From positions 1 to 51,784 of the forward strand of contig VXPQ01000002.1 of the NCBI GenBank assembly GCA_009839485.1: 51,784 nt of DNA. Reading direction: 5' to 3'. Shown here piece by piece: positions 1-51,784 of the stretch. How positions within the stretch are numbered: the stretch's first letter is position 1; each line of letters opens with the position of its first letter. The DNA comes from Bacteroidetes bacterium SB0662_bin_6. GTDB taxonomy: Bacteria > Bacteroidota > Rhodothermia > Rhodothermales > VXPQ01. The notes below the pieces were generated by a model. That model was not told the origin of the DNA and made no database searches. It worked only from the letters and a program-made list of their open reading frames with translations. Both the position numbers and the translations under genes were made by a program.

Positions 1-2
1 TC

Positions 3-46
3 GCGGCGCCTGGCCTGGCAGAAAAACAGGCCCCGCAGAGCGCCGC
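3..46. other. Nested GC-rich hairpin at window edge
   Basis: Two nested perfect stems are visible: 3-9 (GCGGCGC) pairs with 40-46, and 12-17 (GGCCTG) pairs with 27-32 around an A-rich loop. No T run follows on the plus strand. It could be a processing or termination structure of a gene outside the window, or part of a structured RNA cut by the edge. The rest of 1-133 holds nothing I can name. Confidence 0.3.
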
Positions 47-133
47 TGCATAGTGTTAACAGGCCCTAGGTGCCGCCAGTCGGGTATGACCGTGCCGGAC
101 GACAGAGTATGGGTGTGTCGAATGATCGGCTCG

Positions 134-1264
134 TTATCCTTGGCTTTCTGCAGAAACGTCGCGGGAGCGAAAGGTATAGGCAATGGCTTCCATCTGGCGC
201 AGAAACTCTCTTTTGTTGTATCCCGGGGCAAAAACCATTCCGTCAATCATGTACAGCCGTCCTGTCGGCTGATCATAGAACGTATAGGTTATAAAAGGTC
301 CGCCCATGCCGAATTCCACTTTTTGACCGTTCTCGACACCAACCATATGCCAAAGCCCGCGTGTTTCAAAGCCGTACCGCCCCAGAAAATCGATATTTTT
401 CGTTTCAAGCGGTCGGTTTTCCCGGCGGTCGATCTCGACCCATCCTCCCAGGTTGCCCTGAATGTACTGGCGGGCAAGCGAGTCGCGCGTGTTGTAAATC
501 CATTCCGCAGAAAGCTGCTCGGGGTCGGCGTAGTCAACAAAGTGCACGAAAACGCTCCGCCATGTTTCAGGAAGGATACGCCGGAGCCAGACGAAGTCGC
601 TTGTATCCACAGCAATCAGATAATCGTGCTGTACGTTCACCGCGAAATCATACATTGCCGCCAGTTCCTCCTCGACCTCAAACTGACGTCCCCGATCAAA
701 CATTTCTTCGGTAAGCCGTCGCCGGGCGGCTCTGTTGAAGTCGCGGGAAACCCCATCCGACTCACTGTAGATCGCGTCAATGACATCTTCCTTGTTCTCG
801 CCGGTGATGTAGTAGACCTGCTGATCCCGCCGGAAGATGTTTTCACGCGATACAGCGACTCCGCCTTCCTCGCGGATGACCTGCTGAGCGGTCGAATCAA
901 ATACGTTCCGGATGTATGCTGCTTCGTTGGTCGAATCACTGAATGCCGCCACGAAAATCACATTTTTTCGCCGGCGCGCCGCCTCGAGGTCTCCTTCCGT
1001 TTCAAGAGGTGCATGCCGTAATTCGAACTGTCTTTCGGGGGCGGGCAGCGTGCTGATGAATTGCCCGACGGTTTCACGCAGAGCTTCTCCGACGGCGCCG
1101 TTCCAATCCATGGAATCGGCGACCACGAGGATTTCGGTGTCCAGCCCAACGGCCCTCGGACGAAAATCGGTTTCGCCGCTGCAGCCGGCGAAGACAAAAA
1201 GACCTGCTGAAAGGAGAGCGATTTTAGTACAGAATCGCGCGATTCTCCTCGGGGAACATATCAT
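134..1264 (-). CDS. DUF4837-family lipoprotein
   Basis: The product is 376 residues from the chosen start. A short basic N-terminus is followed by a hydrophobic stretch ending in the lipobox FAGC, so it should be a lipoprotein exported by the Sec system. The mature part (EILVVADSMDWNG, later FVWLRRILPETW and GGPFITYTFYD) resembles the DUF4837 family of Bacteroidota-type genomes, whose function is unknown to me. An upstream ATG at 1342 is in frame, but it would put 26 charged and polar residues before the signal peptide and overlap the end of trpA, so 1264 is preferred. It lies 82 bp after trpA on the same strand with no clear terminator between, so it may be the last cistron of the trp transcript or have its own promoter. 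I recognise the family only from its sequence character. Confidence 0.75.
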   Translation of the reverse strand: MICSPRRIARFCTKIALLSAGLFVFAGCSGETDFRPRAVGLDTEILVVADSMDWNGAVGEALRETVGQFISTLPAPERQFELRHAPLETEGDLEAARRRKNVIFVAAFSDSTNEAAYIRNVFDSTAQQVIREEGGVAVSRENIFRRDQQVYYITGENKEDVIDAIYSESDGVSRDFNRAARRRLTEEMFDRGRQFEVEEELAAMYDFAVNVQHDYLIAVDTSDFVWLRRILPETWRSVFVHFVDYADPEQLSAEWIYNTRDSLARQYIQGNLGGWVEIDRRENRPLETKNIDFLGRYGFETRGLWHMVGVENGQKVEFGMGGPFITYTFYDQPTGRLYMIDGMVFAPGYNKREFLRQMEAIAYTFRSRDVSAESQG

Positions 1265-1346
1265 AACCTGTTGAGGAAGATGGTCCGGAAAAGAAAAAGG
1301 CCCAACTAATAACGTCTGTGATCGGTTTCGGTTGCCGTGCAAAACG

Positions 1347-2180
1347 CTACGTGTTTTTCTCCTGTACTGCCTGGTTGCCGTCTTTCAGAGTACGTACGAA
1401 GCGGCAGATTTCTTCATAGTGTGTTTTGGTGGGCTTCGAACCGGCATCCCACAGCGTTTCCACCTTTTCGATCAGCGCCGACCCGACAATGAACCCGTCG
1501 GTATGGCGGCTCAATCGTACCGCATCCTCATGGGTTCGAATGCCGAATCCGGCCAGCAAGGGGTTTTCACGCACCATGTCGCGCGCCCGCTTCAGGTATG
1601 CTTCCACATGCTCTATGGCGCCGAGCCCCGAGCCGGTCAATCCCGTGATGGATACCGCATATACGAACCCCGTCGCAGCGTTATCGATCTCCCGAATGCG
1701 GTCATCGGGAGTGTTGGGGGCAATCAGGAGCACCGCCGCCAGTCCGGCGGCTGCAGCCTCGCCTGCAAAGGGAAGATGTTCTTCAAGGGGTACGTCCGCG
1801 AGAATCAATCCCTCGATTCCGGCGGTACGCGCGTCTCTGCAAAATGCGGAAATACCGTATTGGCGGATCGGATTGGCGTATCCCATCAGGAGCAGGGGAG
1901 TGTTGCTTTCCGCGCAGAAAGCGGTAGCCGTCCTGAACGTATCCTTCATGCGGACACCGCCTTTCAGGGCTCGTTCGCTCGAGCGCTGGATAGGTAACCC
2001 CTCTGCAAGCGGATCGCTGAAAGGCATGCCAAGCTCGATGAAATCGGCGCCGCCCTGATCCATCGCGCGCAGAATCGGGAGTGTGCTTTCGGGATCGGGA
2101 AAGCCACTGGTCATAAACAGTCCCATGGCCTTCTCACGACGTTGTACGCAGGCCGCCAACCTTTCCTGAAGTCGCTGCAT
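1347..2180 (-). CDS. trpA: Tryptophan synthase alpha subunit
   Basis: This subunit cleaves indole-3-glycerol phosphate to indole and glyceraldehyde 3-phosphate and channels indole to TrpB. The 277-residue product is a typical TIM barrel with the catalytic glutamate in [11 protein letters not shown] and a C-terminal phosphate-binding segment around [10 protein letters not shown] and GFIVGSALI. The residue equivalent to E. coli Asp60, in the motif usually read as LADG, is glutamate here (LAEG), a conservative change of a catalytic acid. The start at 2180 gives MQRLQERL and a 5-bp gap after the trpB stop; a longer frame from 2237 would run into trpB and has no family similarity. It is the last biosynthetic gene of the operon. 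Confidence 0.95.
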
Positions 2181-2185
2181 GGTTT

Positions 2186-3376
2186 TCAGAGGTGCTTTGC
2201 GATCGTACCCATATCCTTGTCGCCGCGCCCGGAGCAATTGACAACCACTACCTCATTGCGCGCCATTCCGCGTATCCCATCCGGCAGCCAGCCTATCGCA
2301 TGTGCGGTCTCCAGCGCCGGAATGATCCCTTCCGTTTTCGACAGCAGTTTTACCCCCTCGATGGCCTGTGCATCCGTTGCGGATGCGTAATGTACGCGGC
2401 CCGTATCCCGCAGCCAGGCATGTTCCGGCCCTACCCCCGGGTAGTCCAGTCCCGCCGAAATGGAGTGCGCGAGTTGCACCTGTCCTTCCTCGTCTTGCAA
2501 CAAATAACTCATGGTTCCATGCAGGATGCCCGGCGAGCCTTGTGTCAGTGTGGCCGCATGTCGTCCGTTCAGTCCTTCTCCTGCAGCCTCCACGCCATAT
2601 AGTCGTACGTGCGTATCCCGCAGGAAGGCATAAAAAAGTCCGATCGCATTCGAGCCTCCGCCCACGCAGGCTACCACTGCATCCGGTGTGGGGCGCCCCT
2701 CCATTTCATCCAATTGCCGTCGGGTTTCGTCCCCGATAACCCGGTGAAAATCACGAACCATCATCGGATAGGGATGCGGGCCTACGACCGAACCGATGAT
2801 ATAGAACGTGTCATGTACGTTGGTTACCCAATCCCGAATGGCTTCGTTGGTGGCGTCTTTCAGGGTACGGCTACCGCTGGATACGGGGCGTACATCGGCG
2901 CCGAGCAGCTGCATGCGCAGCACATTCAGGTGCTGCCGCTCGACATCTTCTTCGCCCATGTAGACGATGCACTGCAGGCCGAATCGTGCACAAACGGTGG
3001 CGGTGGCCACGCCATGCTGTCCCGCGCCTGTCTCTGCGATGATGCGCGTTTTCCCCATAAGGCGCGCCAGCAATATCTGCCCTATCGTATTGTTGATCTT
3101 GTGGGCTCCCGTGTGGCACAGATCTTCCCGTTTCAGATAAATTTTTGGTCCGCCGAGCGCTGCGGTAAGCCGTTTGCAAAAGGTCAGCGGCGTGGGACGC
3201 CCGGCATAGTCTGCGAGCATTGCATTGAGTTCCTGCCGGAAAGCCGGGTTTTTGCGGGCGGCTCCGTATGCTTCACGGAGTTCCTCGATGGCAGGGATAA
3301 GCGTTTCGGGCACAAACACGCCGCCGTACAACCCGAAATGCCCGCGTTCGTCGGGGAGGGGATGCGTTTTTTCCAT
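2186..3376 (-). CDS. trpB: Tryptophan synthase beta subunit
   Basis: This PLP enzyme condenses indole with serine to form tryptophan. The 396-residue product contains the PLP lysine at about residue 93 in [10 protein letters not shown], the glycine-rich phosphate-binding loop GGGSNAIG and the AGRPTPL segment typical of the TrpB1 class. The frame stays open to 3766, but that extension overlaps trpF and has no TrpB similarity. The start at 3376 ([12 protein letters not shown]) matches the usual N-terminus. It follows trpF by 58 bp and precedes trpA by 5 bp, consistent with a coupled alpha/beta complex. Confidence 0.97.
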
Positions 3377-3434
3377 AATGAGTACGGTTCTGTTTGCGCC
3401 GTATGGCGATGCGTGCTGCCGCGCAGCACATGGA

Positions 3435-4124
3435 TCATCCGGTCTCGAGTTCAGAATGTACCGACCGGAATGCCTGCATAAAGGCGTCAATTCTGGAGAA
3501 ATCCTTTTCCCCGGGAGCCGATTCGAGGCCACTTGACACATCCACGGCGAATGGACGGAGCGTACGGATCGCCTCGGCCACATTGCCCGCATGGATGCCC
3601 CCCGCCAGAAAAATGCCGGGGCTTCCCGAGCGGGTGGGCTGTTCAACCGGCTCGCGAGCGCCTCCTGCAGGAGGGCTCGCCACACGCCAGTCGAAAGTCC
3701 GGCCGCTGCCGCCGTACATCTTGTCGCTGTACGCATCCAGCAGGAAATGCGCGGCCACGTCCTCATATGTCCGCATCAGGCGATATAACCCGTCGGAGGT
3801 CATGTCCGGAGCGATGCGAAACGCTTTGATGACAGGGTATTCGATGTCCATTATATCGGACACAGATTCCTTGCCATGGAGCTGCACCAAAGCGAAGCCG
3901 GCTTTTTCGGCGGTCCGGTTGACTACGTCGGCAGGGGTGTTCACGAACACGCCCACCGGCTGCGGTCCATGGATCCATTCAGCGATGTCCCGCACGCGCT
4001 CCGGCGTGATATAGCGCGGGCTGCCGGGATACTGTATGAATCCAAGGTAATCGGCGCCTGCGGCGGCGGCATACCGGGCATCCTCCAGCCGGGTTATGCC
4101 GCATATTTTGAGTTTGGTCGTCAT
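3435..4124 (-). CDS. trpF: Phosphoribosylanthranilate isomerase
   Basis: It catalyses the Amadori rearrangement of phosphoribosylanthranilate in tryptophan synthesis. The 229-residue product starts [11 protein letters not shown], with the catalytic cysteine at residue 8, and carries the catalytic aspartate in HFLLDAYSD and the phosphate-binding [13 protein letters not shown] segment. Between FDWRVA and IFLAGGI there is an extra stretch of roughly 15 residues rich in Pro, Gly and Ser, longer than I expect for the family; it probably forms an extended loop. The start overlaps the trpC stop by 4 bp, which suggests translational coupling. Confidence 0.95.
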
Positions 4125-4915
4125 GCTTTGATTCTTTCCGCTTCGCTCCGGAGTCTTGTCAATGCATTCCCTGGCCGTTCGGACCGCATGAAGGTCTCAC
4201 CAATCAGAAAGGCATCGATTCCGCGTTCGTGTAAAAATCGCAGTTCCGCTCCCGACGTAAGGCCGCTTTCCGACACGCGCACCACGTGTTCCGGAACGTC
4301 CGCAAATACCCGAAGGGAGTGTTCGATATCCACTTCGAAGGTGCGCAGGTCACGGTTATTCACGCCTACGATGCGGGTCTCGTCAAAATCGAGGCGGTCC
4401 AGTTCAGTCGGTTCGTACACCTCTACCAGTGCATCGAGCTCCAGTTCATGTGCTGCCTGCAAAAGGTCCCGAAGGTGCGTTTTGTGAAGTACGGCGGCAA
4501 TGAGCAGTACCGCATCCGCACCGTAAGCCCTCGCTTCGATGAGTTGATAGGTGTCGATAATAAAGTCTTTTCTTAATAGAGGAACAGAAATGGATTGACG
4601 GACAACGGAAAGATCGTCGAGCGAACCCTGAAAATGATGAGGCTCGGTCAGAACGGAAACAGCAACGGCGCCGCCTCCCTCGTATTCCCGGGCAATCTCG
4701 ACCGGTCGAAAGGAATCCCGGATCACACCGCCTGATGGCGAAGCTTTTTTGATCTCGGCGATAATAGAGGGTCCGTTTTTCCGTAGCGCATCTTCCAGAG
4801 AACGGCGATCCCGGTCGAAGCCCGCCATGGCTTCAAGCCGTCCCGTCGGCGCTACAGCTTTCCGTGTGGCCACGACTTCTTGCGTGTCCTCTACGATACG
4901 GTCGAGAATAGTCAT
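4121..4915 (-). CDS. trpC: Indole-3-glycerol phosphate synthase
   Basis: It closes the indole ring from carboxyphenylamino-deoxyribulose phosphate. The 264-residue product is a monofunctional enzyme, not fused to TrpF. Visible family motifs are IAEIKKASPSGG (residues 52-63), LLRKDFI, GVNNRDL and the C-terminal SESGLTSGAEL phosphate-binding region. It overlaps trpD upstream and trpF downstream by 4 bp each, so the three genes form a tightly coupled block. Confidence 0.96.
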   Translation of the reverse strand: MTILDRIVEDTQEVVATRKAVAPTGRLEAMAGFDRDRRSLEDALRKNGPSIIAEIKKASPSGGVIRDSFRPVEIAREYEGGGAVAVSVLTEPHHFQGSLDDLSVVRQSISVPLLRKDFIIDTYQLIEARAYGADAVLLIAAVLHKTHLRDLLQAAHELELDALVEVYEPTELDRLDFDETRIVGVNNRDLRTFEVDIEHSLRVFADVPEHVVRVSESGLTSGAELRFLHERGIDAFLIGETFMRSERPGNALTRLRSEAERIKA

Positions 4916-5946
4916 GGGGCGGGTGCGTTGTGCGAAGCATGAGCCAGCCGCTCGAGCGTGTTCTGCGCCTTTCCCGAATCAATGCTTTCTTCCGCAGCGC
5001 TGCGGCAGGCGGCAAGGTGCTCGAATTTTCCTGAAACCGACAGGGCATGGGCTGCATTGAGCACGACGACATCGCGGCATGGCCCTGGCTCGCCTGCAAG
5101 GATCGCCCGCACGATGCGCGCATTCTCGTCACTGCCGCCGCCTGCAAGCGCATTCCGGGAGCAGCGGGTGAAACCAAGATCTTCGGGACGCAAGAGGCGC
5201 TCCACAGGACCGGTCGTCGCAGGGGTATCCTCCCGCACTTCGAAAGCCCCCGTTTCGTCCGCCAGCGATATCTCGTCCAGTCCATCCCGCGCATGCACGG
5301 CGAGCACATGCCGGGCGCCGAGGCGCTCGAGAATGGCGGCCATGACCTTCGCCGTTTGCTCATCGAAAGCACCGGTCAGCTGGCGGCGTACCCCGGCAGG
5401 GTTGCACAAAGGGCCCAGAATATTGAAGAAGGTGCGTACGCCCAGTTTCCTGCGCACCGGCATTACATGCTTCATCGCGGGGTGGAAGAACGGAGCGAAC
5501 AGGAACGCCATGCCTGCCTTCTCAAAACAGTATTCGACGCCTTCCTTGCCCAGCGCCGTTTTTACACCGAGTGCTTCCAGCACATCCGCCGAGCCGCATT
5601 TCGAGGAAACGGACCGGTTTCCATGTTTGGCTACGGTAACCCCGGCGCCTGCACACACGATAGCAGCGACGGTAGAGATATTGAACGTGTCCGCGCCGTC
5701 TCCACCCGTGCCGCACAGGTCGATGGCGTCCGGATCACCGGTTTCTACCGGGACGGCGAATTCGCGCATGACCTTCGTAAAGGCGACGAGTTCGTCCAGC
5801 GATTCCCCGCGCGCCCTGAGACCCACCAGAAAAGCGGCTGTGCACTCGGGTTCCGATGCGCCCTCCATTAACAGGCGCATTGCTTTCTCGGCCTCTTCGC
5901 TTTGCAGCGTATCTCCGCCGGTCAGAATGTTCAGGTATTTTTGCAT
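4912..5946 (-). CDS. trpD: Anthranilate phosphoribosyltransferase
   Basis: It transfers the phosphoribosyl group of PRPP to anthranilate. The 344-residue product shows the PRPP/Mg-binding loop CGTGGDG at residues 78-84, followed by TFNIST, and KHGNRSVSSKCGSADVLEALG, all diagnostic of TrpD. The length is normal and there is no fused glutamine amidotransferase; that function is encoded by the separate trpG 27 bp upstream. The stop overlaps the trpC start by 4 bp. Confidence 0.97.
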   Translation of the reverse strand: MQKYLNILTGGDTLQSEEAEKAMRLLMEGASEPECTAAFLVGLRARGESLDELVAFTKVMREFAVPVETGDPDAIDLCGTGGDGADTFNISTVAAIVCAGAGVTVAKHGNRSVSSKCGSADVLEALGVKTALGKEGVEYCFEKAGMAFLFAPFFHPAMKHVMPVRRKLGVRTFFNILGPLCNPAGVRRQLTGAFDEQTAKVMAAILERLGARHVLAVHARDGLDEISLADETGAFEVREDTPATTGPVERLLRPEDLGFTRCSRNALAGGGSDENARIVRAILAGEPGPCRDVVVLNAAHALSVSGKFEHLAACRSAAEESIDSGKAQNTLERLAHASHNAPAP

Positions 5947-5973
5947 GGTTACGCGTGAAAGAGCCGGATCGGG

Positions 5974-6588
5974 TCAGGAAATTGCCGCCGGGGTCCCCGT
6001 TGTACTATCTACGGTGCTGCCCAGCACCTCTTCCAGCCAGTTGTTGACGATCCGGGGCCCTTCTTTCGTCAGCACGCTTTCCGGGTGAAACTGGATGCCT
6101 TCAACCGGATGCTCCCGGTGCCGCAGGCCCATGACGACGCCGTCTTTCGTTTCCGCCGATATATCCAGGCAGGCAGGTACGCTGGCACGGTCCACCACGA
6201 GAGAATGATACCGCGTGGCCGTGAATGGATTGCTGACGTTCCGGAACACGCCGTGGCCGTCGTGCGCTATTTCGCTCGTTTTTCCATGCATCAGCGTGGG
6301 GGCATAGCCGATGCGTCCACCGTATACCTCGCCGATCGCCTGGTGCCCGAGGCATACGCCGAGGATCGGCACCGAGGCCCCCAATGCGCTTACGAGTTCT
6401 TCCGTCACGCCTGCATCGGCAGGACGTCCCGGTCCCGGCGAAATGAGGATACCTCTCGGCGCCAGGTCACGGACAGCGTCCACATCGAGTACGTCGTTTC
6501 GCACCACCTCGAGGTCGCTCGTGCGGCGCCCCACAAGGTGTACGAGGTTGTACGTGAACGAATCATAGTTGTCGATGACGAGAATCAT
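5974..6588 (-). CDS. trpG: Anthranilate synthase glutamine amidotransferase subunit
   Basis: This class I glutamine amidotransferase supplies ammonia to TrpE. The 204-residue product starts MILVIDNYDSFTYNL, has the oxyanion segment SPGPGRP, the catalytic cysteine at about residue 79 in GVCLGHQAIGE and the catalytic His-Glu pair in FHPESVLT. The same family also serves para-aminobenzoate synthesis (PabA), and one copy often serves both pathways. Its position inside the trp operon supports TrpG as the main role. Its start overlaps the trpS stop by 4 bp. Confidence 0.93.
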   Translation of the reverse strand: MILVIDNYDSFTYNLVHLVGRRTSDLEVVRNDVLDVDAVRDLAPRGILISPGPGRPADAGVTEELVSALGASVPILGVCLGHQAIGEVYGGRIGYAPTLMHGKTSEIAHDGHGVFRNVSNPFTATRYHSLVVDRASVPACLDISAETKDGVVMGLRHREHPVEGIQFHPESVLTKEGPRIVNNWLEEVLGSTVDSTTGTPAAIS

Positions 6589-7637
6589 GGCGCTGTCTTA
6601 TAGGTGGTAATCAGTCCAACGCGCTCTCGTACGCGTTCCATGTATTCACCGGCCCGTTCCCGGGCCTTGCGACCCCCTTCGCGCAATATGTCGAACACAT
6701 CGTCCGGACGCCGGGCCAGTTCCTTGCGTCGGATACGCGCTTCCGCAAAATGCTCGTCGATAAGGGTGAGCAATTCCTTTTTCGCATGCCCGTATCCGAA
6801 TCCTCCCGCACGGTAGGCCTCTGCAATACGTTCCCGCGTTTCCTCGTCGGCGAACAGCCGGATGAGCATAAACACATTGTCGCGCTCCGGATCTTTCGGC
6901 GCTTCGAGCGGCGTCGAATCGGTCACGATACTCATCACTTTTTTCTTCAGGGCCTTTCCTTCTTCGAAGATGCCAATCGCGTTTTCGTAACTCTTGGACA
7001 TTTTCCGGCCGTCCAGCCCGGGCACGACCGCCACGTCGGAAAGGATGTAGGGTTCGGGTACGGGAAAGACCGGATCGTCCTCCGGGCAATACGTACGATT
7101 GAACCGTTCCGCCAGGACCCGCGTCATTTCGATATGTTGTTTCTGATCCGCACCCACCGGCACCAGCGTGCCCCCGTAGATCAGGATGTCCGCGGCCTGC
7201 AGCACGGGATAGGTAAACAGACCCGCATTTGCAGGTAGACCCTGAGCCACCTTGTCCTTGTAGGCCACCCCTTTCTCCAGTTGGGATACCGTGGCCAGGT
7301 TGTTGAAAATCCATGCCAGTTCGGTGACTTCCGGCACGTCACTCTGCATGAAGAGGCATGCGGCCCGAGGGTTGAATCCAAGGGCGAGGTAGTCGAGCGC
7401 TACATCCAGGGTATAGCGCCTCAGTTTGTCCCGGTCCCGGAGCGTCGTCAGTGTGTGGTAGTTGACTATAAAGTAGTATGCCTCATGTTTTTCATGAAGC
7501 TGGATGTGTTGCCGGAGCGCCCCGAAATAATTCCCGAGATGCAATGCTCCCGACGGTTGAATGCCGGAAACGATCACTTCGTGGTCTTTGCGGAGAGCAG
7601 GGGAGGGCATGGATGTATCGATACGTTCGGAAGACAT
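6585..7637 (-). CDS. trpS: Tryptophanyl-tRNA synthetase
   Basis: This class I synthetase charges tRNA-Trp. The 350-residue product has the HIGH-type signature as HLGN at about residues 33-36 within IQPSGALHLGNYFGA and a KMSKS loop in GRKMSKSYENAIG, with the fold and length of bacterial TrpRS. The start is uncertain: Met1 at 7637 and Met10 at 7610 are both possible and neither has a good Shine-Dalgarno sequence. It lies inside the trp operon, 33 bp after the small helical gene and overlapping trpG by 4 bp. Its expression should therefore respond to the attenuator upstream of trpE, which itself senses charged tRNA-Trp. Confidence 0.96.
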   Translation of the reverse strand: MSSERIDTSMPSPALRKDHEVIVSGIQPSGALHLGNYFGALRQHIQLHEKHEAYYFIVNYHTLTTLRDRDKLRRYTLDVALDYLALGFNPRAACLFMQSDVPEVTELAWIFNNLATVSQLEKGVAYKDKVAQGLPANAGLFTYPVLQAADILIYGGTLVPVGADQKQHIEMTRVLAERFNRTYCPEDDPVFPVPEPYILSDVAVVPGLDGRKMSKSYENAIGIFEEGKALKKKVMSIVTDSTPLEAPKDPERDNVFMLIRLFADEETRERIAEAYRAGGFGYGHAKKELLTLIDEHFAEARIRRKELARRPDDVFDILREGGRKARERAGEYMERVRERVGLITTYKTAP

Positions 7638-7670
7638 GGGCGGAAAGGTACCAAAGGTTGGCTGAAGAGA

Positions 7671-8135
7671 TCAGCGATGCTGCAAGACCAGTTTTCGCAC
7701 GTACTCCAGCCGGACACGGGTGTTTTTCAGGACCACCTCGAGGATGGCCCGTGTGCGCATCTGGTGTTCCATGTCAAGTTCGGCATGGAGCAGTTTCTCG
7801 AAGTCGCGCTCCATATTTCTGAGCTCGGTCACGATGTCGCTGTCACATTTTCCGAGGTCAAAATCCTCCGGTTCCATCTCTGTGCCGTTGAACGGTACGC
7901 CTCCCGCACTGAGTACCACTTCACTCAGTTTTCCTACATCCATGCGGGCGGTCCTTTGGAGGGTGGACAATTGTTCGGCAGCATCCCGGTCTTCAAGGGC
8001 CCGCACCGCATATTCATGCGAATGATTCAGTGCGCAATGAGAACGGATGACGGGGTTCAACCGTCCGGCGGTTTCTTCGCGAGAGAGGGTTTTCCCCGCC
8101 CAGCCCTTGTTCAGCAAAAGGTCTTTTATTCTCAT
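7671..8135 (-). CDS. Small helical protein of unknown function in trp operon
   Basis: I do not recognise this 154-residue protein. It has no signal peptide or membrane segment and is predicted by eye to be almost entirely alpha-helical and highly charged. Several His, Glu and Asp residues are spaced along the helices (RSHCALNHSHEYAVRALEDRD, then MEPEDFDLGKCDSDI, then LLHAELDMEHQMRTRAI), a pattern that could suit a four-helix bundle of ferritin-like type, but this is only a guess. The start at 8135 gives MRIKDLLLNKGW and a 46-bp gap after trpE; the frame extends to 8204 but would overlap trpE. It lies between trpE and trpS on the same strand, so it should be co-transcribed with the tryptophan genes. 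Confidence 0.75.
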   Translation of the reverse strand: MRIKDLLLNKGWAGKTLSREETAGRLNPVIRSHCALNHSHEYAVRALEDRDAAEQLSTLQRTARMDVGKLSEVVLSAGGVPFNGTEMEPEDFDLGKCDSDIVTELRNMERDFEKLLHAELDMEHQMRTRAILEVVLKNTRVRLEYVRKLVLQHR

Positions 8136-8181
8136 GACACAAGGCAAATAGCCAGTGATACAGATATACGATGCACGGCGT

Positions 8182-9666
8182 TCACAGCAATCCCTCGGAG
8201 GCAAGAAGGATCGCTTCTTTCAGCGCGCGCGCTTTGTTGACCGTTTCCTCGAATTCGCTGGCCGGCCTGCTGTCTGCGACCAGACCGCATCCTGCCTGCA
8301 CGTAGACCCGATCTTTTTGAACGAGCATGGTTCGGATGGCGATGCAGGTGTCCATGTTACCCGAATAATCCACATGGCCGACCGCGCCGGCATAGGCGCC
8401 TCTTGCGGACGGTTCGAGTTCGTCAATGATTTCCATGGCGCGCACCTTGGGCGCTCCACTTACGGTGCCCGCCGGGAAACAGGCCGCGAGGACATCCATC
8501 GCTCCTTTTCTGCGATCCAGTTCGCCGGATACCGATGACACGATATGCATGACATGTGAATACCGTTCCACATATGCGTACCTGTCTACTTTGACGGAAC
8601 CGTGCCGGCAGACCCGTCCCAGGTCGTTCCGGCCAAGGTCCACAAGCATCAGGTGTTCGGCACGCTCCTTGGGATCGGCGAGCAGATCTGCCTCGAGTCG
8701 CCGGTCTTCTTCTTCCGTGGCGCCCCGGGGCCGTGTGCCTGCGATGGGCAACACCTCCACCGTGTCGCCCTCGATACGTACAAGCACTTCGGGGGAGGAG
8801 CCGATCAGCGAAAAATCGTCGAAATCGAGGTAGAACAGGTACGGGGACGGATTCACCTGCCGCAGCGCGCGATACAGGTTGATGCGATCCCCCTCGTACG
8901 GCATGGAGAAACGTTGCGACAGCACGGCCTGGAAGATATCTCCCTCGTAGATATATCGCTTGACCTTTTCAACAGCCTTTTCGAACTCTGTTCGCTCGAA
9001 ATTGGAGTCCATATTTTCCTGCGTAATCCGTATGGATTCCGGTTTTGACGGGACGGCTTCCGAGAGCTCCGCCTCCAGGGCGTCGATGCGTCCGGATGCT
9101 TTGAACCAGGCTTCGGCAGGATCGTCCCCCTCATCTACGAATGCGCAGGAGATCAGAACGAGTTGGCGCTTTACGTGATCGAAGGCGACCAGCGTATCGT
9201 AAAAACACCAGATGGCGTCCGGAATGTGCAGGTCATCCTGCGGCGCATTGGGCAGGCGTTCCACGAGGCGTACTGTGTCGTAGCCAAGATATCCCACCGC
9301 GCCGGTTGCAATCTTGGGGAGGTCACTTGTTCGGACTTCCGTATACCGGTCCATTTCCCGTTGCATCACCTCGAAAATATTTCCCTCCGGTTCGCGGACG
9401 GTTCCATTGGCGTCTTCGGTGATCGTACGCGGACCAAAAGCGCGCACAATGCGGAACGGGTTTTTTCCGAGGAATGAGTAGCGTGCCAGATTCTCGCCGC
9501 CTTCGACGCTTTCCAGCAGAAAACAATACCGGCTTCCTTCGCGGAATGTGAGGAAAGCCGAGACGGGCGTCACAAGGTCGGCGCTGAGGCGCCGGCAGAT
9601 CGGCACGACCAGATTGCCCTTGTCCCGATGGGCGTCAATAAGGCGTATGAAATCTTCAAGCAGCAT
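8182..9666 (-). CDS. trpE: Anthranilate synthase component I
   Basis: It makes anthranilate from chorismate with ammonia supplied by TrpG. The 494-residue product carries the feedback-site motif LLES at residues 50-53, suggesting inhibition by tryptophan, and the catalytic chorismate-binding block: YIYEGDIFQAVLSQRF, SSPEVLVR, IAGTRPRGA, LVDLGRNDLGRV, FPAGTVSGAPK and GGVDYSG-like GHVDYSGNMD. The reading frame is open to 9699, but that ATG lies inside the attenuator terminator hairpin, so the start at 9666 (MLLEDFIRL) is chosen. It is the first structural gene of the operon, directly downstream of the attenuator. Confidence 0.96.
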   Translation of the reverse strand: MLLEDFIRLIDAHRDKGNLVVPICRRLSADLVTPVSAFLTFREGSRYCFLLESVEGGENLARYSFLGKNPFRIVRAFGPRTITEDANGTVREPEGNIFEVMQREMDRYTEVRTSDLPKIATGAVGYLGYDTVRLVERLPNAPQDDLHIPDAIWCFYDTLVAFDHVKRQLVLISCAFVDEGDDPAEAWFKASGRIDALEAELSEAVPSKPESIRITQENMDSNFERTEFEKAVEKVKRYIYEGDIFQAVLSQRFSMPYEGDRINLYRALRQVNPSPYLFYLDFDDFSLIGSSPEVLVRIEGDTVEVLPIAGTRPRGATEEEDRRLEADLLADPKERAEHLMLVDLGRNDLGRVCRHGSVKVDRYAYVERYSHVMHIVSSVSGELDRRKGAMDVLAACFPAGTVSGAPKVRAMEIIDELEPSARGAYAGAVGHVDYSGNMDTCIAIRTMLVQKDRVYVQAGCGLVADSRPASEFEETVNKARALKEAILLASEGLL

Positions 9667-9687
9667 GGTTTGCAAATAAAAATCCAC

Positions 9688-9720
9688 AAAAAAACCCACT
9701 GTTCACAGGGGAACAGTGGG
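9688..9720 (-). terminator. trp attenuator terminator hairpin
   Basis: Read on the minus strand, CCCACTGTTC (9720-9711) and GAACAGTGGG (9704-9695) form a perfect 10-bp stem with a 6-nt loop, followed at once by seven T residues (9694-9688). This is a complete intrinsic terminator placed between the leader peptide and trpE. A second small hairpin, GTGCGG/CCGCAC around a 4-nt loop (9737-9722), abuts it on the upstream side. Confidence 0.93.
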
Positions 9721-9787
9721 GGTGCGGCCCGCCGCACTACTACATGGCGGCAATTATGGCGTACACGCAAGGCGGATCCCACTGTCC
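9711..9787 (-). promoter_or_regulatory. trp antiterminator pairing region
   Basis: The RNA segment GGACAGUGGG (9787-9778) repeats the 3' arm of the terminator and can pair with the terminator 5' arm (9720-9711) over about 10 bp, with one G-U pair. The two pairings are mutually exclusive, which is the defining property of an antiterminator. The segment begins 11-12 nt after the second Trp codon of the leader, so a ribosome stalled on the Trp codons would leave it free. The protecting segment 1 is not uniquely identifiable by eye. Confidence 0.8.
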
Positions 9788-9852
9788 GGCGACCTGCGCC
9801 ACCAGCCGCCGGCATGAGTGTGGATGCTGCTATGTACACATTGTTCAGTCAT
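9754..9852 (-). CDS. trpL: trp operon leader peptide
   Basis: This 32-residue open reading frame runs from ATG at 9852 to TAA at 9756-9754. Codons 17 and 18 are tandem tryptophan codons (9804-9799), and the peptide has no other Trp. It starts MTEQCVHSS and ends RLACTP, has no resemblance to a domain, and lies just before mutually exclusive antiterminator and terminator structures and trpE. Its role is expected to be sensing of charged tRNA-Trp by ribosome stalling, not a function of the peptide itself. No Shine-Dalgarno sequence precedes it. The stop codon lies beyond the antiterminator segment, unlike the E. coli layout where the stop lies between segments 1 and 2. Confidence 0.85.
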   Translation of the reverse strand: MTEQCVHSSIHTHAGGWWRRSPDSGIRLACTP

Positions 9853-9860
9853 AATCGCCC

Positions 9861-9889
9861 AAGATATACCTTGAACCAGTGAAAAGCAA
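9861..9889 (-). promoter_or_regulatory. Probable trp operon promoter
   Basis: On the minus strand TTGCTT (9889-9884) is followed after 17 bp by TATCTT (9866-9861). Transcription would begin near 9854, only about 2 nt before the leader-peptide ATG, so the leader would be almost leaderless. This is a pattern match to the housekeeping-sigma consensus and is not proven; the lineage-specific TAnnTTTG element is only partly matched. Confidence 0.5.
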
Positions 9890-9990
9890 GGACTGTGGGA
9901 TATTGTGGAAAGAGATGTTATTTTGCGCAATTACAGGGTACTCCACTACAAGAACGGTCGCGTAGGCACGGCCGCATTATTCTTCATTTT

Positions 9991-10674
9991 ATGAGTAGCA
10001 CCAAACGCTCCGGCGGATTCGGAACCTCTTTCCTGCACCTCCTCGGACTTAAGCATGTTGGCCTGATGCAAACACCGGCAGAACGGGAAACCTGTGTGAA
10101 AGCATTCGAGATAGAGGCAGAGGCGCACAGAACATTCGTCCGTTTTTATGAAGCGGATGAAAAAATCCAGTTAGCGGATGCAACTGCGACTTTCAATTGG
10201 AGACGGGTAGCGGGCGACCCCCTTCCTGAGAGACCTGAATTGGCGGAATTCGAGCTGGGCAAGAGAGGATATGCGGAGAGGGATAAAATGCAGATAGATG
10301 CCTCGAAGAGCGCAGAAGCGTGCGAGCAGGAGGCTGAGAAGTACAGGGAAAACAAGAGCACCTTCAAGCTGGCGCGATCTCAAGGAACATTGCGGAAGCA
10401 GGCGCAAAAAAAGGTCCGGACCCTTCGGTCCAGAGCAGCAAATCTCCGAAAAATGTCTGTTGTAGCCACCGCAGATGTCGAAGATCAGGAGAAGCAACTG
10501 CGTATAGCGGTCGAAAGGATCCAGTCATCTTCTTCAGGCGACTGGGAAGAAGTGGCGGCAAGCCTTCGTCTTGCAATAGAAGAGAAAAAACGGTATATCC
10601 CGACCGTTAATGCCGCAGCAGAGGCTTATGAGGCCGCGATGCACGCCTGGGATGCGGTCCGGAAGCTGAAGTAA
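9991..10674 (+). CDS. Unknown charged helical protein
   Basis: I do not recognise this 227-residue protein. After a short Ser/Gly-rich start it is dominated by Ala, Glu, Lys and Arg, for example ASKSAEACEQEAEKYRENKS and VEDQEKQLRIAVERIQ, and probably forms long helices or a coiled coil. There is no signal peptide or membrane span. The frame is open from 9895, but MSSTKRSGG at 9991 begins the region of consistent composition. It is transcribed divergently from the trp operon, with the trp promoter and leader 140 bp away. It has no obvious partner; the next gene starts 250 bp downstream, and that gap (10675-10924) holds only a promoter-like element. Confidence 0.65.
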   Translation: MSSTKRSGGFGTSFLHLLGLKHVGLMQTPAERETCVKAFEIEAEAHRTFVRFYEADEKIQLADATATFNWRRVAGDPLPERPELAEFELGKRGYAERDKMQIDASKSAEACEQEAEKYRENKSTFKLARSQGTLRKQAQKKVRTLRSRAANLRKMSVVATADVEDQEKQLRIAVERIQSSSSGDWEEVAASLRLAIEEKKRYIPTVNAAAEAYEAAMHAWDAVRKLK

Positions 10675-10799
10675 CCAGCGGTTGCGCGCGTGGATGGAGG
10701 AGCAGGGCGATGAAGGCCTTGCCGCCGAATTGCAGGTTCCCGACCGCCAGGTGTCGGGGCGCTGCATGATGTTGCAGCGTCCGTGCAATTTCCTGCAAA

Positions 10800-10841
10800 A
10801 TCCCGGCACGATACGGTTTTATCTTTGTGTTTCGCCGGGAT
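10800..10841 (+). promoter_or_regulatory. Inverted repeat around a TAnnTTTG promoter element
   Basis: ATCCCGGC (10800-10807) and its exact reverse complement (10834-10841) flank a 26-nt loop containing TATCTTTG (10820-10827), an exact match to the -7 element TAnnTTTG described for Bacteroidota housekeeping promoters. No clear -33 element is seen. It would drive the VKOR-DsbA gene 84 bp downstream, and the repeat could be an operator site. Confidence 0.4.
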
Positions 10842-10924
10842 CATAACCGGGTGCGGCGTGGTTTTTCATTTCTGCATCCGTCGAGTCCATAAATTCCGCG
10901 AATGCCTTCTCTATAGCGCGTTCC

Positions 10925-12220
10925 ATGCACCGTTATCTGTATCGTTTCGATTCCTGGCGCGCCCCGCTCGACCGCACGGTGTATGGCCTTTCCCTCGTCG
11001 GCATACTGGATGCGGCGCACATAGCGGTTCAGAAGCAAAGCGGATTCGGACAAGGCTGTACGGGGTTCTCTTCCTCGGCGTTTACCGGTTCCCTTTTCGA
11101 TTGTGCTGCCGTAACCGGCAGCGAGGCCGGCGTTTTTCTGGGTGTACCCAATGCAATATGGGGCTTGCTGTTCTACGCGGCGGTAGCGCTCCTTACGGTT
11201 GCGGCCGTCTGGAATTTCAGAGAGAAGCGAGCCCTGTACAAGGCAGTCCGTACGGTGCTTGTAACAGGCGGGTTGGCTTACACAGCCTATCTTGTATATT
11301 ACCAGGTGGCCGTGCTGGAACAGCTCTGCATTCTTTGTCTCGTTTCCGCAGGTATTGTCGTCCTGCTTGCCATCTTGCATGGCATTGATGTAACATTATC
11401 TCCTGTTTCGACTACCGAACCTTCCAGTAACATGATTCCTAAACCCCTGCGAGAAATAGCCTGGATGGGTGCGCTTCTCCTGCTTGCGGGAATACTTATA
11501 GCAGCAGATGCCATGTATTTCAGCAATTCCGAACCGGAACTTCCCGATGTGTTTGCCGCCGAAGCAGAGATGGAAGCGGCTTCTTCTCCGGAGGCTCTTC
11601 TGCCGGTGCCTGCAGAGGAAGAAATCCCCTTGGCGGTTGTGCCGGACCGGACGCCGGCCGAATGTCCATACGATCCGGAGAAAGAACCGGTGGAGGATTT
11701 TCGGCGCCTTATCAACCTTTTCGACCCGACCGTAGGGGAAGCGGACGCCCCGGTTACGGTGATCGAATATTTCGATCCCAATTGCTATCACTGCAAGACC
11801 TTTCATGACGTGATCACGCCTGTGGTGCGGTCTCATGCCGACCGCGCACTCTTCGTGTTCAAGCCGTTTGTGTTGTGGAATTATTCCATTGTGCAGTCGG
11901 AAGCGCTGTATGCGGCTACCCGGGAAAAGAAATTTTTCCCGATGCTTGAAGCGCAGTACGAAATGCAGAATCCGGGGACGGGCCTGTCGCTGGAGCAATT
12001 GCGTGAGATTGCCGAACGGATCGAGATGAATCCGGATGTGCTCATGCAGCGTTTGGAAAGCCGGCTTTATCGCCGCACGCTGGAGCAGCAAAGAACCGAG
12101 GCGATCGAGATCGGCGTGAACCAAACGCCCACGGTTCTGATCAACGGACGTTTCGTCGCCGCTGAATCCCATACCGTCGAATGTCTGCAAAGCATGATCG
12201 AGGAGGCCGCCGCCCAGTGA
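10925..12220 (+). CDS. VKOR-DsbA fusion, membrane disulfide-bond-forming protein
   Basis: The 431-residue protein has an N-terminal vitamin K epoxide reductase domain (about residues 15-155) and a C-terminal DsbA-like thioredoxin domain (about 265-430). The VKOR part has the loop cysteines C45 and C60, the GVPNAIWG segment and the quinone-site pair CILC at 135-138, with four helices. A further helix at 178-195 anchors an acidic, Pro-rich linker. The thioredoxin part has an NCYHC active site at 286-290 and the cis-proline segment QTPTVLING. It should oxidise thiols of exported proteins and pass electrons to a quinone. CYHC in place of the common CPHC or CPYC may shift the redox potential. Its stop overlaps a GTG start of transketolase by 4 bp. 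Confidence 0.88.
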
Positions 12221-14238
12221 GTACTTCGTCTCTATCATCGGCTTCCGCAAGCGAAGGCCTTTCCCGCCTTTCGATCGACACCCTGCGTTTTCTCGCCGTG
12301 GATGCCGTGCAAGCGGCTCGCAGCGGACACCCTGGTATGCCTATGGGGGCAGCCCCCATGGCGTATGTGCTTTGGAAGCGCCACATGAAGCATAGTCCCG
12401 CACATCCGGACTGGTTCGACCGGGACCGGTTCGTGCTCTCCGCCGGACATGGTTCCATGCTTCTTTACGGGATGCTGCACCTCACCGGCTATGCCATGCC
12501 GATGGAAGAGATTAAACAATTTCGGCAGTGGGGAAGCATCACGCCGGGTCACCCGGAAAACTTTCTTGCAGAGGGCGTTGAGACGACGACCGGCCCGCTG
12601 GGTCAGGGGTTCGCGAATGCCGTAGGTATGGCTATAGCCGAAAAGCACCTTGCCGCGCGTTTCAACGAGCCCGGCTTTGAGATCGTTGACCATTTCACGT
12701 ATGGTATATGCTCGGATGGGGATCTTATGGAGGGCGTTTCGCATGAAGCGGCGTCGATGGCCGGACACCTTGGCCTGGGCAAACTCATTTTTCTGTACGA
12801 CGACAATGGCATTTCCATTGACGGTAGTACGGAACTCGCATTTACTGAAAACGTATCGCAACGCTTCGAAGCGTATGGGTGGCATGTGGACCGGGTCGCC
12901 GATGGAAACGATCTGGCGGCCATCGATCAGGCGTTGCACAGAGCACGCGCCGAGACGGACCGCCCGTCACTGATTGCCGTGCGCACCGTGATCGGGTACG
13001 GCAGCCCCAACAAGGCAGGATCCGCTTCTTCGCATGGATCGCCGTTGGGGGAAGAGGAGGTCGTGCTTACCAAGCGTTCTCTCGGATGGCCTGAGGATAA
13101 AACATTTTTTGTGCCGGATGAGGTCTATGCGCACATGCGGGATGCGTCGTTGGAAGCCGGGCATGCTGCCTATGCTGCGTGGGAAGATCGGCTTGCCGCT
13201 TATCGGGATCGCCATCCCGGGCAGGCGGAGATATTCGATGCATGGCGCAACGGCTCTCCGGAGGAAGGGTGGGCAACGCGTGTGGAGACTCCTGAGGTAG
13301 GGGCCGTACAGGCCACGCGGGCTGCAAGTGGAAAGGCCCTGAATGAGTTGGCTCCTTCCGTGCCGTTTCTCATCGGCGGTTCCGCCGACCTCACCCCCTC
13401 TAACAATACGGCAGTGAAGGATCGTGAGGATTTCCAGAAGACATCGCCGATGGGCGGTTACCTGCGTTTTGGGGTCAGAGAGCACGCTATGGCGTCGGCC
13501 TGTAACGGGATTGCATTGCATGGCGCCGTACGGCCGTATTGCGCAACGTTTCTGATATTCAGCGACTACATGCGGCCCGCCGTGCGCCTGAGCGCACTCA
13601 TGGAGTTGCCTGTCCTCTACATTTTTACCCATGATTCCATCGGTCTCGGAGAGGATGGCCCGACGCATCAACCCGTAGAACATATTATGTCTCTGCGGGC
13701 CATGCCCAACCTGACAGTGATTCGTCCCGCCGACGCCGCCGAGACAGCTGCGGCCTGGAAACTGGCTGTTGAGTGGAAGCACGGTCCCCTCGCATTGATC
13801 CTTACCCGGCAGGGGTTGCCGGTGCTTGAAGGGACTGGCGAGGGGCTCCGTCGAGGCGCCTATGTCGTGGTTGCTTGCGAGGGAACGCCTGACATCGTGC
13901 TGATCGGAACGGGAAGTGAGGTGCAGCACGCGGTGGCGGCGGCAGCGATGCTCCGGGAGACGGGGGTAGCGGTGCAGGTGGTCAGCATGCCTTCGTGGGA
14001 ACTCTTCGAGCGACAACCGGCGGCATACCGGGAAGAGGTGCTCCCCCGTGCGGTTCGCAAACGTCTTGCAGTGGAAGCTGGTGTGACGACAGGCTGGGAA
14101 CGCTATGTAGGCCTTGAAGGGGCCGCGATCGGGATGACAGGGTTCGGGGCGTCCGCGCCGGGCGGCGTAACCATGCAGAAATTCGGCTTCACCGCCGAAA
14201 ATGTGCTGGCCCGGGCCCAGGCGCTGCTTGCGGAATGA
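12217..14238 (+). CDS. tkt: Transketolase
   Basis: It transfers two-carbon ketol units in the pentose phosphate pathway, using thiamine diphosphate. The 673-residue product has [20 protein letters not shown], the ThDP/Mg motif [18 protein letters not shown] with downstream DDNGISIDG, and the C-terminal [11 protein letters not shown] and FGVREHAM blocks, at normal family length. The frame is open from an ATG at 12181, but that lies inside the upstream gene. The GTG at 12217, overlapping the upstream TGA as GTGA, gives a normal N-terminus and suggests translational coupling to the VKOR-DsbA gene. A functional link between the two products is not obvious. Confidence 0.95.
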
Positions 14239-14277
14239 GGAAATAACGTTTCCTTCGCGATACGCCGCCGACCGGCG

Positions 14278-16527
14278 TCACATCCGGGTCGAGATTTGCA
14301 GCAAGGCGTGTCTTGGGGCGCCGAGAAGCGCAGGCCGCGAGAGGTAGTGGTAATTGAGTGCATTTCGGACATGCAGCGTGACCCGGATCCTGCGCCAGGA
14401 TGAGCCGATTCGCACATCCATGACCTGAATGGGACTGCTCAATTCTGCATCGGCAATGAACCGGGCAAAGTCGGAATCGACCCGTTCCGGAGCGGACGCC
14501 AGCCGCAGATCCGCGCCGGATTCAATCGGCCCGACCGTTAAGGTAGCCCCGGTCTTGAGGAGATGGGCTGAGCGAAATGCAAGCGATTCTTTTGTTTCGA
14601 GGTCCTGCGCATCGAGATACGTGTAACCCGCATGCAGTGAGGCGCGCCCGGGCAGTATGTGCGCACGCAATTCCAGCTCGCCGCCTCCGATACGTGCTCT
14701 CGTGAAATTTGTGAAGCGGAAAGCGCGTTCTTCCGGCGTAAACTTCGGTTCGATGATTTCCCGGTACTGACTCAGAAACAGGGCCGCATCGATAGTGAAT
14801 AGCGGTGCACCGCCAAACAAGGGCTGCCCCCGTATTCCGATCTCGTAGCTCCGGCTGATTTCGGGCTTGAGGTCCGGATTCGATACGATAGGCAGGTGGT
14901 CACTGCTTTCGACGAATCGTTCCAGCACACTGGGCGCTCTGAATCCTTCGCCGTAGGCAAGCCGGGCGGTCCACGACGATCCTATACTGATCGTTGCGCT
15001 GGTGCGCGGACTGAGCTTGTGCAGGGTTTCGCCCTGCCGGATGCGGTACGTATCGAAGCGCAGGCCGCCAGTGATTTTGATCCGCCCGATTTCTTCTTCC
15101 CATTGCGTGAACGCCGCCACTTCGGGTTGGCTGCGGGGCGCGTTGTCACCGGTAAAACTTGAATTCGTGAAGTTGGCGTCACCAGAGATGCCGGCAATGA
15201 TATATCGTCCCGGAGCCGGTTCGTAGTCGAGTTGCACCTCGCCGCCGTACCTGAACCCGATCGTTCCTTTCGATAGCGGCTTCGGCTTTTTCTCGTCGTC
15301 GAGCGGCTGGATAAATATGCCGAACAGGCGTGCTTTTGCCTGAAGAAGTATGCTGGTGGAGAGCGCGTTCGTATATGCCGGCATCAGGCTGACGTGCTGC
15401 GTTCGATTATCGGTTGTTCCTGACGAGGAGATGGAACTGCCGAGGTTGGTACTGCCCGGATTCAGTGCATCGCGGGCGCCATTCCAGTAGATGAAGGTGT
15501 CACTCGTTTTTCGGTTGACTCCCGCGAGGATATTTACATGGGAATCGGGGGAAGTGCGCCAGGTGAATTTGGAGAACCCCTGCAGGCTTCGGGAACTGTT
15601 CATATTCAGGTGGCTTGCATCGTACCGGTAGGTCAGGCTGGTCCATAAGCCCGTATTCGAGCTTAAGGGGCGGGCATGGTTGATTGCGATGCCGCCCAGT
15701 GGCCTGGGTTTCTTTGACGCCTCCCACTGCCGGCGCCATATAGCGTGGTGTGCTGGTTGGTACGCTCCTCCGTAGGTTTCAACAAACGTTTCGGGTTTGG
15801 AAGGGTATGTTTTCGTGAGGATGTGAATGATTCCGCCAAGCGCCCCACCCCCGTATAGTGCCGAGCCGGGTCCCTTGAGTACCTCGATCCGCTCTATTTG
15901 ATGTATCGGGATCAGTTCAAACGGAATACGTTCCGCGTCGGGACTCAACATGGGCATGCCGTCCACGAGCAGCAGGATCCGGCTTCCCGTGTTGTATGAG
16001 AATCCCGACGAACCCCGGATATTCACCTCGTTGCCGGTCAGTTGTACGCCGGGGACGTATTGCAGCGCGTCGTCCAGCGCCAGTACGTTGCGGACTATCA
16101 GATCGTCGGCGGTGAGCACGCTTACGCTGGCGGGGATATTCCTGGCGTCTGCAGTGCGGCGCGTGGTGGTGACGACGATTTCCCGGGACTCTATCGCGAT
16201 GGGCTCGAGGACGAAATCGACAAGAATCGTTTCGTCCGCCATCACCTCGATTTGCCGGATTTCCGTCGCGAATCCTATGCTGGAGGCTTGTATGCGGTAA
16301 GCTCCGGCCGGCACTGCCTGGATACGGTATGTTCCGTCTGTCGCTGTGGCGTCTCCATACGTCGTTTCGAGGAGCACGACATTAACGCCCGGCAAGGAAT
16401 CGCCCTCGGCGCCGGTCACGCGGCCGGCCACGGCGCCATCCTGTGCCCTGACCGCATTCGTTCCGGCCAGTATCCACAACATGCACAGGCAGACTGCGAC
16501 GCTCCAGCATGTTTTAAGGATGTTCAT
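14278..16527 (-). CDS. TonB-dependent outer-membrane receptor
   Basis: The 749-residue protein starts with a Sec signal peptide (to about residue 28, ending VRAQ), then a carboxypeptidase-regulatory-like beta domain (GAVAGRVTGAEGDSLPGVNV onward, about 32-110), a TonB plug (IPASVSVLTADDL through VEVLKGPGSALYGGGALGG, about 120-235) and a long beta-barrel. It ends in RMC-terminal ISTRM rather than a terminal Phe. It imports an unidentified ligand across the outer membrane. Its start overlaps the stop of the preceding lipoprotein gene by 4 bp, so the two form an operon. It converges with transketolase; the 39-bp gap contains only weak inverted repeats. Confidence 0.93.
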   Translation of the reverse strand: MNILKTCWSVAVCLCMLWILAGTNAVRAQDGAVAGRVTGAEGDSLPGVNVVLLETTYGDATATDGTYRIQAVPAGAYRIQASSIGFATEIRQIEVMADETILVDFVLEPIAIESREIVVTTTRRTADARNIPASVSVLTADDLIVRNVLALDDALQYVPGVQLTGNEVNIRGSSGFSYNTGSRILLLVDGMPMLSPDAERIPFELIPIHQIERIEVLKGPGSALYGGGALGGIIHILTKTYPSKPETFVETYGGAYQPAHHAIWRRQWEASKKPRPLGGIAINHARPLSSNTGLWTSLTYRYDASHLNMNSSRSLQGFSKFTWRTSPDSHVNILAGVNRKTSDTFIYWNGARDALNPGSTNLGSSISSSGTTDNRTQHVSLMPAYTNALSTSILLQAKARLFGIFIQPLDDEKKPKPLSKGTIGFRYGGEVQLDYEPAPGRYIIAGISGDANFTNSSFTGDNAPRSQPEVAAFTQWEEEIGRIKITGGLRFDTYRIRQGETLHKLSPRTSATISIGSSWTARLAYGEGFRAPSVLERFVESSDHLPIVSNPDLKPEISRSYEIGIRGQPLFGGAPLFTIDAALFLSQYREIIEPKFTPEERAFRFTNFTRARIGGGELELRAHILPGRASLHAGYTYLDAQDLETKESLAFRSAHLLKTGATLTVGPIESGADLRLASAPERVDSDFARFIADAELSSPIQVMDVRIGSSWRRIRVTLHVRNALNYHYLSRPALLGAPRHALLQISTRM

Positions 16528-17114
16528 TGGATTTCAATCTCAGGCGGAGGGAATGGAGGCGGATTGAGGAAATCGGCCGATACGGAGACCCGGGTGGTTT
16601 CCCCGGGAGAGATGACGAAGATACCCCCACCTTCTTCCACAAGGCCGATGGGTCGCCAGGCGAACAGATCAGGGCTGTATTTGTGGGCAACCCCGGAGTA
16701 GGGGTAAACCCCCGTTCTGACACTGTCGAGCATCACGGTTTGCCGCTCCACATGAAACTGCAGACGCTCGCTGAAAATAAGCCGGTTGAGTTGCAGAAAG
16801 TCGGCAGTATCTTTTGGAACGAACCGCAGGGCCACGAACAGCAGTTCGTAAATCTCCTCGGTGGGGGGCCAGGTTTCGGGGTGATTTTCGTAGGTGATGT
16901 CTACGACGAGGGTGCCGGTCAGGGGATCTTCGGGTGGGGTAAAACCCTGGTCGCAGGCGGCAAGAAAGACGGCGAGCGCCAGTACCGCAGGGAGCAGCGT
17001 GGTGAGACAGGGGAGCAGGTATGACGTGCGTCGGAACACGGCCGGAAAGAAAACGGGAGAGCGCACAAACAAAGAAATAACAGTGCCGCAAAGGGGCAAT
17101 GCGGACCTTGCCAA
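16524..17114 (-). CDS. Lipoprotein paired with TonB-dependent receptor
   Basis: The product is up to 196 residues. A hydrophobic segment ends in the lipobox LAAC followed by DQG, so the mature protein of about 140 residues should be lipid-anchored. The mature domain looks beta-rich and ends in a Pro-rich tail (PPPFPPPEIEIQ). I do not recognise a family. The exact start is uncertain: the first Met at 17114 leaves a long segment before the signal helix, and a non-ATG internal start is possible. It overlaps the receptor gene downstream by 4 bp, so it may help that receptor capture its ligand, which is an inference from position only. Confidence 0.7.
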   Translation of the reverse strand: MARSALPLCGTVISLFVRSPVFFPAVFRRTSYLLPCLTTLLPAVLALAVFLAACDQGFTPPEDPLTGTLVVDITYENHPETWPPTEEIYELLFVALRFVPKDTADFLQLNRLIFSERLQFHVERQTVMLDSVRTGVYPYSGVAHKYSPDLFAWRPIGLVEEGGGIFVISPGETTRVSVSADFLNPPPFPPPEIEIQ

Positions 17115-17315
17115 AATATCAAAAACATCATTATTGAGTGAAGGATACTCTGATTAATTCCACTTCGATCAGCGCTTCATGTTCGTGCGTACAGGATATC
17201 ATAACGATGTCGTTGAAATCAGCGGATGTACAACGCACCCGTGCTGCGTTGGAAACACCACGCCCGTTCGGGCGTTTGGGGCGCGTTCCCGTTCCTTCCT
17301 GTATGTACATCCCGT

Positions 17316-18362
17316 ATGAAGCTATCGGATTTCAAGTACAATTATCCCAGGGAGCACATAGCAAAGTACCCTGCCGAACCGCGCGATGCGGCTCGCCTCA
17401 TGGTGCTTGATCGTACAAACAGGACGGTCCAGCACCGGCATATCAGTGATCTCCCGCAGTACTTCAGGGAAGGCGACGTCGTTGTTGTAAACGACACGAA
17501 GGTTTTCCCGGCTCGTCTGTACGGGAACAAGGAAAAGACAGGAGCGAAAATCGAGGTGTTCCTGCTTCGGGAGTTGAACCCCGAAAGCAGGTTGTGGGAT
17601 GTCATTGTCGATCCCGCACGGAAGATTCGCATCGGCAACAAGTTGTATTTCAACGGGGGGCTGATTGCCGAAGTGATTGACAATACGACCTCGCGGGGGC
17701 GAACCATCCGCTTTGTATTCGAGGGGACAAACCGGGATCTCTATGCAAAGATAGACGAAATCGGACAGACCCCTTTGCCGCCTTACGTGAAGCGCGATGT
17801 CGAGGATCGGGATCGGGATCGCTATCAGACCATTTTTGCGGAGAACCGGGGAGCGGTCGCTGTTCCTTCGGCGGGGCTGCATTTTACCCCGGAGTTGATC
17901 GAAACGCTGCGTGCGCAAGGGGTCAGGATCGTACCCACTACGCTGCATGTCGGACTGGGCACCTTTCGTCCGGTTGAAGTGGAAGATCTGACCAAGCACC
18001 GGATGGATTCGGAGCGCTTTCTGATCTCGGAGGAAACCGCCGGCGCTGTGAACGAGGCGCTGTTGTCCGCGGACAATACGGTAACGGCGGTCGGTACGAC
18101 CGTAGTTCGGGCTATTGAGTCGAGTCTTTCCGCTTCGTACTTGTGCAAGGCCGGCAGCGGATGGACCGATAAATTCATCTGCCCGCCCTATAAATTCAGA
18201 ATTACTGAGCGGTTGCTCACGAACTTTCACCAACCTGGAAGTACGCTTCTCATGCTCACAGCGGCATTTGCCGGCTATGATTTTATCATGGAATCCTACC
18301 GGCTTGCGATAGAAGAGAAGTATCGCCTGTTCTCCTTTGGAGACGCCATGCTCATATTGTGA
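17316..18362 (+). CDS. queA: S-adenosylmethionine:tRNA ribosyltransferase-isomerase
   Basis: QueA moves the ribosyl part of S-adenosylmethionine onto preQ1 in tRNA to make epoxyqueuosine. The 348-residue product has the standard start MKLSDFKYNYP, then AKYPAEPRDAARLMVLDR, VVNDTKVFPARLYG, GAVAVPSAGLHFTPEL, HVGLGTFRPV and TNFHQPGSTLLMLTAAF, all typical. The frame is open to 17226, but the additional 30 residues have no family similarity. It is transcribed divergently from the receptor/lipoprotein operon, and 48 bp separates it from ispD. Confidence 0.96.
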   Translation: MKLSDFKYNYPREHIAKYPAEPRDAARLMVLDRTNRTVQHRHISDLPQYFREGDVVVVNDTKVFPARLYGNKEKTGAKIEVFLLRELNPESRLWDVIVDPARKIRIGNKLYFNGGLIAEVIDNTTSRGRTIRFVFEGTNRDLYAKIDEIGQTPLPPYVKRDVEDRDRDRYQTIFAENRGAVAVPSAGLHFTPELIETLRAQGVRIVPTTLHVGLGTFRPVEVEDLTKHRMDSERFLISEETAGAVNEALLSADNTVTAVGTTVVRAIESSLSASYLCKAGSGWTDKFICPPYKFRITERLLTNFHQPGSTLLMLTAAFAGYDFIMESYRLAIEEKYRLFSFGDAMLIL

Positions 18363-18410
18363 TCCGGCGCGTCGCCTGTGTTTTAGCGGTGAGCCGGCAC
18401 ATATCTGTCT

Positions 18411-19163
18411 GTGGATACGGAGATCTCTGTGAAGAAAGTATTGCCTATCGTTACCGTACTCGTTCCGGCTGCGGGCCGCGGCGTGCGCATGGGCGGCTCA
18501 CGCAAGCAATATCGGAATCTCGGGGGTGTGCCTCTTCTGGTGCAAACACTCCGTGTATTTGAAAGGCACCCCCGGGTTGATTATATCGTGGTGGCCGCTC
18601 CGGCGGGGGACGCGGATTGGCTGGCCTCGGATTTGCATACCCGCGGATTTCGGAAGATTCATACCGTGATATCAGGCGGGGCCAGCCGGCAGGCCTCTGT
18701 TGCGGCAGCGCTCGATGCTGCGCCTTCCATCGGATCCGTATCTTCCGATATGGATATTGTGCTTGTGCACGATGCAGTACGCCCCTTTGTCCCCGCAGAG
18801 TGCATCGACGCGGTGATTTCCGCAGCCCTTGAGGAGGGCGCAGCATCCCTTGCGCTGCCTGTTGCAGATACACTGCGTGCAGTATCCCGGGGCGTATTTG
18901 CAGAAACCGTCGACAGGGAGCGGCTGTGCCGTATGCAGACGCCGCAGGCATTTCGCCGGGACTGGCTTGAAGAAGCGCACCGTGCGGCTCGCAGCGAGGA
19001 ACGCGATGCTTCGGACGATGTGGCGCTTGTCCAGGATATCGGCCGGCCGGTGGTTCTGGTGGAGGGTAGTGCATTGAATATCAAGGTGACCACGCCGGCG
19101 GACTACGAGCTGGCCGGGATCATTCAGTCTTCCTTCGAACGCACGTCGTTTGCAGACACATGA
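18411..19163 (+). CDS. ispD: 2-C-methyl-D-erythritol 4-phosphate cytidylyltransferase
   Basis: IspD activates methylerythritol phosphate with CTP in the non-mevalonate isoprenoid pathway. The 250-residue product has the nucleotidyltransferase loop VLVPAAGRGVRMGGSRKQY, the segment LVHDAVRPFV and LCRMQTPQAFR. The start is a GTG, either at 18411 or at 18429 (MKKVLPIV); the shorter one fits the family N-terminus equally well. Its stop overlaps the ispF start as ATGA. Confidence 0.95.
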   Translation: MDTEISVKKVLPIVTVLVPAAGRGVRMGGSRKQYRNLGGVPLLVQTLRVFERHPRVDYIVVAAPAGDADWLASDLHTRGFRKIHTVISGGASRQASVAAALDAAPSIGSVSSDMDIVLVHDAVRPFVPAECIDAVISAALEEGAASLALPVADTLRAVSRGVFAETVDRERLCRMQTPQAFRRDWLEEAHRAARSEERDASDDVALVQDIGRPVVLVEGSALNIKVTTPADYELAGIIQSSFERTSFADT

Positions 19164-19645
19164 GGATCGGTTTCGGATACGATGTGCACCGCCTGGTCGA
19201 AGGCCGCCCCCTGGTTATCGGGGGAGTGGAGATCCCTTTCGACAAGGGACTCGATGGGCATTCCGATGCCGATGTGCTCCTGCACGCCGTAGCCGATGCG
19301 CTGTTGGGTGCTGCGGCGCTCGGGGATATAGGTAGCCACTTTCCCGATACGGATGCGCGCTGGGCAGGTATGGCGGGCGCCGATCTGCTTGGCAGGGTGG
19401 CCGGCAAGCTCTCGGAAGCCGGATACCGGACGCATAACATCGATGCCACGGTCGTGCTTGAACGCCCGCGTCTTCAGCCTTACATCTCCCGGATGCGCGC
19501 GATCATTGCCCATTGTCTTTCCGTGGATGAGGGTGCTGTTTCCGTGAAGGCCACGACCCATGAGAAAATGGATGCTATAGGAAGGGGGGAAGGAGTGTCT
19601 GCGTTTGCGGTGTGCACAATCGTAGCAATGGACCGGCATGGGTGA
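19160..19645 (+). CDS. ispF: 2-C-methyl-D-erythritol 2,4-cyclodiphosphate synthase
   Basis: IspF cyclises the CDP-methylerythritol phosphate intermediate. The 161-residue product begins MRIGFGYDVHRL with the metal-binding Asp and His, followed by GHSDADVLLHAVADALLGAAALGDIG and FPDTD, and ends with KATTHEKMDAIGRGEG. Length and motifs are normal. It is coupled to ispD by a 4-bp overlap and its 3' end overlaps the next gene by 8 bp. Consecutive IspD and IspF show that this organism uses the MEP pathway. Confidence 0.97.
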   Translation: MRIGFGYDVHRLVEGRPLVIGGVEIPFDKGLDGHSDADVLLHAVADALLGAAALGDIGSHFPDTDARWAGMAGADLLGRVAGKLSEAGYRTHNIDATVVLERPRLQPYISRMRAIIAHCLSVDEGAVSVKATTHEKMDAIGRGEGVSAFAVCTIVAMDRHG

Positions 19646-20291
19646 TCTGCTGCAGGATCTGGTGATCTGGTTGGACGGGTTGTCCCCGGCATGGGCCTAT
19701 ACCGGTATTTTGCTGGTTGCCTATGCGGAGAATGTGCTTCCTCCTGTGCCCGGTGACATGGCGGTGGTGTTCGGCGGATATCTCGTGGGCATCGGCAAGT
19801 TGCATTTTTTGCTTGTGGTCGGCGTAGCGACGCTGGGCAGCGTGATGGGGTTTATGACGATGTATTTTATCGGGTATCTGGTTGGCGATGCCGTGCTGCG
19901 ATCACGCTGGCTTCGATGGGTCCCACCGGAGAGCATTGACGGGGCCCGGCGTCAATTGGACCGCTGGGGGTATGGCCTTGTGGCGGCCAACCGGTTTCTG
20001 GCGGGGCTTCGCGGAGTCGTCGGGCTTGTGGTTGGCATGGCCCGCCTTGACGGTTTGCGCACTGCGGCGATAGCTGCGCTGAGCGCCCTGGCGTGGGTAT
20101 TTCTGATTGTCTGGGCCGGATACGCCGTGGGGGATAACTGGCAGCAAGTCGGCCTCTGGCTTCGGGATTACGGGCGGGTTGTCCTGTGCCTGATCGGTTT
20201 GGCCTTGCTCGCGGGCGGGGTACGCCGATATGTTCGCAAGAAGCGTTCGTCAAGGAAATCAGGCGAAAATGCGGTGAGCAAACGCCGGTAA
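19638..20291 (+). CDS. DedA-family membrane protein
   Basis: The 217-residue inner-membrane protein has several hydrophobic spans and the DedA/SNARE-associated signature: a re-entrant segment with ENVLPPVPGDMAVVFGGYL (about 31-49) and NRFLAGLRGVVGLVVGMARL (about 117-136). Members are proposed lipid scramblases or transporters, including undecaprenyl-phosphate flippases. The C-terminus is a short basic cytoplasmic tail. It overlaps ispF by 8 bp; a link between isoprenoid precursors and polyprenyl carrier recycling would be sensible, but it is an inference. The usual PGE motif is PGD here. Confidence 0.87.
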   Translation: MGDLLQDLVIWLDGLSPAWAYTGILLVAYAENVLPPVPGDMAVVFGGYLVGIGKLHFLLVVGVATLGSVMGFMTMYFIGYLVGDAVLRSRWLRWVPPESIDGARRQLDRWGYGLVAANRFLAGLRGVVGLVVGMARLDGLRTAAIAALSALAWVFLIVWAGYAVGDNWQQVGLWLRDYGRVVLCLIGLALLAGGVRRYVRKKRSSRKSGENAVSKRR

Positions 20292-20328
20292 GGAAACTTT
20301 GAGGTTACTACGGGATATGCAGCCCCTG

Positions 20329-20373
20329 TTTGCGGCATGCAGGTTGACACCATGTGCCGCAAATACGTAATTT
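20329..20373 (+). promoter_or_regulatory. Probable tRNA-secE promoter inside an inverted repeat
   Basis: TTGACA (20344-20349) and TAATTT (20368-20373) are separated by 18 bp, a good match to a housekeeping promoter, 31 bp before the first tRNA. A 9-bp inverted repeat (TTTGCGGCA 20329-20337; reverse complement 20355-20363) flanks the -35 box. The repeat may be an operator or a remnant terminator of the DedA transcript without a T run. Confidence 0.55.
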
Positions 20374-20404
20374 GAAAGACTGGAGTCGCTCGGAAGGCGG
20401 CGAA

Positions 20405-20477
20405 GCTGGCGTAGCTCAACCGGTAGAGCAGCTCACTTGTAATGAGCAGGTTGGGGGTTCGAGTCCCTTCGCCAGCT
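20405..20477 (+). tRNA. tRNA-Thr (anticodon TGT)
   Basis: The 73-nt cloverleaf has acceptor GCTGGCG pairing with CGCCAGC, D loop AACCGGTAG, anticodon loop CTTGTAA and T loop TTCGAGT. The terminal CCA is not encoded. It is first in a cluster of five tRNAs. Confidence 0.97.
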
Positions 20478-20536
20478 CTTCATTTGAACAGGTGTTTTTG
20501 AAAGGACCTTTTCGGGGCATGTTCTCCGGCAGTACC

Positions 20537-20618
20537 GGGCAGGTTGCCGAGTGGTCAAAGGCGGCAGACTGTAAATCTGCTCCCTCAGGGTTCGGAGGTT
20601 CGAATCCTCCCCTGCCCA
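20537..20618 (+). tRNA. tRNA-Tyr (anticodon GTA)
   Basis: The 82-nt class II tRNA has acceptor GGGCAGG pairing with CCTGCCC, a GTA anticodon in CTGTAAA, a long variable arm (CTCCCTCAGGGTTCG region) and T loop TTCGAAT. CCA is not encoded. Confidence 0.97.
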
Positions 20619-20700
20619 CCCTTTTGCGTTCGACGGCTTTACAGGACGGGGCGCCCGTGCGGTGCACCTTCCGGGCCGGAGTACCGTATGATGTATCGTA

Positions 20701-20776
20701 GCGGAAGTAGCTCAGATGGTAGAGCATCAGCCTTCCAAGCTGAGGGTCGCGGGTTCGAATCCCGTCTTCCGCTCCA
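20701..20776 (+). tRNA. tRNA-Gly (anticodon TCC)
   Basis: The cloverleaf has acceptor GCGGAAG with CTTCCGC, anticodon loop CTTCCAA and T loop TTCGAAT. It is the only tRNA of the cluster followed by an encoded CCA (20774-20776). Confidence 0.97.
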
Positions 20777-20796
20777 GCAAGCGCATGCCGGTTTCG

Positions 20797-20868
<72 letters not shown>

Positions 20869-20928
20869 CATGCGATGCAACGCCATTTTTCGCATACGAA
20901 TCATGCAGCAGGAACCATCGCCGTACAC

Positions 20929-21001
<73 letters not shown>

Positions 21002-21045
21002 CCCGCAACATTCATGGCGTGACACGCCGTTAACCAGGATCAAAT

Positions 21046-21225
21046 ATGAAGGTGGCCGAATATCTGGGCGACGTAAGCAAGGAGATGCGCAAGGTCAGTT
21101 GGCCTGCGCGTAACGAGCTGATCAGCAACACGCTGATTACCCTGTTGGCGACGATGATCATTTCCCTGTACATTTGGGGAGCCGATCAGATCATCAGCCG
21201 GGCGCTGGAGTTCATATATAGCTGA
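21046..21225 (+). CDS. secE: Preprotein translocase subunit SecE
   Basis: This 59-residue single-span membrane protein stabilises the SecY channel. It starts MKVAEYLGDVSKEMRKVSWP, with the conserved amphipathic helix and KVSWPxRxE motif, followed by one transmembrane helix (about 26-48). The length is typical of the short SecE form. It lies between tRNA-Trp and nusG, the standard position. Confidence 0.95.
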   Translation: MKVAEYLGDVSKEMRKVSWPARNELISNTLITLLATMIISLYIWGADQIISRALEFIYS

Positions 21226-21279
21226 TCCGGTCGCGCCGAGGCATATCTCGTCGAGAAATTTCTCTCAGGTACAGGAAAG

Positions 21280-21834
21280 ATGGTCAAGGAAAAGGAAATA
21301 ATCCGCAAATGGTACGTGCTGCGCACGTTTTCGGGCCACGAAAAAAAGGTCAAGCAATATCTCGAAAAGGAGATCGAGCGTCTCAATCTGCAGGACAGAA
21401 TCAATGAGGTGATGATTCCTACCGAGACCGTTTTCGAGATGCGCAGCGGCAAGAAGCGTACGCGCGAGAAGACGTTCTTTCCGGGATATGTGATGCTGCA
21501 TATCGCTCTGGACACCGAGTTACAGCATGTCATTTCCAATCTTCCCTCGGTGATTGGTTTTCTGACCACAGGCGACGAGCCCACGCCGCTTCGGCCCGAT
21601 GAGATAAACCGGATCATGGGCAAAATGAACGAGGTCCGGGAGGCGGGCGAACAGCCGGAGATGCCGTTCAAGAACGGGGATCTCGTAAAGGTGGTGGACG
21701 GCCCGTTCAACAATTTCAGCGGTTTTGTCGAGGAGGTGTATCCCGACAAAATGAAAGTCAAGGTCATGGTATCCATTTTTGGGCGCAAGACGCCCCTGGA
21801 ACTGGATTATCTCCAGGTGGAGCGGGACGATTAA
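21280..21834 (+). CDS. nusG: Transcription termination/antitermination factor NusG
   Basis: NusG binds RNA polymerase and couples it to Rho or the ribosome. The 184-residue product has the NGN domain start KWYVLRTFSGHEKKVKQYLE, TFFPGYVML, and a C-terminal KOW domain (FKNGDLVKVVDGPFNNFSGFVEEV, about 132-155). The length is normal, with no inserted domain. It is 54 bp after secE. Confidence 0.97.
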   Translation: MVKEKEIIRKWYVLRTFSGHEKKVKQYLEKEIERLNLQDRINEVMIPTETVFEMRSGKKRTREKTFFPGYVMLHIALDTELQHVISNLPSVIGFLTTGDEPTPLRPDEINRIMGKMNEVREAGEQPEMPFKNGDLVKVVDGPFNNFSGFVEEVYPDKMKVKVMVSIFGRKTPLELDYLQVERDD

Positions 21835-21878
21835 CGTGCGATAGGATAATCTGATTATGAATAATATTAGAACCTATG

Positions 21879-21897
21879 CGCGCGTTCCGCGTTTTTT
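21879..21897 (+). terminator. Weak terminator-like hairpin after nusG
   Basis: A short CGCG/CGCG stem with a 5-nt loop is followed by six T residues, 45 bp after nusG. The stem is too short for confidence. It could give partial termination between secE-nusG and the ribosomal-protein block; the remaining 130 bp before rplK may hold a separate promoter. Confidence 0.25.
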
Positions 21898-22026
21898 GTG
21901 GAATATTTCCCAAAAATTTCCGATAATGTCGGGCTGAGTTTTGTTGCCGTAATTAACAGAAGCGGGAGCCGGGCGTAACGAACAGGTACGTACGATTTTT
22001 CCGGCGTTTGCACCGCGCTTTACAGT

Positions 22027-22461
22027 ATGGCCAAGCCGATCGACGGGTACATCAAGCTTCAGATCAAGGCCGGACAGGCGAATCCGGCCCCCCCGATAGG
22101 TCCTGCGTTGGGGCAGAAAGGGGTGAACATCATGGAGTTCTGCAAGCAGTTCAATGCGGCGACGAAGGACAGGATGGGGCTTGTTCTTCCTGTTGTGATC
22201 ACGGTATATACCGACAAAACCTTCAGCTTCATCGTCAAGAGCCCCCCTGCGGCAGTGCTTCTGAAGACTGCTGCGAATATCCCGTCGGGATCCGGAGATC
22301 CCCTGCGGCAAAAAGTGGGAACCGTGACCTGGGAGGATTGCCGCAAGATTGCCGAGCAGAAAATGGAGGATCTCAACGCATTCGACATGGACAAGGCGGC
22401 TTCCATGATAGCCGGTACGGCGCGTTCCATGGGGGTACGCGTCGAAGGCGGGCCCTCCTGA
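22027..22461 (+). CDS. rplK: 50S ribosomal protein L11
   Basis: L11 binds 23S rRNA at the GTPase-associated centre. The 144-residue product has the canonical [34 protein letters not shown] start and the C-terminal rRNA-binding domain ending [13 protein letters not shown]. It heads the rplK-rplA-rplJ-rplL-rpoB-rpoC block. Confidence 0.98.
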
Positions 22462-22552
22462 ATAAGGCCCTTTTGCAGGATCGGGGCAGGGTTCCTGCAC
22501 CCGTCGCATTCCATCATCGTTGATACAAACACTACGTCCGCTACAGAATCGG

Positions 22553-23263
22553 ATGGCGAAAAAAGGAAAACGTTACCGGCAGGCGGCTGAGGTGGTCAAG
22601 GAGGCGGGAGGTCCCTTCACGCTCGAAGATGCCTGTGCCCTGATTGCGAAGACGGGCGCCGCCAAATTCGACGAATCAGTCGATATCGACCTGCGGCTCG
22701 GGGTCGATCCGCGCCATGCCGACCAGATGGTGCGGGGTACGGCGGCGCTGCCGCACGGCACAGGCAAGGAGGTGCGCGTGCTTGTCCTGGCCAGCGAGGG
22801 CAAACAGGAAGAGGCCAGAGAGGCCGGCGCCGATTATGTAGGCCTGAATGACCTTATCGAACGTATCCAGAAGAAGGGATGGACCGATTTCGATGTGGTG
22901 GTTGCTACGCCTGATGTGATGCGTGATGTCGCCAAGCTCGGGCGCGTACTGGGACCCAGAGGGCTTATGCCTAACCCTAAAAGCGGTACGGTCACTATGG
23001 ATGTCGGTCCGGCTGTGCAACAGGTCAAGGCGGGTAAAATCGACTTTCGCGTGGACAAATCCGGAAATCTGCATACACCGATCGGCAAAGTTTCGTTTTC
23101 CGCAGATCATCTCCGGGAAAATGCGGAGGTGTTTCTCAAGGAAGTGCTTCGGTTGCGTCCCGCCTCGGCGAAGGGTACGTACGTCCGATCCGCTTCGATC
23201 TCGACATCGATGGGGCCGCCGATCCCGCTGGATCGTATCCAGGTCGTGAGTGCGCTGCGATAG
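22553..23263 (+). CDS. rplA: 50S ribosomal protein L1
   Basis: L1 forms the mobile stalk near the E site and in many bacteria represses its own operon. The 236-residue product starts [15 protein letters not shown] and contains [31 protein letters not shown] and the C-terminal [18 protein letters not shown]. The frame is open from 22520, but the extra 11 residues are not part of the family. Confidence 0.98.
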
Positions 23264-23362
23264 CGCTTTTCGCCGGTTCATCCCTGTTCCCGATTACAAG
23301 TAGCATAGCCGGTTTATGCCGGACAGCCCGAAAGCAACCGATCGAGATAGCGAGGCGCCGAC
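23264..23362 (+). promoter_or_regulatory. Possible L10 leader RNA
   Basis: The 99-bp gap before rplJ is where many bacteria keep the autoregulatory site for the L10(L12)4 complex. A CCGG/CCGG hairpin at about 23310-23324 and a purine-rich stretch with GACAGC and GAGATAGCGAGG could form such a site. The assignment rests on position more than on a clear structural match. Confidence 0.3.
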
Positions 23363-23890
23363 ATGCCCATGACAAAAACACAGAAGGAAACGGTCGTTGC
23401 GGAGATCGCGGAAATGCTCGACGCAAACACGATCATTTACCTGACCAATTATTCCGGGCTGACGGTCAGCCAGGCAAACGATTTGCGCAATCGTTTCCGC
23501 AATGCAGGCGTGTCGTTCAAGGTGTATAAGAATACCCTGGTGCGCCTCGCAATGGAGGAGCGCCCTGCGTATAGCGAATTGCTGGAATACCTGAAAGGCC
23601 CTACTGCTATCGCATTCGGCGGGGAGCCGTCGGCGCCGGCCCGGGTCATCCGGGATTTTCTGAAAGATGAATCAGCGATTCGCCCTGAAGTCAAAGCCGT
23701 TTACATAGATGGCGCTTTTTACGGGGAGGGCTCGCTGGATGTACTGGCATCGCTCAAGTCGAAAGACGAGCTCATAGGCGACGTAGTCGGTTTGTTGCTT
23801 GCTCCTGTTTCGAATGTGGTCGGCAAGGTGCAGGCGCCTGCCCGCAACCTTGTTGCCGCGATTCGTGAAATCGCAGATCGCGCCGCATGA
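23363..23890 (+). CDS. rplJ: 50S ribosomal protein L10
   Basis: L10 anchors the L7/L12 dimers to the ribosome. The 175-residue product has MTKTQKETVVAEIAEML, IIYLTNYSGLTVSQANDLR, FKVYKNTLVRLA and a helical C-terminal tail that binds L7/L12. The start may be Met1 (23363) or Met3 (23369); the second gives the more usual N-terminus. Confidence 0.97.
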   Translation: MPMTKTQKETVVAEIAEMLDANTIIYLTNYSGLTVSQANDLRNRFRNAGVSFKVYKNTLVRLAMEERPAYSELLEYLKGPTAIAFGGEPSAPARVIRDFLKDESAIRPEVKAVYIDGAFYGEGSLDVLASLKSKDELIGDVVGLLLAPVSNVVGKVQAPARNLVAAIREIADRAA

Positions 23891-24007
23891 CCGTGCGTCA
23901 TGCCCGGCTCGGAAACAATCATCGTCACTTTCACCATCCATCCTTAATGTGCGGCACAGTTGCCGGAGTACGGCGGCAGAGACTGCTCGCAGGAGAACGA
24001 ATCCAAC

Positions 24008-24391
24008 ATGGCGGACATCAAAAAAATTGCAGAAGAACTTGTTAACCTCACGGTCAAGGATGCCAATGACCTGGCCACGCTTCTTGAGGAGGAGTACGGT
24101 ATCAAGCCGGCTGCAGCAGCTGCGGCAGTTATAGCCGGACCCGCCGCCGGAGGCGACGGGGCAGCCGGCGCCGAAGAGCAAACGGAATTCAATGTCGTGC
24201 TGAAGGGCATCGGCGGCAACAAGATTGCCGTGATCAAGGAGGTACGCAGCCTCACCGGCCTTGGCCTCAAGGAGGCGAAGGAACTTGTGGACGGCGCACC
24301 GAACACCGTGAAGGAAGCGGTTGGCAAAGACGAAGCGCAGGAGATAAAGACCAAGCTTGAAGAAGCAGGCGCCGAAGTCGAACTCAAGTAA
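24008..24391 (+). CDS. rplL: 50S ribosomal protein L7/L12
   Basis: This stalk protein recruits translation GTPases. The 127-residue product has the dimerising N-terminal domain, an Ala/Gly-rich hinge (about 38-57) and the conserved C-terminal domain [42 protein letters not shown] at 24008 is preceded by AGGAG; an upstream TTG frame from 23960 is not credible. Confidence 0.98.
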
Positions 24392-24478
24392 ACGCGAAGG
24401 GCATGGCGCCTTGCGCGTCATGCATCCTTTGCATCGTTATCGTTCGACACGTTTTTCTCCCTTCCAGCCACTCCATCC

Positions 24479-27400
24479 ATGCCCCATACGAACGGTCAAG
24501 CAACCCAAAGCAAGCGCATATCCTATGCCCGCATTCCGACCATACACGAATACCCGGATTTTCTGGATATCCAGCTCCAGTCGTTCGCGGATTTTGCGCA
24601 ACCCGATGTATCGCCGGAAGAACGAAAGGATATCGGACTCCAGGGGGTTTTCAGGGAGCATTTTCCGATTCAGGACAGCCGTGAGCGGTATACCCTCGAA
24701 TTCATAGACTACGAACTGGATGCTCCGAAGCATTCGGTATCGGAGTGTATCGCGCAGGGGCTGACCTATGCCGTGCCGCTGAAGGCGCGGCTTCGCCTTT
24801 CGAGCAAGGAAGACGAGGACGAGGATGAACCGGAAGAGGCGATCGAGCAGGAGGTGTACCTCGGCAACCTGCCGTTCATGACACAGCAGGGCACCTTCGT
24901 CATCAATGGCGCGGAGCGTGTCGTTGTTTCCCAGTTGCACCGTAGCCCCGGGGTGTTTTTCGGGTTGAGCATTCATCCCAACGGCACCGAGCTTTTTTCA
25001 GCCCGCGTAATACCCTTCCGCGGCTCCTGGATTGAATTTTCGACCGATGTAAGCAATGTGATGTGGGCTTATATCGATCGGAAGAAGAAACTTCCGGTTA
25101 CGACGCTTTTGCGTGCACTGGGGCACTCATCCAACGATGAAATCCTGAGGATATTCGATCTCGCTGACGAGGGAGATGTTTCGACGAAGCGATTGTTCGG
25201 CAAGTGGATCGGTCGTAATCTGGCTGCTTCGATTACTGTCGAGGAAGTGCACGAGATCGTGGATGAGGACACCGGGGAGATTCTCGAGGAGAAGAAAAAT
25301 CGCAAGATTATTCTTCCCGCAGACCATGTACTGCAGGAGGAAGATTACGCAAAACTGAAGGACGCGGGCGTAAAGACCGTCTGGCTGCTTAAGAAGGATG
25401 AACAGGAGCAACTCGACAAGTCCACGCTGATCGAAACCCTGCGGAAGGATCCTGCCCATTCGTATGCTGAGGCGCTGGAATATATGTACCTGCAGCTTCG
25501 AGGCAGCGAAGCGCCCGATCTGGAAAGTGCGCGGGGCATTCTGGACCGGCTCTTCTTCAGTGAAAAGCGTTACGACCTTGGGGAGGTGGGCCGGTACCGC
25601 ATTAATAGCCGCCTGAATCTCGACACGCCTTCGGATACGTTGACGTTGACGCCCGACGACATCGTGGCGATTATCCGTGAGTTGGTTAATCTTCAGAACG
25701 GCAAGAGCAGTGTAGACGATATCGACCACCTTGGCAATCGCCGGGTGCGTACCGTGGGTGAACAGCTTGCAACCCAGTTCTCGCTGGGTCTTGCCCGCAT
25801 GGCTCGTACGATCAAGGAGCGCATGAACCTGCGCGACGCAGACAAGTTTTCGCCGCAGGATCTGGTAAATGCCCGCACGGTTTCGAGTGTGGTCAACACC
25901 TTTTTCGGGACTAATCAGCTCAGCCAGTTCATGGATCAGACGAATCCGCTGGCCGAATTGACGCACAAGCGCCGCATGTCAGCACTGGGACCGGGTGGCC
26001 TGACGCGTGAACGCGCCGGTTTCGAAGTCCGCGACGTGCATTACACGCACTACGGGCGGTTGTGTCCTATCGAGACGCCCGAGGGGCCGAATATCGGCCT
26101 GATTTCCTCGCTTTGCGTACATGCCACCATCAACGATTTCGGCTTCATCGAAACGCCGTACCGGGTCGTTGAAAACAGCAAGGTGACGAAGAAAATTCGT
26201 TTTCTTTCCGCAGAGGAGGAAGACAACGCAGTCATTGCCCAGGCGAATGCCCCGATCGACGGAAAGGGCAATTTCGTCAATGACTACGTGAAGTGCCGCC
26301 ACCGGGGTGATTTCCCCATCGTGCCGCCGAGCCGCGTCGAATATATGGATGTGGCGCCGAACCAGATCGTGTCTCCCGCGGCAAGTCTGATTCCTTTTCT
26401 CGAGCACGATGACGCCAATCGCGCGCTTATGGGGTCGAACATGCAACGCCAGGCCGTTCCCCTGTTGCGTGCCGAGGCTCCTCTGGTCGGCACGGGTCTT
26501 GAAGGACGCGTGGCGAAAGATTCGCGCGCGGTGCTCGTTGCGGAAGGCGAGGGTGTCGTTGAATATGTCGACGCCATGCGCATCGTGGTACGCTATGATC
26601 AGAACATGGAAAATGCGGATCTGAATTTCGAAGAATCCGTGCGTGAGTACCAGTTGGTGAAGTTCCGTCGAACGAACCAGGACACCAGTGTCAACCAGAA
26701 ACCGATCGTCAGCAAAGGACAGCGCGTCTCCGCGGGTACGGTGCTGACGGATGGGTTTGCCACGGAAAACGGAGAGCTTGCATTGGGCAAAAATGTGCTG
26801 GTTGCCTTCATGCCCTGGCGCGGCTACAATTTCGAGGACGCTATCGTGTTGTCCGAGCGGCTCGTAACCGAGGATGTATACACGTCGATACATATCGAGG
26901 AATTCGAGTTGCAGGTGCGCGATACGAAGCGCGGCGAGGAAGAGCTTACCCGCGAGATTCCGAACGTCTCGGAAGAAGCCACAAAGGACCTTGATGAGCG
27001 AGGAATCATTCGCGTAGGCGCCGAGGTGAATGCCGGCGATATCATTGTGGGAAAGATCACCCCCAAGGGCGAAACGGATCCCACACCGGAGGAAAAACTG
27101 CTCCGCGCCATTTTCGGCGACAAGGCCGGGGATGTAAAAGACGCCTCCCTTACGGCGCCCCCGGGTATGAAGGGCGTGGTAATTGCTACGGAACTGTTTG
27201 GCCGGCGCAAACTGGATTCCGCCTCGAAGAAACTGGAAGGGAAGCGCCTTGCCGAGATCGAGGCGCGGTTCGATCGCAAAAAAGAAGAACTCGACAGGTT
27301 GTTCTGGGAGAAATTCTTCCGGATCGTGGGCCGGAAGTCATCCGCCGGCGTGGAAGACCGTGAAGGCGCTGTGCTGCTTTCGAAGGGGGCAAAGTTTACG

Positions 27401-28312
27401 AAGACGGCACTGAAGGATATTACGCCTGATCAGCTTGCTCCCGGCAAGGACATGACGAACGATCAGGAAACCAACGAGCGCATTCGTCAACTGCTTCGCA
27501 ATTATGCGCGTGCCTGCAGTCGCATTGACGGCGAAATGAAGCGGGACAAGCATCAGGTGCAGATGGGAGACGAGCTTCCCCCGGGCATCGTGCAACTTGC
27601 GAAGGTGTATGTCGCGCGCAAGCGTAAGGTACAGGTGGGGGACAAGATGGCCGGTCGCCACGGAAACAAGGGGGTGGTTGCCCGTATCGTTCCCGTGGAA
27701 GATATGCCGTTCCTCGAGGACGGAACGCCGGTCGATATCGTGCTGAATCCGCTTGGCGTGCCTTCCCGCATGAACCTCGGTCAGATATTCGAGACACTTC
27801 TCGGATGGGCCGGCAAAAAGCTCGGTACTTCGTTCGCGACGCCCATTTTTGACGGGGCGAAGATGGACGACATCCGGACTAAACTCGAGGAAGCGGGCCT
27901 GCCGATCGACGGGCGCGCCCAGCTTTACGATGGACGCACCGGCAATGCGTTCGATGAAAAAACCACTGTGGGCTACATCTATATGCTGAAGCTGAGTCAC
28001 CTTGTGGAGGACAAGATTCATGCTCGCAGCATTGGACCGTACAGCCTTATTACGCAACAGCCGCTGGGAGGTAAGGCGCAGCTTGGCGGCCAGCGCCTTG
28101 GAGAGATGGAGGTGTGGGCGCTGTATGCCTACGGGGCTGCTCACACCTTGCAGGAGATGCTGACCTACAAGTCGGATGATGTCCAGGGGCGGTCGAAGGC
28201 GTACGAGTCGATCGTAAAGGGGGAGAACATGCCCGAAGCCGGTATGCCGGAGAGTTTTCAGGTGCTTGTTCGAGAACTTCAGGGACTTGGCCTCGAAGTC
28301 CGCCTTGATTGA
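24479..28312 (+). CDS. rpoB: RNA polymerase beta subunit
   Basis: The 1277-residue product is the catalytic beta subunit. The rifampicin-pocket region reads [27 protein letters not shown], with the residues expected for drug sensitivity. [24 protein letters not shown] follows, and [15 protein letters not shown] near the C-terminus is canonical. An insert with a charged segment (about 260-345) lies where FCB-group RpoB proteins carry one. It follows rplL by 87 bp and precedes rpoC by 74 bp. Confidence 0.98.
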
Positions 28313-28337
28313 CCACGCACTGTAGCCGTCCTGCACG

Positions 28338-28359
28338 GAAAGGGGCCGCGGCCCCTTCC
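28338..28359 (+). other. Intercistronic hairpin between rpoB and rpoC
   Basis: A perfect 8-bp stem (AAGGGGCC 28340-28347 with 28350-28357) around two bases is flanked by a further GG/CC match after one mismatch. There is no T run. It may be an RNA processing or stabilising site, or a site of attenuation in the operon. Confidence 0.5.
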
Positions 28360-28386
28360 AGCATTCAGAATTGCGAAAGAGCCAAT

Positions 28387-31300
28387 ATGCCCTACGGAAA
28401 GACGCAGCAGATCAGGAAGCATTTCAGCCGAATCACCGTAAGTCTGTCCAGCCCGGAAAGTGTGCTGGAGCGGTCTCATGGAGAAGTGCTCAAGCCCGAA
28501 ACCATCAATTACCGGTCTTTCAAGCCGGAAAAGGACGGCCTTTTTTGTGAGAAAATATTCGGGCCCGTCAAGGACTGGGAGTGCCATTGCGGCAAGTACA
28601 AGCGCATCCGCTACAAGGGCATCGTCTGCGACCGCTGCGGCGTGGAAGTGACGCAGAAAAAAGTGCGCCGCGAGCGCATGGGGCATATTACGCTTAGTGT
28701 GCCCGTCGTGCATATCTGGTATTTCAAGACGCTGCCGAACAAGATCGGCCACCTCATTGGTCTGAAGTCGAAAGACCTTGAGAAAATCATCTATTATGAG
28801 AACTATGTCGTCATCCAGCCTGGAAGTGCGGCAGAGCATGGTGTCGAGGAAAACCAGCTCTTGAACGAGGACGAGTATTTCAACATTCTGTACCAGATAC
28901 GGGAAGACAACAATCGGCTTTCCGACGACGACCCGAACAAATTCATCGCTCGAATCGGGGGCGAGGCCGTGGAGACGATCCTGCGGCGCCTGGATCTGTC
29001 GTCTCTGTCGCAAAAACTTCGTACCCAGATCAAGACGGAGACAAGTCAGGCACGCAAGGCCGATGCCCTGAAGCGCCTTGCAGTCGTCGAAGGGTTTCGT
29101 GACGCTAACACGCGGCTCGAAAACCGGCCTGAGTGGATGGTCATGCGGGTTATTCCGGTTATTCCGCCGGAACTGCGTCCCCTGGTTCCGCTCGAGGGCG
29201 GACGGTTTGCCACTTCCGATCTGAACGATCTGTACCGCCGTGTTATCATCCGCAATAACCGCCTGAAACGACTCATCGACATCAAGGCCCCTGAAGTCAT
29301 TCTGCGCAACGAGAAGCGCATGCTGCAGGAAGCGGTCGATTCGTTGTTTGACAACAGCCGGAAGGCCAACGCCGTCCGCAGTGATTCGAACCGGGCCCTG
29401 AAGTCGCTTAGCGATATGCTCAAGGGTAAGCAGGGGCGGTTCCGGCAGAACCTGCTCGGCAAGCGCGTGGATTATTCGGGCAGGTCGGTTATCGTCGTGG
29501 GTCCCGAGCTCGATATACACCAGTGCGGCTTGCCGAAAGAGATGGCGGTCGAACTGTTTAAACCTTTCGTCATTCGCAAGCTCATTGAGCGGGGTATCGT
29601 CAAGACGGTCAAGAGTGCGAAAAAAGTGGTGGACCGGCGCACCGCGGACGTCTGGGATATTCTCGAGAAGGTGATCGAAGGGCGTCCTGTGATGCTGAAC
29701 CGGGCTCCGACGTTGCACCGCCTGGGCATACAGGCATTCCAGCCGATTCTCATCGAGGGCAAAGCCATCCGGTTGCATCCGCTGGTATGTACGGCCTTCA
29801 ATGCCGATTTCGATGGGGATCAGATGGCGGTGCATGCCCCGCTCAGCCATGACGCCTGCCTGGAGGCCTGGGTGCTCATGCTCTCGAGCCACAACATTCT
29901 CAGTCCCGCCCACGGCGGTCCGGTGGCCGTGCCCACGCAGGACATGGTTCTTGGTTTGTATTACCTCACGAAAATGAGGTCGGACCGGAAAGGAGACGGC
30001 ATGCGATTCGCGAGCGTTGCGGAAGTGCGGCAGGCGTATGACCAGGAGCAGCTTGCTATGCATGCCCGTATCCATGTGCGCATAGCACCTGGAAAGGTGG
30101 AGGAGACGACGGTGGGCCGGGTTCTTTTCAATGAGGTGGTTCCCGACGAAGTCGGTTTTATCAACGAAGTGCTTACGAAGCGCAACCTGCGCCCGATTAT
30201 CGCACGCGTGCTCAAGGCCAGCGGGTTCGAAAAGGCTGCCCGTTTCCTTGATGACATCAAACAGTTGGGCTTTGAGCAGGCTACCACCGCAGGGCTCACA
30301 TTCTCGCTGGCCGATATCATCGTGCCGGACATGAAGGAGAAGATCATCTCGGACGCGCAGTCAGAGGTGGATCGTGTGCGCGGCAATTACGAAATGGGCT
30401 TCATGTTCGAGAGCGAGCGCTACAATCAGGTGATCGACATCTGGACGAAGACCAACAATCGGGTTTCCGAAACGCTTTTTGAAACCCTTCGGAATGACAA
30501 GGAAGGGTTCAACGCCATTTATATGATGGCGGACTCGGGCGCGCGGGGTTCCAAGGAGCAGATTCGCCAGCTTGGAGGCATGCGCGGCCTCATGGCCAAG
30601 CCGCAGAAGAGCCTTGTGGGTTCGGTAGGGGAAATTATCGAGAACCCGATCATTTCCAACTTCAAGGAAGGGCTTTCCGTCCTCGAATACTTTATTTCGA
30701 CGCACGGCGCCCGCAAAGGGCTTGCCGATACCGCGCTGAAAACGGCTGACGCCGGGTACCTGACCCGTCGTCTGGTAGATGTCGCCCAGGATGTGACCAT
30801 CATTCAGGAGGATTGCGGCACGCTGCGCGGAATCCGGATATCCGCCCTGAAGGATAATGAGGAAATCGTCGAGCCGCTGGCAGATCGTATCGTGGGGCGC
30901 GTCTCCATGCACGATGTTCGGGATCCGCTTTCCGGTGAACTCATCATTGCCGCCAATGAGATGATCGATGAGCCGCGGGCCCGGCAGATTTCCGAAACGT
31001 CGATCGAGGAGGTTGAAATACGCTCGGCCCTGACATGCGAGTCGCGCCGCGGCGTGTGCGCCTTGTGCTACGGGCGAAATCTCGCCACGGGACACCTTGT
31101 GGAAACGGGCGAAGCGGTCGGCGTGGTTGCCGCGCAGTCCATTGGAGAGCCGGGTACGCAGCTTACGCTCCGGACTTTTCATATCGGAGGTACGGCAAGC
31201 CTCATCTCTGCGGAAAGCACGCTCCAGACGAAATTCGCCGGTAAGGCGGTGTACGAAAATCTACGGACTGTTACGCTTGACGGCGGCGAAGGGGAGAAAG

Positions 31301-32691
31301 ATGTGGTGCTCACCCGCCAGGGAGAGGTATGGATCGTTGATCCCAAGGATGCAGGCCGGCGCCTGATTTCGTATGTGATCCCGTACGGGGCCGAGATGCT
31401 GGTTTCTGACGGAGAGATCCTCGAGAAGGGAAGTGTGCTGGCCAGTTGGGACCCCTACAACAGTGTGATTCTCTCGGAAGTCGCCGGCACGATATCCTTC
31501 AAGGATATTGTGGAAGGCACCACATATCGGGAAGAATCGGATGAGCAGACCGGCCACAAGGAAAAAGTCATTACCGAGAGTCGCGAGCGCTTGCTGACCC
31601 CGGCCCTCATTGTCAAGAGGAAGGACGAGGCGGACCGCGAATATACGCTCCCCGTACGGGCGCGCATTCAGGTGGATGAGGGAGAGAAGATCCAGGCCGG
31701 GCAGGTCATGGTGAAGATTCCGCGTCAGTCTGCCAAGACGGGCGATATCACGGGGGGTCTTCCCCGCGTGACCGAGTTGTTCGAGGCCAGGATGCCGGTC
31801 GATCCGGCGGTTGTTTCCGAGATCGACGGCGTGGTTCGTTTTGGGGGGCGCCGGCGCGGCGCACAGGAAATCGTTGTGACTTCCCGCGACGGTTCGGAAA
31901 CCCGGACATACCTTGTGCCGCTTTCGAGGCATATGCTTGTGCACGAGCATGATTTCGTGCGTGCGGGAGGACGGCTTTCGGACGGGCAGGTATCCCCGCA
32001 GGATATTCTGTCCATCAAGGGGCCGCGCGCGGTGCAGGAGTATCTCGTGAACGAGATACAGGAAGTATACCGGATGCAGGGCGTAACCATCAACGACAAG
32101 CATATCGAAGTGATTGTGCGCCAGATGATGCAGAAGGTGCGTGTGTCGGATCCGGGCGATACGACATTGCTGGAAGACGACACGGTGGACCGGTTCGCCA
32201 TGGAGGAACTCAATGACCGTCTCTACGACCGGTTTGTGATCACCGATGCGGGCGATTCCGACCTGTCGGTCGGGGATATCGTAAGCCGGAGGCAAATGAG
32301 AGAAGTGAATTCGGCTCTGAAGCGCCAGGATCTCAAGCAGGCGGAGGCCCGCGAAGCGCAACCGGCTGTGGCGCAGCCGATTCTTCTTGGCATCACGCAG
32401 GCTGCACTCTCGACCGATTCGTTCGTGTCGGCAGCCTCATTCCAGGAGACCACCAAGGTGCTCACCAACGCGGCTATCAAGGCCCAGGTGGATCCGCTTT
32501 ACGGACTCAAGGAGAATGTGATCGTGGGGCATCCGATCCCGGCAGGAACCGGCCAGCGCCGTTTCCGGGATGTGGTCGTCGGTTCGAAGACCGAACTTGC
32601 CGAGTTGCAGGCGGCGCTGGGCGGCGATGGAGACGGGGTTCCGGCAGCGCCCGGTACGCCGGACGAAAAGGCGGAGGAGGTGGAGGCATAG
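28387..32691 (+). CDS. rpoC: RNA polymerase beta' subunit
   Basis: The 1434-residue product contains the N-terminal zinc site C66, C68, C81 and C84 ([20 protein letters not shown]), the catalytic magnesium loop NADFDGDQM, the trigger-loop/bridge-helix region around [22 protein letters not shown] and a second zinc site ([16 protein letters not shown]). The start at 28387 ([13 protein letters not shown]) is chosen; the frame is open from 28309 without similarity. The acidic tail EEVEA ends the protein. Confidence 0.98.
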
Positions 32692-32751
32692 GGTGTGGTT
32701 CTGATGAGTCTGCATGCGCGAAGGGGTTTCGTAGCAATTTTTCGCGACATT

Positions 32752-32784
32752 CCGTAACTCCGGGAGAAATTTCCCGTATTACGG
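32752..32784 (+). other. Imperfect inverted repeat after rpoC
   Basis: CCGTAA (32752-32757) pairs with 32779-32784, and CGGGA (32761-32765) pairs with TCCCG (32772-32776) inside it. No T run follows. It may mark the end of the rpoBC transcript or be an operator of the next gene, whose ATG is 45 bp away. Confidence 0.35.
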
Positions 32785-32829
32785 AGTAATGCCCCACAAA
32801 TTGCTCTGCCAAACGACGAGGGTTGCACC

Positions 32830-33750
32830 ATGCCGAAACGCTTCCCCCGATATACCGGAAAGTTGCCCCTGCTGGTCGCTGCGCTGCTGATTGCGGCGAA
32901 CGCCTATGCCGGCGATCCCGACTTGATCGATATCAAGGATACGGTCAAGCGTTCCTACAAAGTTCGACCCGGTGGTACGTTGGAGTTGGACATAGACCGG
33001 GGCCGGGTTGCAGTACTCCCCGGGCCCGGCAGGGAAGTGCTCATTGAGGTGGAACGGACGGTGACGACCGACGATCGGTCAAAGGCCGAGGCTATCTTTG
33101 AACGACACGATCTCGAGATCGAGGAACGGGACGGTGGTATCTACGTCGGGTCGCGCTTCGACAATGAAGATACCTTCTGGAATCGTATCCGCTCCAGCAC
33201 GGATCGGCTCACGGTTCGGGTGCGGGCCAGGATTCCGGAGAATTACAATATTGAATTCAAGGCGGGAGCAGGCACTGTCGAGTTGGGATCCTTTTCCGGA
33301 GACATTTCCGGCGTGACCGGGGCGGGTAACATTGAGATTGGTGAGGTAAGCGGGTCGGTCGATGTGGTATCCGGGTCCGGAAATATCGTTATCGAAGGTG
33401 TGGGGGAGGAACTGGAAGTGCATACGGGCGCCGGCAATGTGGATGTCCGGGCCGTACGCGGCGAAGCCACTGTCAAGGCAGGCGCCGGAAACATCGAAGT
33501 GTTCATCACCGAACAACCGGATGGAGATTCTGATTTCAGCACGGGGGCCGGGAATGTAATGGTGTACCTGGCCGGCAGTGTAGGGGTAGATGTCGATGCG
33601 GAGTGCGCCGTAGGATCGGCGCGTACGGATTATCCACTGAAAGTGGAAGGCAAGTGGACCAGAAAATCCTTTTCCGGCAGTGTCAATGGCGGCGGCCCGG
33701 ACCTGCGTCTGTATGCCGCCGTGGGCAATGTGACGTTACGAAAGAAATGA
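32830..33750 (+). CDS. Secreted DUF4097-like repeat protein
   Basis: The 306-residue protein has a Sec signal peptide (about residues 1-27, ending AYA) and a mature region of short beta-strands. The motif GAGNxxV or a close variant recurs about seven times (GAGTVELG, GAGNIEIG, GSGNIVIE, GAGNVDVR, GAGNIEVF, GAGNVMVY, AVGNVTLR), at a spacing of about 18-25 residues. This fits a right-handed beta-solenoid of the DUF4097 putative-adhesin type. Function is unknown. It stands alone between rpoC and a strong terminator. Confidence 0.75.
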   Translation: MPKRFPRYTGKLPLLVAALLIAANAYAGDPDLIDIKDTVKRSYKVRPGGTLELDIDRGRVAVLPGPGREVLIEVERTVTTDDRSKAEAIFERHDLEIEERDGGIYVGSRFDNEDTFWNRIRSSTDRLTVRVRARIPENYNIEFKAGAGTVELGSFSGDISGVTGAGNIEIGEVSGSVDVVSGSGNIVIEGVGEELEVHTGAGNVDVRAVRGEATVKAGAGNIEVFITEQPDGDSDFSTGAGNVMVYLAGSVGVDVDAECAVGSARTDYPLKVEGKWTRKSFSGSVNGGGPDLRLYAAVGNVTLRKK

Positions 33751-33781
33751 CGACACGAGCATAATGCTCCGTTTTGTATAG

Positions 33782-33812
33782 GGCCGTCCGAGAGCATCGG
33801 GCGGCCTTTTTT
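33782..33812 (+). terminator. Intrinsic terminator
   Basis: A 10-bp stem (GGCCGTCCGA 33782-33791 with TCGGGCGGCC 33797-33806, one G-U pair), a 5-nt loop and six T residues make a clear intrinsic terminator 31 bp after the DUF4097-like gene. Confidence 0.93.
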
Positions 33813-33850
33813 ATGTAATCAGGATACTCTGATCAAAACCGCATGGGCGA

Positions 33851-33955
33851 GGACCTTGGGACGCGCCTTCTCTCAAAACATAAACGTGCGGTTGGCCGCG
33901 AGTTTGCAGGATATCCCGGGCCCTATGTTTTGTTCGAATGCGCGTCCCAAGGTCC
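33851..33955. repeat. Large inverted repeat of unknown role
   Basis: A 16-bp arm GGACCTTGGGACGCGC (33851-33866) and a 9-bp arm CAAAACATA (33874-33882) are matched by exact reverse complements at 33940-33955 and 33924-33932. The 7-nt segments between them match at three of seven positions. The loop is 41 nt. No convincing gene overlaps it. It occupies the only gene-free stretch over 300 bp (33813-34154); the rest of that gap holds nothing else I can name. Confidence 0.8.
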
Positions 33956-34154
33956 CTTTTCCCGGTTGCGATTTTGCGGTTCGGCGTTGGATGGTCTTGT
34001 TGCGCGCTCCAGGACCCAATCATTGTTTCCTTAACGTTCGTTCCATCCCGCATTTCTTGCGCGGACGGGGCTTTTATCCTGTCGCGGTTTTTCTTTTCTT
34101 TCGGGTTACGTAGTGCGGTCGGGTTACCCTTTTTGATCAGAACGAGGAACAGGT

Positions 34155-36083
34155 ATGCGAGACGCCGTATCGGAACTGGAAAAGGTATACATTGCGCCGC
34201 CGGGCAGCGGCACGCTTACCCTGGGGAAGACCTTGCCGGATCTGTTGTACGAAGCATCGGACCGGTACGTGAATCGCCGGGCGCTCAATCAGCCGGAGGG
34301 GGATGGCTGGAAGTCTCTTTCGCTGGACGAATTTCGGCGCCATTCCGAGGAAGCGGCGCTGGGTCTTGCTGCGCTGGGTTTGTCCCACGGGGATCGTCTT
34401 GCGCTCTATATGGAGAGCGACGTGTCGTTCTGTGTGGTGGACATGGGTTGCTTGCTTGCGGGCGTGATCAACGTGCCTCTGTACCTCGCGCATGCGTCCG
34501 AACAGATCCGGTATGTTCTGGTGCATTCGGAAGCGAAGGTGGTAGCCGTTTCGAGCGGAAAGCATCTGGAAGAAATCCGGGATGCGTTGTCTGCATGCCC
34601 CGCGGTTTCTGCGGTGATTGTAGCGGAAGGGGATATTCCTGACGGACTTTCTCTTCCGGATGGCATAGAAGCATACACGCTCGAAGCCGTGCGGGAATCC
34701 GGTCGTCGTCGGCTGCAAGAGAATGCAGAGGCCATTGCGGGGCTGCGCGCTCGGGTCGGACCGGAGGATATAGCCACCATTCTTTATACGAGCGGCACGA
34801 CCGGGCAGCCGAAGGGCGTCGTGCTGACGCATGAAAATATCAGCGCCAACGCCCTCACATCCTTTTCGGGGATGCCGGATTACCGTACAGGCGAGGATGG
34901 CGAGCAGGTCATTTCGTTTTTACCGTTGACGCATATCTTCGCCAGAGCGCTTCATTACGGCTTTGTGTATCATGGCTCGCCGGTGTATTTCACCTCGCAG
35001 GAGTTCCTTATGCAGCACATCGCCGAAGTGCAGCCTACCATATTCGCCACGGTGCCCCGGGTTCTGGAGAAGGTGTATGCCGCGGTAGCGACTCGCATTG
35101 CCGGCATGAGCGGCATTCAAAAGGCCATTGCTTCCTGGGCGCTGTCTACAGGTGAACGCTATAACGTATTATCGAAGCCGGGCGGAATCCATGCGTTGTC
35201 CCTCAAGGTGGCGGACCGCCTCCTGTTCAGCAAATGGCGGAAGGCGTTGGGCGGACGCGTAAACTTTCTTATCTCGGGCGGCGCGGCGCTGGGCGCAAAG
35301 CTGACGAATCTGTTCGCTGCGGCGAACATTACGGTGCTGGAGGGATACGGTCTCACGGAAACCAGCCCGGTGATTTCCTTTAACCGGAAAGGGCGTGTCC
35401 AGCCCGGTACGGTGGGCGAAATGATTCCGGGAGCGGAAGTGACGATTGCGGAAGATGGAGAGATTCTGACGCGCGGTCCGTACATCATGCAGGGATACTA
35501 CAAGAACGATGCCTTGACGAGCGAGGTGATCGACGAGGAAGGATGGTTTCATACAGGCGATATAGGAGAGTTTGGACCGGAGGGATACCTGCGGATTACG
35601 GACCGGAAGAAGTCTCTTTTCAAGCTCTCGACCGGGAAATATGTGGTTCCCCAACCTATAGAGAACCGGCTCCGGGCGCACCCGGTGGTTGAAGAGGCGA
35701 TGGTTCTGGGCAGCGGATACCGGTATTGTACGGCGCTTGTTTTTCCTGACATGGACAAGCTGGGGGATTATGCTCGATCCCTCGGTGCAGGGGAAGGCAT
35801 ATCGGGGGAGGAGTTGCTCGCCCTGCCCGGCGTGCAATCGCATCTGCGTCATTTGGTTGAGGAGGCCAACACGGGCATGGATCCATGGAACCGCATAAAA
35901 AGATTTCGCATCGTGTCCGCTTCGCTGACGACGGAGAACAATCTCCTTACACCCACGCTGAAGGTGCGCCGCCGGCAGGTCGAAGAAGCATTTGCAGAAG
36001 ATATCAGGGAGATGTACGGCGACGGGGATCTGCCCGCAGCCGTCGTAGTTGTGGAGAAAGAGAGACAGGACCACGATGACTGA
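34155..36083 (+). CDS. fadD: Long-chain acyl-CoA synthetase
   Basis: This AMP-forming enzyme activates fatty acids as CoA thioesters. The 642-residue product has the P-loop-like motif ILYTSGTTGQPKGVVLTHEN (about 211-230), LEGYGLTETSPVISFN, GWFHTGDIGEFGPEGYLRITDRKK and a C-terminal domain ending near a charged tail. It resembles the FAA1/AMP-ligase class of about 600-650 residues. GAGGAAC precedes the ATG as a ribosome binding site. It heads the beta-oxidation cluster. The natural substrate cannot be read from sequence. Confidence 0.92.
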   Translation: MRDAVSELEKVYIAPPGSGTLTLGKTLPDLLYEASDRYVNRRALNQPEGDGWKSLSLDEFRRHSEEAALGLAALGLSHGDRLALYMESDVSFCVVDMGCLLAGVINVPLYLAHASEQIRYVLVHSEAKVVAVSSGKHLEEIRDALSACPAVSAVIVAEGDIPDGLSLPDGIEAYTLEAVRESGRRRLQENAEAIAGLRARVGPEDIATILYTSGTTGQPKGVVLTHENISANALTSFSGMPDYRTGEDGEQVISFLPLTHIFARALHYGFVYHGSPVYFTSQEFLMQHIAEVQPTIFATVPRVLEKVYAAVATRIAGMSGIQKAIASWALSTGERYNVLSKPGGIHALSLKVADRLLFSKWRKALGGRVNFLISGGAALGAKLTNLFAAANITVLEGYGLTETSPVISFNRKGRVQPGTVGEMIPGAEVTIAEDGEILTRGPYIMQGYYKNDALTSEVIDEEGWFHTGDIGEFGPEGYLRITDRKKSLFKLSTGKYVVPQPIENRLRAHPVVEEAMVLGSGYRYCTALVFPDMDKLGDYARSLGAGEGISGEELLALPGVQSHLRHLVEEANTGMDPWNRIKRFRIVSASLTTENNLLTPTLKVRRRQVEEAFAEDIREMYGDGDLPAAVVVVEKERQDHDD

Positions 36084-36123
36084 TCGCCGTCCATTACGAT
36101 TTCAGCCAGTAAGGAATTAATTC

Positions 36124-38538
36124 ATGCACGCACATTCAACGGCAGCCGGTGACCGTGCTTCGGGCGCATTCGCTCCACCTCATGCCCATGTTCCGTTTCG
36201 CAAGGCCGCTGTACTGGGCGCCGGGACCATGGGCGCACAGATTGCAGCGCACCTCGCCAATGCAGGCCTGCATGTGTTTCTGTTCGATGTGCCGGCCGGG
36301 GAAGGGAAAAACCGGAATGCCATCGTCGAGCGGGGGCTGAAAACAGCCGCCCACCTCAAACCGGCCCCGTTTTTTGATGAGGCGGCGGTGCGTCGTGTCG
36401 AGCCCGGCAATTTCGAGGACCACCTTGACCGGCTGTCCGGCGTGGAATGGGTGATCGAGGCAGTCGTGGAGCAACTGGATGCCAAACGCGCCCTGTTTGA
36501 GCAGGTCGAGTCGATCATCCGGCCCGGCACCATCGTGTCCACCAATACGAGCGGGCTTTCCGTAGAGCAGATCGCAGCCGGACGCGGCGAGGCATTCCGG
36601 CGCGCTTTCCTCGGCACGCACTTTTTCAATCCCCCTCGCTATTTGCGGCTGCTGGAACTGATCCCTTCTTCGGATACGGATCCGGAGATTCTTGCCCGCA
36701 TTGCCCATTTTGGCCGGATTCATCTTGGAAAGAGCATCGTCGTAGCAAAGGACACGCCCTACTTCATCGGGAATCGCATCGGGGTGTACGGCATGATGCA
36801 GGCGGTCCGGGCTTTTACGGAGCAGGGCTACACGATCGAAGAGATCGACACCCTGACCGGGTCGCTGGTGGGACGTCCCCGGTCCGCCACGTTCCGTACC
36901 GCAGATGTGGTGGGGCTGGATGTGCTTTGGGCTGTGGCCCGCAATCTGCACGAGGCCGTGGCGGATGACGAAAGCCGCGCCGCGTTCAGTCCCCCGGAAT
37001 TGCTGGGCCGGCTTGTGCAGGCCGGACGGCTTGGGCAGAAGACCCGTGCGGGATTTTACAGGAAAGAGGATGGCGAAATAAAGTCCGTGGATCCGGAAAC
37101 CCTGGAGTATTCTTCCGCCAAGCCCATCCTCCTGCCCGGCCTGAAGAAAATACGCAAGCTGCGCACCGCAGGCGACCGGCTACGGGCGCTGTACGAGGCT
37201 AAGGGACGCGCCGGAGCCTTCGTTCGCGGCACGACACTGGATTTATTGGCGTATGCCGCCCGGAGAATTCCTGAAATTTCGGATCGGCCTGCCGATGTGG
37301 ACCGCGCCGTACGCTGGGGATTCGGCTGGGAACTGGGTCCGTTTGAAATCTGGGACGTGATTGGCGTGGAGCGGGTCCTGAATGATTTGAGCGATGCCGG
37401 ACTGGAGGCGCCTGCCTGGGTGAACGATGCCGTGCGGGCCGGCGGGTTTTACCGGGACGACGCGGGAGCGCGTACGGTCTATGTGCCGGCAAGCGAGGAA
37501 TATGCGCCCGATCCTGTTCCGGAAGATTATGTGGGGCTTGCTTCGATCCGGTCGGAGGCAGGGCGTACGCTGTGGGAATCGAGCGACGCCGGGCTGCTCG
37601 ATGTCGGGGACGGCGTCGCGTTGCTGGAGTTTCGCTCGAAGGCGAACACGCTGGGGAAAGGCGTGATGGAAGCCGTCGTGCATGCGATCGAACACGTCGA
37701 AGCGGATCGCTCGCTCAAGGGGCTTGTGATAGGCAACGAGGGGCGCAATTTTTCGGTGGGTGCGAATCTTATGGAATTGGCGGGCGCCGTGAAACTGAGG
37801 GCCATGAAAGTGGTAGATCGGCACATCAAGGCATTTCAGGAAACGATCCAGCAAGTGCGCTATGCCCGCAAGCCGGTGGTCGTTGCGGCCCACGGGCGCG
37901 TGCTGGGCGGCGGGTGCGAATTGCTTATGGGTTGTCCGAATCAGGTGGCGTCGGCGGAGTGCTATGCCGGTCTGGTGGAACTGGGCGTCGGCCTGATCCC
38001 TGCGGGGACGGGCACGATGCGTCTGGCGGCAGAGGCGTCCCGGCGTGCGGCGAACGACCATCCTTCCGAGATTCAGGCCTGGATCCGGCAATTTTTCGAG
38101 ACGGTGGCGATGTCCCGCGTCTCGTCGGGTGCTGTGGAAGCCCGGCAACTGGGCTTTCTCGCGCCGCATGCCCGCATCGTCATGCACGACGATCGGCGGC
38201 TCCATGTAGCCAGAGAAGAGGTACTGCGCCTTTCCGCCGCAGGGTATCGTCCTCCTGTCCCGCAACGCATCCGGGTGCTTGGGCGGCCCGGAGGCGCTGC
38301 GCTGGAGGTCATGGTGCGGCAATTCGTCGAAGGCCGGTTCATATCCGAGTACGACGCCTTTCTTGCGGGACGTCTTGCCTTCGTGATGACCGGAGGCGAG
38401 TTGAGCGCTCCTCAGGAAGTGGACGAGGAATACCTGATCGATCTCGAACGCAGTGTGTTTCTCGAACTGATCCGTGACAAGAGATCGCAGGCCCGCATTG
38501 TACACATGTTGAAGACGAAAAAGCCGTTGAGGAATTAA
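36124..38538 (+). CDS. fadN: 3-hydroxyacyl-CoA dehydrogenase/enoyl-CoA hydratase (FadN type)
   Basis: The 804-residue protein joins two beta-oxidation activities in the order dehydrogenase first, hydratase last, like Bacillus FadN and unlike E. coli FadB. The NAD-binding motif GAGTMGAQ lies at about 32-39, the dehydrogenase signature HFFNPPRYLRLLELIP at about 167-182, and the C-terminal crotonase part has GRNFSVGANLMEL, GRVLGGGCELLMGC and VELGVGLIPAGTG with both catalytic glutamates. It lies 40 bp after fadD and 3 bp before the thiolase gene. Confidence 0.92.
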   Translation: MHAHSTAAGDRASGAFAPPHAHVPFRKAAVLGAGTMGAQIAAHLANAGLHVFLFDVPAGEGKNRNAIVERGLKTAAHLKPAPFFDEAAVRRVEPGNFEDHLDRLSGVEWVIEAVVEQLDAKRALFEQVESIIRPGTIVSTNTSGLSVEQIAAGRGEAFRRAFLGTHFFNPPRYLRLLELIPSSDTDPEILARIAHFGRIHLGKSIVVAKDTPYFIGNRIGVYGMMQAVRAFTEQGYTIEEIDTLTGSLVGRPRSATFRTADVVGLDVLWAVARNLHEAVADDESRAAFSPPELLGRLVQAGRLGQKTRAGFYRKEDGEIKSVDPETLEYSSAKPILLPGLKKIRKLRTAGDRLRALYEAKGRAGAFVRGTTLDLLAYAARRIPEISDRPADVDRAVRWGFGWELGPFEIWDVIGVERVLNDLSDAGLEAPAWVNDAVRAGGFYRDDAGARTVYVPASEEYAPDPVPEDYVGLASIRSEAGRTLWESSDAGLLDVGDGVALLEFRSKANTLGKGVMEAVVHAIEHVEADRSLKGLVIGNEGRNFSVGANLMELAGAVKLRAMKVVDRHIKAFQETIQQVRYARKPVVVAAHGRVLGGGCELLMGCPNQVASAECYAGLVELGVGLIPAGTGTMRLAAEASRRAANDHPSEIQAWIRQFFETVAMSRVSSGAVEARQLGFLAPHARIVMHDDRRLHVAREEVLRLSAAGYRPPVPQRIRVLGRPGGAALEVMVRQFVEGRFISEYDAFLAGRLAFVMTGGELSAPQEVDEEYLIDLERSVFLELIRDKRSQARIVHMLKTKKPLRN

Positions 38539-38541
38539 CCC

Positions 38542-39723
38542 ATGCAGGATGCTTTCATCGTCCGCGGTGTACGTACTGCCGTCGGAAAGGCCGACCGGGG
38601 AGCGCTCCGGTATGTCCGCCCTGAACACATGGGCGCTTCGGTCGTACGCGAAGCCGTCCACCGCGTCGAAGGACTCGAAGCAAACGCCGTCGAGGATGTA
38701 TTGATGGGATGCGCCTTTCCCGAGGGCGCGCAAGGCCAGAATGTCGGCCGCCTGATTGCACAGAAAGCGGGCTTGCCGGACGAAGTACCCGGCGCCACGG
38801 TGAATCGATTTTGCTCCTCCGGCCTCCAGACCGTCGCCATGGCGAGTCAGGCGATTCGTACGGGCACGGCGGATGTGGTCGTGGCGGGGGGCGTCGAGTC
38901 GATGAGTATGGTGCCGATGACCGGGTTCTTTTTTCAGCCCGATCCCGTATTGTCGGCCGATGATATGGATGTCTACGTTTCGATGGGCATTACGGCGGAG
39001 AATGTGGCCGAACGCTACGGCATTTCACGGGAAGATCAGGACCGGTTTGCGCTGCGTTCTCACGAACGGGCGCTGGCGGCCATTGAGGCAGGGCGTTTTG
39101 CGGACGAAATTCTTCCAGTGGAGGTAGAAGAGACGCGCTATGAAGAGGGAGCTGCCCGGACGGTCCGCCGGATGTTCGATACGGACGAGGGCCCGCGCTC
39201 CGATACCAGCCTCGAAGCTCTGGGGCGCTTGCCTGCGGTTTTTCGCCTCGGTGGCACAGTGACTGCGGGCAATGCGTCACAGCGTTCCGACGGGGCTGCC
39301 GCAGTGGTGCTTATGAGCGGGGATCGCGTGAAGCAACTGGGCGTGACGCCCGAGGCCCGGCTTGCAGGATTTGCGGTCGCCGGCGTAGCCCCTGAAATCA
39401 TGGGCATGGGGCCCGTGCCTGCGATACGCAAAGTGCTTGCGCAAACGGGCCTGAGCCTTCAGGATATAGGCCTGGTGGAACTGAATGAAGCCTTTGCCGC
39501 GCAGGCGCTTGCAGTGATTCGCGAGGCCGGGCTCGACGAGGACATTGTCAATGTGAACGGCGGTGCGATTGCACTGGGCCATCCGTTGGGGTGTACGGGC
39601 GCCAAGTTGACGACTACGCTGATCCGCGAAATGGCGCGGCGCAAGGTGCGGTACGGCCTGTGCACGATGTGCGTAGGCGGGGGGATGGGCGCCGCCGGCG
39701 TGATCGAGTATCTCGGGGATTGA
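38542..39723 (+). CDS. fadA: Acetyl-CoA acyltransferase (3-ketoacyl-CoA thiolase)
   Basis: The thiolase cleaves 3-ketoacyl-CoA to acetyl-CoA and a shortened acyl-CoA. The 393-residue product has the nucleophilic cysteine C91 in [10 protein letters not shown], the histidine block [15 protein letters not shown] and the C-terminal acid/base cysteine in [13 protein letters not shown]. It follows fadN with a 3-bp gap, consistent with a multi-enzyme beta-oxidation complex. Confidence 0.95.
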
Positions 39724-39737
39724 CGGAGTAAGGAACT

Positions 39738-42224
39738 ATGCCCTATTACCATTTCCTGCAGGATGTAGCGATCATCTGGGTAGTGATCGTGTTTATTCTG
39801 GCGTTTTTCGCGGCGGGATATACAGGTGCGTCGCTGCTCGTGCATACCCTCCTGTGGTCGGCCCTGCTTTACGGGCTGGGCGCACCCGTCTGGCTCTGGA
39901 TACTGCTGGGTGTGTTTGCCTTGGTTTTTCATGTGCCCGCACTGCGCCGCGCCCTTGTTTCCGGCCCGGTGATGCAGGTGTTTCGTTCCTCGGGTTTCCT
40001 GCCCGCGATTTCCGAAACCGAACGGATGGCCATCGAAGCGGGGGATGTATGGGTGGATGGGGATTTGTTTTCCGGACGGCCCGATTTCGGAAAGTTGTTG
40101 AATATGCCGTATCCCGCTCTGACGGACGAGGAACGCGCATTCATGGAAGGCCCCCTGGAACGACTGTGCGCCGCGACCGACGATTGGGAAGTGCACCGGC
40201 GTGGAGACCTTCCCGAAGCCGTGTGGGACGTACTCAAGGAAGAGCGTTTCCTGGGCATGATCATACCCAGGGAATATGGCGGCCTGGGTTTTTCGGCGCT
40301 TGCCAATAGTACGGTCGTGATGAAAACGGCGACCCGGTCGTTGCCGCTGTCGATTACGGTCATGGTGCCGAATTCGCTGGGGCCTGCCGAATTGCTTATT
40401 CACTACGGTACGCAGGCCCAGCGCGACTATTACCTCCCGCGTCTGGCGCGGGGCGAGGAGATTCCTGCTTTTGCGCTCACCGAGCCGGGAGCCGGCTCCG
40501 ATGCGGGTTCGATCATTTCGGAAGGTGTGGTATTCCGGGCGGACGACGGATCGATCCGGTTACGCCTGAACTGGAACAAGCGGTACATTACGCTGGCGGG
40601 GATAGCGACCATTCTGGGGTTGGCATTTCGCCTGAAAGACCCGGAAAACCTGCTTGGCAAGGGGACCGACCCCGGTATTACGTGCGCGCTTATTCCGACG
40701 GATACTCCCGGTGTGGAGACCGGCTGGCGACATGATCCTCTTGGAATGGCGTTTGTCAACTCGAAGACGGAGGGGCATGATGTGGTTGTGCCGGTGGATG
40801 TCATCATCGGGGGCAAGGAAGGAGCCGGTCGCGGCTGGCGCATGCTCATGGAATCGCTGGCTGCGGGACGGGGTATCTCGCTCCCCGCACAAAGTACCGG
40901 CGGGGCGCAGTATGCATGCCGCATCGCCTCGGCGCATGCGGCGGTGCGCAAACAGTTCGGGTTACCTATCGGACGGTTCGAGGGTATCGAAGAACCGCTG
41001 GCGCGTATTGGGGGCTACACGTATGCCATGGAGGCCATGCGCCGCTACACTTGTGGGGCCATAGATCAAGGGGCGAAGCCTGCGGTCGTGACAGCTATCG
41101 CCAAGTACAATGCAACGGAGATGCAGCGTCGGATCGTAAACGACGCCATGGATATCCTCGGCGGGAACGCTATATCGTGCGGCCCGCGCAATCTGCTGGC
41201 CCATGCGTACATGGCGGCCCCGATAGGGATCACGGTCGAGGGAGCCAACATTCTCACGCGTACGCTTATGATTTTCGGGCAGGGGGCTATCCGGTGCCAT
41301 CCGTACGCGTATGCGGAAATCGATGCACTGGCGCGGGGCGATCTTGCCGCCTTCGATCGGAATTTGTGGAAACACATAGGCCATGTGTTCCGGAACGGTT
41401 GCCGGGCCAAGGCGCTCTACATCACCCGGGGGAGGCTCAGCCGTTCGCCCGTGCGGGGACCGTCGGCGCGGTATGTGCGGAAGCTGAACTGGGCGTCCGC
41501 TACGTTTGCGTTCATGGCGGATCTTGCGATGGGTGTGCTTGGAGGGGATCTCAAACGCAAGGAAAAACTCACCGGTCGGTTTGCGGACATTTTTTCCTCG
41601 CTGTATATCGGGACGGCAGTGCTCCGCCGTTTCGAGGCGGAGGGGCGCCGCAAGGAGGATGCGCCGTTCATGCATTGGGCCATGCAGCATACGCTGACCC
41701 GCATTCAGGCGGGGTTCGAGGGGCTTTTCGGGAATCTGCGTCTGCCGGGTGGCGTCACCTGGTTGCTTAGCGGTCCGTGCGCACTCTGGTTTCGGATGAA
41801 TCGTTTCGGCAGCTATCCTTCCGATCGGCTCGGGCGCAAGGTGGCCCGGGCCCTGCAAACGCCCGGCGAGCAGCGGGATCGGTTCACGGCGGGGGTATAC
41901 CATGCAGACGACGAAGCCGCCTCGGGCAGCCTTGGCCGGCTGGAACGGGCCTTCCGGCTTTCGGCGGAGGCGGAACCGGTGCTGGCCCGGATCAGAAACT
42001 CGATGCGCCAGGGTGCACTGACGCGCAGCCGTCCGGAAAAAGCCCTTGATGCTGCCTGCGAAGCGGGGGTGATTTCCGCAGAGGAATGCGATCTCGTAAA
42101 GGAGGCGGAAGCCGCCCGCGCAGCCTACATAGAAGTGGATGCGTTCACGCTCGAGGAGTATGCGGCGATGCGGGGGAGTGCAGATGCTTCGGTCACATCA
42201 CCGGGTAGTACCGCGCCAGCATAA
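39738..42224 (+). CDS. fadE: FadE-type acyl-CoA dehydrogenase
   Basis: The 828-residue product is the large, membrane-associated form that starts beta-oxidation. The first 75 residues contain two or three hydrophobic helices, followed by [30 protein letters not shown], which matches the FadE linker. The dehydrogenase core includes [15 protein letters not shown] and the FAD/substrate-binding helices, and the C-terminal extension (about 600-828) is the DUF1974-like FadE domain. The last codons overlap the antisense remnant of another gene (42193-42255), which may have replaced the original C-terminus. It ends the fad cluster. Confidence 0.92.
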
Positions 42225-42255
42225 GCACGAGCACGAACAGCCAGATGAGGTGGCT
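42193..42255 (-). pseudogene. Fragment duplicating the 3' end of the membrane gene at 44769-45215
   Basis: On the minus strand this piece encodes [19 protein letters not shown] and a TGA stop. Its 60 bp match 45156-45215 at 57 positions; the three differences are silent third-position changes (ATC/ATT, and TAC/TAT twice). Homology stops at the stop codon and within a few codons upstream. It is therefore the tail of a second copy, lying in inverted orientation and overlapping the 3' end of fadE. The rest of 42256-42439 shows no remaining similarity. Confidence 0.88.
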
Positions 42256-42439
42256 GGCGTGGTGTCGCTGTGTACAGCGGCAAGGGCTAACTGCGCCTCG
42301 GACGAAGGACTGTGGGTTCTGCGTGTTCGTCTTGCCATGCACTCTCGTCGGGTTGATTGGCTGGAAACAGATTGCAACATTATACCTTAATTCCCGCGCA
42401 AATCTGTCCAGTCAGATTGATTCGCGCCTCTTCATAGGC

Positions 42440-42468
42440 TTGCATTAATATGGTAAAATCACTATAAT
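42440..42468 (+). promoter_or_regulatory. Near-consensus promoter of toxin-antitoxin pair
   Basis: TTGCAT (42440-42445) and TATAAT (42463-42468) are separated by 17 bp. Transcription would start at about 42474-42475, at the toxin ATG itself, giving a leaderless message. The sequence is AT-rich compared with its neighbours. Confidence 0.7.
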
Positions 42469-42473
42469 CGGAT

Positions 42474-42842
42474 ATGGGGGCAGACGTACTGAAACCTGTA
42501 GAATGGGTAGGGTCGAGCAGAGCGGACTTGAAGCAGTTTCCGGCCTCCGTACAGGACCAGGTCGGGTTTGCTCTGTATCAGGCACAAACCGGGCTCAAAC
42601 ACCGCGACGCCAAACCACTCAAGGGGTTGGGGGCCAATATCATGGAGGTTGTATCACGTCACGAAGGGAACGCCTACCGGACGGTATACACGGTCCGGTT
42701 CAAAGAGGCCGTCTATGTCCTGCATGCCTTCCAAAAGAAGTCCAAACGGGGCATTGCGACACCGAAACAGGAACTTGATCTTGTCAAACAGAGACTGAAG
42801 GCAGCGCAACGCCATTACGCCGATAACTATGGCAAAGGGTAG
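42474..42842 (+). CDS. HigB/RelE-type toxin, phage Gp49-like family
   Basis: The 122-residue product matches the Gp49-like/HigB family of RelE-fold ribonucleases: an N-terminal helix with FPASVQDQVGFALYQAQTG, the core LKGLGANIMEVV, YRTVYTVRFKEAVYVLHAFQKKSKRGIATPKQE and a C-terminal helix. Members cut mRNA on the ribosome. The Arg and Lys residues of YRTVYTVRF and FQKKSKRG are probably part of the active surface. The toxin comes before the antitoxin, as in higBA, and the two overlap or abut. Confidence 0.87.
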   Translation: MGADVLKPVEWVGSSRADLKQFPASVQDQVGFALYQAQTGLKHRDAKPLKGLGANIMEVVSRHEGNAYRTVYTVRFKEAVYVLHAFQKKSKRGIATPKQELDLVKQRLKAAQRHYADNYGKG

Positions 42843-43173
42843 ATTCATGAAAGCAGACGGAATAAAGATCGAACAGGGTACCGGGAACGTATTCGCGGAT
42901 CTGGGGCGCCCCGATGCTGACGCTCACTTGCTAAAGGCTGAGCTCGTTACCCGCATTGACAGGATTATCCGTCAGCGTGGACTCAAACAGGTCGAGGCGG
43001 CAAAACTGCTTGGACTATCCCAGCCCGACGTTTCACGCCTCTTGCGGGGAAGTTTTCGAGAGTATTCCATGGAGCGTCTTCTACGTCTATTGACGGTGCT
43101 TGGGCGTGACGTGGAAATCGTTATTCGAGAACCTCGCTCCCCGCGACGAGGCAGGCTCCGCATCGCAGTATAA
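42829..43173 (+). CDS. HigA-type antitoxin with XRE helix-turn-helix
   Basis: The 114-residue product has a helix-turn-helix at about 55-78 (QVEAAKLLGLSQPDVSRLLRG) and should bind both the toxin and the operon promoter. Two starts are possible: ATG at 42829, overlapping the toxin by 14 bp, or ATG at 42847, 4 bp after the toxin stop. The second gives the more usual short N-terminus. The C-terminus is rich in Arg. The nearest regulatory target is the promoter at 42440-42468. Confidence 0.87.
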   Translation: MAKGRFMKADGIKIEQGTGNVFADLGRPDADAHLLKAELVTRIDRIIRQRGLKQVEAAKLLGLSQPDVSRLLRGSFREYSMERLLRLLTVLGRDVEIVIREPRSPRRGRLRIAV

Positions 43174-43206
43174 GCCTCCGGCCTCGTATCTCTTGACACT
43201 ACTTTG

Positions 43207-44604
43207 TCATAGAAGGCATCGGCGGGCCGCCTCTTCTCCAGATTTCGCAGCATCGCCGATGGAAACACCCATGCGGTAGTTCCCGGCCATAAACCAGCCG
43301 GGCCAGGATGCTTCGAGCCGCTCTATGGCCGCGAGAGTTTTCCCATACCCGATATTGTACTGGGGAACGGCCAGTTTCCATGAAGTATGCCACCGGAAAA
43401 CGGGCTCGCCGGAAATATCCAGCAGGCGCCGCAAATCACCCAGCACCAGATCATACGCTTCTTTTTCCGGGAGCGAGGCCAATGCCGGATTTCGCATCCC
43501 GCCGATGATGGTGGTAAGCAGCACATGTCCCGCCGGGGCTCGTGCGATATCCGATTGAAACGTCGATGAAGCAGAGGATATACCTGAAAAGATGGACGAC
43601 GTAAACAACGTGCCGAGGATACGGATACTTCGTTCTACACCTGGAACAAGCATTCCGAATCCGTCGAGCGGATGCCCTACATGTTCGCGCCGGAAGCCCA
43701 TTGCCGTGACGACAAGCGGGGCATAAACGACATTGGTCAATGGTTTGAGGGAGGGGCCTTCGGGCAGCGCAATGGAGGCCAGTGCGTGAAGCGGGGCGGC
43801 ATATACCACCGCGTCGAATGATTCGCTCCATGCGGTTTGTTCATGTCCGCCCAGGAGACAGTCTCCGGAAACGATCCAGCGGGCTCCCTGCCGTTCCAGA
43901 CGCCGTACGGGCGTGGACAGGCGCAGCCGGTCGCCCAGGGCATCGGAGAGAGCCTCCGGCAATTGCCCAAGACCTTTCCTGAAAGAAAACATGCCGCTCG
44001 CCATCCGGCTTTTCTTATCCTTACGCCCTCGAAGCAGCGCCCGTACGATAGACCCTGACTCCTGCTCCATACGCCAGATGCCCGGAAAGGCGTGGCGGAT
44101 CGCAAGACGTTTCGGATCCCCTCCGTAGACCCCCGCGACCAACGGATCCATGCCATAGTCCAGCGCCTCGGGTCCGAAACGCCTGCGTGCAAAATCGGCC
44201 ACGCTTTCCTCTTCAGTCGGACGGGACCTGGGTATAAGGGGTTCACGAAGGGCCCGTCGTTGGGCACGAGCGGAAAACAGGGAGTTTGTAACAAGATCGG
44301 CCGGGGAATTCGGTGCGGCAACCGGCTTTCCGTCCCGTACGATATATCTCTTTCGGGCGGTTTTTGAGGCGGGAAGGCGATCCGGTTCCAGGCCGGTATC
44401 GCGAATGAGCACGTCAAGGACCGGATTCGCCGCCTGAATGGTGGTGGGTCCGAATTCGACAAGGAATCCCTCGATGCGCTCCGTACCGATTACCCCGCCT
44501 GTCTGTGCCTGTGCCTCGAACACGACGGGCTCTTCACCGGCCAGACGCAGCCGAAAAGCAGCTGTCAGCCCGGCAATTCCTGCTCCTATTACCGCCACGC
44601 GCAT
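43207..44604 (-). CDS. hemY: Protoporphyrinogen oxidase, HemY/HemG flavoprotein type
   Basis: This FAD enzyme oxidises protoporphyrinogen or coproporphyrinogen in late heme synthesis. The 465-residue product has the FAD motif VIGAGIAGLTAAFRL at 5-19 followed by an acidic residue near 30, the motif GPTTIQAA and C-terminal segment PGWFMAGNYRMGVSIGDAAKSGE. Substrate preference between the two porphyrinogens cannot be decided by eye. It faces the antitoxin gene on the other strand and is divergent from the membrane gene at 44769. Confidence 0.88.
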   Translation of the reverse strand: MRVAVIGAGIAGLTAAFRLRLAGEEPVVFEAQAQTGGVIGTERIEGFLVEFGPTTIQAANPVLDVLIRDTGLEPDRLPASKTARKRYIVRDGKPVAAPNSPADLVTNSLFSARAQRRALREPLIPRSRPTEEESVADFARRRFGPEALDYGMDPLVAGVYGGDPKRLAIRHAFPGIWRMEQESGSIVRALLRGRKDKKSRMASGMFSFRKGLGQLPEALSDALGDRLRLSTPVRRLERQGARWIVSGDCLLGGHEQTAWSESFDAVVYAAPLHALASIALPEGPSLKPLTNVVYAPLVVTAMGFRREHVGHPLDGFGMLVPGVERSIRILGTLFTSSIFSGISSASSTFQSDIARAPAGHVLLTTIIGGMRNPALASLPEKEAYDLVLGDLRRLLDISGEPVFRWHTSWKLAVPQYNIGYGKTLAAIERLEASWPGWFMAGNYRMGVSIGDAAKSGEEAARRCLL

Positions 44605-44661
44605 CGTTCAAAGGTGTCTTGTGTGTTTGTCGCGTCAAAAAATAGTATTATAAGCGATCTC

Positions 44662-44680
44662 CTGCCCGTATACAGGGCAG
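44662..44680. promoter_or_regulatory. Inverted repeat in hemY/membrane-gene divergent region
   Basis: CTGCCC (44662-44667) and GGGCAG (44675-44680) form a perfect 6-bp inverted repeat around seven bases, in the 164-bp gap between divergent genes. It could be an operator; no regulator is encoded adjacent. Confidence 0.35.
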
Positions 44681-44768
44681 AAATGCGGTCGTGTTTTCGT
44701 TCCTGTCTATCACCTCAGGTCGTATCTGCACGGATACCGCGTAAAACGTATCGACTTCCCATACCGCC

Positions 44769-45215
44769 ATGCTGACGATCAAGAATCTTTTTGTGCTGTT
44801 TCACGTCGTTACCGCCGCCGGATGGTTTGGCATCGCAATCCTTCTGGGCCGCATTGCCCGGGCCGCTGCGGTTTCGTCTTCCGGCGACGCCGTGCGCGAG
44901 ATAGGAGCCAAGGCCGTAAGCCTCACCGGCATATTCGCCGTGCTTACGTTCCTGTTCGGGCTTGCCGCGTTTTTGATCGGGGGAGGATTCGGAGCGTACG
45001 GGCCGGAATATCACACGAGCCTGCTGTTCATGCTGGTTCTGGTGGGCATCCAGTTCTTTGTGATACGCCCTGCCTGGGGAACCGTGGCCGCGGATGGGGA
45101 CGAAGAGACCCGGCAAGCGGCTCGCAAGCGACTTGCCATGAGCGTCGGCGCCGGGCACCTCATTTGGCTGTTCGTGCTCGTGCTTATGCTGGCGCGGTAT
45201 TATCCGGTGATGTGA
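44769..45215 (+). CDS. Four-helix integral membrane protein
   Basis: The 148-residue protein has four hydrophobic spans, about 5-28, 48-72, 82-100 and 124-145. The first contains a histidine in LFHVVTAAGWFGIAILLGRI. This layout is reminiscent of DUF2269, CopD and HemJ-type membrane proteins, some of which bind heme, but I cannot name the family. HemJ's lysine-containing third helix motif is not seen. It lies next to a heme-synthesis gene, divergent from it. Its last 60 bp are repeated in inverted orientation at 42193-42252. Confidence 0.7.
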   Translation: MLTIKNLFVLFHVVTAAGWFGIAILLGRIARAAAVSSSGDAVREIGAKAVSLTGIFAVLTFLFGLAAFLIGGGFGAYGPEYHTSLLFMLVLVGIQFFVIRPAWGTVAADGDEETRQAARKRLAMSVGAGHLIWLFVLVLMLARYYPVM

Positions 45216-45264
45216 CTAGGGTTTTGCTTTCCGCACCCCCTGTTTCTATGGCGCCTTAGCTTGG

Positions 45265-45888
45265 CTACCTGTTCGCCTCCCTCATCGCCTCCAATTCCTC
45301 AACCGTCCAGGGTTCCGCGCGGTCCGCTACGGTTTCCCGCACCTGCGCTACCGTTTCGGGCGTGATTTCTGTGCCGTCGTTGCCCCATTCCGTGCGGATA
45401 TAGGTGAGAAGGGCTGCCATCTCTTCGTCGTTCAGAAAACTTCCCCAGGGCGGCATCGCGCCGGTGTACACCATGCCATTCACTTCGATTTCCCCGGTCA
45501 TCCCGTTCAGGATGATCCGGATGAGTACTCCCTCATCGCCCGTTACCCAATCGGTTCCGGTGAGCGGAGGAAATACGCCCGGCACGCCGCCCCCGTTCAT
45601 CTGGTGGCATGACATGCAGCGTGTCAGGTAAATTTCGGCTCCGTCCTGCAGGGAAGAGATCGGATCGGGATGCGCTTTGCTTTCGGAATATTCCGTCGCC
45701 GGGCCTGTGTGATCGGACGGCGCCGGGCGATCCATAAAAACGGCGCCTGAAACGACCAGTCCGATGAGGCCGGCCAGGAACAGGGCTGCAAGTTTCTTGT
45801 GTCGGGAGGAGGGACCGGGGCGATGCATGAGCTGCCGGGAGCGGTTTTTATGCTCTGTTTCTGTAATGCGATCGGCAAAGGGATTCAT
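45265..45888 (-). CDS. Membrane-anchored monoheme cytochrome c
   Basis: The 207-residue protein has an N-terminal membrane anchor or uncleaved signal (about 33-51) and a class I cytochrome c domain with heme motif CMSCH (about 90-94) and a likely methionine ligand in GAMPPWGSF. It would carry electrons at the outer face of the inner membrane. Its start overlaps the stop of the dehydrogenase gene by 4 bp, so it is the probable electron acceptor of that enzyme. Confidence 0.9.
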   Translation of the reverse strand: MNPFADRITETEHKNRSRQLMHRPGPSSRHKKLAALFLAGLIGLVVSGAVFMDRPAPSDHTGPATEYSESKAHPDPISSLQDGAEIYLTRCMSCHQMNGGGVPGVFPPLTGTDWVTGDEGVLIRIILNGMTGEIEVNGMVYTGAMPPWGSFLNDEEMAALLTYIRTEWGNDGTEITPETVAQVRETVADRAEPWTVEELEAMREANR

Positions 45889-48368
45889 TCTTCCGAAGAA
45901 CTGGTCGGGTTGTTTGGTATCCAGCGGTATCTCGTGAGGCGGGAATTCGGGCCCGGATCCCAGAAGCCGTCAAATTCCGCCACGTAAATGCTGCCGTCCG
46001 GTCCGGTTTCTATGGAAATGGGGGCCGTCCGTGTCAGCACATCGAATGTCTTGATGTTCAGCAGGCGCCTGGCGGGAATTTCAAGGGCCAGGGGAGTGTT
46101 TTTCACACTCTGTTCTACATCGCTTCTGAAGATGCTATCGCTGACATGCCCCCACTTGATCCACCGTCTCGACCAGTCGTAGACAAAGAGTCCGTTTTGC
46201 ACGAGGTCGGGGAAGGCGCCTTCGCCTTCATGCCGGTAGATGGGGCCGACGGTAGCCGATCGCCCGCCCGATTCATAGGTGTATTCCCAGATGGGGGGTA
46301 CGAAATTCGGAATATGCTCGGGCGTGATTTCGTTGTAGAACAGTCTGCCCATATTACGGGGCCACCCGAAATTTTCGCCGCCTTTTTCCGAAATGTTATA
46401 CTCGTCATAGTCGTACCCTGCATCGGGGCCCACAACGCCGATGTACAGAGCGCCCGTTTCGTGATCGACCTTGAATCGATACGGATTACGCAGGCCGTAC
46501 GCGTAGATTTCCCACCGCACGCCGGGTTCGCCGAAGAAGGGGTTGTCCTTCGGAATGGAACCGTCCTTATGAATCCGCAGAATTTTTCCGCGCAGGTCCT
46601 GGAGATTTTGCGCACTGCGTTCCGAGTCCACCAGGCGGGTCCAGTGTATCCGGGACAAATCGTGGCGGGCCATGAAGTCATCGATGCGTTCCTGGGATAT
46701 TTCCCATTGAGGGCGTACTTCGGACATGCCTGTATCCCCTGTAGACAGGTACAGGGACCCATCCGGGCCCCACTCGATGTCGCCGCCCTGGTGGCAGCAC
46801 TGGGGCTCCGTAGGTACGCGCAGCAGCACCTCTTCGCTGGCCATGTCCAATGCGCCGTCCTTGTACGTAAACCGCGAGAGCGTGTTGATGAATGTCTTCT
46901 GCTCGGTGTAGTACAGATAGATATACGGATCGCCTTCGTAGAATGCCGGGTCGACCTCGATGCCTAACAGGCCATGTTCGACATTGGTCGGATCGGTGGT
47001 GTCGAGGTGTGCAATCTGCCGGATTTCGCCCGTTTCGGCGTCGTAGCGGTGTATCCTGCCGCGCAATTCGACGATCCAGACATGGCCCTTCTCGTCCACT
47101 GCAATATCATCGGGCCATATGTCTTCGGCGAGCACTTCATAGGTCCGCTTTCCACCTCCCATATCGGCGGGGAGACGCCCGGCGGCAATTCGCATGCCCT
47201 GTAGCAGATGCTGCATGAACGCGGGCGTGGTCCAGACATCCTCGAAATGCCCGAGCTTGGTGTAGAAGACGCGTCCGCCGTCGTACTCCTGGAGCCATGA
47301 AATCGGGTAGTCGTTAGCGAGGATGCTTGCCGGTCCTTCTTCAATACCGACGCTTCGCATGTCGAGGGAAGCCAGCACATGGACGTTCCAGCGCGGATTT
47401 TCATCGAGGACGTATATCTCGTCGTGTATCTGGAAACCGTCCCCGAAGTGGGCCACGGCGGGATTCTCCGGATCTTCTATTTTGATGCGGACGGATTGTG
47501 TCCAGGGATGATTCTTGAACAGTCCGCCGCCGACCATATTCCGGTACCAGTCCCACCCGTACAACGCATCCAGCGCGGCATGCGCGCCGGCGATGCCTTT
47601 GCCCGAAGCGAGAAAGGTACGGATTGCTTCACGCTGATCTTCCGTCATGCCGTCGGGGACCGCCGTGTCCTCCGGGTTCAGGCGGGTAGCGGGCACGGGA
47701 AGGATGCCGTCCCCGAGACCGGAACGCCAGCGGGCATCGAATGCGTCGGGCGTCAGCTCGCCGGAAACGTAAATGTGTCCGTATGCTGATTGCGTATCGA
47801 AACTGAATTCCAGCATCGGCGGGTCGTACGTCAGATCCTCCAGCGGTATGGGAGGGGCGCCGGGAGCGGTCAGGATCGCGCCGGAAGGGCTGTCGCTGTC
47901 GAGGTTTTCAAAGGAGAAAGAGGCTTCCGCAGCGCCTTCAAGGGTCTGGAATGTGAATCCGTAGATTGCCGGTTCGGCTTCTTCTTCGCTTTCCTCGTCT
48001 TCTGCCTGGACGCGTAATGTCGAATTTGCGAACAGGAGCAGATCGTATCCGGCGAGATTTTCGTCGTTGAGAAGGGTAAGGTCTTCTGTGATATCGAAAT
48101 CGAATTCGGTGGTCGCGGCGATCGCAGGCAACAATTCCTTGATGGTTTCGATGGAGCTGTGCCGGAATCCGTGCGTCGTCGTTATGGCAAGCACCCGAAT
48201 GGGGGCGCGATCTTCGGATACGGCAAGATGTTGTGCGACCGTTTCAGGGTCGAGTTGTTCATTGATGGGCGGCGGGGCATCCGCATCCTGAGCATGTGCA
48301 GGGAACGCACGAGCCGTGCCGAGAAGACAAACGAGGAGCAGGAATATGCCGGGCAGGCGTGTCTTCAT
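45885..48368 (-). CDS. ThuA-domain/PQQ-type sugar dehydrogenase fusion
   Basis: The 827-residue protein has a Sec signal peptide (about 1-26), a ThuA-like domain (about 56-385, VLAITTTHGFRHSSIE and GKGIAGAHAALDALYGWDWYRNMVGG) and a C-terminal glucose/sorbosone-dehydrogenase beta-propeller (about 405-820). The propeller has PQCCHQGGDIEWGPDGSLYLSTGDTG with a likely catalytic histidine and a vicinal Cys pair, YGLRNPYRFKVD and GGENFGWPRN. About 120 residues (119-240), acidic at first and then beta-rich, are inserted in the ThuA part. The start at 48368 gives a clean signal peptide. It may oxidise a sugar or polyol and pass electrons to the adjacent cytochrome. Confidence 0.87.
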   Translation of the reverse strand: MKTRLPGIFLLLVCLLGTARAFPAHAQDADAPPPINEQLDPETVAQHLAVSEDRAPIRVLAITTTHGFRHSSIETIKELLPAIAATTEFDFDITEDLTLLNDENLAGYDLLLFANSTLRVQAEDEESEEEAEPAIYGFTFQTLEGAAEASFSFENLDSDSPSGAILTAPGAPPIPLEDLTYDPPMLEFSFDTQSAYGHIYVSGELTPDAFDARWRSGLGDGILPVPATRLNPEDTAVPDGMTEDQREAIRTFLASGKGIAGAHAALDALYGWDWYRNMVGGGLFKNHPWTQSVRIKIEDPENPAVAHFGDGFQIHDEIYVLDENPRWNVHVLASLDMRSVGIEEGPASILANDYPISWLQEYDGGRVFYTKLGHFEDVWTTPAFMQHLLQGMRIAAGRLPADMGGGKRTYEVLAEDIWPDDIAVDEKGHVWIVELRGRIHRYDAETGEIRQIAHLDTTDPTNVEHGLLGIEVDPAFYEGDPYIYLYYTEQKTFINTLSRFTYKDGALDMASEEVLLRVPTEPQCCHQGGDIEWGPDGSLYLSTGDTGMSEVRPQWEISQERIDDFMARHDLSRIHWTRLVDSERSAQNLQDLRGKILRIHKDGSIPKDNPFFGEPGVRWEIYAYGLRNPYRFKVDHETGALYIGVVGPDAGYDYDEYNISEKGGENFGWPRNMGRLFYNEITPEHIPNFVPPIWEYTYESGGRSATVGPIYRHEGEGAFPDLVQNGLFVYDWSRRWIKWGHVSDSIFRSDVEQSVKNTPLALEIPARRLLNIKTFDVLTRTAPISIETGPDGSIYVAEFDGFWDPGPNSRLTRYRWIPNNPTSSSEE

Positions 48369-48444
48369 AGCGTATACGGTGTCTGTACGGTGGGGAAGTA
48401 GCGGGATGGGGCTAAGCAGCGCAGAAAAATGTCCGGCAGCGGGG

Positions 48445-49290
48445 TCAATTACCTGTGATTCCGGCGAAACCGGCATGCTGCAGGGCGGTCATAAGGCCGC
48501 CCTCCATGCGAACGGGTTCGATACTGCCGTTGCCGTTGGCGTCCACCCCCTGCATGCTTTTTTCAAGGAGGCCAACCATGTCTGCAGCATGGCTCCGCGC
48601 CATTGCCACATCGTCGCCATAGTCCGTTTTCAGGATATTCAGCGCCTGAGCGAATGCTTCGTGGAGCCAGCCCGTGTCCGCAGTGGACATCCAGAATTCG
48701 ATGGGAGCATCCCATTCGTAGGTGAGATCTACTCGAGGTTGCCGTTCTCCTTTTGTGACACCGTCGTCGATTTTCATCCACCCGATCACATTGTTCAGGG
48801 AATGCACGACATGGGGGCCGTGCGTAACGATGGCCGGATCTGCCGATCCGCTCCGCATGTTGTTTTCGATGATGCGGCGGATGTGCCGCCCTCTGCCCAC
48901 AATGCCAAGAAGCAAGGGGTCGTCGATAGCGGGCGTTTCCGATTCGTATCGTATGGCGAAGGCCCTGTCATAGTCGGCGAAGGCCACTTGCCAGCGAGTC
49001 ATCCAGCCATGCATGTGGGCGGCTCCGGAGGCCTCTTCCTGCGTCAGGCCGGAGGGAATGCCCCAGACCGCTTCGAATACCTTGTCCGCATGCTCCTTAA
49101 CCGCTTCGACGGTAGGCGCTTCGGCGGCCTGCCGTGCGGCCTCCAGCGCACCTGCTGTGAGATCATGGAGTTCGGTCAGGATCGGGCCGATGTCCTGTCC
49201 GGATGCCGCCAGGGAAGGTCCTCCGCAGAGCAGGATGGGCAGGAACCAGGCGAAAAAGCGACGAGCAAGGGATCGCGTAGGGCTTTTCAT
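48445..49290 (-). CDS. Secreted helical protein of unknown function
   Basis: The 281-residue protein has a signal peptide (about 1-30) and a mature region dominated by helices. HMHGWMTRW, GRGRHIRRII and HVVHSLNNVIGWMKID are His-rich. A C-terminal DANGNGSIEPV resembles a calcium-binding EF-hand or dockerin-like loop. No CXXCH heme motif is present. I do not recognise the family. It lies 76 bp before the ThuA/dehydrogenase gene, on the same strand, and probably belongs to the same periplasmic system. Confidence 0.7.
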   Translation of the reverse strand: MKSPTRSLARRFFAWFLPILLCGGPSLAASGQDIGPILTELHDLTAGALEAARQAAEAPTVEAVKEHADKVFEAVWGIPSGLTQEEASGAAHMHGWMTRWQVAFADYDRAFAIRYESETPAIDDPLLLGIVGRGRHIRRIIENNMRSGSADPAIVTHGPHVVHSLNNVIGWMKIDDGVTKGERQPRVDLTYEWDAPIEFWMSTADTGWLHEAFAQALNILKTDYGDDVAMARSHAADMVGLLEKSMQGVDANGNGSIEPVRMEGGLMTALQHAGFAGITGN

Positions 49291-49349
49291 GGCAACTGAG
49301 TTCAGGCAGAGCGGATTAGAATCGTTGCAATTTATCGTGTACGAGCCGG

Positions 49350-50384
49350 TTATTTGTCGCGCTGTATGGTATAATCGACCAGACCGAGCATGGCGTTCCG
49401 CGCTTCTGTCGGGGGCATATCCTGGAGCAATTTGCGGGCCGTATCCGCGTGTTCGTGCATTTTTCGACGGGCATAGGCTATGCCGCCCCGGCGTTCGGCA
49501 TAGGCATATATGGCCTGTCTGTCGTGGCGGTTCTGCTTTTTTTTACGGACAATGCGCAGAATCTCGCGTCGTTCTTTGGGGGCGGCTTCCGTCAGTGCGT
49601 GAATAAGCGGGAGCGTCATCTTCTTTTCCTGCAGGTCGATCCCGATGGGCTTGCCGATATCTTTGGCGCCGTAGTCGAAAAGGTCATCCCGTATCTGGAA
49701 AGCCAATCCGAGATGTTCGCCGGCTTCCTGCATGGTGTGCAATATGTCGCGGTCGGCCGAAGCGCTCAGGGCGCCGCATCCCATACAGGCTGCAATGAGC
49801 GAAGCCGTTTTGTCCGAGATAATCCGGAAGTAGGTTTTTTCGTCGATGTCGAGGCGGCGGGTCTTTTCGATCTGAAGCAGTTCCCCCTCACTCATGCGGC
49901 GTACCGCGTCGGAGAGTATATGAAGCACTTCGTAGTCCCCGTACCGGAGCGACAGCAACAGGCCGCGGCTGAGCAGAAAATCGCCGAAGAGGACAGCGAT
50001 CTTGTTTTTCCAGAGTGCATTGATAGAGAAGGCGCTTCTCCGTCTTTCGGCGGTGTCCACCACATCGTCATGCACCAGGGTAGCGGTATGCATCAATTCG
50101 ACCAGCGCTGCCGCCCTGTAGGTGGTTTCGGTGATGCCTCCACACATTTTCGCCGACAGAAGAACAAGTATGGGGCGAATCTCTTTGCCCTTCTGGCGCA
50201 GCATGTACCGCGTCACCTTGTCAAGCAGATTGGCGTCGGAATGTACGGAGTCTCGAAAGTACCGGCGGAAGACACCGAGTTCCTCATCGACTGTAGCGCG
50301 AATGTCCCGTAGCGTGCCGGGAATATCCCCGACGGCCGGCAGCGTATCGGAACGTTCGGGCAAGAGAGTATCCGTTTCCGGCAT
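49350..50384 (-). CDS. Polyprenyl diphosphate synthase
   Basis: The 344-residue trans-prenyltransferase elongates isoprenyl diphosphates, probably for a menaquinone or ubiquinone side chain. It has the first aspartate-rich motif in LVHDDVVD, the second in FQIRDDLFDYG, and GKEIRPILVLLSAK near the N-terminus. The start at 50384 (MPETDTLLPER) is preferred to 50480 on length. The product chain length cannot be read reliably. It uses precursors from the MEP pathway, whose ispD and ispF are also in this window. Confidence 0.92.
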   Translation of the reverse strand: MPETDTLLPERSDTLPAVGDIPGTLRDIRATVDEELGVFRRYFRDSVHSDANLLDKVTRYMLRQKGKEIRPILVLLSAKMCGGITETTYRAAALVELMHTATLVHDDVVDTAERRRSAFSINALWKNKIAVLFGDFLLSRGLLLSLRYGDYEVLHILSDAVRRMSEGELLQIEKTRRLDIDEKTYFRIISDKTASLIAACMGCGALSASADRDILHTMQEAGEHLGLAFQIRDDLFDYGAKDIGKPIGIDLQEKKMTLPLIHALTEAAPKERREILRIVRKKKQNRHDRQAIYAYAERRGGIAYARRKMHEHADTARKLLQDMPPTEARNAMLGLVDYTIQRDK

Positions 50385-50583
50385 ACAGAGATGAAATGCG
50401 AAGAGTTGCTGTGCGCTTATCCTGGGCGAAAGGTAACATATACGCCGATTTATTGCAGATGTTTGCCTGCTCTGCGGCAAGGAAACCGGGCTTTTGTGCG
50501 GGCAGGTGCGTGGCCTGTTGCCCTATCGCCCCGGACATGGTATTCCGGAAGGCACCATGCCTCGGCGGGGGCCATGCCGTGCG

Positions 50584-51117
50584 TTACCGGGTAATAATGA
50601 TCGTGTCCGGCACAATGAACGCATCCGTGAAATGTCGGACAAGGACACTATGCAACGCCCGGGCTTCTTCGCGCGACAGAAAGTCCCCGACGCGAATGCG
50701 GTAATACGGCTGGCTGTATACGTTGTAGACAGGGAGTCCCTCGGGAAAAATATCCTCGGGCACAGCGCCTTCGTCATGCTGTCTTCGCCACCATGTCTGT
50801 ATGTTTTCCTGTGCCTCTGTGGCTGCGTTGCGCTCTATGGACGAAAATATCTGTACCCGGAATCCCGGCACTTCCGATCGGAGACCCTCGGCAGCACGGC
50901 CTTCCATGAGGTGGGCCGGAACATCGTGTGTAATGGCCGCCAGCGTGTCGAGGGGGGTATCGGGATATAGGGCAGGATCAAAGTTTTCGTAGCGGGAAAT
51001 ATCGACAACCGGCGTCGGCACAGCGCGTACATCCACGGTAGTGCTTCTCTCGGAAGAAGCACAGCCCCCTGTGATCGTAATCAGCAGCACCACCGTGCCG
51101 TATCGCATCGCATTCAT
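50584..51117 (-). CDS. SPOR-domain lipoprotein
   Basis: The 177-residue protein has a lipoprotein signal ending GGCASS and a C-terminal domain with the SPOR pattern GFRVQIFSSIERNAATEAQ and YYRIRVGDFLSREEARAL. SPOR domains bind denuded septal peptidoglycan, so it may act in cell division or envelope remodelling. Starts at 51117 and 51108 are both possible; the longer frame from 51165 places charged residues before the signal. It lies about 200 bp after the polyprenyl synthase gene on the same strand (that gene is downstream in transcription). Confidence 0.85.
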   Translation of the reverse strand: MNAMRYGTVVLLITITGGCASSERSTTVDVRAVPTPVVDISRYENFDPALYPDTPLDTLAAITHDVPAHLMEGRAAEGLRSEVPGFRVQIFSSIERNAATEAQENIQTWWRRQHDEGAVPEDIFPEGLPVYNVYSQPYYRIRVGDFLSREEARALHSVLVRHFTDAFIVPDTIIITR

Positions 51118-51382
51118 CCCTGTTTTCAGATTTCGGCCATCACGCTTGTTGTCCCGAATAAACATGCCCGTGGAATGACTTAAGGAAAAGTATGGTTCCT
51201 TGCTATACCGAAGATTTGCGCCGTTCGTTGACGCGTTTTATATTGGCAAATTGTTAGCGCGTTTTGTGGAGTAAATGTGTGAATATCTTACAGAGGTGTC
51301 CCGGTCCGGGTCATTGATTTGGTTTCATACCTGACAACACATTACGCATTATGTATTCCCTGTTCATCTACCTACCCTGATC

Positions 51383-51703
51383 ATGGCATTTCGTACTTCC
51401 ACGCTTTCCAAGGATGATGCACTGTCACAACTTGCATCCATGCGTTCGCGCAGCGGCAATAACCGTCCCGGCCGGCGGAGCAAGTATGCCGGCATATCCG
51501 AAAGAGCTGCTCTATTAACGGAAGATACCGTTCTCCGGGTGGTTATCCCCAAGAAGCAGGTACAACCCTTGAAGGCATACCTGATGAAACATCACGGGCG
51601 CATATTCACCGTCAAGACCGCGCCGAAAAGCGGAGAGGATGTGACCGCCTTCATTTTTCGCCAGGATTTACCGCCGAAACGGAGTTACGCGAAAAAGAAG
51701 TGA
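51383..51703 (+). CDS. Small basic protein of unknown function
   Basis: The 106-residue protein is rich in Lys, Arg and Ser. Its first 40 residues look disordered (RSRSGNNRPGRRSKYAG) and a short folded part follows (TVLRVVIPKKQVQPLKAYLMKHHGRIFTVKT). I do not recognise it. The final codons SYAKKK and the stop are encoded in the first unit of the 40-bp tandem repeat, so the true C-terminus may be affected by repeat expansion or misassembly. The 265 bp upstream (51118-51382), shared with the divergent SPOR gene, hold no element I can support. Confidence 0.55.
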   Translation: MAFRTSTLSKDDALSQLASMRSRSGNNRPGRRSKYAGISERAALLTEDTVLRVVIPKKQVQPLKAYLMKHHGRIFTVKTAPKSGEDVTAFIFRQDLPPKRSYAKKK

Positions 51704-51784
51704 AGCGGAGTTCGCGAAACGGAGTTACGCGAAAAAGAAGTGAAGCGGAGTTCGCGAAACGGAGTTACGCGAAAAAGAAGTGAA
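51680..51784 (+). repeat. 40-bp tandem repeat at window end
   Basis: Two identical 40-bp units (51680-51719 and 51720-51759) are followed by a 25-bp partial unit that reaches the window end. Each unit begins CGGAGTTACGCGAAA and contains a near copy of itself, CGGAGTTCGCGAAA. It begins inside the last codons of the preceding gene. It may be a real minisatellite or an assembly loop at a contig edge. Confidence 0.9.

Follow-up and report, generated by a model that had tools for sequence, protein, structure and literature searches.

How does a bacterium of the Bacteroidota match expression of its tryptophan genes to the supply of charged tRNA-Trp? The question is posed by the trp operon of Bacteroidetes bacterium SB0662_bin_6 (class Rhodothermia, order Rhodothermales; genome about 2.9 Mb), whose trpE is preceded by a short ORF with two adjacent tryptophan codons and by an intrinsic terminator. 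The element lies on the minus strand of contig VXPQ01000002.1, in a stretch of 51,784 nucleotides that is called the window here. A preliminary description of this DNA had read the arrangement as a ribosome-mediated trp attenuator, a reading that is now supported by conservation, by the spacing of the parts and by co-variation of the two antiterminator strands; on this sequence evidence, the element very probably attenuates transcription of the trp operon by way of a translating ribosome. The best-known attenuation mechanism would thereby be placed in Bacteroidota, a phylum in which control of amino-acid operons at the RNA level has been little described.

Anatomy of the leader region

The leader ORF begins with an ATG at 9852-9850, continues through 32 sense codons (MTEQCVHSSIHTHAGGWWRRSPDSGIRLACTP) and ends at a TAA stop at 9756-9754, with its tandem Trp codons exactly where they had been described, at 9804-9799. 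Segment 2 (DNA GGACAGTGGG, 9787-9778) begins 11 nt past the second of these codons, in keeping with the 11-12 nt first reported. The terminator, which had been called perfect and followed by seven U, consists of CCCACTGTTC (9720-9711), the loop CCCTGT and GAACAGTGGG (9704-9695), a 10-bp stem, with T7 at 9694-9688; the trpE ATG stands downstream of this tract, at 9666. The proposal of an exclusive alternative fold also holds, segment 2 being able to pair with the 5' arm of the terminator, segment 3, in a helix of 10 bp with one G-U pair among them. The parts of the leader are as follows.

9754..9852, minus strand: leader peptide ORF, 32 codons plus TAA (from the sequence; kept in two genomes of the same genus, G003 and G004)
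9799..9804, minus strand: tandem Trp control codons W17 and W18 (from the sequence; clustered Trp codons conserved)
9786..9812, minus strand: predicted 1:2 (anti-antiterminator) hairpin, CCGGCGGCU...GGUCGCCGG (from RNA folds; takes in the Trp codons and the opening bases of segment 2)
9778..9787, minus strand: segment 2, the antiterminator strand, GGACAGUGGG (forms 10 bp with segment 3 when the RNA is folded as left by a stalled ribosome; the two segments co-vary between families)
9711..9720, minus strand: segment 3, common to antiterminator and terminator (from the sequence)
9695..9704, minus strand: segment 4, the terminator's 3' arm (pairs perfectly with segment 3 over 10 bp)
9688..9694, minus strand: U7 tract of the terminator (from the sequence)

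Folding of the leader RNA

The leader RNA folds to -78.4 kcal/mol, as against -63.6 kcal/mol for dinucleotide shuffles (z -3.06; 0 of 200 shuffles were as stable), and a segment 2 as good for this terminator arose in none of 100 shuffled leaders. Folding of the two states gave the two structures expected of an attenuator: the RNA that a ribosome stalled at W18 would leave exposed, taken before segment 4 exists, forms the 10-bp 2:3 helix (-31.8 kcal/mol), and in the whole leader with segment 4 included the 3:4 terminator fold is favoured. Because the full-length RNA prefers the terminator, the choice between the folds would have to be kinetic, as it is in the classical attenuation model (PMC1183508).

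Conservation in the order, the class and the phylum

The region upstream of trpE was read in 50 genomes of the order with a readable trpE, a genome being counted as positive if its leader ORF had two or more Trp codons close together and was followed by an intrinsic terminator. Such an element precedes trpE in 36 of these 50 relatives, representing 13 of 14 families; the remaining genomes comprise six with trpE behind an MscS-like gene, five of family f15 that have no terminator, and three of family f4 with one Trp codon or an unclear reading. Elsewhere in the class (families f16-f18) a Trp-cluster leader lies upstream of trpE in 23 of 24 genomes, and among Bacteroidota sampled outside the class in 37 of 53, nearly all of the leaders in these two groups being accompanied by a terminator (G074 and G065 gave none). 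No Trp leader was seen in the sampled Bacteroidota of families f19, f22, f25, f32, f38, f39 and f41. In the relatives, the region thus keeps the clustered Trp codons and the alternative stems on which the preliminary description had built its case, and the trp attenuator appears, from these sequences, to be phylum-wide in Bacteroidota, with apparent losses. As a DNA query within the genus, the window leader found true matches in G003 and G004 only.

The departures from the common pattern are of several kinds. In two genomes of the window's own genus (G001 and G002; loci L006 and L005) trpE comes directly after a gene for an MscS-like channel (identified by eye, from the C-terminus), with neither leader nor terminator between them, and the same arrangement is found in G023, G039, G041 and G047 of families f2 and f5; judged by sequence, attenuation has apparently been lost repeatedly through rearrangement. 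Five of the six genomes of family f15 (L014, L015, L016, L018 and L019) have no terminator before trpE, and two terminator-less members, G019 and G044, keep a short Trp ORF (WTW or WW), a state that is possibly a decayed or a translational form of the element. Family f4 (L020, L023 and L028) has a terminator before trpE and at most one usable Trp codon (MVKHYISxVVNWQ...), and its leader stop precedes segment 2. Further afield, in Bacteroidota of family f24 (G086, G174, G126 and others; L170-L187), trpE is preceded by leaders with TWAWFWF, WFWWW or WWWW; the terminator core differs there (ACCCTTCT...), and the promoter boxes lie at a distance of 12-17 nt from the ATG. Stop position, Trp codon number and the presence or loss of the terminator are thus on offer as natural variants on the scale of a phylum.

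Spacing and co-variation of the segments

Of 38 class leaders, 34 have a segment 2 that starts 9-18 nt past the final Trp codon; in E. coli trpL, measured in the same way, it starts at 14 nt. From ribosome footprints, a ribosome that has stalled at the control codon should have its leading edge at about that spacing.

Co-variation of the stems was assessed between families, by comparing the best duplex that the region downstream of the Trp codons forms with its own segment 3 and with the segment 3 of other families. Column-based pair counting was replaced by this cross-family test because, when the 3' halves were aligned with MAFFT, segment 2 was wrongly placed from one family to another. Own and foreign pairs were given an identical search space, so that an excess of own pairing cannot arise from the picking of complementary stretches. 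A leader's own segment 3 pairs better than foreign ones (family-level Wilcoxon p = 0.007), and in a permutation with one representative per family the difference reached p = 5e-5, the minimum possible with 20,000 permutations, in a set where G055 gave no usable region and the segment 3 window of G038 was poorly set. Segments 2 and 3 accordingly co-vary between families.

Alternative readings of the locus

Two other accounts of the locus deserve to be weighed against attenuation. On one, the hairpin would terminate transcription in the ordinary intrinsic way and the Trp codons would be there by chance, trpE being expressed by constitutive partial readthrough or from another promoter. Two adjacent Trp codons do occur in 5 of the 168 short ATG ORFs of the window, so that WW in a short ORF, taken alone, is poor evidence, and some relatives have trpE without the element. 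The case rests instead on the combination of features, on position and on conservation: clustered Trp codons and a terminator recur in the same place in 13 families of the order and beyond, the distance from Trp codons to segment 2 is fixed, and segments 2 and 3 co-vary, all of which make coincidence highly improbable.

Control by a bound tRNA or protein (T-box or TRAP-like) in place of a translating ribosome is known for trp genes in other bacteria. At this locus, however, the T-box covariance model found no match in the window leader, nor did any other Rfam family, and inspection of the leader by eye showed no run of (G/U)AG repeats; such control would moreover explain neither the Trp-rich ORF nor its distance from segment 2. 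We regard it as exceedingly unlikely, and retain attenuation by a translating ribosome as the reading of the element.

How segment 2 might be masked when tryptophan is plentiful

The leader stop codon lies 21 nt 3' of segment 2, which the preliminary description had contrasted with E. coli, finding it unclear how segment 2 is masked when tryptophan is plentiful. The contrast stands with respect to trpL but not to thrL, and a stop beyond segment 2 is also the norm in the class. The masking puzzle is largely explained, either by cover from the ribosome or by an upstream hairpin re-forming behind it. Most class leaders have 1-24 nt between segment 2 and the stop, many of them 1-15 nt, and if a trailing ribosome footprint of 18 nt is assumed, a ribosome on the stop codon would in most families still cover segment 2, wholly or partly, with its rear half. 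By most measures this distance is 20-22 nt in the genus of the window, more than the assumed 18 nt, so that segment 2 would be just free. Here, 0.7-0.8 of segment 2 is predicted to be paired with upstream RNA, mainly in the hairpin at 9812-9786 that holds the Trp codons. This 1:2 hairpin is by itself not stronger than shuffles in the window (z -0.32), and across 15 families its combined score is a Stouffer z of -2.8; as a modelled structure it is plausible and weakly supported, with modest support across families.

The same attenuator might therefore be masked in another way, the rear half of the terminating ribosome holding segment 2 with no 1:2 hairpin involved. The many class members whose segment 2 ends within the footprint of a terminating ribosome, the similar layout of E. 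coli thrL and a hairpin weakly better than shuffles would all suit this account, and the genus-wide gap and the predicted upstream pairing do not. Nor do the leaders whose stop precedes segment 2 or falls inside it (G129, G191, f17 and f4), from which it also follows that stop position evolves freely. On balance, masking by the ribosome alone seems rather unlikely, and in the model below the hairpin is kept for this genome.

Predicted promoter and near-leaderless start

Upstream of the leader ORF a promoter can be predicted that would place the start of transcription almost at the ATG.

9887..9889, minus strand: predicted -33 element TTG of the leader promoter (23 nt before TATCTTGG; TTG-N20/21-TA stands before most class leaders)
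9859..9866, minus strand: predicted -7 element TATCTTGG (its TA begins 14 nt before the leader ATG; Bacteroidota sigma-A consensus TAnnTTTG)
9853..9854, minus strand: predicted 5' UTR of about 2 nt, giving a near-leaderless mRNA (from promoter position)

Most leaders of the class share the pattern TTG-N20/21-TAnnTT, with the TA 11-17 nt ahead of their start codon. TAnnTT lies within 24 nt of the start in 28 of 38 leaders of the order-level set, compared with 1.9% of background windows, and most leaders that lack it have a related TAnnnT box in the same place. Since the consensus TAnnTTTG sits at -12 to -5 in Flavobacterium psychrophilum (PMC9723704), the position of the box predicts a leader 5' UTR of 0-4 nt in most members of the class, and of 2 nt in the window. 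5' UTRs so short are rare in Bacteroidota: about 3.7% are below 10 nt in Bacteroides thetaiotaomicron (PMC7366714), and 5.5% are leaderless in F. psychrophilum (PMC9723704). A near-leaderless leader would nonetheless not be unprecedented, since the trpL mRNA of Sinorhizobium meliloti begins at its ATG (PMC7298713) and the ilvBNC leader peptide of Corynebacterium glutamicum is likewise leaderless (PMC11857589).

A tryptophanyl-tRNA synthetase within the operon

The attenuator is followed by a complete trp operon in the order trpE-hyp-trpS-trpG-D-C-F-B-A.

8182..9666, minus strand: trpE, the first structural gene (Pfam Anth_synt_I_N and Chorismate_bind)
7671..8138, minus strand: conserved hypothetical protein of ~155 aa in the trpE/trpS interval (no Pfam match; adjoins trpE in most loci of the order)
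6585..7637, minus strand: trpS (Pfam tRNA-synt_1b; the only tryptophanyl-tRNA synthetase found in the genome)
1347..6588, minus strand: trpG, trpD, trpC, trpF, trpB and trpA (trpG-D-C-F by Pfam; trpB and trpA read from ORFs)

The placement of trpS between trpE and trpG extends across the class, and in almost every class locus examined the gene is found 3' of trpE; in two genomes of family f4 (G008 and G022) it is on another contig. A single TrpS gene was found per genome, in all 24 genomes with a match. With the only TrpS found encoded in the operon, the switch would control the maker of its own signal: the attenuator would govern the enzyme that charges the tRNA to which it responds. The question thus raised is how the only TrpS stays expressed when it is located behind a terminator that should fire at plentiful tryptophan. 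The hypothetical protein encoded between trpE and trpS is conserved in most of the order, at 34-51% identity beyond the genus, and gave no match in Balneolales-like loci.

Proposed mechanism

The transcript would begin some 2 nt ahead of the leader AUG, with the first ribosome probably trailing RNA polymerase closely. When charged tRNA-Trp is scarce, this ribosome would stall at W17-W18 and open the 1:2 hairpin, its front edge stopping just short of segment 2, which could then pair with segment 3 as the latter emerges; the 2:3 pairing would block the terminator and allow trpE-trpS-trpGDCFBA to be transcribed. When tryptophan is plentiful, the ribosome would read through segment 2 as far as the stop codon, hiding segment 2 beneath itself at first; in this genome, segment 2 would afterwards refold into the 1:2 hairpin behind the ribosome. 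With segment 2 so masked, segment 3 would pair with segment 4 and transcription would end at the U tract. The fuller proposal, that of a trp attenuator inherited throughout the phylum which in Rhodothermia combines a near-leaderless start, a hairpin refolding behind the ribosome that has passed and control of the only TrpS, is a tentative one, and we put it forward as possible rather than probable.

Relation to known attenuation systems

Rfam gave no match to the window leader even at E<=10, RF00513 (Trp_leader) included, although in three relatives RF00513, out of 4227 families, scored a sub-threshold 24-26 bits exactly at the leader (gathering threshold 41). Judged by its sequence, the element has the testable defining features of classical trp attenuators and is not a scoring member of RF00513. 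It resembles E. coli trpL in its short ORF with tandem Trp codons, its mutually exclusive 2:3 and 3:4 pairings and its U-tract terminator before trpE, and differs in having 32 codons rather than 14 and a stop 21 nt 3' of segment 2 rather than 5' of it; to our knowledge, the E. coli trp operon has no trpS. E. coli thrL is closer in one respect, its segment 2 (GGTGCGGGC) lying within the leader ORF and its stop after segment 2, but the codons are those of Thr and Ile and the stop follows segment 2 directly, not at 21 nt. The trpL-trpE(G) leader of S. meliloti shares consecutive Trp codons and a leaderless leader mRNA (PMC7298713), in an alphaproteobacterium and with a 14-aa peptide, whereas leaderlessness is a prediction (~2 nt) in the window.

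Outside Proteobacteria, classical attenuators are found in the trp, trpS and ilvBNC leaders of Actinobacteria (Corynebacterium and Streptomyces), where some control trpS (PMC1262725); actinobacterial trpS has an attenuator of its own, whereas the only trpS found in the genome of the window sits within the trp operon. The ilvB locus of that genome showed no obvious leader attenuator; nor did hisG, which is located at the end of a contig, or pheA and thrA, each read from within an upstream reading frame. A 2010 study considered that leader-peptide systems had not been shown outside Proteobacteria and Actinobacteria, except for its own firmicute hisS case (PMC2965389). In the open literature searched there was no direct report of trp attenuation in Rhodothermus, Salinibacter, Flavobacterium or Bacteroidetes; Lopatovskaya et al. 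2010 and Vitreschak et al. 2004, which fell outside that scope, may list cases. Closest in lineage, a 2021 transcriptome of F. psychrophilum reported strong clues that operons for amino-acid biosynthesis have leader-peptide attenuation ahead of them (PMC9723704), candidates of the same phylum and mechanism class, in a different class of Bacteroidota and with trp unnamed in the main text. The preliminary suggestion that this element extends the known range of trp attenuation therefore stands insofar as no earlier report was found, and needs amending insofar as the element is spread across Bacteroidota and the F. psychrophilum hints are in print. What the Rhodothermia leaders add is a mechanism of known type extended in its range, not a new kind of system.
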